NCBI RefSeq assembly: GCF_040954645.1
Contig: NC_092807.1
Coordinates: forward strand, 28,597,353-28,661,352
Origin: Diabrotica undecimpunctata
Taxonomy: Eukaryota > Arthropoda > Insecta > Coleoptera > Chrysomelidae
DNA: 64,000 nucleotides
Direction of reading: 5' to 3'
Part shown: positions 1 through 64,000 of the stretch, in pieces
Layout: every line of letters starts with the position of its first letter
Position numbering within the stretch: position 1 is the first letter of the stretch
The notes under the pieces: generated by a model
Told to the model about the DNA's origin: nothing
What the model saw: only the letters and a program-made list of their open reading frames with translations
Databases searched by the model: none
Translations under genes and position numbers: made by a program

Positions 1-15
1 CTTTAAAATGATATT

Positions 16-294
16 CTATTTGAAATTTTGGTTTCCTGGAGCATTACGTGGCATTTGAAGTCTACCACATTTCTCTTCTTTAATAACTCTGTAAATCGTA
101 GATTTCCCAACACCAAGTGTACTGCTAACTAACTCAACGGTCTCATAAACACTTTCACATAAACGTTTGTCTGTAAATGATTTAAAACAATTAAATATTA
201 ATGTTTTTTCATTAACTGTTAGAGGACCAATTTTTCGGCGTTTACACGGCACTTCCAAATTTTCCATAACACTAGTATACACAATAAACTGCAC
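16..294 (-). pseudogene. IS630/Tc1-type (DDE_3) transposase, N-terminal HTH part
   Basis: A 92-codon minus-strand frame with a TAG stop at 16-18. The likely family start is Met10 (about 267), followed by a basic stretch (KRRK) and a helix-turn-helix with the recognition-helix pattern GVGKSTIYRVIKE. This is the DNA-binding N-terminus seen in IS630/Tc1-like insect transposases. The catalytic half would lie beyond the left window edge, so it cannot be checked. The plus-strand copy at 13.7-14.8 kb belongs to the same general type but lacks this HTH part. The frame ends just after the HTH, at a stop or an unseen intron. Family assignment comes from reading the protein only. Confidence 0.6.
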
Positions 295-510
295 CTTGCA
301 ACTGAAGTACCTACTTTTAGTGAACTGTTAAGAATTTTGAATACGCCACTTGGACCTTCCTATATACAAAATGGAAAAACCCACTATCACATTTTCTGTG
401 GAATAAGTTTAGAAGGTAATTATCTAGTCAATTACTGTCGTAGATTCCTGGAATTAAAGAATTAAATGTTTGATTGTTGAAACCCTTACTTCGTGGAATG
501 CACTCATTTC

Positions 511-650
511 AGATAAAATAAAACGTTTTATTTTATCTAAAGAATTAAACTTTATTTTGCAAATAGGCAAAGAATTAAACTTTATTTTGCAAATAGATAA
601 AATAAAACGTTTTATTTTATCTAAAGAATTAAACTTTATTTTGCAAATAG
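511..650. repeat. Compound repeat with two 28-bp perfect palindromes
   Basis: A 28-bp perfect palindrome (AGATAAAATAAAAC and its mirror) occurs at 511-538 and again at 595-622. Each is followed by a 28-bp AT-rich unit containing AATTAAACTTTATTTTGC. That unit occurs three times (539-566, 569-596, 623-650). The copies look identical, so the duplication is recent or maintained. An open frame crosses it, but only because the repeat lacks stops in that phase. Confidence 0.85.
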
Positions 651-2134
651 GTAGGTACTTATTAAACTTTTATTGGTTATATATAACCAATAAAATAAAC
701 ATCTTACATTTCTTGCAAATTCATTAGTACCTGTTAACCTTTATCACTCCGACACTGGCAACCTTATTTAGGGATTAGTAATCCTCACAACTATTGTATT
801 CTATTCTGCTCCAACCTTTATACCTGGTGGTCATACTCAATTTAAAATTATTTTCCTATATACTTCTGTAAACTTGTTGACAAATATCTGTTTTTCATTG
901 AGTCACCCGTATCAACAGTTTAGGGATTTGCATACATAATTTATTGTTTTATTACTCTCTCATACATAAAAATACACTATAGACCACTTTTACTAAGGAA
1001 ATTTATCTCCTAAATTGAATTTTTTCTCCTAAAGTTATAACATGAATAATTTCTGATATATATCCGAGAGATCCGCTTATTGGACCACCCGGTACAAAAG
1101 AGATTCATTTAAAAAACACGAGCTGGAATAGCTGCTATTTTTAATTACAAATTCATGCATTTTTATTAATACAGGGGACACTTTTTGAAATAGTCATAGA
1201 CTGATTGCTTTTCTGTATGATAAAAAAATGTTTAAATGTTTTCGTTAAAACCTCGCACTAATTAAGACAGCTCGGGGCACGATTCAACTTAACGAGAACG
1301 TCGACAAGCGAATAATGTCTTAACTCATAACTGGCTCTGTCTCGTTGTCTTTAAGTCCACAGCCAATAAGTCAATTATTTCCCAGGCTGTTAGACAATAT
1401 GCACTCCATCATTGTTGCTCCGCTCCGGTCGGTTGTTATACTCTCGTCGTGTCTTATATCCATTCTGCTGTCTCTTAACCGCTCCGAAGGAATTATGTCT
1501 TGCCGATGTCGCAGACACAGTCTTTTCGTTCCACCTCTTCTTCTTCTTCTTCGTCTTCTTCTTCAGTTAAACCACCGCATATTTTATTTATTTAAGAACA
1601 ACATACGATGACACAGTCACTGCTTAGGCCGCCATATTGCCATAAACGGATCGTTGGGGGATTGCTTTCAGAGAAATCTATACACAATGAAACTTTATTA
1701 AAACTTTGGTGCCAATGAAAAATTTTAATATACCTTCAATTATAAAGCATTGCTCTGAAAGAAAGTAAAATTTGTATGACCGTAATCTACTTGATTAAAT
1801 TTTTTTAGTTCTATACTATTGATATATGAAGGCCAGTGAAGAAAGCATCTGATACACGAGGGATAGCAGATGACGAATCCGTAAAGACATACAGCTGATT
1901 TTGCTTTGTTTTTTTAACAATCATTAACAGTGAAAAAATGATTTTTGCCTATAAAACATTTCTAATACATTTTAGAGAAAAATAATTCATATTAAAGTTG
2001 TAGTTCTCAAAAAGTTATTTAATTTACGAATTTCTAAATTAAAATACATAAACAATTTACCGAGATTAATAAGAAAACCCTTATTTTTGCAGTAATTTAT
2101 TAGTATCAACTTTGTTTTTTGTATATCATTCTGA
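651..2134. other. No recognisable gene
   Basis: AT-rich sequence without a convincing coding frame. A more GC-rich patch at about 1260-1530 ends in a TTC-rich run (about 1535-1565) that resembles the tail of a retroelement, but I cannot assign it. Confidence 0.5.
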
Positions 2135-3066
2135 CTTAACAACCCTGTGTGGGTACTAGCCTCCTCAAGAATTTATCTCCAGTCATCTCTATCCATCGCC
2201 TTCCTCCGCCAAACACGTATTCCCATATTTCTCATGTCCTCATCGATGAAGGAACCTTGTTCTGAGTCTTGCTCTTCTTCTCTGACGAATGGGTCTATCA
2301 AGGAGCGTTTTTTCTAGCTGGATCATTTTGTTCCATCCGCACTACATACCCTATCCATCTTAGACGTCATATCTTAATATGCTTTACGATATCTGGTTCC
2401 TGGTATATTCTATAAAGTTCGAAATTGTATCATCTTCTCCACACTCCATTGTCATTTACTGCTCCATAGATTCGCCTTACCTAGTATTTTTCTTTCGAAA
2501 CATCCTAACATGTTTTCATTACTTTTTGTTAGAGTCCAGGTCTCTTAACCATATGTTAGGACTGAGCGTATTGTTGTTTTGTAGAGTTTTATTTTTGTAT
2601 TTCTCGATATAATTGTGGATTTAAGGAGGAAATTAAGCCCAAAATAGCATCTGCTGGCCATGCAAATTCTGAGGTTTATCTCCCCGCAGTAATATTATTT
2701 TCAGTGTTAAGGAACGCTCCCAGGTATACATATTCGTTCACTGCTTCGATGGCGTCGTTTTCTCTATCGACTGATCGTAGGATTTGCGGTTGCGTGCTTA
2801 TTTTCATATACTTCGTTTTGTTGGTGTTTATTATTAAACCCATTTTTGTAGCTGATTCCTTTAATGTTACATACGCTCTCGTACAGCGTTTTCCGTTCTC
2901 CCGACAATATTGATATCATCAGCATAGGCCAGGATATACACTAATTTATTATATATTGAACGAATGGTTGTGATTTGTGACATACGTAGTAGAGAGGGTC
3001 TCCCTGGCGCATCCTGTTATTTGTTTTGAAAGGTTCAGATAGTTCCCCCTGATTTCGTACTCTACA
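2135..3066 (-). pseudogene. RTE-like non-LTR retrotransposon remnant (RT C-terminal half)
   Basis: Minus-strand fragments read as the C-terminal part of an RTE-like reverse transcriptase. The order is the motif-B region, the fingers/thumb part, the conserved ERKILR-type block (about 2490-2440) and the C-terminal Arg/Trp-rich block. The 3' end is near 2135, where the reverse complement reads GGCTAGTACCCACAC. Many stops and frameshifts interrupt it. It is 5' truncated like most RTE copies, and it abuts an opposite-strand RTE copy that starts near 3085. Confidence 0.65.
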
Positions 3067-3084
3067 TTTAATTTCTTATGCAAA

Positions 3085-6000
3085 TATACGCCGCAGATAT
3101 AGAAAACTATCGACCAATAAGCTTATTGTCACACCTTTACAAACTCATCATCATCATCACTGGCTCGACAACCCTTTTCGGGTCTTGGCCTGTTCCAGGA
3201 TTCTTCTCCATTCTGATCTGTTTCGTGCTTTTTTCCTCCAGTTTTTTATTTTTAAGGTTGTTATATCATTTTCTATTTGTTCTAAGTATCTCAGTTTCGG
3301 TCTTCCTCTTGATCTTTTTCCTACTGGCACCTGTTTGAATATTTTGTTTGGTATTTCGCCTTCTTCCATTCTTTCTACATGTCCTATCCAACGCAGCCGT
3401 CCTATTTTAATGAATGTTATAATATCCGGATCCTGGTATATTTTGTATAGTTCAGAGTTCTATCGTCTTCGCCATATTTCGTTTTCTTTTGTGCCCTTAT
3501 ATATGTGTCGCAAGATTTTTCTTTCGAAGGTGGCTAACAACGTTTCCTCTCTTTTAGTGAGTGTCCAGGTTTCTAAGCCATATGTGAGTACCGGTCTTAT
3601 TAGTGTTTTATATATTTGGCATTTTGTCTTTCTTGCGACGTTATCTGATCTTAGGTGTCTAATTAAGCCATGGTAACATTTATTTGCAATAAATATTCGC
3701 CTCTTCACTTCCTCCGTAACGTTATTATCAGACGTGACTAGGGATCCCAAGTATATAAAGTTTTTTACCCCCTCTATGTTGTACTCTCCTATTGTTATAT
3801 TTTGTGGCTGCCTTATTTCTGCGTTTTTACTTACCTGCATATATTTTGTTTTGGTCTGATTGATTTTAAGACCACTATTTTGTGCAGCTCGTTCTATTTG
3901 GTTGTATGCCTCTATCATTTCTCTTCTTGATCTTGCGATTATGTCAACATCATCTGCAAATGCTAGTATTTGCACGCTTTTATTAATTATTGTTCCTCGT
4001 GTATGACTGTTGTGTTCCTCAGTATTTTCTCGAGTACGATGTTGAACAAGAGGCATGATAGAGCGTCTCCCTGGCGTAGTCCCTTTTTAACATCTATTGT
4101 TTCCGTTAATTCATTTTGTATCCGGATTCTACTTTCTACTTTTAGAGATTCTTTTATCAGTTCTATTAGTTGTGTTGGTATATTAAATTCTTTCATTGCT
4201 TTTATTAAGAATTCTCGGTTTATATTGTCATATGCGCTTTCAAAGTCTATGAAGAGATGATGTGTGTCGATGTTATATTCACTTGTTTTTTCGAGGATCT
4301 GTCGCAGAACAAATATCTGGTCTATTGTTGACTTCTGTCTACAGAAGCCACTTTGGTATTTGCCAACTATTTTTTCAGCGTGTGGTCTAAGTCTTTCATA
4401 AATAACATTGGACATTATTTTGTATGCTGCATTCAGCAGCGTGATTCCACGGTAGTTTCCACATTCTAACTGATTTCCTTTTTTATGTAATGGTACAATA
4501 ATACCGCTATTCCACTCCGTTGGTAGCTGTTTATTTGACCATGTCTTTGTTATCAATTCATGTATTGTTTTTTTGTAGTGCGTCTCCTCCTTCCTTTAGT
4601 AACTCCGATGCTATTTGATCCGATCGCGGTGCTTTATTGTTCTTTAATTTTTCTACTGCTGCTCTAATCTCGGCTATTGTTGGTGCAGTCTTTTCTCTGT
4701 TGTCTGCTTGGTCTAATGATATGTCAGGGCTCTCTCTCCGATCTCCTTCAAACTTTTCCGTAAAATGTTCTGTCCATCTACTTAGTATCTCTTGCTGTTC
4801 TGTCAATATATTACCTTCCTTATCTCTACACATCGTTGTTCTCGGTTTGAAGTCCTTTCTGCTTTTGTTTAGTCTCTGATAAAATTTTCTTGACTCTGTT
4901 GATTTACAGTTGACCTTTACAAACTACTAACCCGAATAATAACAAATAGATTGACAGCTAAGCTAGATGCATACCAACCAGTGGAGCAAGCAGGCTTTCG
5001 TAAGGGTTTCAGCACTATCGATCACTTGCTAACAATCCGGACAGTTATTGAAAAAACAATAGAGTACAACATATCACTACATCTGGCATTTGTGTATTAT
5101 CACAAAGCATTCGACAGTATCGAGAAATGGGCTTTCTTAACAGCATTGGACGACGCCAGAGTAGATTCAAGATATGCTGCCCTCCTTAAGAATATATACC
5201 ATGATGCTACTGTTTTGTGACTGTGGAAACTAGTGGAAACTATGAAAATACTTTAGTTTTTAGCAATGTATATTTATGACTAATTCTATACAAACTACGT
5301 TTGTCAGAAAGAAAATAAAGAATTTGAATTTGAAAATAGACCTTGGCAAAGGTGTGAGACAAGGCGACACCATCTCACCCCAAGTTATTTACTTTGGCAT
5401 TAGAAAAAGTCTTCAAAAAACTAAATTGGGCCAAAAAAGGATCAAAATTAGATGAGGTATATCTTAACAATTTGCGTTTCGCAGACAACATAGTACTAAT
5501 AAGCACAGATATCCATGAACTAAAATCAATGCTACAAGATTTAAATTACAAATCGAATCAAATAGGATTAAATATGAATCTCGACAAAACAAAGATATTA
5601 AGCAACAGCCTAGAAAACATCACGATAGATAACATCAATATAGAGAGATCAAGGTAGAACAATATAATATATATTATATATCTAGGACATGCAATTAAAA
5701 ACGAAAAGGAAAATCAAATCCTAGAAATTAAAAGAAGGACACGATTGTCATGGACTGCTTTTGGTAAGTTGAGCTTCATTTTAAAAGACACAAAAATCCC
5801 AATACACTTCAAACGAAAAACCTATGACACTTGTATACTACCAGTTGCAACTTATGGATTGGAAACTATGGCAATAACAAGAAAAATGGCAGAACAATTA
5901 AGAGTTACTCAACATGGGCCATGTTAAATATAAGCCTCAGAGACAAAATTCCTAACACCGAAATACGTCGAAGAACTAAAGTAACCGACATCATGGAAAA

Positions 6001-6101
6001 AATAGCGACATTGAGATGGAAATGTGTAGCACATGTAGCAAGACAAAACACCAACAGATGGTCTCATAAAGTGACATTCTGGAGACTCTGAGATAGCGCG
6101 T
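3085..6101 (+). pseudogene. RTE-like reverse transcriptase pseudogene, interrupted by a nested RTE
   Basis: Plus-strand RT remnant of the same RTE type as the minus-strand copy at 10.6-13.7 kb. The left piece (3085-3145) encodes the NYRPISLL block. After the nested insertion the same frame resumes at 4913 with the [13 protein letters not shown] block. It then shows the AFDS region, GVRQGD (about 5350), the catalytic region as FADN instead of FADD (about 5480) and the C-terminal ETM block. Frame breaks occur near 5216-5330, where about 110 bp of unrelated 3'-UTR-like sequence is inserted, and near 5655 and 5925. It runs into the assembly gap. The altered FADD and the breaks make it inactive. 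Confidence 0.8.
3146..4912 (-). mobile_element. Nested, 5'-truncated RTE-like retrotransposon with 13-bp target duplication
   Basis: Minus-strand insertion flanked by the exact 13-bp duplication ACCTTTACAAACT at 3133-3145 and 4913-4925. Removing it restores the reading frame of the host RTE. Coding pieces lie at 4558-4833 (pre-RT region), 3987-4556 (RT: NYRGITLLN, FADD-proximal GLRQGDALS), 3460-4056 (FADDVDII, KTKYM, ETWTLTKRE) and 3157-3369 (C-terminal GRPKLRYLEQ block). The 3' end carries the ATGATG-type tail usual for RTE elements. No endonuclease domain remains. Two or three frameshifts make it inactive. Confidence 0.88.
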
Positions 6102-6201
6102 NNNNNNNNNNNNNNNNNNNNNNNNNNNNNNNNNNNNNNNNNNNNNNNNNNNNNNNNNNNNNNNNNNNNNNNNNNNNNNNNNNNNNNNNNNNNNNNNNNN
6201 N
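6102..6201. other. Assembly gap of 100 N
   Basis: Exactly 100 N, a conventional placeholder for a gap of unknown size. It separates an RTE copy from a satellite array, so the array probably continues into the gap. Confidence 0.97.
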
Positions 6202-9200
6202 GAAAAAAAAATTTTGTTTAATGTTTTGGTACATGCTCTTGGTCCAGCTTATTCCAAACATGTGTTTTTTTCTAATCCCTTAACCCCAGTTTGCCGGAAA
6301 AGAGGAAAAATCGAATTAAAAAATTTACAGTTTTTTCGGTTTTCCGGCAAAACGGTCCATAATTTTTAGCCACATGTTTAGATTTTTTTAATCAGCAAGT
6401 CACCCTTAATCGAAATAATTCAAATTTTAAACAAAATATTCACTTTTAATTTTCACGAAATTTTCAGCAAGTACAAACATCCAAGTGGAAATTTTTCTCA
6501 CGAACCGTAAGATGTAGGAAAATTCTGATTATGGCAGAAGAACGAGCGGCCAATTTTATGTAGGAAATGTGTATTCGCTTGACTCTCGGACCAAAATTGA
6601 CGCCAATATAGCCGATTAACGAAATTTGATAAAAATCCAATTTTCTACAGTTTTTTCGATTTTCCGGCAAAAAAAAATTGGCAGTTAATTTTGGCCAGCT
6701 GTTTAAATTTGTTTAATCAGCAAGTCACCCTTAATCGAAATAATTCAAATTTTAAACAAAATATACACTTTTAATTTTCACGAAATTTTCAGCAAGTACA
6801 AACATCCAAGTGAAAATTTTTCTCACGAACCGTAAGATGTAGGAAAATTCTGAGTATGGCAGAAGAACGGGCGGCCAATTTTATGTAGGAAATGTGTATT
6901 TGCTTGACTCTCGGACCAAAACTGACGCCAATATAGCCGATTAAGGAAATTTGATAAAAATCAATTTTCTACAGTTTTTTCGATTTTCCGGCGAAAAAAT
7001 GCATAATTTCTGGCCACGTGTTTACATTTGTTTAATCAGCAAGTCACCCTTAATCGAAATAATTCAAATTTTAAACAAAATATACACTTTTAATTTTCAC
7101 GAAATTTTCAGCAAGTACAAACATCCAAGTGGAAATTTTTCTCACGAACCGTAAGATGTAGGAAAATTCTGAGTATGGCAGAAGAACGAGAGGCCAATTT
7201 TATGTAGGAAATGTGTATTCGCTTGACTCTCGGACCAAAATTGACGCCAATATAGCCGATTAACCAAATTTGATAAAAATCCAAGGGTACCCCCTTGGAA
7301 AATTTTTTCCAAATTTTCCAGAAAAAAAAATTTTGTTTAATATTTTGGTACATGCTCTTGGTCCAGCTTATTCCAAACATGCGTTTTTTTCTAATCCCTT
7401 AACCCCAGTTTGCGGAAAAGAGAAAAAATCGAATTAAAAAATTTACAGTTTTTTCGGTTTTCCGGCAAAACGGTCCATAATTTTTAGCCACATTTTTACA
7501 TTTGTTTAATCAGCAAGTCACCCTTAATCGAAATAATTCAAATTTTAAACAAAATATTCACTTTTAATTTTCACGAAATTTTCAGCAAGTACAAACATCC
7601 AAGTGGAAATTTTTCTCACGAACCGTAAGATGTAGGAAAATTCTGATTATGGCAGAAGAACGAGCGGCCAATTTTATGTAGGAAATGTGTATTCGCTTGA
7701 CTCTGGGACCAAAATTGACGCCAATATAGCCGATTAACGAAATTTGATAAAAATCCAATTTTCTACAGTTTTTTCGATTTTCCGGCAAAAAAATGCATAA
7801 TTTCTGGCCACGTGTTTACATTTGTTTAATCAGCAAGTCACCCTTAATCGAAATAATTCAAATTTTAAACAAAATATACACTTTTAATTTTCACGAAATT
7901 TTCAGCAAGTACAAACATCCAAGTGGAAATTTTTCTCACGAACCGTAAGATGTAGGAAAATTCTGAGTATGGCAGAAGAACGAGCGGCCAATTTTATGTA
8001 GGAAATGTGTATTCGCTTGACTCTCGGACCAAAATTGACGCCAATATAGCCGATTAACCAAATTTGATAAAAATCCAAGGTACCCCTTGGAAAAATTTTT
8101 CCAAATTTTCCAGAAAAAAAAATTTTGTTTAATATTTTGGTACATGCTCTTGGTCCAGCTTATTCCAAACATGTGTTTTTTTCTAATCCCTTAACCCCAG
8201 TTTGCCGGAAAAGAGGAAAAATCGAATTAAAAAATTTACAGTTTTTTCGGTTTTCCGGCAAAACGGTCCATAATTTTTAGCCACATGTTTAGATTTTTTT
8301 AATCATCAAGTCACCCTTAATCGAAATAATTCAAATTTTAAACAAAATATACACTTTTAATTTTCACGAAATTTTCAGCAAGTACAAACATCCAAGTGGA
8401 AATTTTTCTCACGAACCGTAAGATGTAGGAAAATTCTGAGTATGGCAGAAGAACGAGCAGCCAATTTTATGTAGGAAATGTGTATTTGCTTGACTCTCGG
8501 ACCAAAATTGACGCCAATATAGGCGATTAACGAAATTTGATAAAAATCCAATTTTCTACAGTTTTTTCGATTTTCCGGCAAAAAAATGCATAATTTCTGG
8601 CCACGTGTTTACATTTATTTAATCAGCAAGTCACCCTTAATCGAAATAATTCAAATTTTAAACAAAATATACACTTTTAATTTTCACGAAATTTTCAGCA
8701 AGTACAAACATCCAAGTGGAAATTTTTCTCACGAACCGTAAGATGTAGGAAAATTCTGAGTATGGCAGAAGAACGAGCGGCCAATTTTATGTAGGAAATG
8801 TGTATTCGCTTGACTCTCGGACCAAAATTGACGCCAATATAGCCGATTGACGAAATTTGATAAAAATCCAATTTTCTACAGTTTTTTCGATTTTCCGGCA
8901 AAAAAAATGCATAATTTCTGGCCTCGTGTTTACATTTGTTTAATCAGCAAGTCACCCTTAATCGAAATAATTTAAAATATAAACAAAATATACACTTTTA
9001 ATTTTCACGAAATTTTCAGCAAGTACAAACATCCAAGTGGAAATTTTTTCTCACGAACCGTAAGATGTAGGAAAATTCTGAGTATGGCAGAAGAACGAGC
9101 GGCCAATTTTTATGTAGGAAATGTGTATTCGCTTGACTCTCGGACCAAAATTGACGCCAATATAGCCGATTAACCAAATTTGATAAAAATCCAAGGGTAC

Positions 9201-9765
9201 CCCCTTGGAAAAATTTTTCCAAATTTTCCAGAAAAAAAAATTTTGTTTAATGTTTTGGTACATGCTCTTGGTCCAGCTTATTCCAAACATGTGTTTTTTT
9301 CTAATCCCTTAACCCCAGTTTGCGCGAAAAGAGGAAAATCGAATTAAAAAATTTACACTTTTTTCGGTTTTCCGGCAAAACGGTCCATAATTTTTAGCCA
9401 CATGTTTAGATTTTTTTAATCAGCAAGTCACCCTTAATCGAAATAATTCAAATTTTAAACAAAATATACACTTTTAATTTTCACGAAATTTTCAGCAAGT
9501 ACAAACATCCAAGTGGAAATTTTTCTCACGAACCGTAAGATGTAGGAAAATTCTGAGTATGGCAGAAGAACGAGCGGTCAATTTTATGTAGGAAATGTGT
9601 ATTCGCTTGACTCTCGGACCAAAATTGACTCCAATATAGCCGATTAACCAAATTTGATAAAAATCCAAGGGTACCCCCTTGGAAAATTTTTTCCAAATTT
9701 TCCAGAAAAAAAAATTTTGTTTAATGTTTTGGTACACGCTCTTGGTCCAGCTTATTCCAAACATG
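6202..9765. repeat. Satellite array with two monomer lengths (~320 and ~474 bp)
   Basis: The anchor CAGCAAGTACAAACATCC recurs at 6465, 6790, 7109, 7583, 7903, 8376, 8696, 9017 and 9493. Spacings are 325, 319, 474, 320, 473, 320, 321 and 476 bp. The long monomer (L) equals the short one (S) plus about 154 bp inserted after GATAAAAATCCAA. That extra segment starts with the near-palindrome CCAAGGGTACCCCCTTGG and holds GCTCTTGGTCCAGC. The order after a partial L at the gap is S S L S L S S L, then an L cut at about 9765. Monomers are highly similar. Open frames of 68-90 codons inside are periodic by-products of the array. Confidence 0.92.
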
Positions 9766-10626
9766 AATATATTTATATTGGGATTGTTGAATTTTTTTCA
9801 ACATATTTTTTGAATTGTTTTTTTAGTATGTAAAATTTTTAGTCTCATTTTTTAAACTTATTCAAACTTTTTAATCTTAAACAAAGAAGAACAGCAAGAA
9901 AAAAGAAATTGGTGAAATATGCAGTAGAAATGTGTGTAACGATCACTGTATAATTAAAAAAGTTTGTAAGTATTGCAATAAAGAAAAATAAATTACTTAT
10001 CTAGAGTTTTTTATTTTTAATGTTTTTTTAATCTATTACTTAACAATAATTTAATTTGTCATATCAATTTGCTATTCTAGTTGGGAATGGTAAATTGATA
10101 TGACAAAGTATTAATTTGTAAAAGTAAAATAATAATATTCTTCTGACTAATGCGTTTTTTTCATTTTGTAAAGATTGTTTTTGTCGGTTCTTTATACATG
10201 AGCTGCTAATTACCATAATCTTTATTCAGAAGAGTTTTCACACAATTATGAAAGGCAACAAAACGGTAGTCTTTTTCTAAGGTATGCGTATAGTTTATTT
10301 CACGAAAAATGGTTGAATGCCTTATGATTGCAATAAAACTTGACCGCAAGTACCCCAGCTTAGTCAACATTAGTTGAGCAGGTAAGTATTCAGGTAAAAT
10401 TGAAACTACTGTGGAGTTTTGTTATCTTGTTTGTATAATAAATTCCTGGTAATATAAAAACGATTAAAAAATCGTATAAAATTATAAAAACGATTAGAAT
10501 ACATTTTATTTCATAAAGTTGTAAATATTTTAACAGTGAGTTTCACTATCAATGGTTGATCTTTTAATGACCACAATAAATTTGTTGATCGTTAAGTATT
10601 TCCTGGAATAATTATACAGGTTCCCT
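9766..10626. other. No gene; one 16-bp inverted repeat
   Basis: AT-rich sequence. The only structure seen is a hairpin with perfect 16-bp arms TTTGTCATATCAATTT at 10055-10070 and 10092-10107, with a 21-nt loop. Confidence 0.6.
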
Positions 10627-12373
10627 CTATTCTGTATAATTTGCAAAAGTATATAAATCATCATCATCCAGCCTCAAGAGTCCAGTGCTGAACATAGGCC
10701 TCTTCCTCATGTTTCCAACCCGTCTATCTTGCGCCGCTCTCATCCAGTTTTTATTGAGTCTTCTTAAATTGTCAGTCCATTTTGTAGGTGGTCGACCGAC
10801 GCTTCTCTTGTCTTCCCTTGGCCTCCATTCCAATAACCTCTTTGTCCATCGCCCATCTGTCATTCTGGCTATGTGTCCTGCCCATCTCCATTTTAGTCTG
10901 GCTATCTTCTCGATGATGTCAGTCACTCCGGTTCTTCTCCTGATGTCTTCGTTAGTTATTCTGTCTCGTAGAGTTATTCCTAACATGACCGCTCCATTCT
11001 TCTCTGCGTGACTCTCAGTTTGGTAGCTACTGCTTTTGTTAAGGTAAGTGTTTCTGCTCCGTACGTCAAGACTGGGAGGACGCACTGATCAAATACCTTT
11101 CTCTTTAGGCATGTGGGCAGCTCACTTTTAAAAGTTTCTCCCAGTTTTCCAAATGCTGCCCACCCAAGGCCGATTCTTCTCTTCAGTTCATGAGTCTGGT
11201 TATCCCTGCCAATCATAATTTCATGTCCCAGGTATTTATATCTATCTACGAGATCTATTTCTTTTCCACCAATACTGATGTTCTGGTTGGGTACCAAATT
11301 GGTCATGATTTTTGTTTTCGAGATATTTATATTTAAACCTACACTTTCTGTAGCCACAACGAGTTCCTGTACCATCTCTCTTGCCATACCTAGATCTTCA
11401 GCTATTATAAGTATATCATCGGCGAAACGTAAGTTGTTTAGATATTCTCCATCTATTTTTATTCCCTTTGTCATCCAATTCAAATTCTTAAAAGCATGTT
11501 CTATCACCGTAATAAAAAGTTTAGGTGACATTGGGTCTCCTTGTTTAACCCCCCGTTCTATTTTTATGCGATTACTGTTAGTATGTAATCTGACAGTGGT
11601 TGTTGCCTGCAGGTATATTTTGTATAATAATTTAGTATATCTATAATCTAGCCTGCATTCTTTAAGCGCCTGTAATATTTTGCTTAGCTCAACTGTGTCA
11701 AAGGCTTTGTGAAAATCGATAAATATTAGAACTAGAGGTTTATTGTATTCCACTGCTTTCTCTATTAGGGTTTTTATACTTTGTAGATGGTCATTTGTTC
11801 CGTAACTTTTTCGGAATCCTGCCTGTTCCCTTGGTTGATAAGTCTCTAATTTTCTTTCCATTCTCTTAACTAGTATTCGCGTAAACAACTTATATATATA
11901 TGGCTGAGGAGGCTAATCGGTCTGTAATTCTCTAAATTTGCTTTATCTCCTGCTTTGTGTAATAGAATCATAGTAGCGTTGTTCCAGTCTGTTGGAATAT
12001 TGGCGCTGTGAAGGCAGATATTGAAAAGTTGTTTAATTTTTTCAAGTAATACATCCCCTCCAATTTTTAGTGCTTCTGATACTATTCCATCTTCACCCGG
12101 GGTTCGATTATTTTTCATTTTCTTCAGGGCTTCTTTGATTTCTGATTTAGTTATATCGGGCATTAAATCTGATCCTTGGTTTAATACCCCAGTTTTTAGT
12201 GTAATTGGAGGTTCCGTATTGTTATCTTTTTTTCTTGATTTATATAACTCTGTATATAACTCTTCGACTATTCTTAATATTTCATCTCTGTTCGTTGTTT
12301 CTTCTCCAGTACTGTTTCTCAGTTTGTTTATTTCTATTTTCCCCTTTTGTACGCTCCTCTTCAAAACTTTCAT
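10627..12373 (-). pseudogene. RTE ORF, reverse transcriptase and C-terminal region
   Basis: Minus-strand pieces 11870-12373, 10980-11888 and 10627-11085. They show the NYRPISLLSH block, QAGFRKSYGTNDHL, FIDFHKAFD, GVKQGDPMSPKLF, the catalytic FADD (FADDILIIAED, about 11405-11435), KTKIM, the YGAETLTLTK block and the C-terminal GRPPTKWTDNLRR block. Every RT catalytic residue I can see is present. Frame changes near 11880 and 11030 and the endonuclease breaks prevent a complete product. It is the best-preserved member here of the type also found at 3085-6101. Confidence 0.85.
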
Positions 12374-12387
12374 GTTCTTATTTTGCT

Positions 12388-13665
12388 CTATTGCTGTTTT
12401 GTTTTTTCTACATTGTAGTTTCTTATGTCTTTTCTTATTGCCTTTGTGATTGTCTTATTTATTTGATTTATCGCTTCTTTGCTTGTAGTGTTATCTCCTT
12501 TCATTTGTCGCCTAAGTTCTATAAGGGTTTTCGTGGGTTGACTCAGTTTTTCGTCTTTTTTGCTTGTCGGACAATATTTAGTTTGAGCCTGTTGTATTGT
12601 GTTGACTATCTGTTTGTTCAATATATTGATGTCTGCTGTTGTGGTATCTTTCAATGAATTACCAATATATTTTTCGAACTCCTGAATGTTAGTTGGTTTT
12701 GTCCATTTCTTTGGTTGTTTCTTATTTATCATTTTGAGTCTTTCTTTTTCGGTTGATATCGTTATTTTAGCTCTTACTAACCTATGATCACTGCTTGTAC
12801 TGAACTGGTTTAGCACATTTACGTCTTTAAATAATTCTTTTTTGTTTGTTAAGAAATAGTCGATTTCGTTCCTTGTTTTTCCATCAGGACTTTCCCATGT
12901 CCATCTTCTGTGTTTTTTCTTTTTTAAAGAAGCTGTTCATTTGATAAAGATTGTTTTCCAAAAGGAAAGTCAGTAGTTGTTTGCCTCTATCATTTCTGCC
13001 TTCGCTTCCAAAATTTCCCAATATTATTTCAGAGGGGTCTTCCTTAGTGCCTATTTTGGCGTTGAAATCACCACCTATTATTAAGAAGTGGCCAGGATTT
13101 TCCTTGATTGCACAAGATATTTGGTCATAGAATATTTGGACTTCTTCGTCTGGATGTCCTGTAGTAGGGGCGTACACTTGAATGAACTTTAGGATATATC
13201 TGTCGTTTATTTTGATGTTTAAGTAGACCACTCTTGTTGAGATTTGGTTTATTGACACAATTCTGAAATTTTTTTGTGAATAAAGAAGCCGACGCCTCCG
13301 ACTGTCGACTCCTCTTCTCCTTTGTAATAAAATAAATGGCCTGATGGGAGTGAGGTAAGACTCTCTCCCTTTTTTCTAACTTCGCTAATACCTACAATAT
13401 CCCAGTTTACTTTTGAGAGTTCTTCCTCCATTTCTTCGAATCTTTCTTCGGTAGAGAGTGACCGAGCATTATATGTGGCGATGTTGAGGTTTATCTTTTT
13501 GACGCACATTGAATAGGGTTGGTTTACAGTGGTCGGGTTTTTGGCATTTAAACACCGTGCTTGCCTAGCATGTTGGTGAGTATTCATATTTATTCCCACG
13601 AGTAGCATGGGACATAGTATGGGGAACGTTCGTCGATTCCTGTAGAGCCCCGCGTACAGGAACAA
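12388..13665 (-). pseudogene. RTE ORF, APE endonuclease region
   Basis: Three minus-strand pieces: 13249-13665, 12884-13258 and 12388-12816. The first starts its conserved part at LNIATYNARSLS and holds the GISEVRK block with the catalytic Glu. The second carries IGGDFNAKIG, the catalytic Asp/Asn block. The third starts near the SSDHRLVRA block with the catalytic His. These are the exonuclease-endonuclease-phosphatase signatures used to nick target DNA. Frame changes lie near 13255 and between 12816 and 12884. The family normally carries this region and the RT in one polypeptide. Confidence 0.8.
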
Positions 13666-13694
13666 GGCATATAAAACCGATGAGAAATTTTTAA

Positions 13695-14845
13695 ATATAC
13701 ATTTTGTTTCATTTAGTTGAAAGTGAAAAAAATTACATCAAATCCCATAAGTCAAGAAGGAAGCGTAAGGATGCCGGTTATACCAAATGTATTGACGAAA
13801 GTGATAAGGACTTAATAAGACGAAAAATTTACACAATGTACGAAGAGCAACGGATACCTACATTAGATGCTTTAAAACAACGGCTTACTAATGATGATAC
13901 ACAAATAACCTGTAGCCGCATTAGTCTTGGGAGGATTTTGTCTAAAATGGGCTTCAGATATCGTACTATTGACAAAAGGCAAGTGCTTATGGAGTCCCAT
14001 CGTTTACAAAAGTGGCGTACTGAATATATAACTTCCATAAGAAAGTACCGTACAGAAGATCGACCAATAATTTATCTGGACGAGACATGGTTTGACACTC
14101 ATGAAACACCATCCAAAGGAATGTCCGATTCTTCCAACAGGTGTCAAACAAAAGCTCCATTAAACAAAGGGAAAAGAATAACGATTTTACATGCAGGATC
14201 AGAAAATGGTTGGGTCGCAAATGCCTTATGGCTTTCTGCAAAGAACATTAAAGACTCCTGCGTGGACTACTATGAGGATACAACGGCAGAGCTTTTTAAG
14301 TAATGGTTTAAGAATTGTGTTATACCTAACCTTCCTCAAAATAATGTGATAGTAATGGACAATGCAAGTTACCACAGTCGTCTATTACATAAGTCTCCAA
14401 GAGCAAATAACACGAAAATTGAAATTCAAAACTACCTGTTAGAAAACGATATATATTTTGAAGAAAGTTATTTAAAAAATGAACTGTTAGAAGTGTTAAA
14501 ATCATTTTCTATTAAAAAAGTATATGTTTGTGACGCATTGGCCGAGGACATGGGATATACAGTGTTACGGCTTCCGCCCTACTATTGTTTATTTAATCCC
14601 ATAGAGCATTTGTGGCACCAACTAAAGCCAAATGTGAGGTCACAAATGTTTCTCCAACTTTAAGTGGTAGTGTAGTCGAATTAATAAGGAAATGTGTTGA
14701 TGATATCTCCCCAGAAAGTTGGAAAAATTCAGTACGCCATGTAATGGACGGAGAAAATTCATATGTTACTTTGAATCACATAATTAAATCAATTGTTATT
14801 AATCTTGAAGAGGATAGCGACAGCGAAACAGAATTAGGTATTTAG
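13695..14845 (+). pseudogene. IS630/Tc1-type (DDE_3) transposase, lacking its N-terminal HTH
   Basis: The frame from 13704 carries the linker and first half of the catalytic domain with YLDETWFDTH (first Asp). It stops at an in-frame TAA at 14301-14303. The same frame continues with VIVMDNASYHS (second Asp, about 14343) and PPYYCLFNPIEHLWHQLK (Glu, about 14605). A frameshift near 14650 moves the C-terminus to the frame ending at 14845. All three catalytic acids are present. The HTH is missing upstream, where the RTE element ends at about 13680. Because of the stop, the frameshift and the missing N-terminus it is inactive. I could not define terminal repeats. Confidence 0.78.
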
Positions 14846-15486
14846 GAATTCATAAATATATTTTGGTTATTTTGGGTATTTTTTTGGAAATATTAACTTG
14901 TATATATTTTTCTATATTTTTTTTCAATTCATTTATTTTTTGTACATTATATATTCGTTTGTATGTATATACTATAAATAGAACTATTATTACTGTAAAT
15001 TTTTAACGATATCCGATTAGGAAGAGCAAAAACTTTTAAACACGCCAGTTTTTTGCTGACAGTCCTAAGCCTGTAAAAAGTGTGAATCAAAGTACCTTTC
15101 TGAATTTAGATCCGTATACTACAATTATTCACGTAGAACAAAAAAACTACTTTCTTCATGTTAAAAATTGTACAATTATCAAGTATATTCACTTGAACAA
15201 CCTGAAAATATCATATGAAATATTTTAATAAATTTTTATAATCGTGTATTACACAGCTACCAATGAAATATAATTAAATAACAAACTTTCTGAAGGGCGA
15301 CCCTGTGTACTTCGGTAGTTTATTGAATAAATAGTTTTTTGACAAAAGTTTTCTTGCATATCATTATTTTGTGCAAATCCTTCAGGTAGATCGGGCCTTT
15401 GAGGTAGACCGCGTACTATAGTAGCACCTTTTTTTTAACTAGACAAATTAGATTTAACTTGAATAAAAAATCAAAAACGGACATTA
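14846..15486. other. No recognisable gene
   Basis: AT-rich sequence between the transposase and a dispersed repeat. I see no terminal repeats or coding frame that I can defend. Confidence 0.5.
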
Positions 15487-15586
15487 GTAATATATGGGTA
15501 AATATGAATAGTAAATTCAAGAACAGTGGTGGGCCCAACGGACCCGAGTTGCCCGGTTACGTAAGTAAAATGTGTTGCTCGGATAA
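15487..15586 (+). repeat. Dispersed ~100-bp repeat with conserved frame, copy 1
   Basis: About 100 bp matching the reverse complement of 25097-25196 with roughly six differences. It is far more GC-rich than its surroundings (GGTGGGCCCAACGGACCCGA). In both copies one frame stays open with a shared peptide (KNSGGP, GPEL, GYVSKMCCSD), and some differences are synonymous. GTAAGT at 15561-15566 looks like a splice donor. It may be a transposon exon; I do not recognise the family. Confidence 0.6.
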
Positions 15587-16194
15587 GGGTTATATATCTT
15601 TTATTCTCTTTTACTCTTTGTATATTTCTTTCTATATATTGCCACCTAATTCTGAAGTATATAATACAATTTTAAGTGTGTGCGGTTTCTATTAAATAAA
15701 AACACAGCCTCCATTTTACTCTTAATGAACTTTTAAATTGTATGTATAAATTTTTTTATAAATTAATGTTTACCTTGCTTTGATCCCGTAAACTTTCATA
15801 AAACTCCGGCAAATTAAATGTTCACGTTTTATTTCTATGCTTTCAGACCAGTAAAAAAGAAACTAGCCGCAATTCGGGTGTCTTATAATAAAATAATAAA
15901 GGTTTTTAGGAAACATCTTCGTAGAACAACTAAGAGCAATTTAGCAAATTTCATTACCCAGAAGGAAGATTGGGCCACATGTTGTCTGCTATTCCAGTCT
16001 ACAAGACATTTGTTTTCTGGGATTTTTCGAAAGTATTCATGGTGAAAATTGGATTCAATTTTTTGCGTGCAACCAGATTTTCACAATTAGATTGTAGTGT
16101 TGTATACATTGCATTATCTTAATGTATACATAATGTTTTAAAAAGGTAAATGACAGGACAGGAATTAAAATAAATATCCTTATCCTATTACATT
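15587..16194. other. No recognisable gene
   Basis: AT-rich. Short frames here (for example 15818-16045) have no recognisable motif. Confidence 0.45.
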
Positions 16195-16300
16195 AGTAAT
16201 GTTTGTATTTTGAGAACGATTTCCGAAGTGGAAATTGAAACGTCAATAAACGTATTTTAACCTTTAATTGTGGCTTATTCCCATTTAAATAGTAATTAAT
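16195..16300 (+). repeat. Penelope-associated terminal sequence with hairpin, copy 1
   Basis: Contains CGATTTCCGAAGTGGAAATTG, an 8-bp stem with a GAAGT loop, then GAAACGTCAATAAACG and ATTGTGGCTTATTCCCAT. The same order (hairpin, ATTGTGGC, CCATTTAAA) recurs at 23200-23300 next to a Penelope-like RT remnant. I therefore read this as an isolated Penelope-like element end. The stem-loop plus GAAACGTC resembles the core of a hammerhead ribozyme, but the upstream CTGATGA box is not intact. Confidence 0.45.
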
Positions 16301-16439
16301 TTAAAATGCCACAGGAAAATAGCTTCAGAACAATATTACTTTTACAAGTTTTCATGATATCTGTATGACACAAATTTCACAAATTCGTTATCGAAAATTA
16401 CGTTCCTACACAGCTCTTCTAACTTTTCACGTAAGACGT

Positions 16440-17620
16440 GTTCAGTCTGCTTAACCATCCTAATGAGTGTATGGACAGGTACATGTAAACTCTGCAGTTT
16501 TACGTACACCATTGTTTAGTAGTGTAGAAGCGTAGATACAAAAGTGACGATATTGGGATGAGAATGGAAAAAGCGGTTGGAAAATGGGAATAAAAGGATT
16601 TGCATGGATTTGTGATGAAATGTATATGACTAGACTGGGACGCCCAAACAATTAGAGGGAAAAAAGACTCATTGCTTATGTCATTACCCTATTATATAAT
16701 CGGCCATTTTGATAAATGAAGGCAGGTTAGGGATACCCGTATGAAATCGTTGACAAAACAATCGTCGACTTGTTCTGGGTTCAAAAATGGCCAGCCAAAT
16801 AACTGGTGCAGTCATTTGCCGTTGGAATCTCCCCTCTTGTAAATGGTTACCAAACCAAGTTTTTGGATTTTGCGAAACCAACTTTTAGTCAAGTGAAATA
16901 AACACCCAATTCGCTTCGCAGATTACCAAACGGCAATTACGGCCTTGTGAATCGAAATTTTTAAAGTCAGTCACAAGTTTTAATGAATTTAAAACGACAC
17001 CAACTTTTTCGGAACAACGAACAACGTCACAGTCTTACTCAATTAATTGAGTAAAGACTGTGACGTAGGTTTGTATGCATTTGTCGGAAAGAACAAAATA
17101 TAAGAGACACGTAATGCCCATTTAATAAACTATGGATGGTAAATAATTGCAAGAAAAATTTTGGCGCATATTGAAATCTACCATCTATGTAATATGCTTC
17201 TGCTTTTGCCAAGTAACATAAATTCTTAAGGGTGCCAAAAATAATAATATTTTGTTTCGAATCGTTCTGCAACACAAAACATTTATCGTGGTCCGTCTTT
17301 AGATTCATCTGTCGGATTACTTGATGCGCTTTCCCATTGTCTTCGGTACAGGTGACATAAAAAGTAATCGATCGTTGCTCATATTCCTCCGAATACAAGA
17401 GATGTTCGTTGTTGTCAGGTGTTCTTTGAAAGAAGAAGTTGCAATCTTTTGTTGAATGATTTTTTATGGCCTCTCCGATAAGTACTCTTAAGCTTTTACC
17501 TTGCAGAGGTTGCTGATGACTTGACGGCTTAGTTTTCGAAGGTCGCTTACGTGATTTTGTTCCAAGTCGCAGTGCAGAATATTTTCCGCAAATAAAATAA
17601 TTATAGAAATATAAACAAAT
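16440..17620 (-). pseudogene. MULE-type transposase pseudogene
   Basis: On the minus strand, 17635-17039 encodes a region that includes the MULE catalytic block YYIDGRFQYAPKFFLQLFTI with the first Asp and an adjoining NGHYVSLIFC segment. Downstream, in shifting frames, I can still read a TDFE-like block with Asp changed to Lys context, NLPSFIKMADYIIG (about 16690), an NPFIPIFQPLF segment matching the C-E-S-F-H-S region (about 16580) and STLLNN (about 16525). These follow the order of a Mutator-like transposase. Upstream it is cut by the RTE insertion at 17635. The FLYWCH-type N-terminus is not visible. At least four frame breaks make it inactive. Confidence 0.65.
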
Positions 17621-17634
17621 AATGGTCATTTTCA

Positions 17635-18813
17635 TGGATATTCATGGACACATAAGAGGTATACATGAAAAATGTGTTGAATATAACATACCTATTTACA
17701 ATTTGTATATCGATTTCAAACAGGCGTTTGATGGAGTAGATCAACAAAAGATGTTAAAGCAGATATCTATGTTAGGGATACCCAATAAATTGGTTAAACT
17801 TATACGAATAACTCTGGAGGTTTCCAAAGCTATGGTGAGAATAGATGGAAATATGACGCAGGCCTTTGATATTGAAAATGGAGTTAGACAAGGTAATGCC
17901 TTATCAACAACACTTCTTAATCTAACTTTAGAAGCTGTTGTTAGAAAACTGGATATAAACGGCTGTATTAATACAAGATCTATGCAAATATGCGCATATG
18001 CGGATAATGTTGCCATAATAAGCCGCAACAAAAGGGTATTAAGCGAAAAAGTTATAGAACTGAAACGAGAAGCTGCTACGTTTGGTCTATATATAAATGA
18101 AAGCAAAACAAAATATATGGAGTGCACAAAATCGAATGAACATGAGAATCTGAAGGTAGACAACCATACCTACAAATATGCCTCCACTTTTCCCTACCTA
18201 GGCTCAATAATAAATGATAACAACAACATCAGTCAAGAAATACAAGCACGGATTCTTAGCGGTAATAAGTGCTTTTATGCATACAAAGACTTAATGAAAA
18301 GCAAGTTACTGAATCGTGAGTCTAAGCTGAGAATCTACAAAACATCACATCCATATGTGACCAGTGGTCACATATGGATGTGAAACGTGGACCCTCTCAA
18401 CCACTGATGAAAATCAACTGAGAATATTTGAGCGCAAAATACTAAGGAAGATATTTGGACCAACCCAATGCAGCGATAGTTCGTGGAGAATTAAAATGAA
18501 CCACGAGAGGGATGAACTAATGCAGAGCGCAGATATTGTCAGATTTGTAAATTCACAAAGACTAAACTGGCTTGGTCACCTAGAAAGAATGCCAGATAAT
18601 CGAGCTGTAAAAGTAGTCCAGAGATGGAAGCCCCAAGAAAACAGAACAAGAGGAAGGCCCCGTAAAAGATGGATAGACGACGTAGAGAGGGATCTTAAAA
18701 CCATGAACATCAGGCAGTGGCGAAGGAAAGTATCCGACAGGGCAGAATGGAAGAACATTGTTAAGCAGGCCAAGGCTCACAAAGGGTTGTAGCGCCATCA
18801 GAAGAAGAAGAAG
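17635..18813 (+). mobile_element. 5'-truncated RTE-like retrotransposon with 14-bp target duplication
   Basis: Plus-strand insertion flanked by the exact 14-bp duplication AATGGTCATTTTCA at 17621-17634 and 18814-18827, inside the MULE remnant. It encodes the RT from the FDGVDQQKM region through GVRQGNALS, the catalytic box as YADN (about 18000), KTKYME and YLGSIIND. In a second frame from 18364 it encodes YGCETWTLS and the C-terminal WLGHLERMPDN and GRPRKRWIDD blocks, with a stop at 18790. The tail is (GAA)n. YADD changed to YADN and a frameshift in the palindrome at 18346-18382 inactivate it. The fragment at 62707-62916 is the same family. Confidence 0.9.
18346..18382. repeat. 37-bp perfect palindrome inside the RTE RT frame
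   Basis: Arms CACATCCATATGTGACCA (18346-18363) and its exact reverse complement (18365-18382) are separated by one G. The right arm is normal coding sequence for the VVTYGCE block. The left arm replaces the expected codons just before it and shifts the frame. It looks like a local template-switch copy. Confidence 0.9.
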
Positions 18814-18827
18814 AATGGTCATTTTCA

Positions 18828-19585
18828 GACAACTGGACTTTATTCCATAAAATAAAGTCTTTAGTTTTAAAATTGTAATAAGTTCTTTGCATATTTGTAT
18901 ATTGTTTCATGTGAAAAATGACTATTGAATTATAAAAAATGATCAATTTATGGTGAAGCCAAAAAAATATTTGGATCTTCAGCTGGTATTGCAAAACTTA
19001 TTTTAAGAGTAGAATTGCAATTCTACATAGAAACTAGTTATCTATACTAAATAATTTTCCAATCCTGACACTTTAAATTTTTATCAAAAATATCTATCAA
19101 GAGAAATGTAGAGTATTTCTTAACAAACTTTAAAGACCAGTATTAACATACATTTGTGTTTAGATTTAAACGTCTTAACATGCAGGGTGTTTCACTCTAC
19201 AAGTGACAATGTGACTTTAAAAATTTAATAAGAAATTTAAAATGTATCAGAAAGTGAGTAACAAAGTAATATTATGCCTTGTCTATAAGAAACATCTTGT
19301 ACAGTTGGCTTAAAAAACTTAATTAAGCTGATTTTTTCTGTTTGTATGACATGTAGCCTTACATTGATCGTCCGCGTTGGCTCAAAACGTAATCAATAAA
19401 CAGTTCAATATCCATGTTAAAGGAACAAGGGCAAATGAAGAGAAATTTTTCTTATCGCATAGTTTTAGGTAGCTATCAATAGAATTTTGTGGAATTCCCA
19501 AATAAAAACCAATGAATTACATTTGAATTTAATACATCTATTTTAGATTTATTCTGGCAAATTACTAAATCTTAGCGGTTTGTAA
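18828..19585. other. No recognisable gene
   Basis: AT-rich. This would be the upstream flank of the MULE remnant, but no MULE N-terminus can be read here. Confidence 0.45.
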
Positions 19586-19589
19586 GGGG

Positions 19590-20345
19590 TTTATGGTCTA
19601 TACCTGCCAAGGGCTGCAGGTAGCCCAGTCATGAGTTTACCAATCTCTCGGGGTCTATTTTAAAATACCTACTTTTATGACGGTGATGAGTTTGTACTAT
19701 ATCCAAAGGTATTTATGCTAATTGGTGATGAGTTTACTTGTACCCGTTTTAACCTTCATCGGACTGGCCGGGGTCTATTTTGACCCCAGATACCAATTTT
19801 TGGCTGCTACTTTATAGATCTTAATTTTTAATCGGCAGACTTCCATCTATCTGTACTTTATATATTGTACTGATAAAGAATTATGCCTACAAGAACATTT
19901 AACGGTTAAATTAAATTTAAAAATTTTAATTTTGTAAGCTGAGGTCTCCTAATGACCCGACCAGCCTTTTATGTCATATAAAATGAATTCTAATAAAGTT
20001 ATGAATTCTAATAATAAAAGAATCCCATAGATTTTACGAATTAGTACCGACTATGAGTGTACTATCGTTTTATGTAAGGGTTTTACATATTTAAATGGGG
20101 AATTCCCCGAGCTTCAATAAAATTTAACGAAATAATATAAATATATTGAGTTTCAGTGTCAGTTGATTTCTTGCCGTATTTGTGAATAGTGCATAAAATT
20201 CTGAACACGAGTTACGTTTCATTTATATCTAGCCGAAATCAACTGAGTGAAGATTAACTTTTACGTTTACTTGAAAGTGATGATCCAGAGCTTGATATCA
20301 ATGAGGATACAGCAAGTGATTTAAAAGATGCCCCCGATATACAGT
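19590..20345 (+). pseudogene. Possible piggyBac-like 5' region and transposase N-terminus
   Basis: Holds CGGGGTCTATTTTGACCCCAG (about 19769-19789), where GGGGTC and GACCCC form a small inverted repeat, and a related GGGGTCTATTTTAAAATAC at 19655. Near 20230-20340 a plus frame reads SRNQLSED, a stop, then LLESDDPELDINEDTASD. An acidic LLxSDD segment is common at the N-terminus of piggyBac transposases. No catalytic domain follows. This is a weak assignment. Confidence 0.3.
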
Positions 20346-20500
20346 GTAAGTAAAAGTTTATGGTCGGTATGGTAAAATTTAACAGGATATCTAACGCAGA
20401 TATAAAATCATATTTTCAGCGAACAGACAAAGATAACAATCATATTTCCCCTTGGTCTCCCCTCCATATTTCTTATTGCTGCCCATTGCGCAGTAGTAAG

Positions 20501-20550
20501 ACGATTAGTTCCGATTAGTTTTGATTAGTTCCGATTAGTTCCGATCTGAG
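20501..20550. repeat. 10-bp tandem repeat, five units
   Basis: Units CCGATTAGTT in phase from 20501: ACGATTAGTT, CCGATTAGTT, TTGATTAGTT, CCGATTAGTT, CCGATCTGAG. They lie just outside the left end of the hAT-like element. Confidence 0.85.
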
Positions 20551-20984
20551 ATATACATATCTCTGGTTCCTATCCTAAGAAACTAGAGGTGGGTCGTTCA
20601 CATTTTTATCGGAACCGTTTTTCGTAAACTGTAACTAGTTGATTGTTTATCAGTAGTTTCAAATAAGCGAGTACACAAAAAACATATTGGCTATTATATT
20701 GAAACAAACTAACGAAGGATATATTTATTATAACTTAAAAAATAAATTAAACAATACAAATAGTACTTACATTTACATGACACATTATTAAATCGCGAAT
20801 CGTCTAAATTGACATTTAAAAACATAAGTTTTTCTACTTTTCTTGTTGTTTCTTCTTTTGTTTAAAATTAAACCAGATTTTGAACATGTGTTCACAATAA
20901 ACAGATTTTGTTACAATACTACAATATTTTATGAATATAGTGGTTAAGTTAAGATATACATGGCGATGGTTTTTCCACCACTGT

Positions 20985-21240
20985 AATGGACAGTTCCAAT
21001 CACCGTTCGAAATTTTTTGTGGGTAATATCATCAGACAAGTACATGTCGACTTCTTTTATATCTCTAGATACAGGTGTATGTTTAGATGAGTCATGTCTA
21101 ATAAATTCATCAAAAATACACCATGGACTTAAGTCATCTTTATCAGTTTCTTTTTCTTGTACTGGTTGATTTTCACTAGTACAATCTTCTTTTTCTTTTT
21201 TTATAGAAGTAACCAGCTTCTTAACTCTTTCTTTTGTTTT
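20985..21240 (-). pseudogene. hAT transposase C-terminal segment, inverted
   Basis: The minus frame reads KKERVKKLVTSIKKEKEDC, then DLSPWCIFDEFIRHD and VDMYLSDD. A frame change follows, with LQWWKNH about 20980-20995. The order of SPW, FDEF, a short linker, EVxxYL and then WW is that of the dimerisation region at the end of ZBED/hAT transposases. It lies upstream of, and opposite to, the N-terminal part at 21451-22450. Confidence 0.6.
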
Positions 21241-21450
21241 TTATAACTAGGTATTCTGATTAATGAATGAGTTTCGATTTACGATTGATCTGCATTTTCG
21301 ATTTCAAATCTTTATTGATAGTTCGTCAGAGGATTTATTTATTGTAAATATTTAATTATGAATTATTTTTCTTAGTCAAAATGATTGACCTAGTATAAGA
21401 ATAATAATTTTATTTTAAAAAAATGCGCATTTGTAGAAGATGCAGCTTTT

Positions 21451-22450
21451 ATGTTCCACTTTCTGAATATTGCAATGATTGAAACTTCTCCTGACGCATT
21501 TCTGTCCGTTTCGACTACTTCTACTACAAGTACTGACATACTGCCACCGCTACCCAAGCATCAAAAGGTGATGGATACTTCCATTAATAAAAATATTAGT
21601 TTAGAACAAAAGAAACAAATAGATTTGGATTTAATAAACCTATGCAAAGAATCGTTTCATCCGTTTTCCATAGTTGAAGAACGAGCTTTTAAAAAGTTTG
21701 CAGGGTGGATTCCTGGATATAAACCACCAACAAGAAAAACTTGTTCATTACGTCAGGCTCATTACTTCAGGAATGTTATACCAAAACTAATCAAATTATT
21801 GGATCACACGTTATTAAAGATGTAGAAAATATCTGTATTACTACTGACCTTTGGACATATGGAGTAACTGAGAGTTACATCGCATTAACAGGACAATATT
21901 TAACCGAAAATTTAGAATTTAAAACGATTTTATTAGGCTGCTGCCATTTTTCTAGAAACCATAATTCAGAAAAGATCGCTTTTGAAATTAGTGAAATTAT
22001 TTCACTAATTTCAAATTTCAGTTTCTAAAAAAACACATTTCAAAAAAAGTACCTTATCTTTAGAAAGGCTTTTAAAGTATCAATTACAAAACAAAGTTCC
22101 CAAACGGTCAATCCAAGACGTGGAAACTAGGTAGAACTTCACCTATTACATGTTAAAAAGAATGATCGAGTTAGAAGAGGCAATCCGTTCCACTTTTGTA
22201 TTAGTTAATACAGACTTAGACTTGGACCAAATCTAAATAATGAAGACTGGATTATTTGTTCTCAATTTTCCCAAATTTTACGGCCTTTTAAAGAAATAAC
22301 AAGTACAATAAGTGGCCAAAAATACTTGAAGGGTAGTTCAGTGATTGTTATGGTACGCTGCCTTCAAGAATCTTGCAATAAAATTTTAGCAAACGGTAAC
22401 CTTACATCCATAGTATCCGACGTAGTACAATTACTAATATCGGGTTGTAT
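21451..22450 (+). pseudogene. hAT (ZBED-type) transposase, N-terminal and central part
   Basis: Frame 21451-21825 carries a Ser/Thr-rich leader, then the KKQIDLDLINLCKESFHPFS block and the FKKFAGWIPGYKPP block. Frame 21741-22028 carries ICITTDLWTYGVTESYIALT, the first catalytic Asp block of hAT transposases, and ILLGCCHFS. Further on, in broken frames, I read LLKYQLQNKVPKRS (about 22070), RMIELEEAIRSTF, DWIICSQFSQILRPFKEIT (about 22240) and VSDVVQLLISG. The BED finger is missing and the C-terminal region is not downstream. There are several stops. Confidence 0.68.
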
Positions 22451-22667
22451 TGTTTAGTTTATTTTTCAAGTTAAAATAAATATATTCTTCATTAGTTTCT
22501 TTCACTTCAATAAATATACACATAAACGATAATAGCCATTATGTTTGTTTATCTAGGTACTCTCTTACTTGAAACTACTGTCAAACAATCATAGTTATTG
22601 TTTACGAAAATCGGTTTAGTTGTGTTAAGAGTGTAGGCGCAAAATTTCAGGCCAATGCTTTTTAAGT

Positions 22668-22977
22668 GTATTCATTTTTTTCGAGTCCTGAGAAAACTAA
22701 CAAATATTTTTGAAAAATTTAAACGCAGAATGGAAGGTGACATTATTGCCGAGGGCCGAAATAAACAAAAAGTTTTTTGAATGAGATACTTAAAATTCAA
22801 AATCACACTAAATTTTCTCTTTTTTCGCCCCTGTAACTTATTAAAATAAACATTATAGAAGTCTTCAGAGACTTTCGGCCCTCGGTAATAATGTATTCTT
22901 TCATTCTGCGTTTAAATTTTTCAAAAATATTTATTAGTTTTCTCCAGATTCGAAAAAAAAAGAATGCCCACCTCTAC
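22668..22977. repeat. Fold-back element with ~85-bp inverted arms
   Basis: Left arm (about 22676-22762) and right arm (about 22873-22962) are near-perfect reverse complements. They contain AACTAACAAATATTTTTG, TTTAAACGCAGAATG and CCGAGGGCCGAAA, and the loop is about 110 bp. There is no coding capacity. The right arm runs into GAATGCCCACCTCTA, an hAT-like terminus, so it may be a non-autonomous hAT MITE. Confidence 0.8.
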
Positions 22978-23189
22978 TCGTTCGTTACCTGTGTTCGTAC
23001 TTTGATTCGGTGCTTTGACTACGCAACATGAGGCGTTGCCAAATAATTTCGTATGAAGGTTTATTTATTGTGGAGTTATTGTGGAGTTCATTGGAAATAA
23101 GGCACAATGTGACTTTAAAATAAGCTTATTTTGATGTTTAGATTTTTAATTCGGAAATCGTACTTAAAATACGAAACATTAATAAATTT

Positions 23190-23876
23190 TATTTACATAC
23201 AACGATTTCCGAAGTGGAAATCAAAATGTTAAATTAAACTTATTGGAAAGAAAAATTGTGGCAAATTTAAAATAAAAAACAGTAAGCTGCCATTTAAATC
23301 AATTCGCCCAAATTTGATTATCTTAGAACGTTGTTAAAATGCTAAAAAGACAACAGGTCAAATAAAACCAATAAGTTTGGCAACGTTGAACTTCTCCTCT
23401 TTTCTTAGTTCCACTAATGCTATTTCGACGATATAATGGACTGACCTAATATACCTCTCTCTTTTTAAATAGGTGTTTCTCACTCCATCTCACATAAGGT
23501 ACATATCGACCATAAACTTTTACCTACACTGTATAGGGCAAGAACGCTTTGCCTATATACATGTTGTTTCTTCGTCTTTTCTTCTAGAAACGTTGTTAAT
23601 CGCTTTATGTATTTCTCTTCTGGTATAACCATTAGAGGTGAGCGCTTTTTCAATATGAAGAAGTTCACTTTGCAGATGCTGTGGTTCACAAATTCTCTTC
23701 GCCCTCTCTGCCAGAGTTTTGATGATACCTTGTTTTTGGCCTGGATGATGATTTGAGTTCCTGTTTAGGTAATTGTCCGTGTGTGTAGGTTTCCGATCCA
23801 CTTTATGTCCTAAGTAACCTTTCCTTCGATTTACTAATACATCTAGGTATTGGCAGACCAAGAAAATATGCTGCAA
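23190..23876 (-). pseudogene. Penelope-like retroelement fragment (RT C-terminal)
   Basis: The minus frame 23876-23553 carries FLDVLVNRR, LGHKVDRKPTHTDNYLNR and SNHHPGQKQGIIKTLAERA, then ICEPQHLQSEL. These are hallmark blocks of the Penelope-like RT C-terminus. A second frame (23480-23689) holds a degenerate GKSLWSIC segment. The GIY-YIG endonuclease is not visible. The end near 23190-23260 holds the GATTTCCGAAGTGGAAATC hairpin also found at 16209. RT catalytic motifs are absent, so it is a truncated dead copy. Confidence 0.82.
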
Positions 23877-24982
23877 TAATTTGAAGAATTTAGGAGGCTA
23901 ATATTGAAGAACAAACAGGCGTTAAAGCCTACATCTCTGAGAGAACGGTTCTTCCTACGAAAAAAGTATTAATTAACATTTTTGTTAAAAATTATCTCAG
24001 CTACATTTTTTGGTCGGCCTTCAAATCGTCCCCGAACAGGTACTAAAAGATAATACTACCCTTAATTTCTACTGATGCTAATTGCGGTATTTTAATGACA
24101 CCACTCACCTGGTCTAATAGCAAGGAATTATAATTTCTGAGAAAACTAACTTGAGTTTAAGAAAATTTAAATTTATTTTTACTATTTTCACTTTCATTAA
24201 TATCATTTTTTCATGTTTTTTAAGAAACACAATGATAGTTTGTTTGAAAAGTAATGGGAAAATTCCAGTAGAAAAAATAATAATTTTTTGACTGTTTTGT
24301 TCTAATTTAAGCTAATATGAGTTAAATTGAATATTAAGACAAACAATATTTTATCAAGTAAAATAGCAAAACTATAAAAAATTTCCAATCCAAATTAAAA
24401 TATAAATTTTAAAAAGCATATGACAAATTTCAAATTTATTAGCTACTCAAACGCATTTGTACCAAATAAACTTCAAAAACAAAAAACTGCAGCTAAATTC
24501 CATTTAAAATTAAACATTCTTTCTATAATTAAAAACAAAATTAAATACTGAGATTGTTTGACCACAAATAATCCAAAATCAATATTCATTTGCGTGAATT
24601 TACCATCGAGTTTCCATTTTCCATATAATGCATTAATGACAAGTCGCCGCTACTTCGTAATCCAGTCAGCCTAGCGTTACTGGCTACTGGTCGTAGTTTT
24701 AGTGCCGCTGATGCCCTTTCTGATTGCATTCCGTTGCGGAAGATCTACGTGATCCACTGTGACAAATTAGAAACACTGTTTCCAAGGGTGAGTGTCGCAA
24801 ACGTTGTTTATTTACGCGCCAGTTACGGTAAAATTGTAGAATTTCTCGTTGAAAATTACAGCTATAAAAAGTATTATTGCCACATTTGGTGAGCATTATT
24901 CTGAAAATATTTCTGGAAATTGTAGTTTATCCACAAATAGGTGTAAACAAGGTTGAAACATGTTCCAAAACTAGTTTTTAAT

Positions 24983-24988
<6 letters not shown>
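23877..24988. other. No recognisable gene
   Basis: AT-rich to about 24600. The stretch 24600-24890 is less AT-rich (CAAGTCGCCGCTACTTCG) and could be an old element or exon, but no frame is convincing. Confidence 0.45.

Positions 24989-25034
<46 letters not shown>
24989..25034. repeat. (AT)n microsatellite
   Basis: About 23 uninterrupted AT units. Confidence 0.97.
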
Positions 25035-25038
<4 letters not shown>

Positions 25039-25096
25039 CTAATGTATAATTATATGAGTCTGGAATAAAAATAAAAATATGAAATAGTCTTAACCA

Positions 25097-25196
25097 TTAT
25101 CCGAGCAACACATTTTACTTACGTAACCGGCCAACTCGGGTCCCTTGGGCCCACCACTGTTCTTAAATGTACTATTCATATAAACCCATATATTTC
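25097..25196 (-). repeat. Dispersed ~100-bp repeat with conserved frame, copy 2
   Basis: Reverse-complement partner of 15487-15586. The same frame stays open (NSGGP, GPELAGYVSKMCCSD) and the GTAAGT donor-like site is kept at 25118-25123. It lies 62 bp from an (AT)n tract. Confidence 0.6.
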
Positions 25197-25363
25197 TGAG
25201 TATTAATCTGAGATAGGCCTATTCTTTCCTGTGACTGAGTACTGATTAGTTACCGTCCGTTCCTTGCCGGACCGAGTGTTAATTGGCCCGTTCCATCTCT
25301 ATTCCTTCGACCCGTCCCTTTCTGTCTCCGTCGAGTGTGTACTAACACCCTAATTACCGTTTA

Positions 25364-26241
25364 TAACAAATCTCTATAAAACAGAACAAAAACCAACCCA
25401 AGAAATCCGTAATCAGTTACATCTAAAAAAAAAAAGAACGTTAACTCCAACTTACAACCAGAAATCAGTAAAAATGAAATAAAAAAGATACTCAAAGAAA
25501 TGAAGAATCTGTGGAAATGCTAAAAAATTGGGGGGGGGGGGGGGGGAAACTACAGTGGAAGTGCTTTATATACTAATGAATAAAATATTGAACACCAAAC
25601 AAATACCCACAACATGGAACGAGGCAATAATACTATTACTATTTAAGAAAGGCTATAGAAAAGATCTGAAAAACTATAGGCCGATAACGCTACTGAATGT
25701 ACTGTACAAACTGTTAGCTAAACACTAAACTACTAACAAACAGATTAACAACTAAGTTATATATTTACCAGTCAAGAGAGCAAGCCGGTTTTAGAAAAGG
25801 ATTCAGTACAAGCGACCATCTGCTTACGATAAAAATATTATTTGAAAAGGCAGGGTATCCTTCGAAAAACTTTCCTATATACTAAAAAATAGAAAATACC
25901 CCCAATACTTAAAAACAAGAGTCTTCAACCAATGTATACTTACTGTTCTCACCTACGGTTCTCAAAATTGGACGTTTACAAAGTTAAACATGGAAAAAAA
26001 TAGCAAAGACCCAAAGAACCTTGGAAAGGCAAATGCTGAACATCAGGCTATCAGAAAAGAAAAGAAATACTTGGATTTGATACGAAAAAGAGGAAGGCCA
26101 CAAATGAGATGGTAAGATGACTTAAAGAAACACGCAGGCTCGAAGTGGATAGAAACTGTCTACAATAGGGAGACGTGGAAGAATGAAGAGGAGCCCTATG
26201 TCCAAAATTGGACAGCAAGGGCTGTATAGATATATAGATAG
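25364..26241 (+). mobile_element. RTE-like copy with internal deletion and 12-bp target duplication
   Basis: Flanked by the exact duplication AATTACCGTTTA at 25352-25363 and 26242-26253. It encodes pieces of the pre-RT region, [17 protein letters not shown] (about 25670-25720) and [14 protein letters not shown] (about 25780-25830). It then jumps, with the AFD to FADD region missing, to the LTVLTYGSQNWT block (about 25940) and a C-terminal RKRGRPQMRW block. It ends in a TAGATA-type tail. A run of 17 G (25530-25546) replaces a short Gly-coding stretch. The RT core deletion makes it inactive. Confidence 0.85.
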
Positions 26242-26406
26242 AATTACCGTTTAGATTTTATGTCATTAATTGTATTTTATTTTTTTTTTAGATATTAAAG
26301 AGTGGGTCATATCGCCGTCGATGCCGTCGTTTTGACGTTTTAATTTTAATTGTACATATATATTATTATTACCTAGGATTTATGTTGTTATTTTTTATTT
26401 CAAATA

Positions 26407-27972
26407 CACTCGCGATCATAAAATCCGGGCCACCTTGAAAATTTTAAGTTTCTTGAATATTTTTGCATCTGGTGCAGTAATAACCTTTTTTTTAATTAAG
26501 CTAATGTATTTTTTACTTGTCATCAATATTTGTTTTGAAAGAAAAAAAACGGTTTTTTATTGTTTTTATTGAAAAAGCAGAAAATGCACAACGTGGTAAA
26601 ACATCAGTGGAATTTCAATGAATAATATCGTGTATTGCCTCCCCTTGCTGTAATAACCTCTTGCAGACGACGAAGCGTATTCTCAATTTTTCTCCGGATT
26701 ACATGTTGAAGTATGTTATTACGCTCTCTCAATAACAGATCCTTAAGCTCCTGTGCGTTGTTAGGAGGAGGTGTATGGGTTTGAATACGTTTTTTCAAAT
26801 CGTCCCAGAGATGTTTGATGGGATTGAGGTCCGGAGATCTAGCTGGCCAGGGTAAGCTCGTAATTTTAACCTCGTCCAAGTATTGCATACTGATCCTGGA
26901 AACGTGCGGTCGCGCGTTGTCCTGCATAAAAACGGCATCTTCTCCAAGCCGTGCCATGGTGGGCATAACATGTTCTTTCAGAATCTCCGTAATGTACTTT
27001 CGTGTAGTTAAGGACCCATTTTCGATGAAGGCTAATTCTGTGCGGAAGTCGGAAGATACACCTCCCCAAGCCATGACCGAGCCTCCACCAAATGGGATTC
27101 TTGCAGCAATGTAAGCTTGTGAAAATCGTTTACCGGTTCTCCTCCAAACTCTTACACGTCCATTGGATCCAGTTAGGCAGAAACGGGATTCATCTGAGTA
27201 TAACACTTTGCTCCAATCATTTATTCCCCAATGCGCGTATTTTCGAGCAAAAGCTAGTCGTACAACTCGATGCGCCCGGCCAAGTGGCGGTCCTGTAGTC
27301 ATTACCCGAGAAGATAGTCCAGAAGAACGAAGTCTTCTCCTGACTATTGCAACGCTAACATTGCAATTTCGTACTTCCTGTAGGCAATTTCGAGGCAGTT
27401 GAGGTCCTGTTTCGTAAAGCCTGAAACACAAGAACAGGGTCATCTCGTGTCGCGGTCGTTCTTCTTCGTCCAGAGCCAGGTCGTCTGGTTAGCAAACTCG
27501 TCTCCTGAAAGCGTTGAAGCACTCGTTGAACCGTAGAAAGGCTTACGCCAACAGTTATTGAGACTTGCCGTTGAGTGTGACCGTCTTCCACAAACGCAAC
27601 AATACGTGCCGTTGCAACAAAAGTCAAGGCATTTTTGGCAAAAAATAAACAATAATAAATACTAATAATGGCACTAATAAACACTAATGGAGGCAATAAT
27701 AAACGTTTGTTTGTTGCAATTGAACAGAAAGTCGAAGCACAAATGAGATATAAAACAAGCGGCAGTTACAGGTACCGTTCATTTTGGGAAGTGTACAGTT
27801 TTTTTGCGCAATCAGCATTATTGGAATTCTTTGTTACAAAGGAAACCGCTAAGCTGACAACCATTTTCAGAAACATGCATTAGTTTCTATTTGTGTTATT
27901 ATTATTTACGATAAAGCTCGTTAAAAATGAAATAACGGCGATTTTCAAGGTAACCCGGATTTTATGAGAGTG
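26407..27972 (-). mobile_element. Complete-length Tc1-like transposon
   Basis: 1566 bp between TA dinucleotides (26405-26406 and 27973-27974). Terminal inverted repeats share CATAAAATCCGGG and ACCTTGAAAA; the left end adds a few extra bases after CACTC. One transposase on the minus strand fills most of it. Length and organisation are typical of Tc1. Confidence 0.92.
26604..27650 (-). pseudogene. Tc1-like transposase with frameshift and Glu-to-Lys catalytic change
   Basis: The first frame (to about 27380) carries the paired-type HTH: GHTQRQVSITVGVSLSTVQR, then LLTRRPGSGRRR. A frameshift near 27370-27395 leads to the second frame (27443-26604). That frame holds the second HTH and catalytic domain: VLYSDESRFCL (first Asp), WGGVSSD, FMQDNARPH (second Asp), then SPDLNPIKHLWDDLKKRI. 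The family has NPIEHLW there. The codon at 26814-26816 encodes Lys, so the DD34E acid is lost. A stop follows NTRYYSLKFH. It is inactive even apart from the frameshift. Confidence 0.9.
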
Positions 27973-27974
27973 TA

Positions 27975-30154
27975 TATTTTTATTTAAAATAAACCTTTGC
28001 TTTACTGATTGTGTTGTCTAAAAAAGCTAGCCGTCACAATCTATCTTTGTAAAGCTACTATCTGAACGTGAATTTCAGTATAGTACATAATTTATGTTAT
28101 ACTTAAATATATAAAGAATCTATTATAAATGTAGTGATATATTAAAAACTTACGATTTTTGATACTCCAGCAATTACATGAGAGCTTACCTAAAAAAAAA
28201 AGAAACATTTATTAATAAAAACGCAAAATTAATCAAAAAACAGTACAAAATGTAGAATGTGTTTTTATGATCGTCTATTATCAAAATGATTGGGAGAGGC
28301 ATTAAAAACGCATTTGGGTAAATGTAGTTAAATAACAACAATTACCATAATAAGCATGTACGTGCATTACTGCTTTATGGGGTGTGTTTGGGCTTTAATG
28401 TTAAGCCCAATAACGTACAGTGAATATTTTAATACGTCAATTAAAAGTATCTATATGAAATGAAAATGTAGATTTAATTTGGATATGTGGGTAATAACGA
28501 AATAAAGTGATCAATGTCTGGTATGATGTATCCACGTGCCTCCCTCTAATCGAAAATAAAGAATTTTATTGTTTGTTATAAAATATATGTTGATTTAAAT
28601 GATTTTTTAACCGAATTACGACACAATTTATGGTCGTAATCTTAATTGAAAAACCATAATATAGCAAGCAGCATTCGTGTCTAAAAACTTGACCTCTTTA
28701 AACGCCGTCTACACTCTAAATCGAAGTTTGCGAGTAGTATAATGGCCGCTTTTGATATATATAAATTTACCGATGTCAGATCGGAGACCTGCCTCAATGT
28801 TTCGTAATACATAATGTGGTTAAAATACAAATAAACATGTTCCCTTTAAAAAGATGTTAAGTTTCTTTATGAAATTAGCAAATCGTTATAGAAGAGTTAA
28901 GATCCTTTCTACATCAGATGTATCCACTCTAGCTCCCAACATGGGATCCTGCGTTTATAGAAAGAAATCTTCTGATCCGCGTAAGGAAAATAAAAGGGAT
29001 ATAAAAAAATGGAGAATAGAAATGAAAATGTAAAACAGGGAAACATTATCCATCCTCGAAATACTGGCCTTCGCAGTAGCTACTAATATCCTTGCATGAA
29101 AGTTGTTGTATCTATATCGAGCTGTATCGGAAATGGAAGAGAAACTTTGACTCAAAATTATGAAACATCCGCCAGAGCTCACCAAATCATGGTTGGACTT
29201 ATAAGTGAATGGACAAAGAATGGACATATAAGTGAATAAGCAGGGATACGTGAAAATTTATATGAGTAATTTTTTTTCTCTTTTATATATATATGTAAAG
29301 TTTAGCAATAACATGAATTAAAATTTATTATATTTATTGATTACACCATCATTCTAATTACATATATACGCAATAAGAAGGCATTACTTAGCGCCGATAG
29401 AGAAAGTTAAATATTTAGAAAGCTTGTGTTCAACTAATATTTTCTACGTATTCTAGAAGACATAAGAAAAGTACACAGGAATCTTATAAATGATTCTAAA
29501 GAACTACGTAAAAACCAATTAGTCACCGATAGATAGGTAGAAAAACTCAAAAGTAATACGGACATTTTTAAAACAGTGTGTGCACGATATAAGTTAGAAT
29601 ATTGTAAAGAAATAGAATATAGATTTATCAAAAATATCATTACAAAGATCAAAGAAGATATTGGAAAGGTGTACTTATAATTACTTACGAAAAGGAAGAA
29701 GGAACATAATAAGAATACTATTTGCGAGAAATTTATTCAAAAAATAGCAGGAAACGTTGTACCTACACATAGGAACCTTCGAATATTTGATTAAAACATT
29801 TCTAGATGCAATGGATTTATCTGACAAATTTTTATAGTGTACTGGAAAAGTACAACTTATAAAATTCATTCTGAAGCAGAGGTCGTAAACTCTTAAACTT
29901 GATTTGACCATACTAATGAAAAACACGTCAAACACGAAGCTGCTCGAGAATATATTAAGCTGGTACTGGAAAGTGCAAAGGTTTCTGCAGCTCTAGCACG
30001 ACTGTGCGGTAGTTATATACCGGTAGTAAATTACACGCGTGATTTACTTTATATAAGTTATTTTGCTCTATGCTGTAGTAATAGCATTTAATAACTTAGA
30101 ATTAGATACATAAAAGAAGCTGAAAACGTTACAGCAGATATACGGCCTATCACG
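27975..30154. other. No recognisable gene
   Basis: About 2.2 kb of AT-rich sequence. A small direct duplication of ACTTATAAGTGAATGGAC/ACATATAAGTGAATAAGC lies at about 29190-29240. Short minus-strand frames at 28955-29935 have no identifiable motif. Confidence 0.45.
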
Positions 30155-30610
30155 AATATCCCATCCTCCTCATTCCTTGAGCTCTTGTCAGGGCGTGGTG
30201 ATGCTCTAAATATTATTAGCTTGCTGTCTCAATTGGCTGCGATCCTTCTCCATATGGAGGGCTTCGTGTATTGATTTTCCCATCAGAGTTTTCACTTGGT
30301 CTACAAATCGTGTTATATATCTTCATCTTAGTTTTTGGCCTTCTACCTTTCCTTCTACTACCAATAGTTTCATGGTCGCAGTTTTTCTAGCTATGTTACC
30401 GAAGTAAATTAGGTATTCTCGTTGTACTTTTTTTAATAGCCTATCTTTTATATTAAGCTCTTTCAGAATTAACAGGTTGGTTCTATGTTTTGTCCAGGCC
30501 ACCCGTAGAATTCTTCTATAGACTCATATTTCGAAGGCTTCGATCTCATTTCTATGGATTTTAGTGAGTGTCCATATTTCAGCTGCATATGTAGCAATGT
30601 GAAAAATAAG
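30155..30610 (-). pseudogene. Non-LTR retrotransposon 3' fragment (RT C-terminal domain)
   Basis: The minus strand reads IWTLTK, IEAFEI, YRRILRVAWTKHRTN, LLILKELNIKDRLL, QREYLIYFGNIARK, KLLVVEGKVEG, FVDQVKTLMGKSIHEA and EKDRSQLRQ. This is the familiar post-RT block of an endonuclease/RT retroelement that differs from the RTE types elsewhere in the window. Several stops are present. It is 5' truncated. Confidence 0.68.
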
Positions 30611-30614
30611 AACA

Positions 30615-30890
30615 TTGACCAACCTGAGTGAATCACAAATATCGATTACATTAAAAGAGCTTTATAAAATAGATACACAAAGAATCATGTTGGTGTTGAG
30701 GAGAGGACAGACTAAGAAAGAGAAAGGGATAGAGAATGCGAAGTCCAGAAGAACTGGTAAACTAGATGTTGTCGAACTAATAAGATCCTCGAAGGGCGTC
30801 ATACAAGTGAAACTAATAGATAAGGACAACTACAAAGAACGGAAGATAAATTCTGCTCAAGTACATATTATAGAGAATAATATATTGTAA
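30615..30890 (+). other. Unrecognised 91-codon ORF
   Basis: A Lys-rich open frame with no motif I recognise. The end (KERKINSAQVHII) faintly resembles the region after integrase in LTR retroelements, and a Gypsy integrase fragment lies 1.2 kb downstream on the same strand. That link is speculative. Confidence 0.2.
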
Positions 30891-31382
30891 ACGAATGGTA
30901 AGATATTATTTATTTGATTTGAGTTTTTCGATCGATCAATATCTGCACTGCGAGCATCACCGATAGGCTTGATACAAGTGTGCGAAGAAAAAAATATGAA
31001 AATACTGATAATTGTAAAAAATAAAAATTAAAAAAAAATTATTAAAATAATATATAAAGATCCTAAATAATAAAAGGGAAAAGATGTAAAAATATGCATA
31101 GTATATGACAAGCAGAACATAGCAGATTGGAAAATATGAAGAATTGTAATTATTGATTTCTGTAAAGTACCGACAGGAAGTCATGCAGAAATAAACAAAA
31201 TATAGGAATCTTTAAGGAAATATTAAATTGTTAAGCACTTGATCAAGACTAAAGCTCTAACTATAACATAAATCGCCAACAGCACGTTTGTTACAATATT
31301 TAAAAGTCTAGTAGTCACATTTGAAATGGACGACGATGGGTCAGATATAAGTTGTAACAAAAATAAGAATTTAGTAAATACA
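30891..31382. other. No recognisable gene
   Basis: Very AT-rich; nothing identified. Confidence 0.45.
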
Positions 31383-31384
31383 TA

Positions 31385-32025
31385 CAGTCCATCTAATTTA
31401 CAAACCGTTGCACGTCATTATCTACGTCAGAGATCGAAGTTGACATAGTTGCCAAAGTTTATAAAAATCCTGAATCCATTTTAAATCAAATAGGTCACAT
31501 AATTATTATTATACTCTTTACAACGACTATTTAAATTCTTACGTGACATTTTTGAAATAAAACACACTAATTTTGTTCTAAAAAGAACAGATTTTATTAA
31601 AGAGGTAAAAATATTATACAAGAGGTATTTACTTTAAAATTTAAAATAATAAAGTACCAAAAGTGTCACCACCGCAACTGTCAAATAAGTGTTACCAATT
31701 TATGCAAAAATTTCACCTTCGTTCGATTACAGTTACAGTGTGTTCCGAACAAATGTTCTTCATAAAAACGCTTTATAATGCATTTATACAAATTAAATGA
31801 AACATATTGTTGTCTATTTCTTTAAGTTAACATTAATAGAAATCTTTAAATATTAGTTCTACGCGTATATAATAAAATATGTCTAGTGGCTGTAATTCCA
31901 GTGTACTCGGCAAAGTGATTCTAAAAAAGAACACACCTACCGAATAAATATTTCGTGTTGGTATCATGTGACGTCACGAGCTATGACGCCGATGACGTGC
32001 AACGGTTTGTAAATTAAATGGACTG
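31385..32025. mobile_element. 641-bp MITE with 33-bp terminal inverted repeats
   Basis: Terminal repeats at 31385-31417 and 31993-32025 start CAGTCCAT and end AACCGTTGCACGTCA, with one mismatch. They are flanked by TA (31383-31384, 32026-32027). No transposase frame lies inside. The TA target duplication suggests a Tc1/mariner-related mobiliser. It sits at the edge of a dead Gypsy integrase. Confidence 0.85.
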
Positions 32026-32044
32026 TAGAAGGGTATATAATAAA

Positions 32045-32280
32045 TCGAAACAGTAGCCAAATTGTTGTTCAAAAACGTTATTTTGAAGTATGGACTACCC
32101 AGAACAAAAGTGATAGACCACGGCTCAGACTTTATGGCAAGAATTTTTAAGGAAACATACTCACTGATGCAAATAGAGCAGATAAACTCTACAGCATATC
32201 ACCACGAGAGAATTGTAGCTTTAGAAAATACTCACAAATATTTAAATGTCTACCTTAAGATTATCACAAATATTTAAATC
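32045..32280 (+). pseudogene. Gypsy-type integrase core fragment
   Basis: The frame from about 32048 reads VAKLLFKNVILKYGLPRTK, VIDHGSDFMARIFKE and INSTAYHHERIVALENTHKY. This matches the second half of the integrase core, with the Asp block (normally TDQG, here IDHG) and the Glu block (normally NGALERTHR, here IVALENTHK). No LTRs are seen. It is unrelated to the intact Gypsy at 33.5 kb, which is on the other strand. Confidence 0.75.
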
Positions 32281-32444
32281 TCCGACAAATTGGAGTATAT
32301 GGGCATAATATTTCTGTTTTTTGTATAACCTTTCTATATACTTAGCAACAAGTTACTAACCTTTGTCTTCGATTTTTTTTTTATTTAGAAATTACAGCCG
32401 CATCCACCATAATGGTTATTAGCGGCGGCTACAGAATTACAAAA

Positions 32445-33532
32445 TTAGAGTTTATAAAATATTCCTGTAGATTTTAAGAAATTTACGATATTAATAACAG
32501 AAAAATTAGTGCCTAATAAATTACTTAAACTGTTAGGTATGTTAAATGTAAGACGATAATGGGCAAATCTATGACATTCAATTAATAAATGGTTAACGGT
32601 TATTTGTACATTACATGTTTCACAAATAGGTGGATCACTTTTGGACAGTAAATATGAGTGAGTAAGTCTCGTGTGTCCAATTCGTAATCTAGTTATCACC
32701 AATTGTTCTCTTCTGTTCCTGGTTGAGGGTTGCCAAGCTGTAACGTCATTTTTAATTTGCTTCAGTGATGTTTGAGAAGATTGCCATTCGTTTTTCCACT
32801 TGCACAAAACTCGATTTTTTATAAAAGCTTTTATATCACTCGCGGTGTTTCGATTCTCGGCTTTTTCTATATCGGCACATTTAGCAATTTCACTCGCGCA
32901 CTGGTCCGCACTTTCGTTGCCAGCAATGCCAATGTGGGATGGAATCCATATAAATCTGATGCTCCTAGAATTTTCTTGAGCCTTAATGAGTTCTAGTTTT
33001 ATCAGTTTCTCAAGGGGACCTTTAGGATAGATCTGTTTAAGGGTTTGAAGGGCGCTTAGTGAGTCACTTAAGATAACAGAGTTAGGAATGTTATTAGAAT
33101 TTATATGCATGATAGCTTTAAACATTGCATAGAGCTCAGCGGAGAAAATCGAAAAGAAGGTTGGAAGACGAAATTGATATGTATCGCTTGGAGTAACGAA
33201 TGCAGCACCTACTCCTTTATCACACTTAGATGCATCTGTAAAGATTTTATAGCTATGTTCGTAATGCTGACGGAGAATTAGATCTAGATTATTCTTAATC
33301 TCTGCGTAACAGTTAATATGTTTGTTGTACTGGGTTAGACAAGTATTTAAATTTGGGGTATTAATTATCCAAGGAGAGGGGCTTTTAATATTGATTGGAA
33401 AGGTATTTGGGAATTCGATATTAAGACATCTCAGGTAACACCGTACTCGCTCATAGTAAGGCTTATGTTTGGTACTATTGGTAAAGAGATTTATATATTT
33501 ATTAGTGAACGTATTATTAAATAGAGGTTTGT
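32445..33532 (-). pseudogene. RNase H and C-terminal region of the split I/Jockey-like element
   Basis: Frame 33125-32445 plus upstream sequence. I see YKIFTDASKCDKGVG (first Asp, about 33230), SAELYAMFKAI (Glu), NSVILSDSLSALQ (Asp), IWIPSHIGIAGNESADQCA (last Asp), then the RLRIGHTRLTHSYLL block and a Cys-His cluster (CETC, H, C). These are the catalytic residues and C-terminal zinc-like motif of retrotransposon RNase H. The frame is largely intact here, with the main break near 33130. Confidence 0.82.
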
Positions 33533-33536
33533 TTAC

Positions 33537-33920
33537 TGTTGTGAATTTATTAATTGTTTATTTAATTTATAATGTCTTGTTCTTATCTTAATTCATTAAA
33601 AAGCACAATAACTGATATTTATTTATTTTCACTAAACATACATAATTTATTAAAAAGCGAACGTAACATTTTATCGCGAGCGCGTCGTCCGAATTAACTG
33701 GCCCTCCATATAAAAATGTTGTATTTATATACGAAATCCTGATATAATAGAACAGCATCGAAAGATCGCATTGTCTTGCATCGAAAAATCGAGAAGCATC
33801 TAGTCGGAGAATTCACCATAATTTGAATCTAGAACCTCCGGCGAAATTTCTACAACAAAACAGAATATTAGTCATCATATATTTTACAGTTATTTTTAGG
33901 CCAGGATTTTTATCGTAACA
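33537..33920 (-). repeat. Gypsy 3' LTR
   Basis: 384 bp. It differs from the 5' LTR at one position that I can see (33747 A versus 39686 C). The polyprotein stop codon (33910-33912) lies inside it. Confidence 0.95.
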
Positions 33921-36900
33921 TTGCCCCCCTCTTAAAAGATGGTTCCTCCTGGAACCTTGTCGGGACTGGAACCGGAACTGTATGCTGGTATCGGCAACTG
34001 GACCCTCTTTTACAACTTCCAGTTGTATAAAAATGACAAGGGACGGTTTTCTCTCCGCACCAGTAACTATGCGGATTGCAACAGACTAACACCTGGACTT
34101 CGGTGTCTTTGAAGACCTCCTCCACCATATTTCGGATAACCCTCCAATCTAATTGGCGGCACTCCAACTTTGGCATGGCTAACTTTTGCACGTCGGACTC
34201 TAGTACGTGCTCTCTCAATTGAAGTAAGGCTTCCCATACATCTCGGTAGGTAGGTTGGTCACGGGCAGTGTCTTTTGTTACCAGGTAGAAAAGGTAACGT
34301 GATGCATCTTGGAGTTTCAAGGTTTTACCGGGAGCTGGCACCTGGCATTGAAGTTCTGCAACTCGACCAAACTTCCTTCGAAAGACGGATGCCAACCCTG
34401 GTGCGTCTTTGATACTGGCCGGGATGGTAAGGGCCAGCGAGTAGTCATCGGGGAGCGCGAGTAGATCTTGCTTTTCTTCAGTGGTAACACCATGTCTTGC
34501 TTTACCGGTACCTCCATAGGCACCCATGAATTCCTCAAACGTGAGGTCAGACACGTCTTGGACTTGGTTTACTTCCACTTCTTCATCTACGTCGTGGTCA
34601 CCTTCGAAAGACGCCAGCCGGTTATGGTGTACTATCATCGGCTTTCCCCTCGGAATCTTGCTTATTCGGTAGATGACATCGTTGATCTTCTCCATGATGA
34701 GGTATGGACCTTCCCAAAACTGCTGCAATTTGGGAGAACAACCTTTTCGCTTCTTGGGATTATACAGCCATACTTTGTCGTTCTTCTTAAAGCAACCCTT
34801 TTCGGCTTGTGTATCGTACCGTTTCTTCATTCGGTCGCTAGCGATCTGAAGGTGGGAACGGACCAACTCATGTACATCGTCCATTCTTCTTCGTAATTCG
34901 ATCACATAATCTTCACCTGCTACATCTTCTCCAGGTCGACACCCAAATTCTAGATCACAAGGTAGTCGCATTTCGCGTCCGAATAGGACTCTGGCTGGTG
35001 TCTGGCCCGTTGATTCGTTAACAGCAGATCTGTAGGCCATTGTGAAGAACGGAAGGTATTGGTCCCAGTCTCGCTGATGATCGGACACCATCTTTGTCAA
35101 ATACTTGCCAACTGTCCTATTCATTCGTTCTACCATACCATCCGATTGCGGATGATACGCGGTAGTTCTTGTTTTCTTCATGCCTAGTCTATCACATATT
35201 CCTTGGAATAGATCACTTTCAAAGTTCCTGCCTTGGTCACTATGGATCTCCAAAGGGACTCCAAATCGGCTGATATATTCTTGGATCAACTTATCTGCAA
35301 CGGTGGCGGCCTTCTGGTCTGGAAGTGCATAAATCTCGACCCACTTAGTGAAGTAATCCATTACTACCAACATGTACTTGCCCCCATTTTCACTTTCTGG
35401 AAATGGCCCTGCAATGTCCAAAGCTATTCTTTCAAACGGGCTTCCAACATTATATTGTCTCATAGGAGCTCTCCTTTTCCGGTGAGGCCCGTTACTCGTA
35501 GCACAAATAGTACATTTCTTACACCAGTCTTTTACGTCGTCGGAACTGTTCATCCAATAAAACCGTTCCCGAATTCGCTGAAGGGTTTTCCTTACACCAA
35601 AATGCCCTCCCGATGGACTGTCGTGTAACTGACGAAGTACTTCGGCTATTCTGCTCTTTGGGATCACCAACTGTCTTCTTTTCTCTGACCCGTCATCATT
35701 TTCCAGGACTCGTTTGAGCAAGCCATCTTCGATGATAAATGAGTCCCACTGGGCCCAATACGTCTTAACTACTGAGCATAGGTTTGATATTTCCTGCCAA
35801 GGTGGTCGACGGTTTTCCTCTTTCCATTTTCGGATTTTCTGTATAACTGGATCTCTCTCTTGTTCTTCCCTTATCTTAGTAGGCGTCCAGTCGTCGTTGA
35901 CAATCGTCGTTCTTAGCACTGCTGCTTCCTTGGATTCCGTTTTGTTGCAGTGGGAACACTCTGCGGGGCATGGCCTTCTGGAAAGAGAATCAGCATTTCT
36001 GTGGCTAACTCCGGCTCGGTGCTCAATCTTAAAATCGTATTCTTGGAGTCGTTCGATCCACCTGGCTATCTGACCCTCTGGATTCTTAAACTGCATCAAC
36101 CACTTAAGGGCGGCATGGTCGGTTCGGATTAAAAACTTCCTTCCATAGAGGTATTGATAGAAGTGCTCTACTGATTTAACTACTGCTAGAAGTTCTCTTC
36201 TCGTGACGCAATAATTCCGCTCAGGTTTTGAAAGAACTTTACTAAAATATCCGAGGACTCGTTCCTGTCCTCCTTGAATCTGAGACAGCACTCCTCCAAT
36301 TCCCACATTACTTGCATCCGTATCTAAGATGAACTCTCCTTCTGGCAGTGGATACCCCAAAATTGGTGCTGTTATTAAATGCTTTTTCAACGTTTCAAAG
36401 GCATTTTGGCAGTCTATATCCCAGCGGTATTCTCTTGCTTCCTCTGTAAGTCGCGTTAATGGCTTAGCGATATCTGCAAACTTATTAATAAACCTCCGGT
36501 AGTAAGTACATAGTCCAAGAAAACTTCTCACTTGATGTTTGTCAGTTGGTTTTGGCCATTCCTTAATGGAATCGATTTTTCCCTTATCCACGGCCACTCC
36601 TTCTTTACTGACTATATGACCCAGATAATTGACTTTACCTTGAAATAGCTGGCACTTCTTGGGGTTTAGCATCAATTGGGCAGCTTTAAGTCGATTAAAA
36701 ACGTTTTCTAAATTCCTCAAATGATCTTCGAATGTCTCCCCCAAGACGATTATGTCATCTAAATAAACCAGGCATGTTTTCCAAGATAACCCTCTCAACA
36801 CATTTTCCATAAGCCTCTCAAATGTCGCAGGAGCATTACAAAGTCCAAATGGCATAACGTTGAATTGCCACAATCCAGATCCTGTGGTGAAGGCTGTCTT

Positions 36901-39405
36901 TTCTTTATCGACTGGGTCCATTTCTACCTGCCAGTATCCAGACTTCAAATCTAAAGTAGAAAACAATTTACTTCCAGCCAATGTGTCCAATGTGTCATCG
37001 ATCCGAGGCAGAGGATAACTATCTTTCTTGGTAACGTTGTTCAGCAAACGGTAATCCACACAGAACCTCGTCGTTCCGTCTTTCTTCTTAACCAGGACCA
37101 CCGGAGAGACCCATGGGCTCGTAGAAGGTTCTATCACCCCGTCTTTCTTCATTTCCTGAACAATCGTTTCAGCTTCCTCTCTCTTCGCCTGTGGTAATCG
37201 TCGAGCTGTTTGACGAATTGGCTTAGCATTACCAGTATCAATTTTATGCTTAACAACGGTAGTTCTTCCCGTCTTTCCTCCTTTCGGTACGAAAATATCA
37301 CGATACTGCCGAAGAAATTCCCTTAATTTCCTTTTCTCCATCTGATTTAGAGACTGTCCTGCAACTGCAACCATTTGGTCGAATTTGTCGTTGGAATTAT
37401 CAGATGTTGTCGCCTGACGAATTATGGATGTCACAGGTACACAAGTTCCTACTTTTGTCTCTTTCTTTATGGTCACTGGGTAGTCGTTGACATTGATAAG
37501 TCTCACAGGAATTTCTTTAGCCGAAGTCACCAATTCCTTTCCAATTATGATTCCACGGCCAACCTCATCGTCGTGGTTCCAAGGCTCCATCATAACAGGT
37601 CTCCCTTCGTCTACAATTCCCTGTAGTCGCGCTACTATGATCGTTTCGCTTCTCGCAGGCACGACTGTATCTTCTGTAATGGCTGCTTGCACAGTGTTGT
37701 CATTATGTGGATGGAGAAATACCTCCTCGTTGCCAACCTTGATTACCTTATTCTTAAAATCCAATTGGAATCCATGCATATTCATTACGTCCATTCCTAA
37801 TATAACATCCTCTTCGATGTCAGCAACTATAACAGTATGGACAAACTTTTCTGCCCCAATTCCCAATTGTACCTGGATTTCTCCATGAATGTTGGCATTT
37901 TCACCTGTAGCGGTCCGAAGTCGTAACCTCGTTGGTAACAGTTTCTTTCGGCTGTTTATAACTGTCGGGCGTATAATGGTTCTGGTCGCTCCGGTATCCA
38001 CCAACAACGTATGCTTTTTACCATTTATGTCTCCATCTACATATACACTATCTTCACGACATTTCAAAGAAGCTATTAGTATAAGAGGGTCTTTGGAAGA
38101 GTTCCGGGTCGAAGCTGCCCCCCTAAGGTTGACTCGTTCTGGTTTTCCTGATGGTGAGTTTCTTGATTTTATGGTCTTCTTTTTCTTGCATGTCATGCTT
38201 TTCATCAAATTAAAGAGCTGGTCAAGTTTATCTTCATCTCCTTCCTCTTTTACAGTCCTAACTTTATTGTAACCGCCAGAGGCCTGCGTAGCTGACTCGT
38301 ATTCGAGGGCGGCGGATAAAACATCAACCAGCGTCTTGTGACGAGCTAATCGTAGTGTTCTCTGCATTTCATGATCACGAAGACCATCAATAAACGTTTG
38401 AACGGCCAATTTTTCCATCATGTCTTCGGGAGCTGTTGGATAAGCATATCGTACTAATCTGGCAATATCTACCTCATATTCTTGAAGAGCCTCATCTTTC
38501 TTCTGTCTACGATTTTTAAGCTGCGACTGATATACATGTTCCAAATGTTCGTGGCCATATCGCATATTTAACCTCTTCTTCAGTTGTTCGAAATCATCGG
38601 TCTCCTCTACGGCTATGGTCTGAAGCACATCTAAGGCATCTCCTCGAAGAGCGATAGTCAGGTTTACAGCCTTTTCTTTTTCAGACCATCCATTCGCTCT
38701 TGCAGCTGATTCGAACTGTTTCATGTAGTTGTTCCATGACGATTTTCCGTCGAAAGTTGGGACTTTGACATGCACAGAACTTCCACTTCCTTCAAATTTC
38801 GGCCGTGTTTCCAACTTACATTTCGTCTCGTCTTCTTTTGTCTCCACTGTAATTGGATTGTTTCCTCTCTCTGCTGTCCCGGTTTCCTCCATCTTCTTTT
38901 CCATCTCTTTCCATATCTTTTCTTCGAAGGCCAACATATCGGCAGCAACTTGGTTTTTTAACGAAGATATTCTATCGTCCAGGGCAGACATCTCAGAAGT
39001 GACTTTAGAGATTTCCGAAGAGATGTTAGCAGAGACTTTGCTTTCCAGAGAAGAAATCTCGTTAGAAACTTTGCTTTCTAAAGAAGCGATGTCGCCGGAT
39101 ACTTTGTTCTCCAATGATGCGATGTCGCCGGAAACTTTGGCTACATTACCAGAAACTTTGGCTACATCAGAAGAAACTTTCGAAATATCGTCAGAAACTT
39201 TGTTCTCCAATTTCGAAATCGACGAGATGACAGCATCATGTTTGTCTTCAAATATATAAGTCTCTGGATCTAGTCCTTCTTCTAGCAAAGCGTTCTTTAG
39301 TCGTTGGACTAACTCAGCCTTTTTTCCGGTGGAAGCTAATTCTCTGTCTTCAAGATGTCTTCTTAAATTAGTCACTGTCAGCTCATAAATCGTAGCCATT
39401 TTCAC
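33910..39405 (-). CDS. Gypsy Gag-Pol polyprotein with SAP, macro and CCCH domains
   Basis: 1831 residues in one frame from ATG at 39405. Order: SAP-like motif 8-42; Ser-Lys-Val-rich coiled coil about 55-175; retrotransposon Gag about 215-370; basic linker without a CCHC knuckle; protease VDTGAT (469-474); RT about 730-930 with YLDD 881-884; RNase H about 1026-1145 (LDTDAS, HRNADSLS); integrase with an H-H-C-C site (H1261, H1268, C1298, C1301) and D1330, D1390, E1426 spaced 35 apart; GPY-type segment (WEGPY near 1564); macro domain about 1645-1775; CCCH finger C1790, C1798, C1804, H1808. Gag and Pol are fused without frameshifting, so the Gag:Pol ratio must be set otherwise. The ORF reads through the polypurine tract and stops 11 nt inside the 3' LTR. 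It has no envelope and all core catalytic residues. The macro and zinc-finger tail is unusual and suggests interaction with ADP-ribosylated targets or RNA. Confidence 0.95.
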   Translation of the reverse strand: MKMATIYELTVTNLRRHLEDRELASTGKKAELVQRLKNALLEEGLDPETYIFEDKHDAVISSISKLENKVSDDISKVSSDVAKVSGNVAKVSGDIASLENKVSGDIASLESKVSNEISSLESKVSANISSEISKVTSEMSALDDRISSLKNQVAADMLAFEEKIWKEMEKKMEETGTAERGNNPITVETKEDETKCKLETRPKFEGSGSSVHVKVPTFDGKSSWNNYMKQFESAARANGWSEKEKAVNLTIALRGDALDVLQTIAVEETDDFEQLKKRLNMRYGHEHLEHVYQSQLKNRRQKKDEALQEYEVDIARLVRYAYPTAPEDMMEKLAVQTFIDGLRDHEMQRTLRLARHKTLVDVLSAALEYESATQASGGYNKVRTVKEEGDEDKLDQLFNLMKSMTCKKKKTIKSRNSPSGKPERVNLRGAASTRNSSKDPLILIASLKCREDSVYVDGDINGKKHTLLVDTGATRTIIRPTVINSRKKLLPTRLRLRTATGENANIHGEIQVQLGIGAEKFVHTVIVADIEEDVILGMDVMNMHGFQLDFKNKVIKVGNEEVFLHPHNDNTVQAAITEDTVVPARSETIIVARLQGIVDEGRPVMMEPWNHDDEVGRGIIIGKELVTSAKEIPVRLINVNDYPVTIKKETKVGTCVPVTSIIRQATTSDNSNDKFDQMVAVAGQSLNQMEKRKLREFLRQYRDIFVPKGGKTGRTTVVKHKIDTGNAKPIRQTARRLPQAKREEAETIVQEMKKDGVIEPSTSPWVSPVVLVKKKDGTTRFCVDYRLLNNVTKKDSYPLPRIDDTLDTLAGSKLFSTLDLKSGYWQVEMDPVDKEKTAFTTGSGLWQFNVMPFGLCNAPATFERLMENVLRGLSWKTCLVYLDDIIVLGETFEDHLRNLENVFNRLKAAQLMLNPKKCQLFQGKVNYLGHIVSKEGVAVDKGKIDSIKEWPKPTDKHQVRSFLGLCTYYRRFINKFADIAKPLTRLTEEAREYRWDIDCQNAFETLKKHLITAPILGYPLPEGEFILDTDASNVGIGGVLSQIQGGQERVLGYFSKVLSKPERNYCVTRRELLAVVKSVEHFYQYLYGRKFLIRTDHAALKWLMQFKNPEGQIARWIERLQEYDFKIEHRAGVSHRNADSLSRRPCPAECSHCNKTESKEAAVLRTTIVNDDWTPTKIREEQERDPVIQKIRKWKEENRRPPWQEISNLCSVVKTYWAQWDSFIIEDGLLKRVLENDDGSEKRRQLVIPKSRIAEVLRQLHDSPSGGHFGVRKTLQRIRERFYWMNSSDDVKDWCKKCTICATSNGPHRKRRAPMRQYNVGSPFERIALDIAGPFPESENGGKYMLVVMDYFTKWVEIYALPDQKAATVADKLIQEYISRFGVPLEIHSDQGRNFESDLFQGICDRLGMKKTRTTAYHPQSDGMVERMNRTVGKYLTKMVSDHQRDWDQYLPFFTMAYRSAVNESTGQTPARVLFGREMRLPCDLEFGCRPGEDVAGEDYVIELRRRMDDVHELVRSHLQIASDRMKKRYDTQAEKGCFKKNDKVWLYNPKKRKGCSPKLQQFWEGPYLIMEKINDVIYRISKIPRGKPMIVHHNRLASFEGDHDVDEEVEVNQVQDVSDLTFEEFMGAYGGTGKARHGVTTEEKQDLLALPDDYSLALTIPASIKDAPGLASVFRRKFGRVAELQCQVPAPGKTLKLQDASRYLFYLVTKDTARDQPTYRDVWEALLQLREHVLESDVQKLAMPKLECRQLDWRVIRNMVEEVFKDTEVQVLVCCNPHSYWCGEKTVPCHFYTTGSCKRGSSCRYQHTVPVPVPTRFQEEPSFKRGAMLR
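33921..33936 (-). other. Polypurine tract of the Gypsy element
   Basis: On the minus strand AAGAGGGGGGCAA directly precedes the 3' LTR (TGTTACG). It is also coding for the Lys-Arg-Gly-Ala stretch near the polyprotein C-terminus. Confidence 0.85.
33982..34038 (-). other. CCCH zinc finger at the polyprotein C-terminus
   Basis: Residues 1790-1808 read PCHFYTTGSC then KRGSSCRYQH, with spacing C-x7-C-x5-C-x3-H. This matches the RNA-binding CCCH class, including the aromatic and Gly positions. A Pro-Val-rich tail follows. Confidence 0.88.
34081..34473 (-). other. Macro domain (TARG1/OARD1-like) after integrase
   Basis: Residues about 1645-1775. Matching blocks in order are SLALTIPASIKDAPGLASVF, RRKFGRVAEL, YLFYLVTKDTARDQPTY, LREHV, LAMPKLEC and a C-terminal EEVFKDTEV strand. 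These correspond to the ADP-ribose-binding loops and the Lys (here K1711) of TARG1-like enzymes. The Gly-Cys-Gly-Leu-Asp loop that supplies the second catalytic residue is shortened (ECRQLDW), so binding is more likely than hydrolysis. The assignment is by eye. Confidence 0.8.
39280..39384 (-). other. SAP-like motif at the polyprotein N-terminus
   Basis: Residues 8-42: LTVTNLRRHLEDRELASTGK then KAELVQRLKNAL. The leucine spacing, the Gly-Lys-Lys turn and the second helix fit the two-helix SAP DNA-binding motif. It could tether Gag or the integration complex to chromatin. Confidence 0.75.
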
Positions 39406-39455
39406 AATTTATTTTATATTCACTTGTATTATTATTATAAGTCTAATTTATGTTC

Positions 39456-39473
39456 GATCTCACTCTGACACCA
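39456..39473 (-). other. Primer-binding site of the Gypsy element
   Basis: On the minus strand TGGTGTCAGAGTGAGATC starts two bases after the 5' LTR. TGG at this position is the usual complement of a tRNA CCA end. I do not assign the tRNA. Confidence 0.7.
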
Positions 39474-39475
39474 TT

Positions 39476-39859
39476 TGTTGTGAATTTATTAATTGTTTAT
39501 TTAATTTATAATGTCTTGTTCTTATCTTAATTCATTAAAAAGCACAATAACTGATATTTATTTATTTTCACTAAACATACATAATTTATTAAAAAGCGAA
39601 CGTAACATTTTATCGCGAGCGCGTCGTCCGAATTAACTGGCCCTCCATATAAAAATGTTGTATTTATATACGAAATCCTGATATACTAGAACAGCATCGA
39701 AAGATCGCATTGTCTTGCATCGAAAAATCGAGAAGCATCTAGTCGGAGAATTCACCATAATTTGAATCTAGAACCTCCGGCGAAATTTCTACAACAAAAC
39801 AGAATATTAGTCATCATATATTTTACAGTTATTTTTAGGCCAGGATTTTTATCGTAACA
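39476..39859 (-). repeat. Gypsy 5' LTR
   Basis: 384 bp, partner of 33537-33920, single mismatch at 39686. It should hold the promoter, but I do not assign a TATA box. Confidence 0.95.
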
Positions 39860-39863
39860 TTAC

Positions 39864-41830
39864 ATTTGAGGCTATTGACGTTGCGTGTGAAAGTGTTAAG
39901 GAAATTCGGCGGTGATATAATGAAGGCTCCCCACTTTCAGAATATGAACTTTCCACCGGTGACGTTCGAAATGCGCCAAGAGAGAGTCTAAGTGCTGTGT
40001 TGTGAATAGAGTCTAGTTGTTTTAACAGTGTGGGGAAGGCAGAGGCGTAAGCGATTGATCCATAATCATTTTTTGATCTAATTAGAGTTCTGTAGATTGT
40101 AAGTAAGGTAGAGAGGTCAGAGCCCCAAAATCTATTTGACATTGTTCTCATTAGGTTAAGTTTCTTATGACAAGTCGAAACTAATTGTCTAATATGTTCT
40201 TTCCAAGTAAGTTGATTATCAAACCACATACCTAAGAATTTTACACATGATTTGAAGGATAGCGATGTATTGAAAAACTTGAGATTGGGATTATTTAAGA
40301 AGTTCTTTTTTGAGAATACCATACCAACGGTTTTTGTAACCGAGAATTGAAAACCAGTATCGCGAGACCACTTTTCGAGTTTTTGTAAGAAAGTTTGCAA
40401 AATTGTTGAAGTTAAATTAATATCTTTGCCTTTTACGTAAACCACCAAGTCATCTGCATATAAACGTGCTTTTAAAAGGTTTTTTGAGGTTCTTGATTAT
40501 GTCATTAATAGCAATTAAGAAAAGTGTAGGACTATTAATTGAGCCTTGAGGGATACCGTTTTCTTCCTCCTGCATTTCGGAATAGAAGTTGTTAACTCTT
40601 ACACGAAAAGATCTGTTTCCTAGAAAGTTCTTGATAAAATGAAGGCAATTTCCACGAATGTTCCATGACTGTAACTTTTTTAAAATGTTTAATCTCCAAC
40701 ATGTATTAAATGCTTTTCTTAAGTCAAAAAATACTGCGATACAATGCTGTTTTGTTGCCAGAGATTCGTGAATATCACTTTCCAGGTCCAATTTGTTTGT
40801 CTATACCGGATCGGTTTTGTCGGAAACCATTTTGTTCGTTTATAAGTAAGTTCGAATTTTCTAGATGCCAAATCAGCCTTGAGTTAATAATTTTTTCTAG
40901 TAGCTTGCCCATTGCACAAGTTAGGCTTATCGGTCTATAGGAATTGGGGTCTAGACGAGATTTTTGGCTTTTAAGAAATGGGAGAATGATAGATTTTGAC
41001 CAAACAGATGGGTACTGGTGTCGCTGCCAAATGAAGTTAAATAATTGAAGCATGTAATTTTTAGCGGAAGTGGGTAGGTGCTTTAAGAAAATACTTGGGA
41101 TATCGTCAGGCCCAGGACTTGTTTCTTTTAGATCGTTCAGTGAGTTGTTTCGTTCTTGTAACGTGAGAGGAGCGTTTAATGGAATGTTATAGTTTTCTAA
41201 ATAGAGGTTAGACCTTTCGGCCTCTAGTTTATTTTCCAGAAATACAGGGTCAAAATTTTCATTGGAAGACATTTCTCTGTAGTTTTAGCTAATGTATTAA
41301 CAATTTCAAGAGGAGAGGTGACAATTTGATTACCTATTTTAAGGCTAGATATTGGGGATGACTCCTTTATACCAGAAATTTTACGTATTTTCTTCCATAC
41401 TTCTCTTACAGGAGTGGAGCTGTTAATGCTAGAGACATATTGGGCCCAACTGGATTTTTTTGTTTGATTTATTAAACGCTGAGCTCTGGCCTTCATTTTT
41501 TTGTAGTTAATTTTATTTTCGAGTGTTTTATGCTTCTTAAATCTATTAAAAGCTGTTTTGCTGGCACGTACTGCTTCGTTACACTCCGAATTCCACCAAG
41601 GCACAGAAACATGATTTTTAATGGGCTTTGTTTTGCCGATGAAGAGCTCCGCACTCTGCAGAATGACACTATTAAAAGTACCTAAAGAATCGTTAATATT
41701 ATCATTCAGTATAAGACTCTCCAAAGCCGAATATAACAAAAATTATACTGAAATTTTCTTCTGATGCAACAAGAGGTTAAATTTTTTGGAAGCAAACTTA
41801 GCCTCCATTCAGATATCCAGGTAGCAATTA
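39864..41830 (-). pseudogene. Reverse transcriptase region of the split I/Jockey-like element
   Basis: Pieces 41224-41739 (linker with VPWWNSECNEAVR), 40775-41272 (SPGPDDIPS, YRPISLTCAMGKLLEK, NGFRQNRS), 40450-40791 (FFDLRKAFN, GIPQGSINSPTLFL) and 39849-40448 (LVVYVKGKD, VKFLGMWFDNQLTW, SKNDYGSIAY, ALGAF-type block). The catalytic YADD is present across a frameshift near 40450-40465. Frame changes also lie near 41250 and 40785. The last piece runs to the Gypsy insertion and continues in the RNase H part at 33532. Confidence 0.82.
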
Positions 41831-42089
41831 TTTTTGTTAATATTAATTTATAACATTCTATCTCGAATAGGATTCGCGTGACTTAGAAGAAGCCCGGGGG
41901 TAGAAGTGGCAATCTTTTTTGGATATTTTTGGGGTTTTAAAATTGATATTATCAGTAAAATTCAGCTTGTTCGTTTGGTTTAAGAGATTCAGTGTCCTTT
42001 CCGTCTCTAAAGTGTTCTTTTTTTTGTACATTTAGGTATATACAAATCGTTGCAAGCATTAAAAATTAACCATATATTTTGATTAGTGT

Positions 42090-42091
42090 TC

Positions 42092-42122
<31 letters not shown>

Positions 42123-42430
42123 TTAATGAGGCGGCATTTGGTCTAATACATTGCGACCTTTTCAGATCTATTGTGGTCCTTTAAACCTAGATTACATTCT
42201 CTAGCCTGACCCTTTTTAAAAAGTTTAATAGCTTTGAGACTGACACTGACACAAAATGTGCTCTGCTGTTTCTTCCTCTAGGTCATAGAATCTGCATAGA
42301 TCATCATCTAGCAATCTCATTAGCTTCAACTGCCTACTCAGCTTACAGTCCCCTGTTAACAGACCTACTCTGGCTTTGACTGTTTTCCTATCTTTGTTTA
42401 TTAGGTCTGCCCTAATATCTTTTGTCCTGG
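42090..42430 (-). pseudogene. Jockey/R1-type 3' fragment with (GATA)n tail
   Basis: The minus frame reads RADLINKDRKTVKARVGLLT, GDCKLSRQLKLMRLL and DDDLCRFYDLEEETAEHILC, the block that follows RNase H. A frameshift and a short 3' UTR follow. It ends in a perfect tail that reads (GATA)7 on the plus strand (42092-42121). It is a 5'-truncated copy. Such simple-sequence tails are typical of several non-LTR clades. Confidence 0.75.
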
Positions 42431-43010
42431 TGAATTAGCATTAGTTCTAGAATATTTTACAATAGACTATTTTAAATTTTAAAAAATAGACTTTTTTTAT
42501 TTAGTAATGCATATACTTACCTACCTAAATGTACTAGAAAAAAGTCATTATGAGAAATTTAAAGAATAGATGTAAATTTTAGCAACAATCGATAAAAGTA
42601 AAAAAATTTACGGTATCTGGCTTAAAAATAGGCGTAGAACCTTATTTAATAGATAATTTTTAAGGTTATTAATTGTTTTTCGGTAAATATAATGCTGCAG
42701 ATACATAAAAGGACGTAGAAAAAAGTTATAGAACAATGTTTGCGAAAAAATAGGGAAAATGGTCAAAAAATGGCGTGAGCGCCGAACTTTGAGAAATCAT
42801 TATCTGGAATATGTATTATAAATCATAAAAACTTTTACTGAACGCCATTTTAAAGAGAAAGGACAAATGTTTTTGTCTGTTAACCAATGCTTAAACTTAC
42901 ACTTCCTTAGAAAATAGTTATGGGACATTAAAAAAAATCGGGTGTGATCCTGTTTTTTTTTTGCTTCGTTTTTTGAATATATTTTTGTCAAAAAACACGA
43001 AGCGAGTTAT
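42431..43010. other. No recognisable gene
   Basis: AT-rich; nothing identified. Confidence 0.45.
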
Positions 43011-43011
43011 G

Positions 43012-43128
43012 TGAAGTTGGTAGTGTTAGAGATTTAGGTATAATTTTTGATAGTCACATCTAATGGATTGATCATATTATTACAATATCATTGAAAGCAG
43101 CTATTATGTTCGGATTTATCACTTAAAA
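43012..43128 (+). pseudogene. Non-LTR RT thumb fragment
   Basis: The plus frame reads VRDLGIIFDSHI, a stop, then WIDHI, ISLKAAIMFGFIT. This is the conserved DLGV-FD / LGFI block after the RT palm in CR1/Jockey-like elements. About 39 codons remain. Confidence 0.6.
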
Positions 43129-43262
43129 TAATTAAAAGGGGCCTATCATTCCCACTAGTCAATTTTCTTTTTCGTCAATTTTTTTTGTAGTAAGAATTTT
43201 GTAAGCATCGACCACAAATTTTTACAACTCTGAGCAACGCAATTTAATTCATTTTGTGTACC

Positions 43263-43375
43263 TTATTTTTGAAGTTATACTTCTATACGCGCGCTCCACG
43301 TTGGAAATTTGTACGGGAGCGAATCGGTGAAATCATTACATATGTAAGATAATGAGTAAGAGAGAGATAGAAGAT
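43263..43375 (+). repeat. Dispersed repeat starting GAAGTTATACTTCTATACG, copy 1
   Basis: Shares AGTTATACTTCTATA, GGGAG, AATCATTACATATG and TAAGAGAG in order with the reverse complement of 46965-47072. A shorter direct copy lies at 43842-43915, with an internal tandem duplication of GGAAATTTGCACGGGAGT. The three copies bracket the transposon at 44.4-46.8 kb. I do not know the family. Confidence 0.6.
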
Positions 43376-43430
43376 ATATTTTCTCTCTCTTCCTCTCTCG
43401 AGAATAAAAATGTTCCTTTTGTATATATAT

Positions 43431-43438
<8 letters not shown>

Positions 43439-43484
<46 letters not shown>
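43439..43484. repeat. (AT)n microsatellite
   Basis: About 23 AT units. It creates a spurious Ile-Tyr open frame. Confidence 0.97.
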
Positions 43485-43488
<4 letters not shown>

Positions 43489-43699
43489 AATATTATATAT
43501 ATATACATATAATATAATATTTATTAATATTATTATTCATGTGATATGTTTTGTATTATTTATTAAATGTTCATAATTATTTTAGTCTTTTGTATTTCAA
43601 AATAATAATCTCAATAAATCACCCTATGACCGAGAACTGTCAATTTTAAAATACGTTTGTGTCATGTATAATTGGCAAATATTTTACGTGTTTGGTTTA

Positions 43700-43745
43700 T
43701 ACGCTGGTGTATCTGAGTTCGAATCCCAATATGAATTTCCTTTTT
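43700..43745 (+). other. Pol III B-box-like site with T-run
   Basis: GAGTTCGAATCCC matches the tRNA B box (GGTTCGANTCC) and a TTTTTT run lies about 16 bp downstream. No tRNA cloverleaf and no clear A box are seen upstream. It may be the relic of a tRNA-derived SINE head. Confidence 0.3.
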
Positions 43746-43841
43746 TATTTTTGAAATATTTAAATGCTAAATTTAGCAAAAATGCTAAATTTTAAAATAA
43801 AATGAAAATTTACAACATATTCCTAGTTGTTGGTTTTTAAA

Positions 43842-43915
43842 GTTATACTTCTATACGGGCGTTCGACTTTGGAAATTTGCACGGGAGTGAATCGGAAATT
43901 TGCACGGGAGTAACA
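43842..43915 (+). repeat. Dispersed repeat starting AGTTATACTTCTATACG, copy 2
   Basis: Direct partial copy of 43263-43320, with GGAAATTTGCACGGGAGT duplicated in tandem. Confidence 0.6.
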
Positions 43916-44233
43916 AGCCTCGTTAGGCATGTTAAATTATAAATTAAAACTTGTAAATATCTCAAGAAAGTTCAAATGTGTACTTATATACACAACAAAC
44001 AACAATTAAATATTGTATTTGTCAATGTCAGATAAATTGACAGTTGTATCACCAAACAATATTTTTTTTTAATAATATTGTTATCATGGTAAATTAAACA
44101 TATGCGTAAGTAAGTTACGTATATTGTCATTTTTAAATACTTATGAATATTGCATTTTAATTTGTATTGTATTATTATATTGCATTATGTTGTAGTGTAT
44201 TGTATTGTATGTTTATATTAATAACAAAATCAA

Positions 44234-44376
44234 TTCATGATATTAAAGAATGATGATATTAAAAGAATAGCCGGAACAAATTGGAAATATGTTGCTCAGG
44301 ATAGAGACCGATGGAAGGAGTTGGGAGAGGCCTATGTCCAAACATGGACGACAGAAGGCTAAGAAGAAGAAGAGAA
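44234..44376 (+). mobile_element. 143-bp RTE 3' end with 11-bp target duplication
   Basis: Flanked by AACAAAATCAA at 44223-44233 and 44377-44387. It encodes the last residues of an RTE protein (IKRIAGTNWKYVAQDRDRW, KELGEAYVQ), a stop and an AGAAGAAGA tail. It is an extreme 5' truncation. Confidence 0.82.
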
Positions 44377-44440
44377 AACAAAATCAACAATGAATTTTAC
44401 TGCAGAGTGTAAAAATTTTTTTTTGAATTCAACTCCTTTT

Positions 44441-46840
44441 ATACATATCGTCGCCGTGGATGTAAAGAGAGCTAACCAACAAAAGTCAGTTTCGAGATAA
44501 TGAGCATTTTAGATTACCATGTCGAGGAAAAAAAAACATTTTAGCTTATAACTTTGCTGCTCATTGAAGTATTCCTAAAATTTTTTTAGGATTTATCAAA
44601 CAAATTGTTACCTACTTTGTACTGAACCAAACACTAATAAAACATTGATTTATATGAGGGTAGTAGGGTTTCGTTTACTTAGCTCCATTCACCACTAGAT
44701 TAACTTTTCACGAGTCATACTGTTTTTTTGTTGTGTGAAAAGATCTAAGTCTACGAAATTAAATAATACAAGGTGATAGTATGCTTAAAGTGTTTAATTT
44801 TGGATACAAAAATAACACAAAAGTATAATAAATTTAATTTAGTTTTTAGTCTTTAACATTGAATATTATTTAACACTGAATATACAGAAATCTTATTATT
44901 TTATCGCTACTCGGATTCCGAATCGTCTGCAGTGATTCTCTCTATTGGTTTTAAAAGTCGGAGGTAGTAATTATGGTAGGTGGCTGGGATAGTACCTGAC
45001 CTACAAAGATCTTGTAGATCTTTTAGTTTCTTAGGCTCTATTCCTAAAGCAGAATGATACAGTTTCGGAACCTCACTGAAAACAGTGTTGTCAACTCGAG
45101 TGTTTCTACGAATGCACAATTGTTTGAAGTCTACGTGACTAAGTTGTGTTTTATAGAAGATTATATCAAGGTGTTCTTTTCTATATTGCAGCCATTTGAT
45201 ATTTAGCCACTTCATAACATCGCCATCGACTGTCTTTGTTTTGTTAATAATTAATTTTTCGCTGTAAGTTTTAAAATCTATAAAATGGCAGTAATTTAAT
45301 TCCTTAACGACGTGTACAGGGTGATTTACTTTGGCTGTTCTTGCCACTGTGTACCACCCGTCAGGCACATATATATTTATTTTTCGTCCCCTACTTTCAA
45401 TCGCAGAATGAACGCTGTCGCATTCCATTTCGGAATGTCCGAATTCCATGAATTTTTGATTAATAGTTTGTAAATTATCAAAAGAAGACAAAGCTTTTAT
45501 AAACATTGCAGATAAAATGGAATTTCTATTTTGACCTACTGCAGTATCAGAATAAAATGTTACTTCACTCACTTCAGATCGTAGCTCAGAAAGCATGTTC
45601 CATAAGCATGTAGATACTTCTGATGATCCTTTTGTACCATTTAATTCATGCCACATGTAGTTAATAGCAACAGTAGTTTTGAAATTATACACCGTAAAAT
45701 TATAGGTATTTAGTTTCCGTTTATAATATAATTGCCCCACTTCTAAATGGGGGAGTCAGTAAAAGCTTTTTCATATCCATAGTGAAGGTGCTGAAAATAT
45801 TATCAATTTTAGCACGATCTTTGTCAATTTTCTTATGCTCTCTAGCCTCCTTCTTTCGAAGTTGATGTAAATTGTATTCATCTTGATGTTTTTCTTTTTC
45901 GTCTTCGGTTTTATTTGTGAATTGCGTGCAAAAGCTACATTGGTCTTTTTTTGGTTTATGGAAACCATAGTTAAATTCTGTGCTGAATATATGTTTATAA
46001 TAATAAAACGACACTGAATCTTCCTGATACTCTTCGCAGTATTTTAAATAATCCTGGTGAAGTCGTTTTTCAGATAAACCAGAAGGTAAGTATTTCCTTT
46101 TGGTTGAACTTCGGCAATAGTGAGAATCAATCACCGGTAGTGATTTAATGTGATTACATACTACCTCCTTTTGATTATCTGGAATTTTATTATTAGTATT
46201 TATGATGAATACGACATTGTACGTTTTTAATTTAATTAAACTTTTCTTTGCAACAAGATTTTACACTCAAATCAATGTACCCAATCAGAAATATTATTAT
46301 CATCTGCAGATCGTACACGTACACCTACTTGTCTTAAACCTAAGCTCAATTCCATAAAAATTGTATATCAATATAAATGAACAGCAATAAAATTATCTTA
46401 CGATTATAACTATTCGCAGACAAAGAAGCTTTCAAATAAAATAAATTTAATACTTGTTACAATCGAGTACCATGAGATTTTGCTTTAACAGCAAACCCCA
46501 GGTAACGATAAGGTGACTAATCGACTGTGTCATAATAATTTATTTGTCTGTTGTTATTTGCACACTAAGCTCACGCGTCTGATAGCTCTGTTCACCACTG
46601 ACAATATGTTCAGTACCCGGTGGTGGTAAGTGGCATTGATCACCTCACTCCAAAAAATAAGGATTGTGAATTCACTTAGCGTCCCTTCACACTTTAGAAT
46701 ATAAACCATTTGAAACAACATATTCACTTAGATCTCTTCACTACATTATAAAAATTTTTTTTCTGATTGCGATGCTGCAGTTAGCTCATTTTTAAGAAAA
46801 TGTGGGTTAGCTCTCTTCACATCCACGACGACGATGTATG
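44441..46840 (-). mobile_element. 2.4-kb DNA transposon with 36-bp terminal repeats, superfamily uncertain
   Basis: Imperfect terminal repeats lie at 44441-44476 and 46805-46840 and share CGTGGATGT and GAGAGCTAACC. A further subterminal motif GTGAARAGATCTAAGT lies inside both ends (about 44735 and 46735). One transposase-like gene lies on the minus strand. I could not fix the target duplication. The protein resembles the Sola/DUF7869-like group of putative DDE transposases, but this is from memory of motif style. Confidence 0.65.
44907..46200 (-). pseudogene. Putative DDE transposase (Sola/DUF7869-like) with one frameshift
   Basis: Readable from about 46200. The first frame holds SHYCRSSTKRKYLPSGLSEK, YYYKHIFSTEFNYGFHKPKK and DQCSFCTQFTNK (Cys pair), then a charged linker and FTMDMKKLLLTPP. 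A single frameshift at about 45745 leads to the second frame: GQLYYKRKLNTYNFTVYN, MWHELNGTKGSSEV, VTFYSDTAVGQNRN (acidic catalytic-like block), FMEFGHSEMECDSVH, then TKTVDGDVMKWLNIKWLQY and an acidic end (ADDSESE). The motif order SHYCR, FHKPKKDxC, YSDxxxGQNRN, GHxxMECDSxH is strongly conserved in repeated insect genes. Only one break is seen, so the copy is fairly young. The N-terminus may lie in an upstream exon or be lost. Confidence 0.65.
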
Positions 46841-48970
46841 AAAATAAAAATATGTATTTTCATTAAAATATTGATTCAATCCTTCATTTACTTACTATAC
46901 TCCTATTACAGGTCAAATGTTTATATACAGCAAACGATGCACCATATACCTGTATACCTAATTCTTTTTCTCTTTCTGCTCTCTCTTACCTATAGCATTC
47001 CATATGTAATGATTGTGCAGATTGACTCCCATATAAAGTTGTAACGACGAACGCGTGTATAGAAGTATAACTTCTACCGGCAGTCCCACTGGACTGCCAC
47101 ACCCGTTTTTTTTATTTTCCTGTTACTTTTTAAAATTTCCTCGTGTTCTTTCTCTTAATCAATCATCTTTGATAAATCATCTGCAAAGTATCATCAGTCA
47201 TCCATTCTTTATTCTTTACTCTTCTTCCCTTTTTCAGATGTCTTTTTTCGCCTTCAGCACTATGCCTCTGACACAACTCCATTTTTGTTCTACGCCATCT
47301 TTTTTAAGGGTTAAATGGGCTTCAACTTGAAGATCCTGACTATACGAAAGATCTCTGTTTTTAGTTGATCGGTTCCCAGAACTATACACTAATTTCGTAG
47401 GCTTTTTATAGGAGTATGTAAACGAATTTTGTATCCGATAGTTACTGATATTTAATCCAGTAATTAGTTGCATTAAAAAGCTGATTTTGCGATATATTGA
47501 CTTCAAAAGAAATTATGAATTTTTTAAAGTTAGGCCTCTTCAATGTAGCTACAAAATATGTAAAATTATTTGATGTGCCGAAAACAATTTTTGAATTTTA
47601 TAAACTTTCGTAATTTTCTTAAAGCACAGCATCATGTCACGATCAGCAACGCGGAGATCTGATGAAAAGAGCTAAAGTAGGATAACGATATGCAGATTAT
47701 ATTTTTACAGTGTCGATTCAACTTTTATACCGCAAACTAATATTATCAGGTACTCTATATGCTGTACCAAACTTCCTTCCATTTAATAATGAACTAAAGC
47801 TACTTATGCACGTCGCGTCAATATAACCAATTTACTGACTACATAACTTCGTTAACGGACTTTGGAATTAGTTTGTCTAGATGTATACATTTCTGAAGGA
47901 AGGGTGGGTCACTGTATGTGAATATATTTGGTAATTGTATTTGTTTAATCAGTTTATAACCATAAACACTTTGCAGCAGTTTTAGTTATTAAACTTAGTT
48001 AAGTCTTTCTTAATTAATAAACTTATTTCTGATATCTTTGTTGACAGCTATGTCTAGACAGTACCTGCCAAAAATAAATTATTTGTAACGTTATAAACGT
48101 CACATCTTTATTAATTTATATTTAAACAATTATCCTCCAGTTTCTTTTTTACTTTTTATTTTTTATTCAAAAAGTCGTTCTTTCTTTTCGCGCCTTCTGT
48201 GTTTCTTTTCTTTCTCTTTCTTTCCAGTAGAATAAATATTTTCCTTCTCCCTCTTTGTCCAGTAGACGAAATATTCTGTTCTGTGTTGACACAAGAGCTA
48301 ATTTCATCATAGGCATACGTCCTATGTCATCTGTGCTAACTTCATTTAGTCTCCCTACTTTCTGTCAATCAACTTTTCTAACGTAGTGGGAATATAATTT
48401 TTTGCCTGTTTCTGAAATTTATAGAAAAAAGGCAAAAATTATAATAAGCTTCATTTTATGGTCTGCAAAATTCGCTTTGGTAGTCTTATCGTTACACATA
48501 AACGATAAGCTCCCATGGTTGATTGAGGTATTATTTTTATAATAGTATTTCAATTATCTTTGGTAAACTTATCGTTACACATTAGCGCCCACGCTACTTG
48601 TTTTATTAGAAGAATTGAGCTCTGTATTTTTGGTGTATTCTGAACTTATTGGCTGTATAGAAGACTTTATTGGAGAATATTGTATAAAATATATGAAATA
48701 TGCTCTGGAGGACCTAACTGCAGCTGTCAGGAGGACCTAATTATGTAACTGTTTTTTGTCTACTTAAATATTATTTGTTATTTTTAATAATTATGATTAG
48801 TTAAATAATTATTTTATTTGCTATCAGCTAGGGGTTCATGGTTTGATTCCTAGTTTAAGACAAGACGAACTCACACTTGAGATACTTATTTTTATAATAG
48901 TATCTCAATTCTCTTTGGTATTCTTATCGTTACATATTTTTAAAAAACCTTGGAAAAAACTATATATATA
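46841..48970. other. No gene; several short repeats
   Basis: 46965-47072 is the inverted third copy of the repeat at 43263. A direct repeat of about 50 bp (TTTTTATAATAGTATYTCAA ... CTTATCGTTACA) occurs at 48529-48581 and 48883-48935. A third partial unit at 48470-48510 contains CTTATCGTT and AACGATAAG as an inverted pair. No coding frame is recognised. Confidence 0.55.
46965..47072 (-). repeat. Dispersed repeat starting GAAGTTATACTTCTATAC, copy 3
   Basis: Inverted relative to copies at 43263 and 43842. It lies 125 bp outside the right terminal repeat of the 2.4-kb transposon. Confidence 0.6.
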
Positions 48971-49466
48971 CAGGGTGTCCCATAATTAATTGGACATTAG
49001 CTAATGGGTGATAGCTGACATCAAAATAAAGCGTTTGAGCTCAAATTGCTTAGGAAAAATGTTGCTAGTTTTCGTTCTACAGGGAGATTCATTAATATTT
49101 TTTTATATTATTTTTATGGATATATTGAAAACTATTCAACCGATTTAAGTGAAATTTGGTATCTTGCTATTACTTAGTATGCTTAATAAGAAAATGATAT
49201 TAGTTTTACCATTGACACTAGGTGGCGCAAAGTCAAGGCGTAAGTACGAATTTGTTTACTATTTATTGTCAAAGTGCAGTGCGAGTCTATTATTAAAAAA
49301 GAATATGTGTGTACTTTGTACGCAGGTAAGAAGGTATACTTCTATTATATGACTTCAACGAAATTAATATATTTTAAACAGTTTATTTGTGTTTTATTTA
49401 AATATTAAACTAATTTTAATACTTACAAGTTTCCTAAAAATTTTCTTAAATAATACCGAAAATAAA

Positions 49467-49599
49467 AAAAAAGTAAGCAAGGCAATAACATGACATGTTA
49501 TGTTCCTAAGCGGTCACCCATCCAAATATGACCCCGGTAGAAGCTGCTTGACTCCCGTTTTCGAGCGACAACTGGTGTAGCCAGTGTGCTATGGCCGTA
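49467..49599 (-). pseudogene. 5S rRNA-derived sequence with Pol III control boxes and terminator
   Basis: On the minus strand the 5S order can be followed from ACGGCCATAGCACACTGGCT through an A-box-like AGTCAAGCAGC to a near-perfect C box TTGGATGGGTGACCGCTTAG (about 49503-49529). It starts at about 49599 and ends with GGAACATAACATG. Middle parts are diverged, so it is not a functional 5S gene. A nine-T run (about 49467-49475) on the same strand, some 25-30 nt past the homology, could terminate Pol III. It may be a 5S pseudogene or the head of a 5S-type SINE (SINE3). Confidence 0.75.
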
Positions 49600-50022
49600 A
49601 AATTCATACTAAAGTGAATTATTTTGACAGATTATATCTACAAATAATATTAAGATTGCCTTTTAATCTTCTTATCATCATATTTTAATATCTATTATCT
49701 TATATCCGACGAAGACAAATTCGAAGACACAAAAATTATAAAATATATTTTTTTCACACTTTATTTGCACTGATACATACGTAAATTCAAAGATTTAGCA
49801 ACTAGCACATTTTTATAAAAATTCACTCTCAACATTTTTCCCAATTGCACCTAAAGAAGTATAACTTCAAAACATTTAATTCTACACAAAAAAGGTACCT
49901 AGTCTTCTTTCACATATAAAAGTACACCGTTTTCGAAATAAACGTATTTTGTTAATGATGCATGTCTCTATTTAATTTTTTGCAAAACAAGTATGCTTTG
50001 AACTTAATGACAACGTCAAGAC

Positions 50023-50092
50023 GTAACTACGAATTTATTTATTATTAGTTGTCAAAGGTAACTACGAATTTATTTATTATTAGTTGTCAAAG
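50023..50092. repeat. Exact 35-bp tandem duplication in the mariner leader
   Basis: 50023-50057 and 50058-50092 are identical (GTAACTACGAATTTATTTAT ... GTCAAAG), 69 bp upstream of the transposase ATG. Confidence 0.92.
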
Positions 50093-50160
50093 TGCAGTGC
50101 GAGTCATTATTTGTCAAAGTGCTATTAAGTTTTTTATAAACCACTTAGGATAAAGGAAAA

Positions 50161-51241
50161 ATGCCACGTCATAGTGAATTTTCTAATGTAGAAATGCGCG
50201 ATATGATCTGTTTGTATGCCCAGGAAAATTTTTGTTCTCGTAAAGCAGCTGAACTCTATTTCGAACTTTATCTCAATCGAAGGCAACCAAACCATAAAAC
50301 TATTAGATCATTGTTCGACAGATTAGGCGAAACAGGGTCATTTCATCCCAAAAACAGGAATGCTGGAAGACCGAGAGTAATTGATGCGGATATGGAGGAT
50401 GAAATTGTTGTGCGTGTTGCAGAAGATCCAGAAACCAGTACAAGGCTTGTTTCTGCGGCCACTGGTATAAGCAAATCTACGGTGTCAAGAATAATACGGA
50501 CAGAAAATCTGTATCCGTATCGTTTTACTCCAGTACAGAATTTTTTACCACAGGATTTTCCAGCAAGCCTCCGATTTAGTCAGTTTATGATGGGGCGGCA
50601 TTTAGACGATCCAATGTTTTATAATAAAATTTTATTTACCGATGAAGCCACATTTACTAGAAGGGGTGTATTTAACTGGCGCAATAGCCATACCTACGCG
50701 ACAGAAAATCCTCATGCATTTCAAGAACATCATTTTCAACACGAGTTTTCCATAAATATCTGGTGTGGCATATTTGGGGATTGTATTGTAGGACCATTCC
50801 AATTACCAACTAGGCTTGACGGAGTAACGTATCTAAATTTTTAGAGAAAAGATTTACCAACTCTTTTAGAAGACATACCTCTAAATTTGAGACGGAACTC
50901 TTGATACATGCATGATGGTGCACCACCACATTATAGCCTAGAAGTTAGAAATTATCTAGATGAAATTTATCTTCAAAGGTGGATTGGTAGAGGTAGTGTA
51001 TACCCATGGCCAGCACGCAGTCCTGAACTAAATCTCCTAGACTTTCACTTGTGGGGCTACCTAAAGTCACTTGTTTATAAAAAAAATAAATAACCGTCAA
51101 GAGTTATGGCAAAATATTGTAGAGGGAGTTAACGTAATTAGGGCCCAAAGAAACTCATTATTTAAAATAAGACAAAACTTACACAAAAGATTTAGATTAT
51201 GTAGTTTATCTAATGGTACACATTTTGAACACTTATTGTAA
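50161..51241 (+). pseudogene. Mariner-like transposase (DUF4817-type HTH, DD34D) with stops
   Basis: ATG at 50161 after a short leader. N-terminal HTH about residues 1-60 (EMRDMICLYAQENFCSRKAA), second HTH with SAATGISKSTVSRIIRTE, then the catalytic domain: ILFTDEATFTRRGVFNWRN (first Asp) and FSINIWCGIFGDCIVGPFQ. A TAG stop at 50842-50844 follows YLNF. The sequence continues as LPTLLEDIPLNLRRNS, a stop, YMHDGAPPHYSLEVRNYL (second Asp) and WPARSPELNLLDFHLWGYLK (third acid, Asp). A frameshift or stop near 51090 precedes the degenerate C-terminus ending about 51241. All three acids remain. Two internal stops and the late break inactivate this copy. Confidence 0.85.
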
Positions 51242-52076
51242 TTTTTTTTTCGTTTCGTTTTGAATTATTCACTTTGTTAATTGTTTTATATTCACTTCAT
51301 TGTTTAATTTAATTTCTGATTTTTTTAAAATTTGTTACTGAGTCAAAGGTTTAATAAAAATAATTGTTTCAATCATATGCATTTTGTTTGCAAAAATTAT
51401 CTACTACTAATACATTTAATATTCACTTTTATTTAAGACCTTTTGAATTATGTTTGAATTTACATAAGTTTTTGTAAAATTTTTTTATTTTATGCACGTC
51501 TCTAAAAAATACGTTTATTTCGAAAATGGTGTACTTTTTTGATTTGAAACAAGAATACCTTTTTTGTGTAGAATTGAATGTTATTTCATGTTTTTTTCCT
51601 AGAATGTTTATACAGGGCGGGAAAAAAAATTATGGCCCCATTAATGAACCAATGTTATAGTAGGTGGCGCCACCTAGTGTCATCGGTAAAACTAATATCA
51701 TTTTCATATTAAGGATACTAAATAATTGCAAGATACCAAATTTTACATAAATCGGTTAAATAGTTTTCAATATATCATCCTAATAAAATATGTAATATAT
51801 GTCATCCTAAATCCTAAATAAAAACATAAAAATCATGTTATAAAAATCTATATTATGGGTTGGTATTAATTAAGGCGCGTTTACATTACTAGTGAATAAC
51901 GAACGTAGTTGGCTCGGGCTATACAACTAATGTAAACAGATGTTCGTGTAGCACGATCTTCTCACGAATGGTCTACGAGACGCCACGATAGACATTAAAC
52001 GGGTTAAATATTTCATGCTGTAAAGACAGTCGTAGAGAGTTTGTATTTGATTAAACACGTGCTTATAACATCAAAA

Positions 52077-52433
52077 ATGAGCATCTTAATAAGAATGAAT
52101 GAACGGGAGACCGTTAGCTTTGTAGAATTGTATGAAGTTAAGAATGTACTCTGGAATGTAACTGATGCAAGGTATAACAAAAAAGACGCGTGAAACGCCG
52201 TCTTAGAAAGAATTGTTGCGCAGCTAGAAATTGAAAATTTTACAGCGAAACATGTACTAGAGAAATATAAAAATTTACGTAGTTCGTATTTGCAAAAATT
52301 CAAGAAGATTAAGAATAGCACCAAGTCCGACAGTTCCACTGACGATATTTATGTGCCAAAAGTGGTTTAGTTTTCGATAATGCTCAGATTTCTAATGCCA
52401 CATGTTAAATCAAGCAAAACTCATTCTAATTTG
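52077..52433 (+). pseudogene. Harbinger MADF-domain protein, exon 1
   Basis: ATG at 52077. The MADF domain reads FVELYEVKNVLWNVTDARYN, then an in-frame TGA at 52191-52193 (probably CGA decayed by CpG mutation), then LERIVAQLEIENFTAKHVLE, KYKNLRSSYLQKFKK and TDDIYVPKVV. The exon appears to end at a canonical donor TTG/GTAAGT at 52433-52434. The MADF protein normally binds the transposon ends together with the nuclease. Its C-terminal part lies at 54022-54830, beyond the HARBI1 C-terminal exon on the other strand. Confidence 0.7.
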
Positions 52434-52631
52434 GTAAGTATTTTTATTATAATCATATTGTAATTATATGTATCAAATATTGTCTATTATTATTGTTGTA
52501 TCATTGGCCACTGCCATGGTACAGGGTCTTTGTCATTAAAATACTTACAGTAGTCGTCTTGTTTTTTTGATGCAGCCCTGGTGGGATTTTTATCACCTGT
52601 TATATATGAGATATATAAAAGACCGTCACTT

Positions 52632-53213
52632 TTAACATTTCTCTACATAGGCAGTGCCTGTTTTACGCAACCAGTTATGTAAGGCGCAACCTCCCAATAC
52701 GACTTTGTCAACTTTTTCAGGACTTAATGCAATTGGTTTCTCAAAGATACAAAATTTGCTGACTAAAATGACAAACGCATTTTCGGAAATTCGCCGTGCC
52801 CTAGACAATCTGTAATTAAAGACTTCTTCTTTAAATGTAAAGTTTCTTCTGCTGTACGGCTTCAAAAGAAAGGTCTTTAATGGAAATGCATCATCCCCAA
52901 CTAGTATTCCATTTGACGGAACATTAAGACTATGATTCTCAATAGCACGAAGCAAAGAACTATTTTCCCAAACAACGCCATCTGAAGCTCTTCCCTTTGC
53001 TCCTACATGTATGTATGAGAAGCAGAAATCATGGTCAACAATGCCAATAATATGACACTGTTAGTCTTTTTGTAATTACAATAATCGGAAGCACAGTTAA
53101 GGGGTGCCTTGATAACTATATGGTTTCCTCAATCGTCCCTATACAGTTGTACAGTTCCACTTCATTCTAAAACCGCATTAAATGTCTTGCCATGGTTTTG
53201 TTGTATTAGGCAC
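52632..53213 (-). pseudogene. HARBI1-like DDE nuclease, C-terminal exon
   Basis: Starts after an acceptor-like TTTTTTGTTTAG at 53214. In broken frames it reads the GNHIVIKAP block (first part of the catalytic core), CASDYCNYK, GIVDHDFCFSYIHVGAKG, RASDGVVWENSSL and the open frame 52955-52632. That frame has LVGDDAFPLKTFLLKPY (catalytic Asp block), FNYRLSRARRISENAFVIL (Glu block), KVVLGGCALHNWLR and a stop at 52632. The late catalytic residues remain. Frameshifts near 53060 and 53150 and a stop near 53180 inactivate it. Confidence 0.78.
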
Positions 53214-53356
53214 CTAAACAAAAAATGTGTTCTTAATAGTTTTATAAGAACTTTTTAATACATAAATATATTATCTACTTGACGTAATGTTTATTTGAAC
53301 TTTCACAATGATACGCAAGCAGAAGATCATTAGGATAAGGAAATAAATGTACTATA

Positions 53357-54021
53357 GAGCGTTTCACGTTAAGAAAATAACATTGCGGAGATAGGGCCAT
53401 GTATTTCTTATGGACGATAGAAGCGCAGCGATGCCACTATGAACACAAGCACTATTCAGGGTTGTATAATTTTTGTTTTTTTAACATGTTTTTTAACGTA
53501 ATTGACCAAAAGTGCCCATTCGAAACAAGAGATGAAAAGTAGGGAAAATGATTTTAATAAATAAATAGTACCTACCTATTTACAAAAGATAATTTTATTT
53601 TATCTTATTTTAATTATAGTAACGACAGTTTATTTGTTTTTCGGTAAGAATATCATATACCATGAATCATAGAAATCAGTAGAAAATATTGCTTAGTTAA
53701 ATCATGCACTTTGCCGGCTATTAAAGATTTAAAAGCAAATAAACGGACCGCTTGGAATGCATATATCTAATTACTAATTGCAACTTAAAATAATACGGTG
53801 TGTGTATGTCAGCGATTTTATGTCCTTCTCTGAGATTACATAATGATAATAAGATTTTGTGCTTTGTGGTTCTTCAGTTGTTATTCTGACTTTACAGTTA
53901 AATGTTAATTGAAAATGGAAATTCGAAAAATATATCGAGAATCTAGTAAACCGCATGCTTGAGAGTTTTGGCAACACTGATCTCCATAAGCCTAATGTTA
54001 TTTTCTTAACGTGGAACGCTG
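53357..54021. mobile_element. 665-bp MITE nested in the Harbinger element
   Basis: Terminal repeats 53357-53386 and 53994-54021 share CACGTTAAGAAAATAACATT and are flanked by TA (53355-53356, 54022-54023). There is no transposase frame inside. The TA duplication suggests Tc1/mariner-type mobilisation. Confidence 0.85.
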
Positions 54022-54830
54022 TATAGACACAGAGACACAGGATACTGAACATGGACATACCCAAGATATTATAAATACGCAAGACGAACAGGTCACCGGA
54101 GTGCAAGACGTTCTCAGCCAGAAACAAGTAAGTGTGAGAAAGGAGAAACAAACAACAAAAGGCAACTCGCCGAATAACCCTTCAACATCAAAATTTAACA
54201 GAAATGTAGGAGTAACAGCCGTTTCTCATCATTCTTCTCAGTGTACAAGTATCTGTAAAAAGAGAAAAGTTGGACACACTTTGGCAAATAGCAGTACAAC
54301 GAATAAAAATAAAACACCTGTAAGTGCGCCATTACATGATTCAAACATCCATGTGGCTTTACAAAAATTAGAAGATATATCTCGTGCAGCTCAAATCAAA
54401 ACCGCGAAGATCATTTGGATCAATTTGAAAAATATCTTGTGTCATTGTTACGAAACGTTCCTATAGCCAAAAGTTTTTTACCACAACAAAATATGATTTC
54501 ACTAGTAATGGAAGCAATTTTTATGGACCCAGTACCACCACAGACACCTACAAGTGTACCACCAGAGACATCTATAAGTGTACCAGCAGACACATTTACA
54601 AGTGTACCAGCAGAGACACTTACAAGTGCACCTTAAGAGACACCTAAACAAGTGTACCACCAAAGACGCCTTCCCGTGTTGTAACTATGACATCTGACTG
54701 TACACCTGTACAGGATGAGATGTATCGCGTTTCAGGCTTCTATAACCGCGAATACAGTCAAAATTTATCAGATTGCAGTGGTGTTGAAAGTAGTATCAAA
54801 TTAACAAATCTGTAATTTTTTTAAATTTTT
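54022..54830 (+). pseudogene. Harbinger MADF protein, C-terminal part with BESS-like motif and repeats
   Basis: The frame from about 54023 has a polar Gln/Thr/Asp-rich segment, NPSTSKFNRNVG, CKKRKVGHTLANSSTTNK and ALQKLEDISRAAQ. A frameshift near 54410 then gives DQFEKYLVSLLRNVPIAKSF, typical of the BESS interaction motif. Next comes a 24-bp repeat (about five units, consensus PPETPTSV) at about 54535-54650, then a stop. The nested MITE lies at its 5' edge, so the acceptor is uncertain. It sits between the two HARBI1 exons on the opposite strand. Confidence 0.6.
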
Positions 54831-54938
54831 TTAGAATTTTTTCCAATTTTTAAGAATTTTTTAAAATTTTTTTCTTTCATTAAAATTTTTAATATTTTTT
54901 TAATAAAGCAGTTATTATATCTTGATTTTTTCACTTGC

Positions 54939-55397
54939 CTCTAAAAATTGTTGAAGAGTGATATATATGCTATCGAGAACATCCGGTAGAAATTTACTTA
55001 CGGTTGTTTTTGGTACTTTAAATAAAAATTCCAAACCTTTGAAACTGTCGCCGGTGACTAAATAACGAAGAGTTATTTAAAGTTTTGTTTGAGCCGATAC
55101 AGCTTCTCTGAAATGTGTATCACATTTTTGTATTCGGTGAGATATACGCTGTAACAGATAACCGTAATGATCCTCAGACATCCTTAATAAATTTTTAAAA
55201 TCATCTGAATATGTTACACGTAGACTGTTTTTAATTAATGCTGAAGCACCAGTAATTTTTATATAAAAAATCCATTTCCTGGACCACTATCTTCTGTTAT
55301 TTCTGACCTTCTTCTTGTTCTCATTCAAAATATGATTTTTAACTATTTCAGCAGCTATTATTTCGCAGGTTGCCTCTAATATACATGCTGACGCCAT
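54939..55397 (-). pseudogene. HARBI1-like nuclease, N-terminal exon
   Basis: Minus-strand ATG at 55395-55397. It reads MASACILEATCEIIAAEIV, a stop-containing RR WSRKWIF segment, KNSLRVTYSDDFKNLLRMSE, IQKCDTHFREAVSAQTKL and ITLRYLVTGDSFKGLEFLFK, then VPKTTVSKFLPDVLDSIY. This is the HTH-containing N-terminus of Harbinger nucleases. A GC-type donor (AG/GCAAGT) lies at 54939/54938. Stops interrupt it at two places. Confidence 0.72.
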
Positions 55398-55542
55398 GTT
55401 CACTACTGAAATATAAAACTATCGTGCCCAGTGTAATTACAATAACGTTTCTCACGAAAGGTATTGCACAGAAGCGTAGATAACGCTTGTTTTTTAGTGT
55501 GAACCACGTCTGTTATTAACTAGTAAAGTAAACGCGCCTTTA

Positions 55543-55921
55543 TAATGTCATTCCCGTACCTTTTATTATTAAGAATGTTCTTTGGGGTATATTTCAGCGT
55601 TCTTAATAAGTACCTTAAAGGTAACCTACTTTCACATTACCATTTTATTTAAATAACGAGAGATGAACAAACTTTATGCAAAGACGACGGTTTTTAACGC
55701 TTATTAAGTTGCGTTGAATCATATTGTCTATACAGTGTATTATTGGCGCACTAACTTTCAACTTTAGTAACGTGTGACCGCTTTTTCCACCCTACCTTCC
55801 TTGCTAGACGTTGGTTCTAAACTCCAGTTACCTAATGTTTTTGTTTTTAACTCCAGTATCGTTTTTAGCGGCGTAGCTTTGGTGTTATAATAGTTCCTTA
55901 TAGTTCGCAAAATGTATTATA
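55543..55921. other. No recognisable gene
   Basis: Unique-looking AT-rich spacer between the Harbinger and the second mariner element. Confidence 0.5.
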
Positions 55922-55923
55922 TA

Positions 55924-57952
55924 CAGGGTGTTTTAAAAAGGTATGTCATAAATGAAATCACGATTTCCGGGGACAAAAGAAAATTGACTGAATCCAACAT
56001 ACCTTAGTACAAAACTGTACACAAAAAAAGTTACAGCCCTTTGAAGTTACAAAATAAAAATTATTTTTTTGCATTATCTCCTAAACTACTTGAGATTTTG
56101 TAATAAAAATGGACACGTTACTTTCTTGTCCTGAAAGCGTTTTTCATAAAAAATAAACAACAAAATCTAAGCGAACAGAAAAATTTTAAGGGGAGGGGGC
56201 AGCACTAAATCCCCCAAACTTTTAAGTACGTTCAAATCAAATGAATTTTGTGGCATCATTAGTTTAACACATTATTTTTAAAAAATTTTTGCCTCTTATC
56301 ACTTTTTTCAAAAAACAGTTTTTATTGAGTTACGACCCTTTTCATTAACCTTTAAAAAATTACGTGCAGCTAAATAAATTACTTAAATGAATTAACAAGT
56401 ACAAAAAATATCTACAACCTTTATAAATATGATATTACAATAAATGTTCAAAATGACCCCCATTTTCTTCATTATACATTCGGTAACGTTTTAATAAGGA
56501 AAACCGAATGCTCTGAAAAATCATATTTTCTGATGAAATTGATTTGCAGCTTCAATTATTCTAACCCTCAATTGTTGTTCGTCCTCTATTGTTACAGAAT
56601 ACACTTTCTCTTTCATAAACCCCCAAAAGCAAAAGTCCATGGGGTTAAGACCTGGACATCTGGGTGGCCAAGAAATAGCTGAGTCATGACCCCTTCCAAT
56701 CCACCGACCAGGATACTGCCTGCAAAGTTATTTTCAGACTTCATTACTGTAATGCGATGGAGCGCCATCTTGTAGAAAACACATATTTTGCCTTATTGCA
56801 AATACTCTTGTAAGTCGTTTGCCAAGAACCGCAAATAATTATCACCATTTAAATTGTTGGGAAGAAATACTGGGCCTATTAGATTGTTATTCACAATTCC
56901 TGCCCAAACATTAACTTTGAAAGTCCTTTGGTGATGAGTCGTTTTTTTGGATTGAGGATTTTCGTCGGCCCAAATGTGCTCGTTATGATGGTTTATTCCA
57001 TTTTTACTGAAGGTATCGTCGTCGGTAAACAAAATATTTCTCGTCGGTAAATAAAATTAACATTTCGAGTGTTTTCCATTAACAACCAATCGCAAAATGC
57101 AATTCTTTTAGGATAATCTTCAACTAATAACTCTTGAACCGTTGTTAAGTGATAGGGTTTAAGCAGCTGATCCTTCAAACGCCTCCAAACCCTTACGCGA
57201 GGAACATTTAGTTGAGCAGCTATTATGTACTTTTTCCAGGGACTTCTTCAATGATTTCTAAAATGTTTTCATCAGTTGCATCCATTATTGGACGACCACT
57301 ATTGCCAGCAACTTGGGGTTGGAATATAGCCGTTTCTCGTAAACGACGAACAATGGTCAGACATAATCGTCTATCGGGTGTATTTCGATTAGGGTATTTT
57401 ACTGCATAACGCCTTGCGACTACTGCACTGCTTCCTTGACATTCACCTACGATATTCCCGACAGTCTATTGAAATCATAATTTAACCTGATTCAATTTAC
57501 TCAAAGTTAAATGCGTATCTGCCATTTCGTTAAAGTGTGTAGGCTATTGTAATATCAAAATTTATAATATTAATCCTATTCACACAATAAATGATAGCTT
57601 CAAATTATTGACTATTATTGATGGAACTGTTTGTAATTAACGTATCCGTAGAAACTAATTGTAATTTTATGGCAAACTAGGAAAAAAATAGTTTTTCGAA
57701 AAAGTAATAAGTGATTTGTTGTTTCTTTTGTATGAAAAATGCTTTCAGAACAAGAAAGTAACGTGTCCATTTTTATTACAAAATCTTAGTAGTTTAGGAG
57801 ATAATGCAAAAAAAATTTTTATTTTGTAACTTCAAAGGGCTGTAACTTTTTTTGTGTACACTTTTGTACTAAGGTAAGGTAGATTCAATCAATTTAGTTT
57901 TGTCCCCGGAATGCGTGATTTAATTTATGACATACCTTTTTGAAACACCCTG
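55924..57952 (-). mobile_element. Mariner-like transposon with inverted arms over 200 bp
   Basis: 2029 bp between TA dinucleotides (55922-55923, 57953-57954). The ends CAGGGTGTTTTAAAAAGGTA and CAGGGTGTTTCAAAAAGGTA continue as paired arms for about 230 bp (55924-56160 with 57720-57952). Shared stretches include GTTACAGCCCTTTGAAGTTA and GTAACGTGTCC. A decayed transposase lies on the minus strand. Confidence 0.92.
56620..57525 (-). pseudogene. Mariner-like transposase (DD34D) with multiple frameshifts
   Basis: A possible ATG near 57525 (MADTHLTLSKLN). HTH pieces include YAVKYPNRNTPDRRLCLTIV and VAGNSGRPIMDATDENILE. A second segment is LKPYHLTTVQELLVEDYPKR. The catalytic region is LFTDDDTFSKNGINHHNEH (first Asp), VNVWAGIVNNNLIGPVFLP, a degenerate second-Asp region near 56755, then PGLNPMDFCFWG (about 56640) with the third Asp. 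A ~23-bp duplication of the TTTACCGACGA stretch (57018-57062) precedes the first Asp and shifts the frame. It is the same broad family as the copy at 50161. Several breaks make it inactive. Confidence 0.8.
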
Positions 57953-57954
57953 TA

Positions 57955-58342
57955 TTTTCAACCCAACGCGACTAATTACGTTACAGTTTTGTCGGTTCCA
58001 GTAGAATTATTTATGTACCGAAGGTACGATACAATTATTTCTAAATGTATACCTATTTAAATACATAAATAACATTGTATAAATAATATGTGTATATAAT
58101 AACACAACGAGTTTATTTATTACACTGTCTATACAGTATGATGCAAATGTAAGGAATAAATTCATTATTTCAGAAACAGACGACTTTTAAAAAAAATCTT
58201 AAAACACGTCAATTTTATTTTTTGAATGACCATCAACTGATATATATATGTGTTGGGCATTACGTCATCAGTGTCGGCGTAATGACGTAATAGACGATTT
58301 TTGGTCTATTGGTTAAGGTCTCGTTGTGGTTTGGTTTTATAA
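57955..58342. other. No recognisable gene
   Basis: AT-rich spacer. Confidence 0.45.
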
Positions 58343-58740
58343 TTATAATCTAGTAAGTGTACCAAGTTGTACCACTAGTTGTCTCGTTTCAATTCTGTCT
58401 ACACTGGAATATACAGTATTTGTCCTCCTTCTAATATCTTCATTCCTGATATAATCTTTTTTGGATACACCACACGCTCTCCCTAGAAAATCCATCTCTA
58501 CTACTTCTATTCTTTTACTATCTTTTTTCGTGATCTGCCAAACTTCTGCCCTATAAGTCATAATAGGCTCTACCAAGGTTCGATACATTGTCAATTTCGT
58601 TTCTTGTCTAATATCTTTAGACCATAGTAGAGAGTTTAGAATGTTTACCGGTTTTTCCCCTGCTGCGTTCTGTTTTCGATGTCTCTTTTGGTAGTGCCTT
58701 CTTTAGATATTATAGATTCAAGATATTTATATATAAAATA
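58343..58740 (-). pseudogene. RTE-like RT C-terminal fragment
   Basis: The minus frame 58594-58343 reads LTMYRTLVEPIMTYRAEVWQ, IEVVEMDFLGRACGVSKKD and IRNEDIRRRT, the post-palm block of RTE-like elements. Upstream, ILNSLLWSKDIRQETK is readable. It is truncated at both ends and diverged from the other copies. Confidence 0.7.
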
Positions 58741-59530
58741 TTAAATTCCTCGACTATTTCGCGCACGCTTTTATAAGGCTATAATTTCTGACTAACAGTA
58801 TTAGCTTCACCTAAATCACAAGCTTCGATGGATAGTTCACGTAGATAAAATGAATGGGAGGCAACCTATAAAAAAAATCAAATGCTGGGGTAATAGGAGG
58901 GAAAGGTAAGCTCGAAGCAAGGATAAAGACAAAATAAGTCTAAAACCTCACAGACAAAAATTTTATTATTATTAGACAAAAATTATTGTTTTACTAAATA
59001 TATATAATTAGAATATATAAATAGAATATACAGTATGTATACAATGTATACATTTTATATAGAGTATTTCAACAAATGAAAAAAGCAATGGGTCATTACT
59101 ATCTTTTTATTATCTTCCGGCTTGTTTGAGCCGTGTGATATGAATAAAAAGAGGAACACTGGACATACCGGCAGCATTAGATGGAAATTGCCATGAAGGA
59201 AAATACTAATAATGTACGTGATACGATTAACGCAAAAATTATTTATATTGTTTATGGAATAGTACATATTAAGTAATAATATAGTACGACTAAAATTTTT
59301 AATTAAATGAAAGTTTCAGTTTTCTGATGATGTTGAGAAATGTGACATTTATACTATATTTTACCTATGTATTTAGATATTACCAGAAATTGCAAATATA
59401 TTTCAGTTTATTTTTTTTTATTCACAAAAATATACCTGCATTAACCACTAATGGTTTTAAGCGGACAGCAAGATATGTTTTCTTACAAAACACTTTACAA
59501 TTTGGTTTATAGTCTAGTCATTTTAAAGTA
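58741..59530. other. No recognisable gene
   Basis: AT-rich; short frames carry no motif. Confidence 0.45.
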
Positions 59531-59534
59531 ATTT

Positions 59535-60450
59535 AACCATTTCAGGCCTGAATACATTCCGCAGATATCCAAAACTTTTCAGAAGAAAAAAAATGATCAA
59601 TAGTCTTATAATGGTGTGATTTATTTTAATACCCTTAAATCCTTTGGTAAGGCATAGAAAATCTATATTCCAGTAGTGTTTTATATTGGGACCAGTGTGT
59701 CCCATTAGTAATAGATGAATACATTTTGAAGGTAATTTTATTAAAAAATATATATAATCACAAAAAAATTAACAATAAAGTGGAAAAACACGTCAAACCA
59801 CAGGCGATACAAATTTTTTTTGATTCTTCTAAACATCTATGGCATTTTCTTCTCGTAGAAATTTGATTTGGAAAATGGTCCCCGAAATTCACTATGCTCG
59901 TTTGACGTTTAAAAGTTCTTTTAAAGTGACCACTCAAGCGTCTCTACATGTTCAACAAGCTGCTCTACCAAAGTAACTAGAAAAAACTTTAGGGAGTACT
60001 CTTTTTCTTATTTATATCGTGGTATAATATCCATGAGTTAACTATTGCCGATTTCAACAATTTATAAAAACTCTCTTCTTCAGAATCTATACTTTTGAGA
60101 TCTCTTTGAAAACCTACCTTTTGCGAACAATGTTTGTATTGATCTGAACCTTCATGAGACCCTCCATGGGTAGATATTGGTCAAAATCTAAGCCAGGAAA
60201 AGGTTTCTGTGGTTCTTCAGTTAGCTTAAGTCACTTAGCTCTTCAAATATGTTTTCCAATTATCTTTGTGTTAAAAAACGTCTGGCCATAATTCAGGAAC
60301 TACAAAGAGTAGAACTGTTGTCACTTTTTAGAGTCGATATAAAAAACTGATGGGTTACTAATGGTCCGAGCAAAAAAGACTAATGGGACATCGGTGACCC
60401 ATTACATGAATTATTCGAAAGCAATATCGGAAAAAATAAATTTTATTAGA
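59535..60450 (-). pseudogene. piggyBac-like transposase, C-terminal remnant
   Basis: Minus-strand readable blocks: SEEESFYKLLKSAIVNSWIL then YHDINKKKSTPLKFFLVTLV (about 60100-59960). This corresponds to the ...VNAWILY... segment of piggyBac proteins. Further on lies the Cys-rich end, RRKCHRCLEESKK and ICIACGLTCF (about 59855-59785). A TTAA at about 59531-59534 borders it, and TTAA is the piggyBac target. The catalytic part is not readable. Frames change several times. Confidence 0.5.
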
Positions 60451-60789
60451 AATTTGACTTACTTTCAACAACACACTTTGTTTTTAGGATTGTTCTGTAC
60501 CTAGTAGTATTTTGAAGGCAAAAACACCAATATAAAAAAAACAGCAACAAAGCCGAAAGACATGTTGTACAAGTATACCTATTTCTAAAAAAATTATGGT
60601 TAAATAATCGAATTGTTGGTTACATACCTTAACGAATTGTTGTTGTAATAATATGGTTATATTTTATTAAAGTGAATTTAGATGACTAAAAGGCACCATT
60701 TTTTAATTTCATGAGACATATTTATAGGTCACAGCACATTTTTTTAATTGTCACAAAGGGCGCGTTCTGGTATGCTGGGCACTAAAAAA

Positions 60790-61140
60790 TTAAATGTTTC
60801 ACTGAGTGTTACGCTTGATACACATTGAAGCAGGCTTTCTGTTGAAGATATGCTTGTACGTAAGTAGAGTACGTCCTATTCGGAATCGTTGATGATTTGG
60901 TTTTGTAAGGTGGGTGTGGTTCATTCTTGACCTAAAAAGTCCTTGAATTTGGTGGTAGTGTGATCCCAAGTATTGTGCCTCACTATGTAGATGTGATTTT
61001 GATGTTTACTTTCTGATTTGTGTTCCAAGGTATTTAGTTTATCATAGCAATATTTTAGTCGGTTGTTTTATTGCTTGCCAGAGAGTTCACTTCCTCATTG
61101 CCACTTATTCACATAGAGGAAGGTACCCAGATAAAAGAAA
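60790..61140 (-). pseudogene. RNase H C-terminal fragment of a non-LTR element
   Basis: Minus strand: a degenerate W-P-S stretch, ISGNEEVNSLASNKTTD (about 61100), then blocks resembling the RLR-GHT-L region. It is equivalent to the GNESADQCA block of the element at 32445-33532, with the Asp changed to Asn. It is very decayed. Confidence 0.5.
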
Positions 61141-61149
61141 TACCTTTTT

Positions 61150-61455
61150 GTTGTTCTTCTTCTTCTTCTTTTTATATAGTGATGACTGTCTGTTTTTCAA
61201 GGTGCTTCCAGTAAGTTGTCGTTCTATCGTTTTCGTGGTCTTTCTACTAATAGTCTTATTGGGGAACAGTCTCTTGCCGTCTTTACTACTCTATTTGTTG
61301 TCATTCAGCTTATATGATCGTTCCATTCTACTCTTCTATTTCTTACCCAGTTCTTGATATTCTCCACCTTGCATCTACGTCGTATATCTGTACTTCCAGC
61401 TCTGTCCCATAGTGTCTTACCATCAATTTTTCTAAGTGTCTTCATCTCTGGAAGT
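61150..61455 (-). pseudogene. RTE-like 3' fragment
   Basis: The minus frame reads MKTLRKIDGKTLWDRAGSTD, IRRRCKVENIKNWVRNRRVE, WNDHISRMTTNRVVKTARD and RPRKRNDNLLEA with small breaks. This is the C-terminal block of an RTE-like polyprotein. It ends in an AGAAGAAGA-type tail near 61160. Confidence 0.68.
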
Positions 61456-61872
61456 GACTGGAAATAAATCTAGAAAAGACCGAATATTTAACAACAGATT
61501 CCTAACATATTTCCAGCAATAATTCACAATAATTGCCAAGAAAATTGCAAAAAGCAATTTTTATTTTGACAAATAACTATTTTTTGAAGTAAAACTTTTA
61601 TATTGAGGCGAGGTAAAATTCTGAGGCGAACGTCACGGAACTAGCGCCACAAGATGGTAGCGCCACAAAATAGCGGTTCAATACATCGATCCACTACTAT
61701 CAATCAATTCGTTTCTAGGGATCATATATTTACTCCAAGCAGGTTTAAATTAAAAACCGTACGAAAAAAATAACTAATAAAATACACACATTAAATGAGC
61801 AGTACAAACATCTGTCACTAAAATATTCGATTCGTAACGATTTTTAAAATTTTAAAGTCAAAAAATAAATAA

Positions 61873-61933
<61 letters not shown>

Positions 61934-62692
61934 ATGTACTCAGCATCAAAGTGTGTGGTATAGGGTAAATTACTAAAAATATGGACCATACGACTATACA
62001 TGTTAAGAATAATCAGCCATTTAAATGTGACACACATTCATAGTATGCATAAAACTAATAAAATTTGCATTTTAATAAAGCAAAATGCTATTGTAAACTG
62101 AAACAGCGTTATGCTCTATAATAGGTTCGAGCAAAATTGTAACTGGTGTCAAGCCAGTCGATAAAAGTAAATATTCAAATGACTTTTAAAAAAAGATTTT
62201 ATAAATTTTTTAATTACTAAAACAAGGTTACGCTTTTAATGATAACATATAAATTTCTGGGATTATTTTAGATAGCTATAAAATAATTAAGGTATAGTTT
62301 TTATTATGTATATAAATTTTACACTTTATAATATCTTGGTAACGTTATAACGGTACATTTTTATTTATTTTCTTCAAATATTTATTTTATTCCCAGTTTA
62401 TTTAAATTTCGTTTATTTATTAATTTTCTATTTTGGTTTATTTTTTTTTCTTTTAAAAAATAGTTAGATGCTCAATATAAGCTAAATCTCCTAATCAATT
62501 ATTTTTTATTTAGATCTTCTACTATTTCAATTCAATTTCTCTTGACTCTTTATATGAATAACCCATTTATAGGTTTCTCGCATACCTTCTGCAGATGTTA
62601 TTGTATTGTTTAAACTGCTGACAACTGTTTAAAACTTCTGGTAAACATTAGAAAGAAGAGTTGAAATAGTTGTTTATTATTGCTTTTAGAAT
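61456..62692. other. No gene; (AT)n tract
   Basis: AT-rich sequence with an AT microsatellite at about 61877-61931 (about 27 units). GCGCCACAAGATGGTAGCGC at 61646-61665 contains GCGCCA twice within 26 bp. Confidence 0.6.
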
Positions 62693-62706
62693 TTTTACAA
62701 GTATAT

Positions 62707-62916
62707 CTTCTTCTTCTTCTAATGGCGCTACAACCCTTTGTGAGTCTTGGCCTGCTTAACAATGTTCTTCCATTCTGCCCTGTCGGATACTTTCCTTCGC
62801 CACTGCCTGATGTTCATGGTTTTAAGATCCCTCTCTACGTCGTCTATCCATCTTTTACGGGGTCTTCCTCTTGTTCTGTTTCCTTGGGGCTTCCATCTCT
62901 GGACTACTTTTACAGC
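62707..62916 (-). mobile_element. 210-bp RTE 3' end with 14-bp target duplication
   Basis: Flanked by TTTTACAAGTATAT at 62693-62706 and 62917-62930. It is nearly identical to the 3' end of the RTE copy at 17635-18813 (C-terminal GRPRKRWIDD block, stop, GAA tail), so the two share a recent source. Confidence 0.9.
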
Positions 62917-62930
62917 TTTTACAAGTATAT

Positions 62931-63285
62931 GCTTTTGTAATTTATCATCATCAGTTTCCTTGCCCTTGCTCTCCAGTTCTTATTTTTTTAATTATGAATT
63001 TTTACTATGCTGCAATCTACACTAAGCAACACAATTAACACACCAGCTTCAAAATTAGATATTTTTGATGTCTCGAATTTCCAAAACTTGTCAAATTAAA
63101 GTGATTTTTTCAATATGTTATAGCCTTATTCTCTAACAGTATCGTTGTAATAATATTGTTGCTAGATAGTTAAATTGTCATTGTATACCGGGTGTACCAA
63201 TCAGACTGTGTTTTTTTTTCAAAGTTCCCAACACCCTGTGGAATATACTAGGATTTATAAAATGCTCAAAACGTAACTATTCTTG
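62931..63285. other. No recognisable gene
   Basis: AT-rich. ACCGGGTGTACCAATCAG (63188) and ACACCCTGTGGAATATACT (63232) look like opposed mariner-type ends about 60 bp apart, but this is weak. Confidence 0.4.
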
Positions 63286-63289
63286 ATTC

Positions 63290-64000
63290 TATAAATTTAA
63301 TTAAAACTAAACCTAATGTTAAAACTAAGAGTGTCAGACTAGATAATGGGGGTGAATTCTCATCACATAAATTTAAAAATATTTGTAGACAAATGGGTAT
63401 TGCGTTGCAGTATACTCAACCATACACACAACAGCAAAACGGTACATCTAAAAGAATAAATTGTACATTGATAAATGAAGTTAGAGTCAAACTAGCAGAA
63501 ACTAACTTCTCTAAACATTTATGGGGTGAAGCAATGAGATGTTCAGCTTTTGAATTGAACAGTCCTACAACAGCTAATGGTGGTAAAACATCATCTCAGA
63601 TATGGTATGTTGAGAATAATATTAATCATCTTAGAGTTTTTGGTTTTAAAGTATGATGCCGATTTTCCAAAAGCCAAAAAAAATTGATATTAGAACAATA
63701 ACAACTGTGAAACTGACGATTTTAATAATATCAGTAAATATCAAATAGTTTTGATTAAAAATGAAGGAAATTCTGAAGATGCTGAAGATGGAAACAACCA
63801 AAAAGAAAGTTTAGCTGAAAACGAAGAACTAATTAGAAATGAAATAGAAAGTATTGAAGAGGATCCCATATGTACTAGAAGATGAAGAGAAGTAAAATTA
63901 CCAGAACATTTTAACGTATATGAGTTATATTTAGCTTATTGCTTACTATCATTGAATGGTGTGCAATTAATGCAATTAATCAAGAACTGGAGTCCTTGGA
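63290..64000 (+). pseudogene. Ty1/copia polyprotein fragment (integrase end and linker), runs off the window
   Basis: The plus frame reads KTKSVRLDNGGEFSS (second integrase Asp at 63343-63345), YTQPYTQQQNGTSKRINCTL, then SKHLWGEAMRCSAFELNSPT and NHLRVFGFKV, then a stop. The motif NGTSKR normally reads with Glu in place of Lys (63450-63452), so the third catalytic acid is lost. Beyond 63650 other frames give an acidic linker (ENEELIRNEIESIEEDP) and a LPEHFNVYEL block that precedes RT. Stops and frame changes are frequent. Confidence 0.78.

Follow-up and report, generated by a model that had tools for sequence, protein, structure and literature searches.

Fish endogenous retroviruses with macro-domain open reading frames were reportedly described by Basta et al. 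in 2009. According to PMC4977317, endogenous retroviruses of fish carry macro domains. The integrases of chromoviruses end in a C-terminal chromodomain, as described in PMC3605345, and the main text of PMC6338049 describes insect retrotransposons with captured helicase domains and LTR elements with a DnaQ-like exonuclease. The macro domain protein TARG1 (OARD1, C6orf130) removes ADP-ribose from proteins and from nucleic-acid ends and interacts with PARP1, according to PMC7050489. Its catalytic dyad is Lys84/Asp125 in PMC7050489 and PMC9411070; the former names residue 125 as Glu, and the TARG1 chain used for comparison here has Asp.

The element described here lies in a window of 64,000 nucleotides of the beetle Diabrotica undecimpunctata, the window being the whole stretch of DNA that was analysed. 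Like the chromoviruses, it combines the Ty3/Gypsy layout with an extra domain ending the integrase (PMC3605345), but a macro domain followed by a CCCH zinc finger takes the place of the chromodomain. Unlike TARG1, the macro domain is part of a polyprotein, positioned behind the integrase and ahead of the CCCH finger, and both its Asp125 position and its two Gly loops are changed. The fish endogenous retroviruses are vertebrate elements with additional open reading frames, whereas the tail of the window element is fused to the integrase of a beetle Gypsy; this comparison is one of published descriptions. The DarG antitoxin, the bacterial partner of the DarT toxin, has a related macrodomain, and the best DarG entry has 24% identity to the window macro domain. 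The helicase and DnaQ-like elements resemble the window element in that an accessory domain was captured into a retroelement polyprotein. The captured domains are different, and the main text of PMC6338049 contains neither "macro domain" nor a word beginning with "ADP-ribos". Among the literature matches listed, mostly without subscription papers, no title or abstract start describes an integrase-fused macro-CCCH tail in a Gypsy element; macro domain and gypsy together led only to PMC4977317, and OARD1 and retrotransposon only to PMC4695847. Macro domains in retroelements and captured accessory domains are already known, and the integrase-fused macro-CCCH tail in a Gypsy element is what differs.

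The window element is an intact and recently inserted Ty3/Gypsy LTR retrotransposon (Table 1). A single minus-strand frame of 1831 codons encodes Gag and Pol, and its Pfam matches follow the Gag-protease-reverse transcriptase-RNase H-integrase order of Ty3/Gypsy elements. The LTR pair and the target site duplication are both present, and since the two LTRs differ at one site and TTAC stands on both sides, the copy appears complete and recent. A TGG behind the 5' LTR and a purine run ahead of the 3' LTR are a candidate primer site and a candidate polypurine tract. No errantivirus-type envelope open reading frame was found between the integrase and the 3' LTR; because the Gag-Pol frame ends inside this LTR, there is no room for one. 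The ten Pfam families that match the piece behind the integrase at E up to 1 include no chromodomain.

Table 1. Features of the retrotransposon, in window positions.
Feature	Position	Strand	Remarks
Target site duplication TTAC, 3' side of element	33533..33536	.	
3' LTR, 384 bp	33537..33920	-	1 mismatch to 5' LTR (at 33747); TTAC-flanked
Single Gag-Pol frame	33910..39405	-	stop within first bases of 3' LTR
Polypurine tract AAGAGGGGGG	33924..33933	-	overlaps last codons; putative role, from sequence
CCCH zinc finger C-x7-C-x5-C-x3-H	33982..34050	-	PF00642 E 8.9e-7, 29.1 bits vs cut-off 20.5
TARG1-class macro domain	34075..34491	-	
Loop 2 of macro domain	34153..34164	-	two residues shorter; catalytic Asp125 position not Asp
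LVTK	34273..34284	-	Lys aligns with TARG1 Lys84, kept
Loop 1 of macro domain	34390..34407	-	DAPGLA vs GAGIA in TARG1
FEEFM-type helix, integrase-macro linker	34525..34539	-	F, E, F, M invariant in 5 aligned tails; helix in predicted model
Integrase C-terminal p58-type domain	34612..34710	-	PF22938 E 2.7e-13
Integrase catalytic core (part covered by match)	35212..35436	-	PF00665 E 6.9e-10
Integrase H2C2 zinc-binding domain	35491..35664	-	PF17921 E 2.0e-21
RNase H	36037..36345	-	PF17917 E 1.4e-34
Reverse transcriptase (Pfam-covered part)	36610..36990	-	PF00078 E 6.4e-32
Aspartic protease	37780..38040	-	PF13975 E 2.6e-11
Gag-Pol joint	38164..38175	-	CCHC zinc knuckle of two-frame copies absent in window subfamily
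Gag core	38374..38658	-	PF03732 E 2.4e-7
SAP domain, Gag start	39286..39381	-	PF02037 E 4.9e-6, above cut-off
Primer-binding-site region	39446..39475	-	TGG begins 2 nt after 5' LTR; putative tRNA pairing
5' LTR, 384 bp	39476..39859	-	
Target site duplication TTAC, 5' side of element	39860..39863	.	

Other mobile DNA is present in the window. A Tc1-type transposase open reading frame (PF13358, PF01498) occupies positions 26604-27443 of the minus strand. The open reading frame at 32445-33125 gives a weak RNase H match (26.1 bits vs a cut-off of 25.8) and is likely another retroelement remnant.

The tail of the window copy belongs to the TARG1 (ALC1-like) class of macro folds by both profile comparison and predicted model. 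The preliminary description, made from the sequence alone, had placed a macro domain at the end of an intact Gypsy Pol and proposed that a TARG1-type domain had been captured. The arrangement is confirmed and the proposed capture is borne out, the profile match and the predicted-fold match both being strong. The Pfam Macro family PF01661 is not reached by the window copy in a Pfam search at E up to 1; the relative P0019 scores 22.5 against the cut-off of 22. The CCCH finger has both the Pfam score and the Cys3His spacing of PF00642. The pocket of the window copy deviates from that of TARG1. Lys84 is kept and Asp125 is absent, so the catalytic dyad is incomplete, and neither diphosphate-binding loop is conserved, loop 1 reading DAPGLA for GAGIA and loop 2 having lost two residues. 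Both dyad residues are kept in 33 of the 41 element rows, many of these being near-copies from Aromia. Seven rows without the Asp, the window copy included, form one clade (96/91 in one tree and 99/95 in another), referred to below as the window branch; five of them, among them the window copy, keep Lys84 and two have Arg. Outside this branch, P0047 has a degraded pocket and has lost the Asp separately. As its branch has lost a key active-site residue, the window copy likely no longer works as an enzyme.

The tail is a regular part of this element in the genome. A search of the 1.74 Gb genome with the tail gave 6099 first-look candidates, and 150/150 scored copies had 99-100% identity along all 219 residues, 149 of them being stop-free. 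Because this ranking used the tail itself, a second search was performed with the integrase core alone. Of its 19398 first-look candidates, 150 were scored and 30 fetched, and the tail was found in 30/30 fetched loci (28 full, 2 gapped or partial). A chimeric or assembly artefact is ruled out by the copies chosen by tail and by integrase. The preliminary description had cautioned that the tail might be confined to one chimeric copy; the 30 integrase-chosen copies and the related tails of other beetles dispose of this concern. Where the window LTR can be aligned at the loci L005-L033, it finds no more than pieces at about 77-98% identity, and the tails next to them have about 99%; this suggests that there are subfamilies of the LTR or elements of recombinant origin.

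In the 28 full integrase-chosen copies (two of the 30 loci, L077 and L085, were left out as gapped or partial) the whole tail has 23 synonymous and 34 other changes, a stop among the latter, at a ratio of 0.51 (p 0.0099). In the macro codons there are 16 synonymous changes and 17 others, the stop included, against an expected 2.81 others per synonymous change (p 0.0051). The other parts of the tail give no significant selection when taken alone. The macro variants shared by two or more copies, 3 synonymous and 4 not, are too few for significance. The ratio for the integrase C-terminus is 0.22; selection on the tail is thus weaker and the tail evolves faster. An earlier count of 20 synonymous to 1 non-synonymous change was set aside, because its 30 loci had been ranked by tail protein score.

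A second macro-bearing family is present in the same genome. The Aromia host-like protein P0153, used as a query, gave 118 matches, of which 117 were weaker than the remaining one, a host gene (L034). The nine fetched from the weaker matches (L035-L043) are elements of this second family, with the CCCH motif in 8/9. Lys84 is replaced by Arg in 8/9 copies and Asp is kept in 8/9. The family is sister to the window branch (97/84), and eight of the nine copies (L039 was left out) show 21 synonymous and 22 other changes, one a stop (ratio 0.35). The host gene (G000 C3:100933771-100934703) encodes a TARG1-type macro domain with both catalytic residues in a 760-residue open frame, which also contains a weak second macro-like stretch.

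Related tails are spread across beetles. A search with a piece of the window Pol recovered 12 proteins. Eleven of them, nine from Aromia, are parts of Pol that carry a related tail, and the twelfth is the host-like macro protein P0014. A profile of five tails matched 76 proteins; 59 carry an organism name, and 58 of these are from beetles of nine genera. The remaining named protein, from Glossina, groups with host proteins. The closest organism among the named matches is Diabrotica (P0048 75%, P0052 84%). The genera include Aromia, Diabrotica, Brassicogethes and Pyrocoelia, and hence both Cucujiformia and Elateriformia are represented. The CCCH motif was not found in the Pyrocoelia protein. 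Of the 41 element rows whose macro domain is complete, 20 show the integrase end by a strict motif and 28 have the CCCH motif immediately behind the macro domain; the rest are fragments or do not have it. Three Diabrotica records named OARD1-like, P0048, P0052 and P0074, look like element fragments; part of the window tail aligns with them, at identities of 75%, 84% and 55%.

In every tree the element rows group together as a single clade (100/98 with 41 rows, 100/99 with 23 and 100/99 with 22). To judge from these sequence trees, a host ADP-ribosylhydrolase gene likely supplied the macro domain in a single event, one capture being the simplest reading. In a 61-row tree the insect tandem-macro proteins are nearest to the elements, with weak support (84-95/52-71). 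The 61-row and 45-row trees single out no donor gene, because the split of elements and tandem genes in the 45-row tree, which contains the host tandem gene L034, reaches just 76/57 and holding the elements with the insect single-domain OARD1 gives a p-AU of 0.066. Phage TARG1-like domains were considered as donors and rejected as too distant (7 records, each below 60% identity). Proteins of two phages, gp437 of Bacillus phage G (JN638751.1) and orf36 of Lactobacillus phage LP65 (AY682195.1), match the macro domain with E values of 1e-13 and 1e-8.

Distances between tails are correlated with distances between integrase C-termini in four of five settings. One setting, of ten rows without the window, gives a Mantel r of 0.708 (1/10000). 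The others used 14 of 17 candidate rows, P0030, P0032 and P0042 being left out for missing integrase sequence. With a 70-residue integrase piece, the 14 rows give r 0.425 (32/10000). With 130-residue pieces the 14-row correlation is not significant (r 0.248, 664/10000). P0131 is the outlier of this setting, its integrase piece apparently bridging a deletion; without this row the 14-row settings give r 0.688 (0/10000) and 0.555 (3/10000).

The conservation of the pocket differs between the window branch and the rest of the family. Mean identity at 23 positions, which we take to be the ADP-ribose pocket of TARG1, was compared with that elsewhere in 10000 permutations. For 14 host rows the pocket has an identity of 0.83 and the other positions 0.48, and for 15 other beetle element rows the values are 0.83 and 0.50 (0/10000 in both), whereas in the window branch, represented by only six rows, they are 0.48 and 0.56 (8452/10000). 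P0048 and P0047 were absent from this first test; since P0047 has a degraded pocket, its omission worked in favour of the contrast. When P0047, the second family and P0193 are added to the 15 element rows, the values are 0.76 vs 0.49 (0/10000), and the addition of P0048 to the window branch, now seven rows, gives 0.47 vs 0.55 (8658/10000). The contrast thus stands after both have been put back. It is also seen when the dyad positions are dropped (0.75 vs 0.49, 1/10000, in the enlarged element set; 0.50 vs 0.56, 7549/10000, in the window branch), and all 300 random six-row subsets of the 15 elements keep a difference of at least 0.25. By these contrasts the pocket is clearly under selection in most of the family, whereas no such selection is visible in the window branch, within which many core positions are nevertheless invariant. 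The suggestion in the preliminary description that the shortened loop favours binding over hydrolysis of ADP-ribose is not supported for the window copy, as both loops are changed and the pocket of its branch (six rows) is no better conserved than its surroundings.

By combining these observations it is possible to propose a role for the tail. The captured macro tail can be regarded as an integrase-attached module that likely removes ADP-ribose in most of the family and is likely a non-catalytic binding module in the window branch, an account to which we give an even chance. It draws on the observed anatomy, relationship and retention of the tail, on selection on the macro codons, on the loss of pocket conservation, and on a predicted fold; the cargo, the partner and every biochemical step are what we infer. 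As chromodomains do on the integrases of chromoviruses, the tail would accompany the integrase into the integration complex. Host PARPs would put ADP-ribose on the cDNA ends, the integrase or the chromatin, hindering integration. The main beetle lineages keep the pocket residues Lys84, Asp125 and Gly123, and their domain is predicted to clear ADP-ribose. Since TARG1 acts on proteins and nucleic-acid ends, a pocket-intact tail would keep the cDNA ends or the target chromatin clear. In the window branch the catalytic Asp and both loops are changed while the fold and the zinc finger are kept; the tail is thus predicted to be retained for binding of nucleic acid or chromatin, not for erasing. For this branch, in which selection acts on the macro codons but no longer favours the pocket, a role in binding or structure is the likelier one, the CCCH finger serving for nucleic acid.

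The loss of the Asp alone is no proof of inactivity, because DarG hydrolyses with a Lys and without the Asp (PMC7050489 and PMC9411070). The macro domain of the window copy might therefore still bind or remove ADP-ribose, for instance as a hydrolase of DNA-linked ADP-ribose that, like DarG, works with the Lys only; its Lys84, kept in most of its branch, and its intact predicted fold are consistent with this. We consider such activity rather unlikely, given the changes in both diphosphate loops, the two residues missing from loop 2, Arg84 in 2/7 rows of the branch and no preferential conservation of the pocket. The same loss of pocket conservation might mean that the element merely carries the tail along, as captured sequence that drifts without function in the window branch. 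Its faster evolution relative to the integrase C-terminus and the separate change of a catalytic residue in the second family (Lys84 to Arg) point the same way. Drift is very improbable in our view, as it sits poorly with purifying selection on the macro codons, the tail in every integrase-chosen copy that was fetched, the many core positions invariant in the branch and the related tails in two beetle infraorders.

The zinc finger could instead be the working part of the tail, binding the RNA or cDNA of the element, with the macro domain mainly as a scaffold and with the finger standing in, in the fused subfamily, for a lost Gag knuckle. The frame lengths of the 150 scored copies are at least 1750 residues in 40 and 1400-1425 in 57. 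Junction pieces (L044-L063) show that 10/10 shorter-frame copies end Gag in a CCHC knuckle and have Pol in the -1 frame, whereas 10/10 longer-frame copies, like the window copy, have no knuckle segment and read Gag into Pol; as these 20 copies were picked by frame length, the counts describe types and not frequencies. In 28/41 element rows the macro domain is immediately followed by the CCCH motif, which agrees with a working finger, as does the absence of non-synonymous changes among codons 174-196 of the integrase-chosen copies (about 28, by a like rule), although these 23 codons are so short a stretch that this is weak evidence. Selection is not significant over codons 164-197 taken together, and we doubt that the finger is the main working part. 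It did not arise as a replacement, because the two-frame copies have both the knuckle and the CCCH finger.

Returning to the integrase-attached module, it may be speculated that beetle Gypsy elements bolted a host ADP-ribose eraser to their integrase as the first retrotransposon counter to PARP-based control, which would give the integration complex a de-ADP-ribosylase of its own for cDNA ends or target chromatin, and that the window branch is a dead-pocket tether in which the CCCH finger took over nucleic-acid binding, in a subfamily without the Gag knuckle and with Gag read directly into Pol. This bolder version has perhaps a small chance of being correct.

For annotation, the family carries a warning: "OARD1-like" genes of Diabrotica look like element fragments, while Pfam Macro misses the window copy. 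To our knowledge, control of genome parasites by ADP-ribosylation, and erasers as their answer to it, are well argued for RNA viruses and have little footing for retrotransposons. The beetle-wide lineage that keeps its pocket, beside a branch that loses it, can be considered a natural experiment, which makes the eraser question testable.
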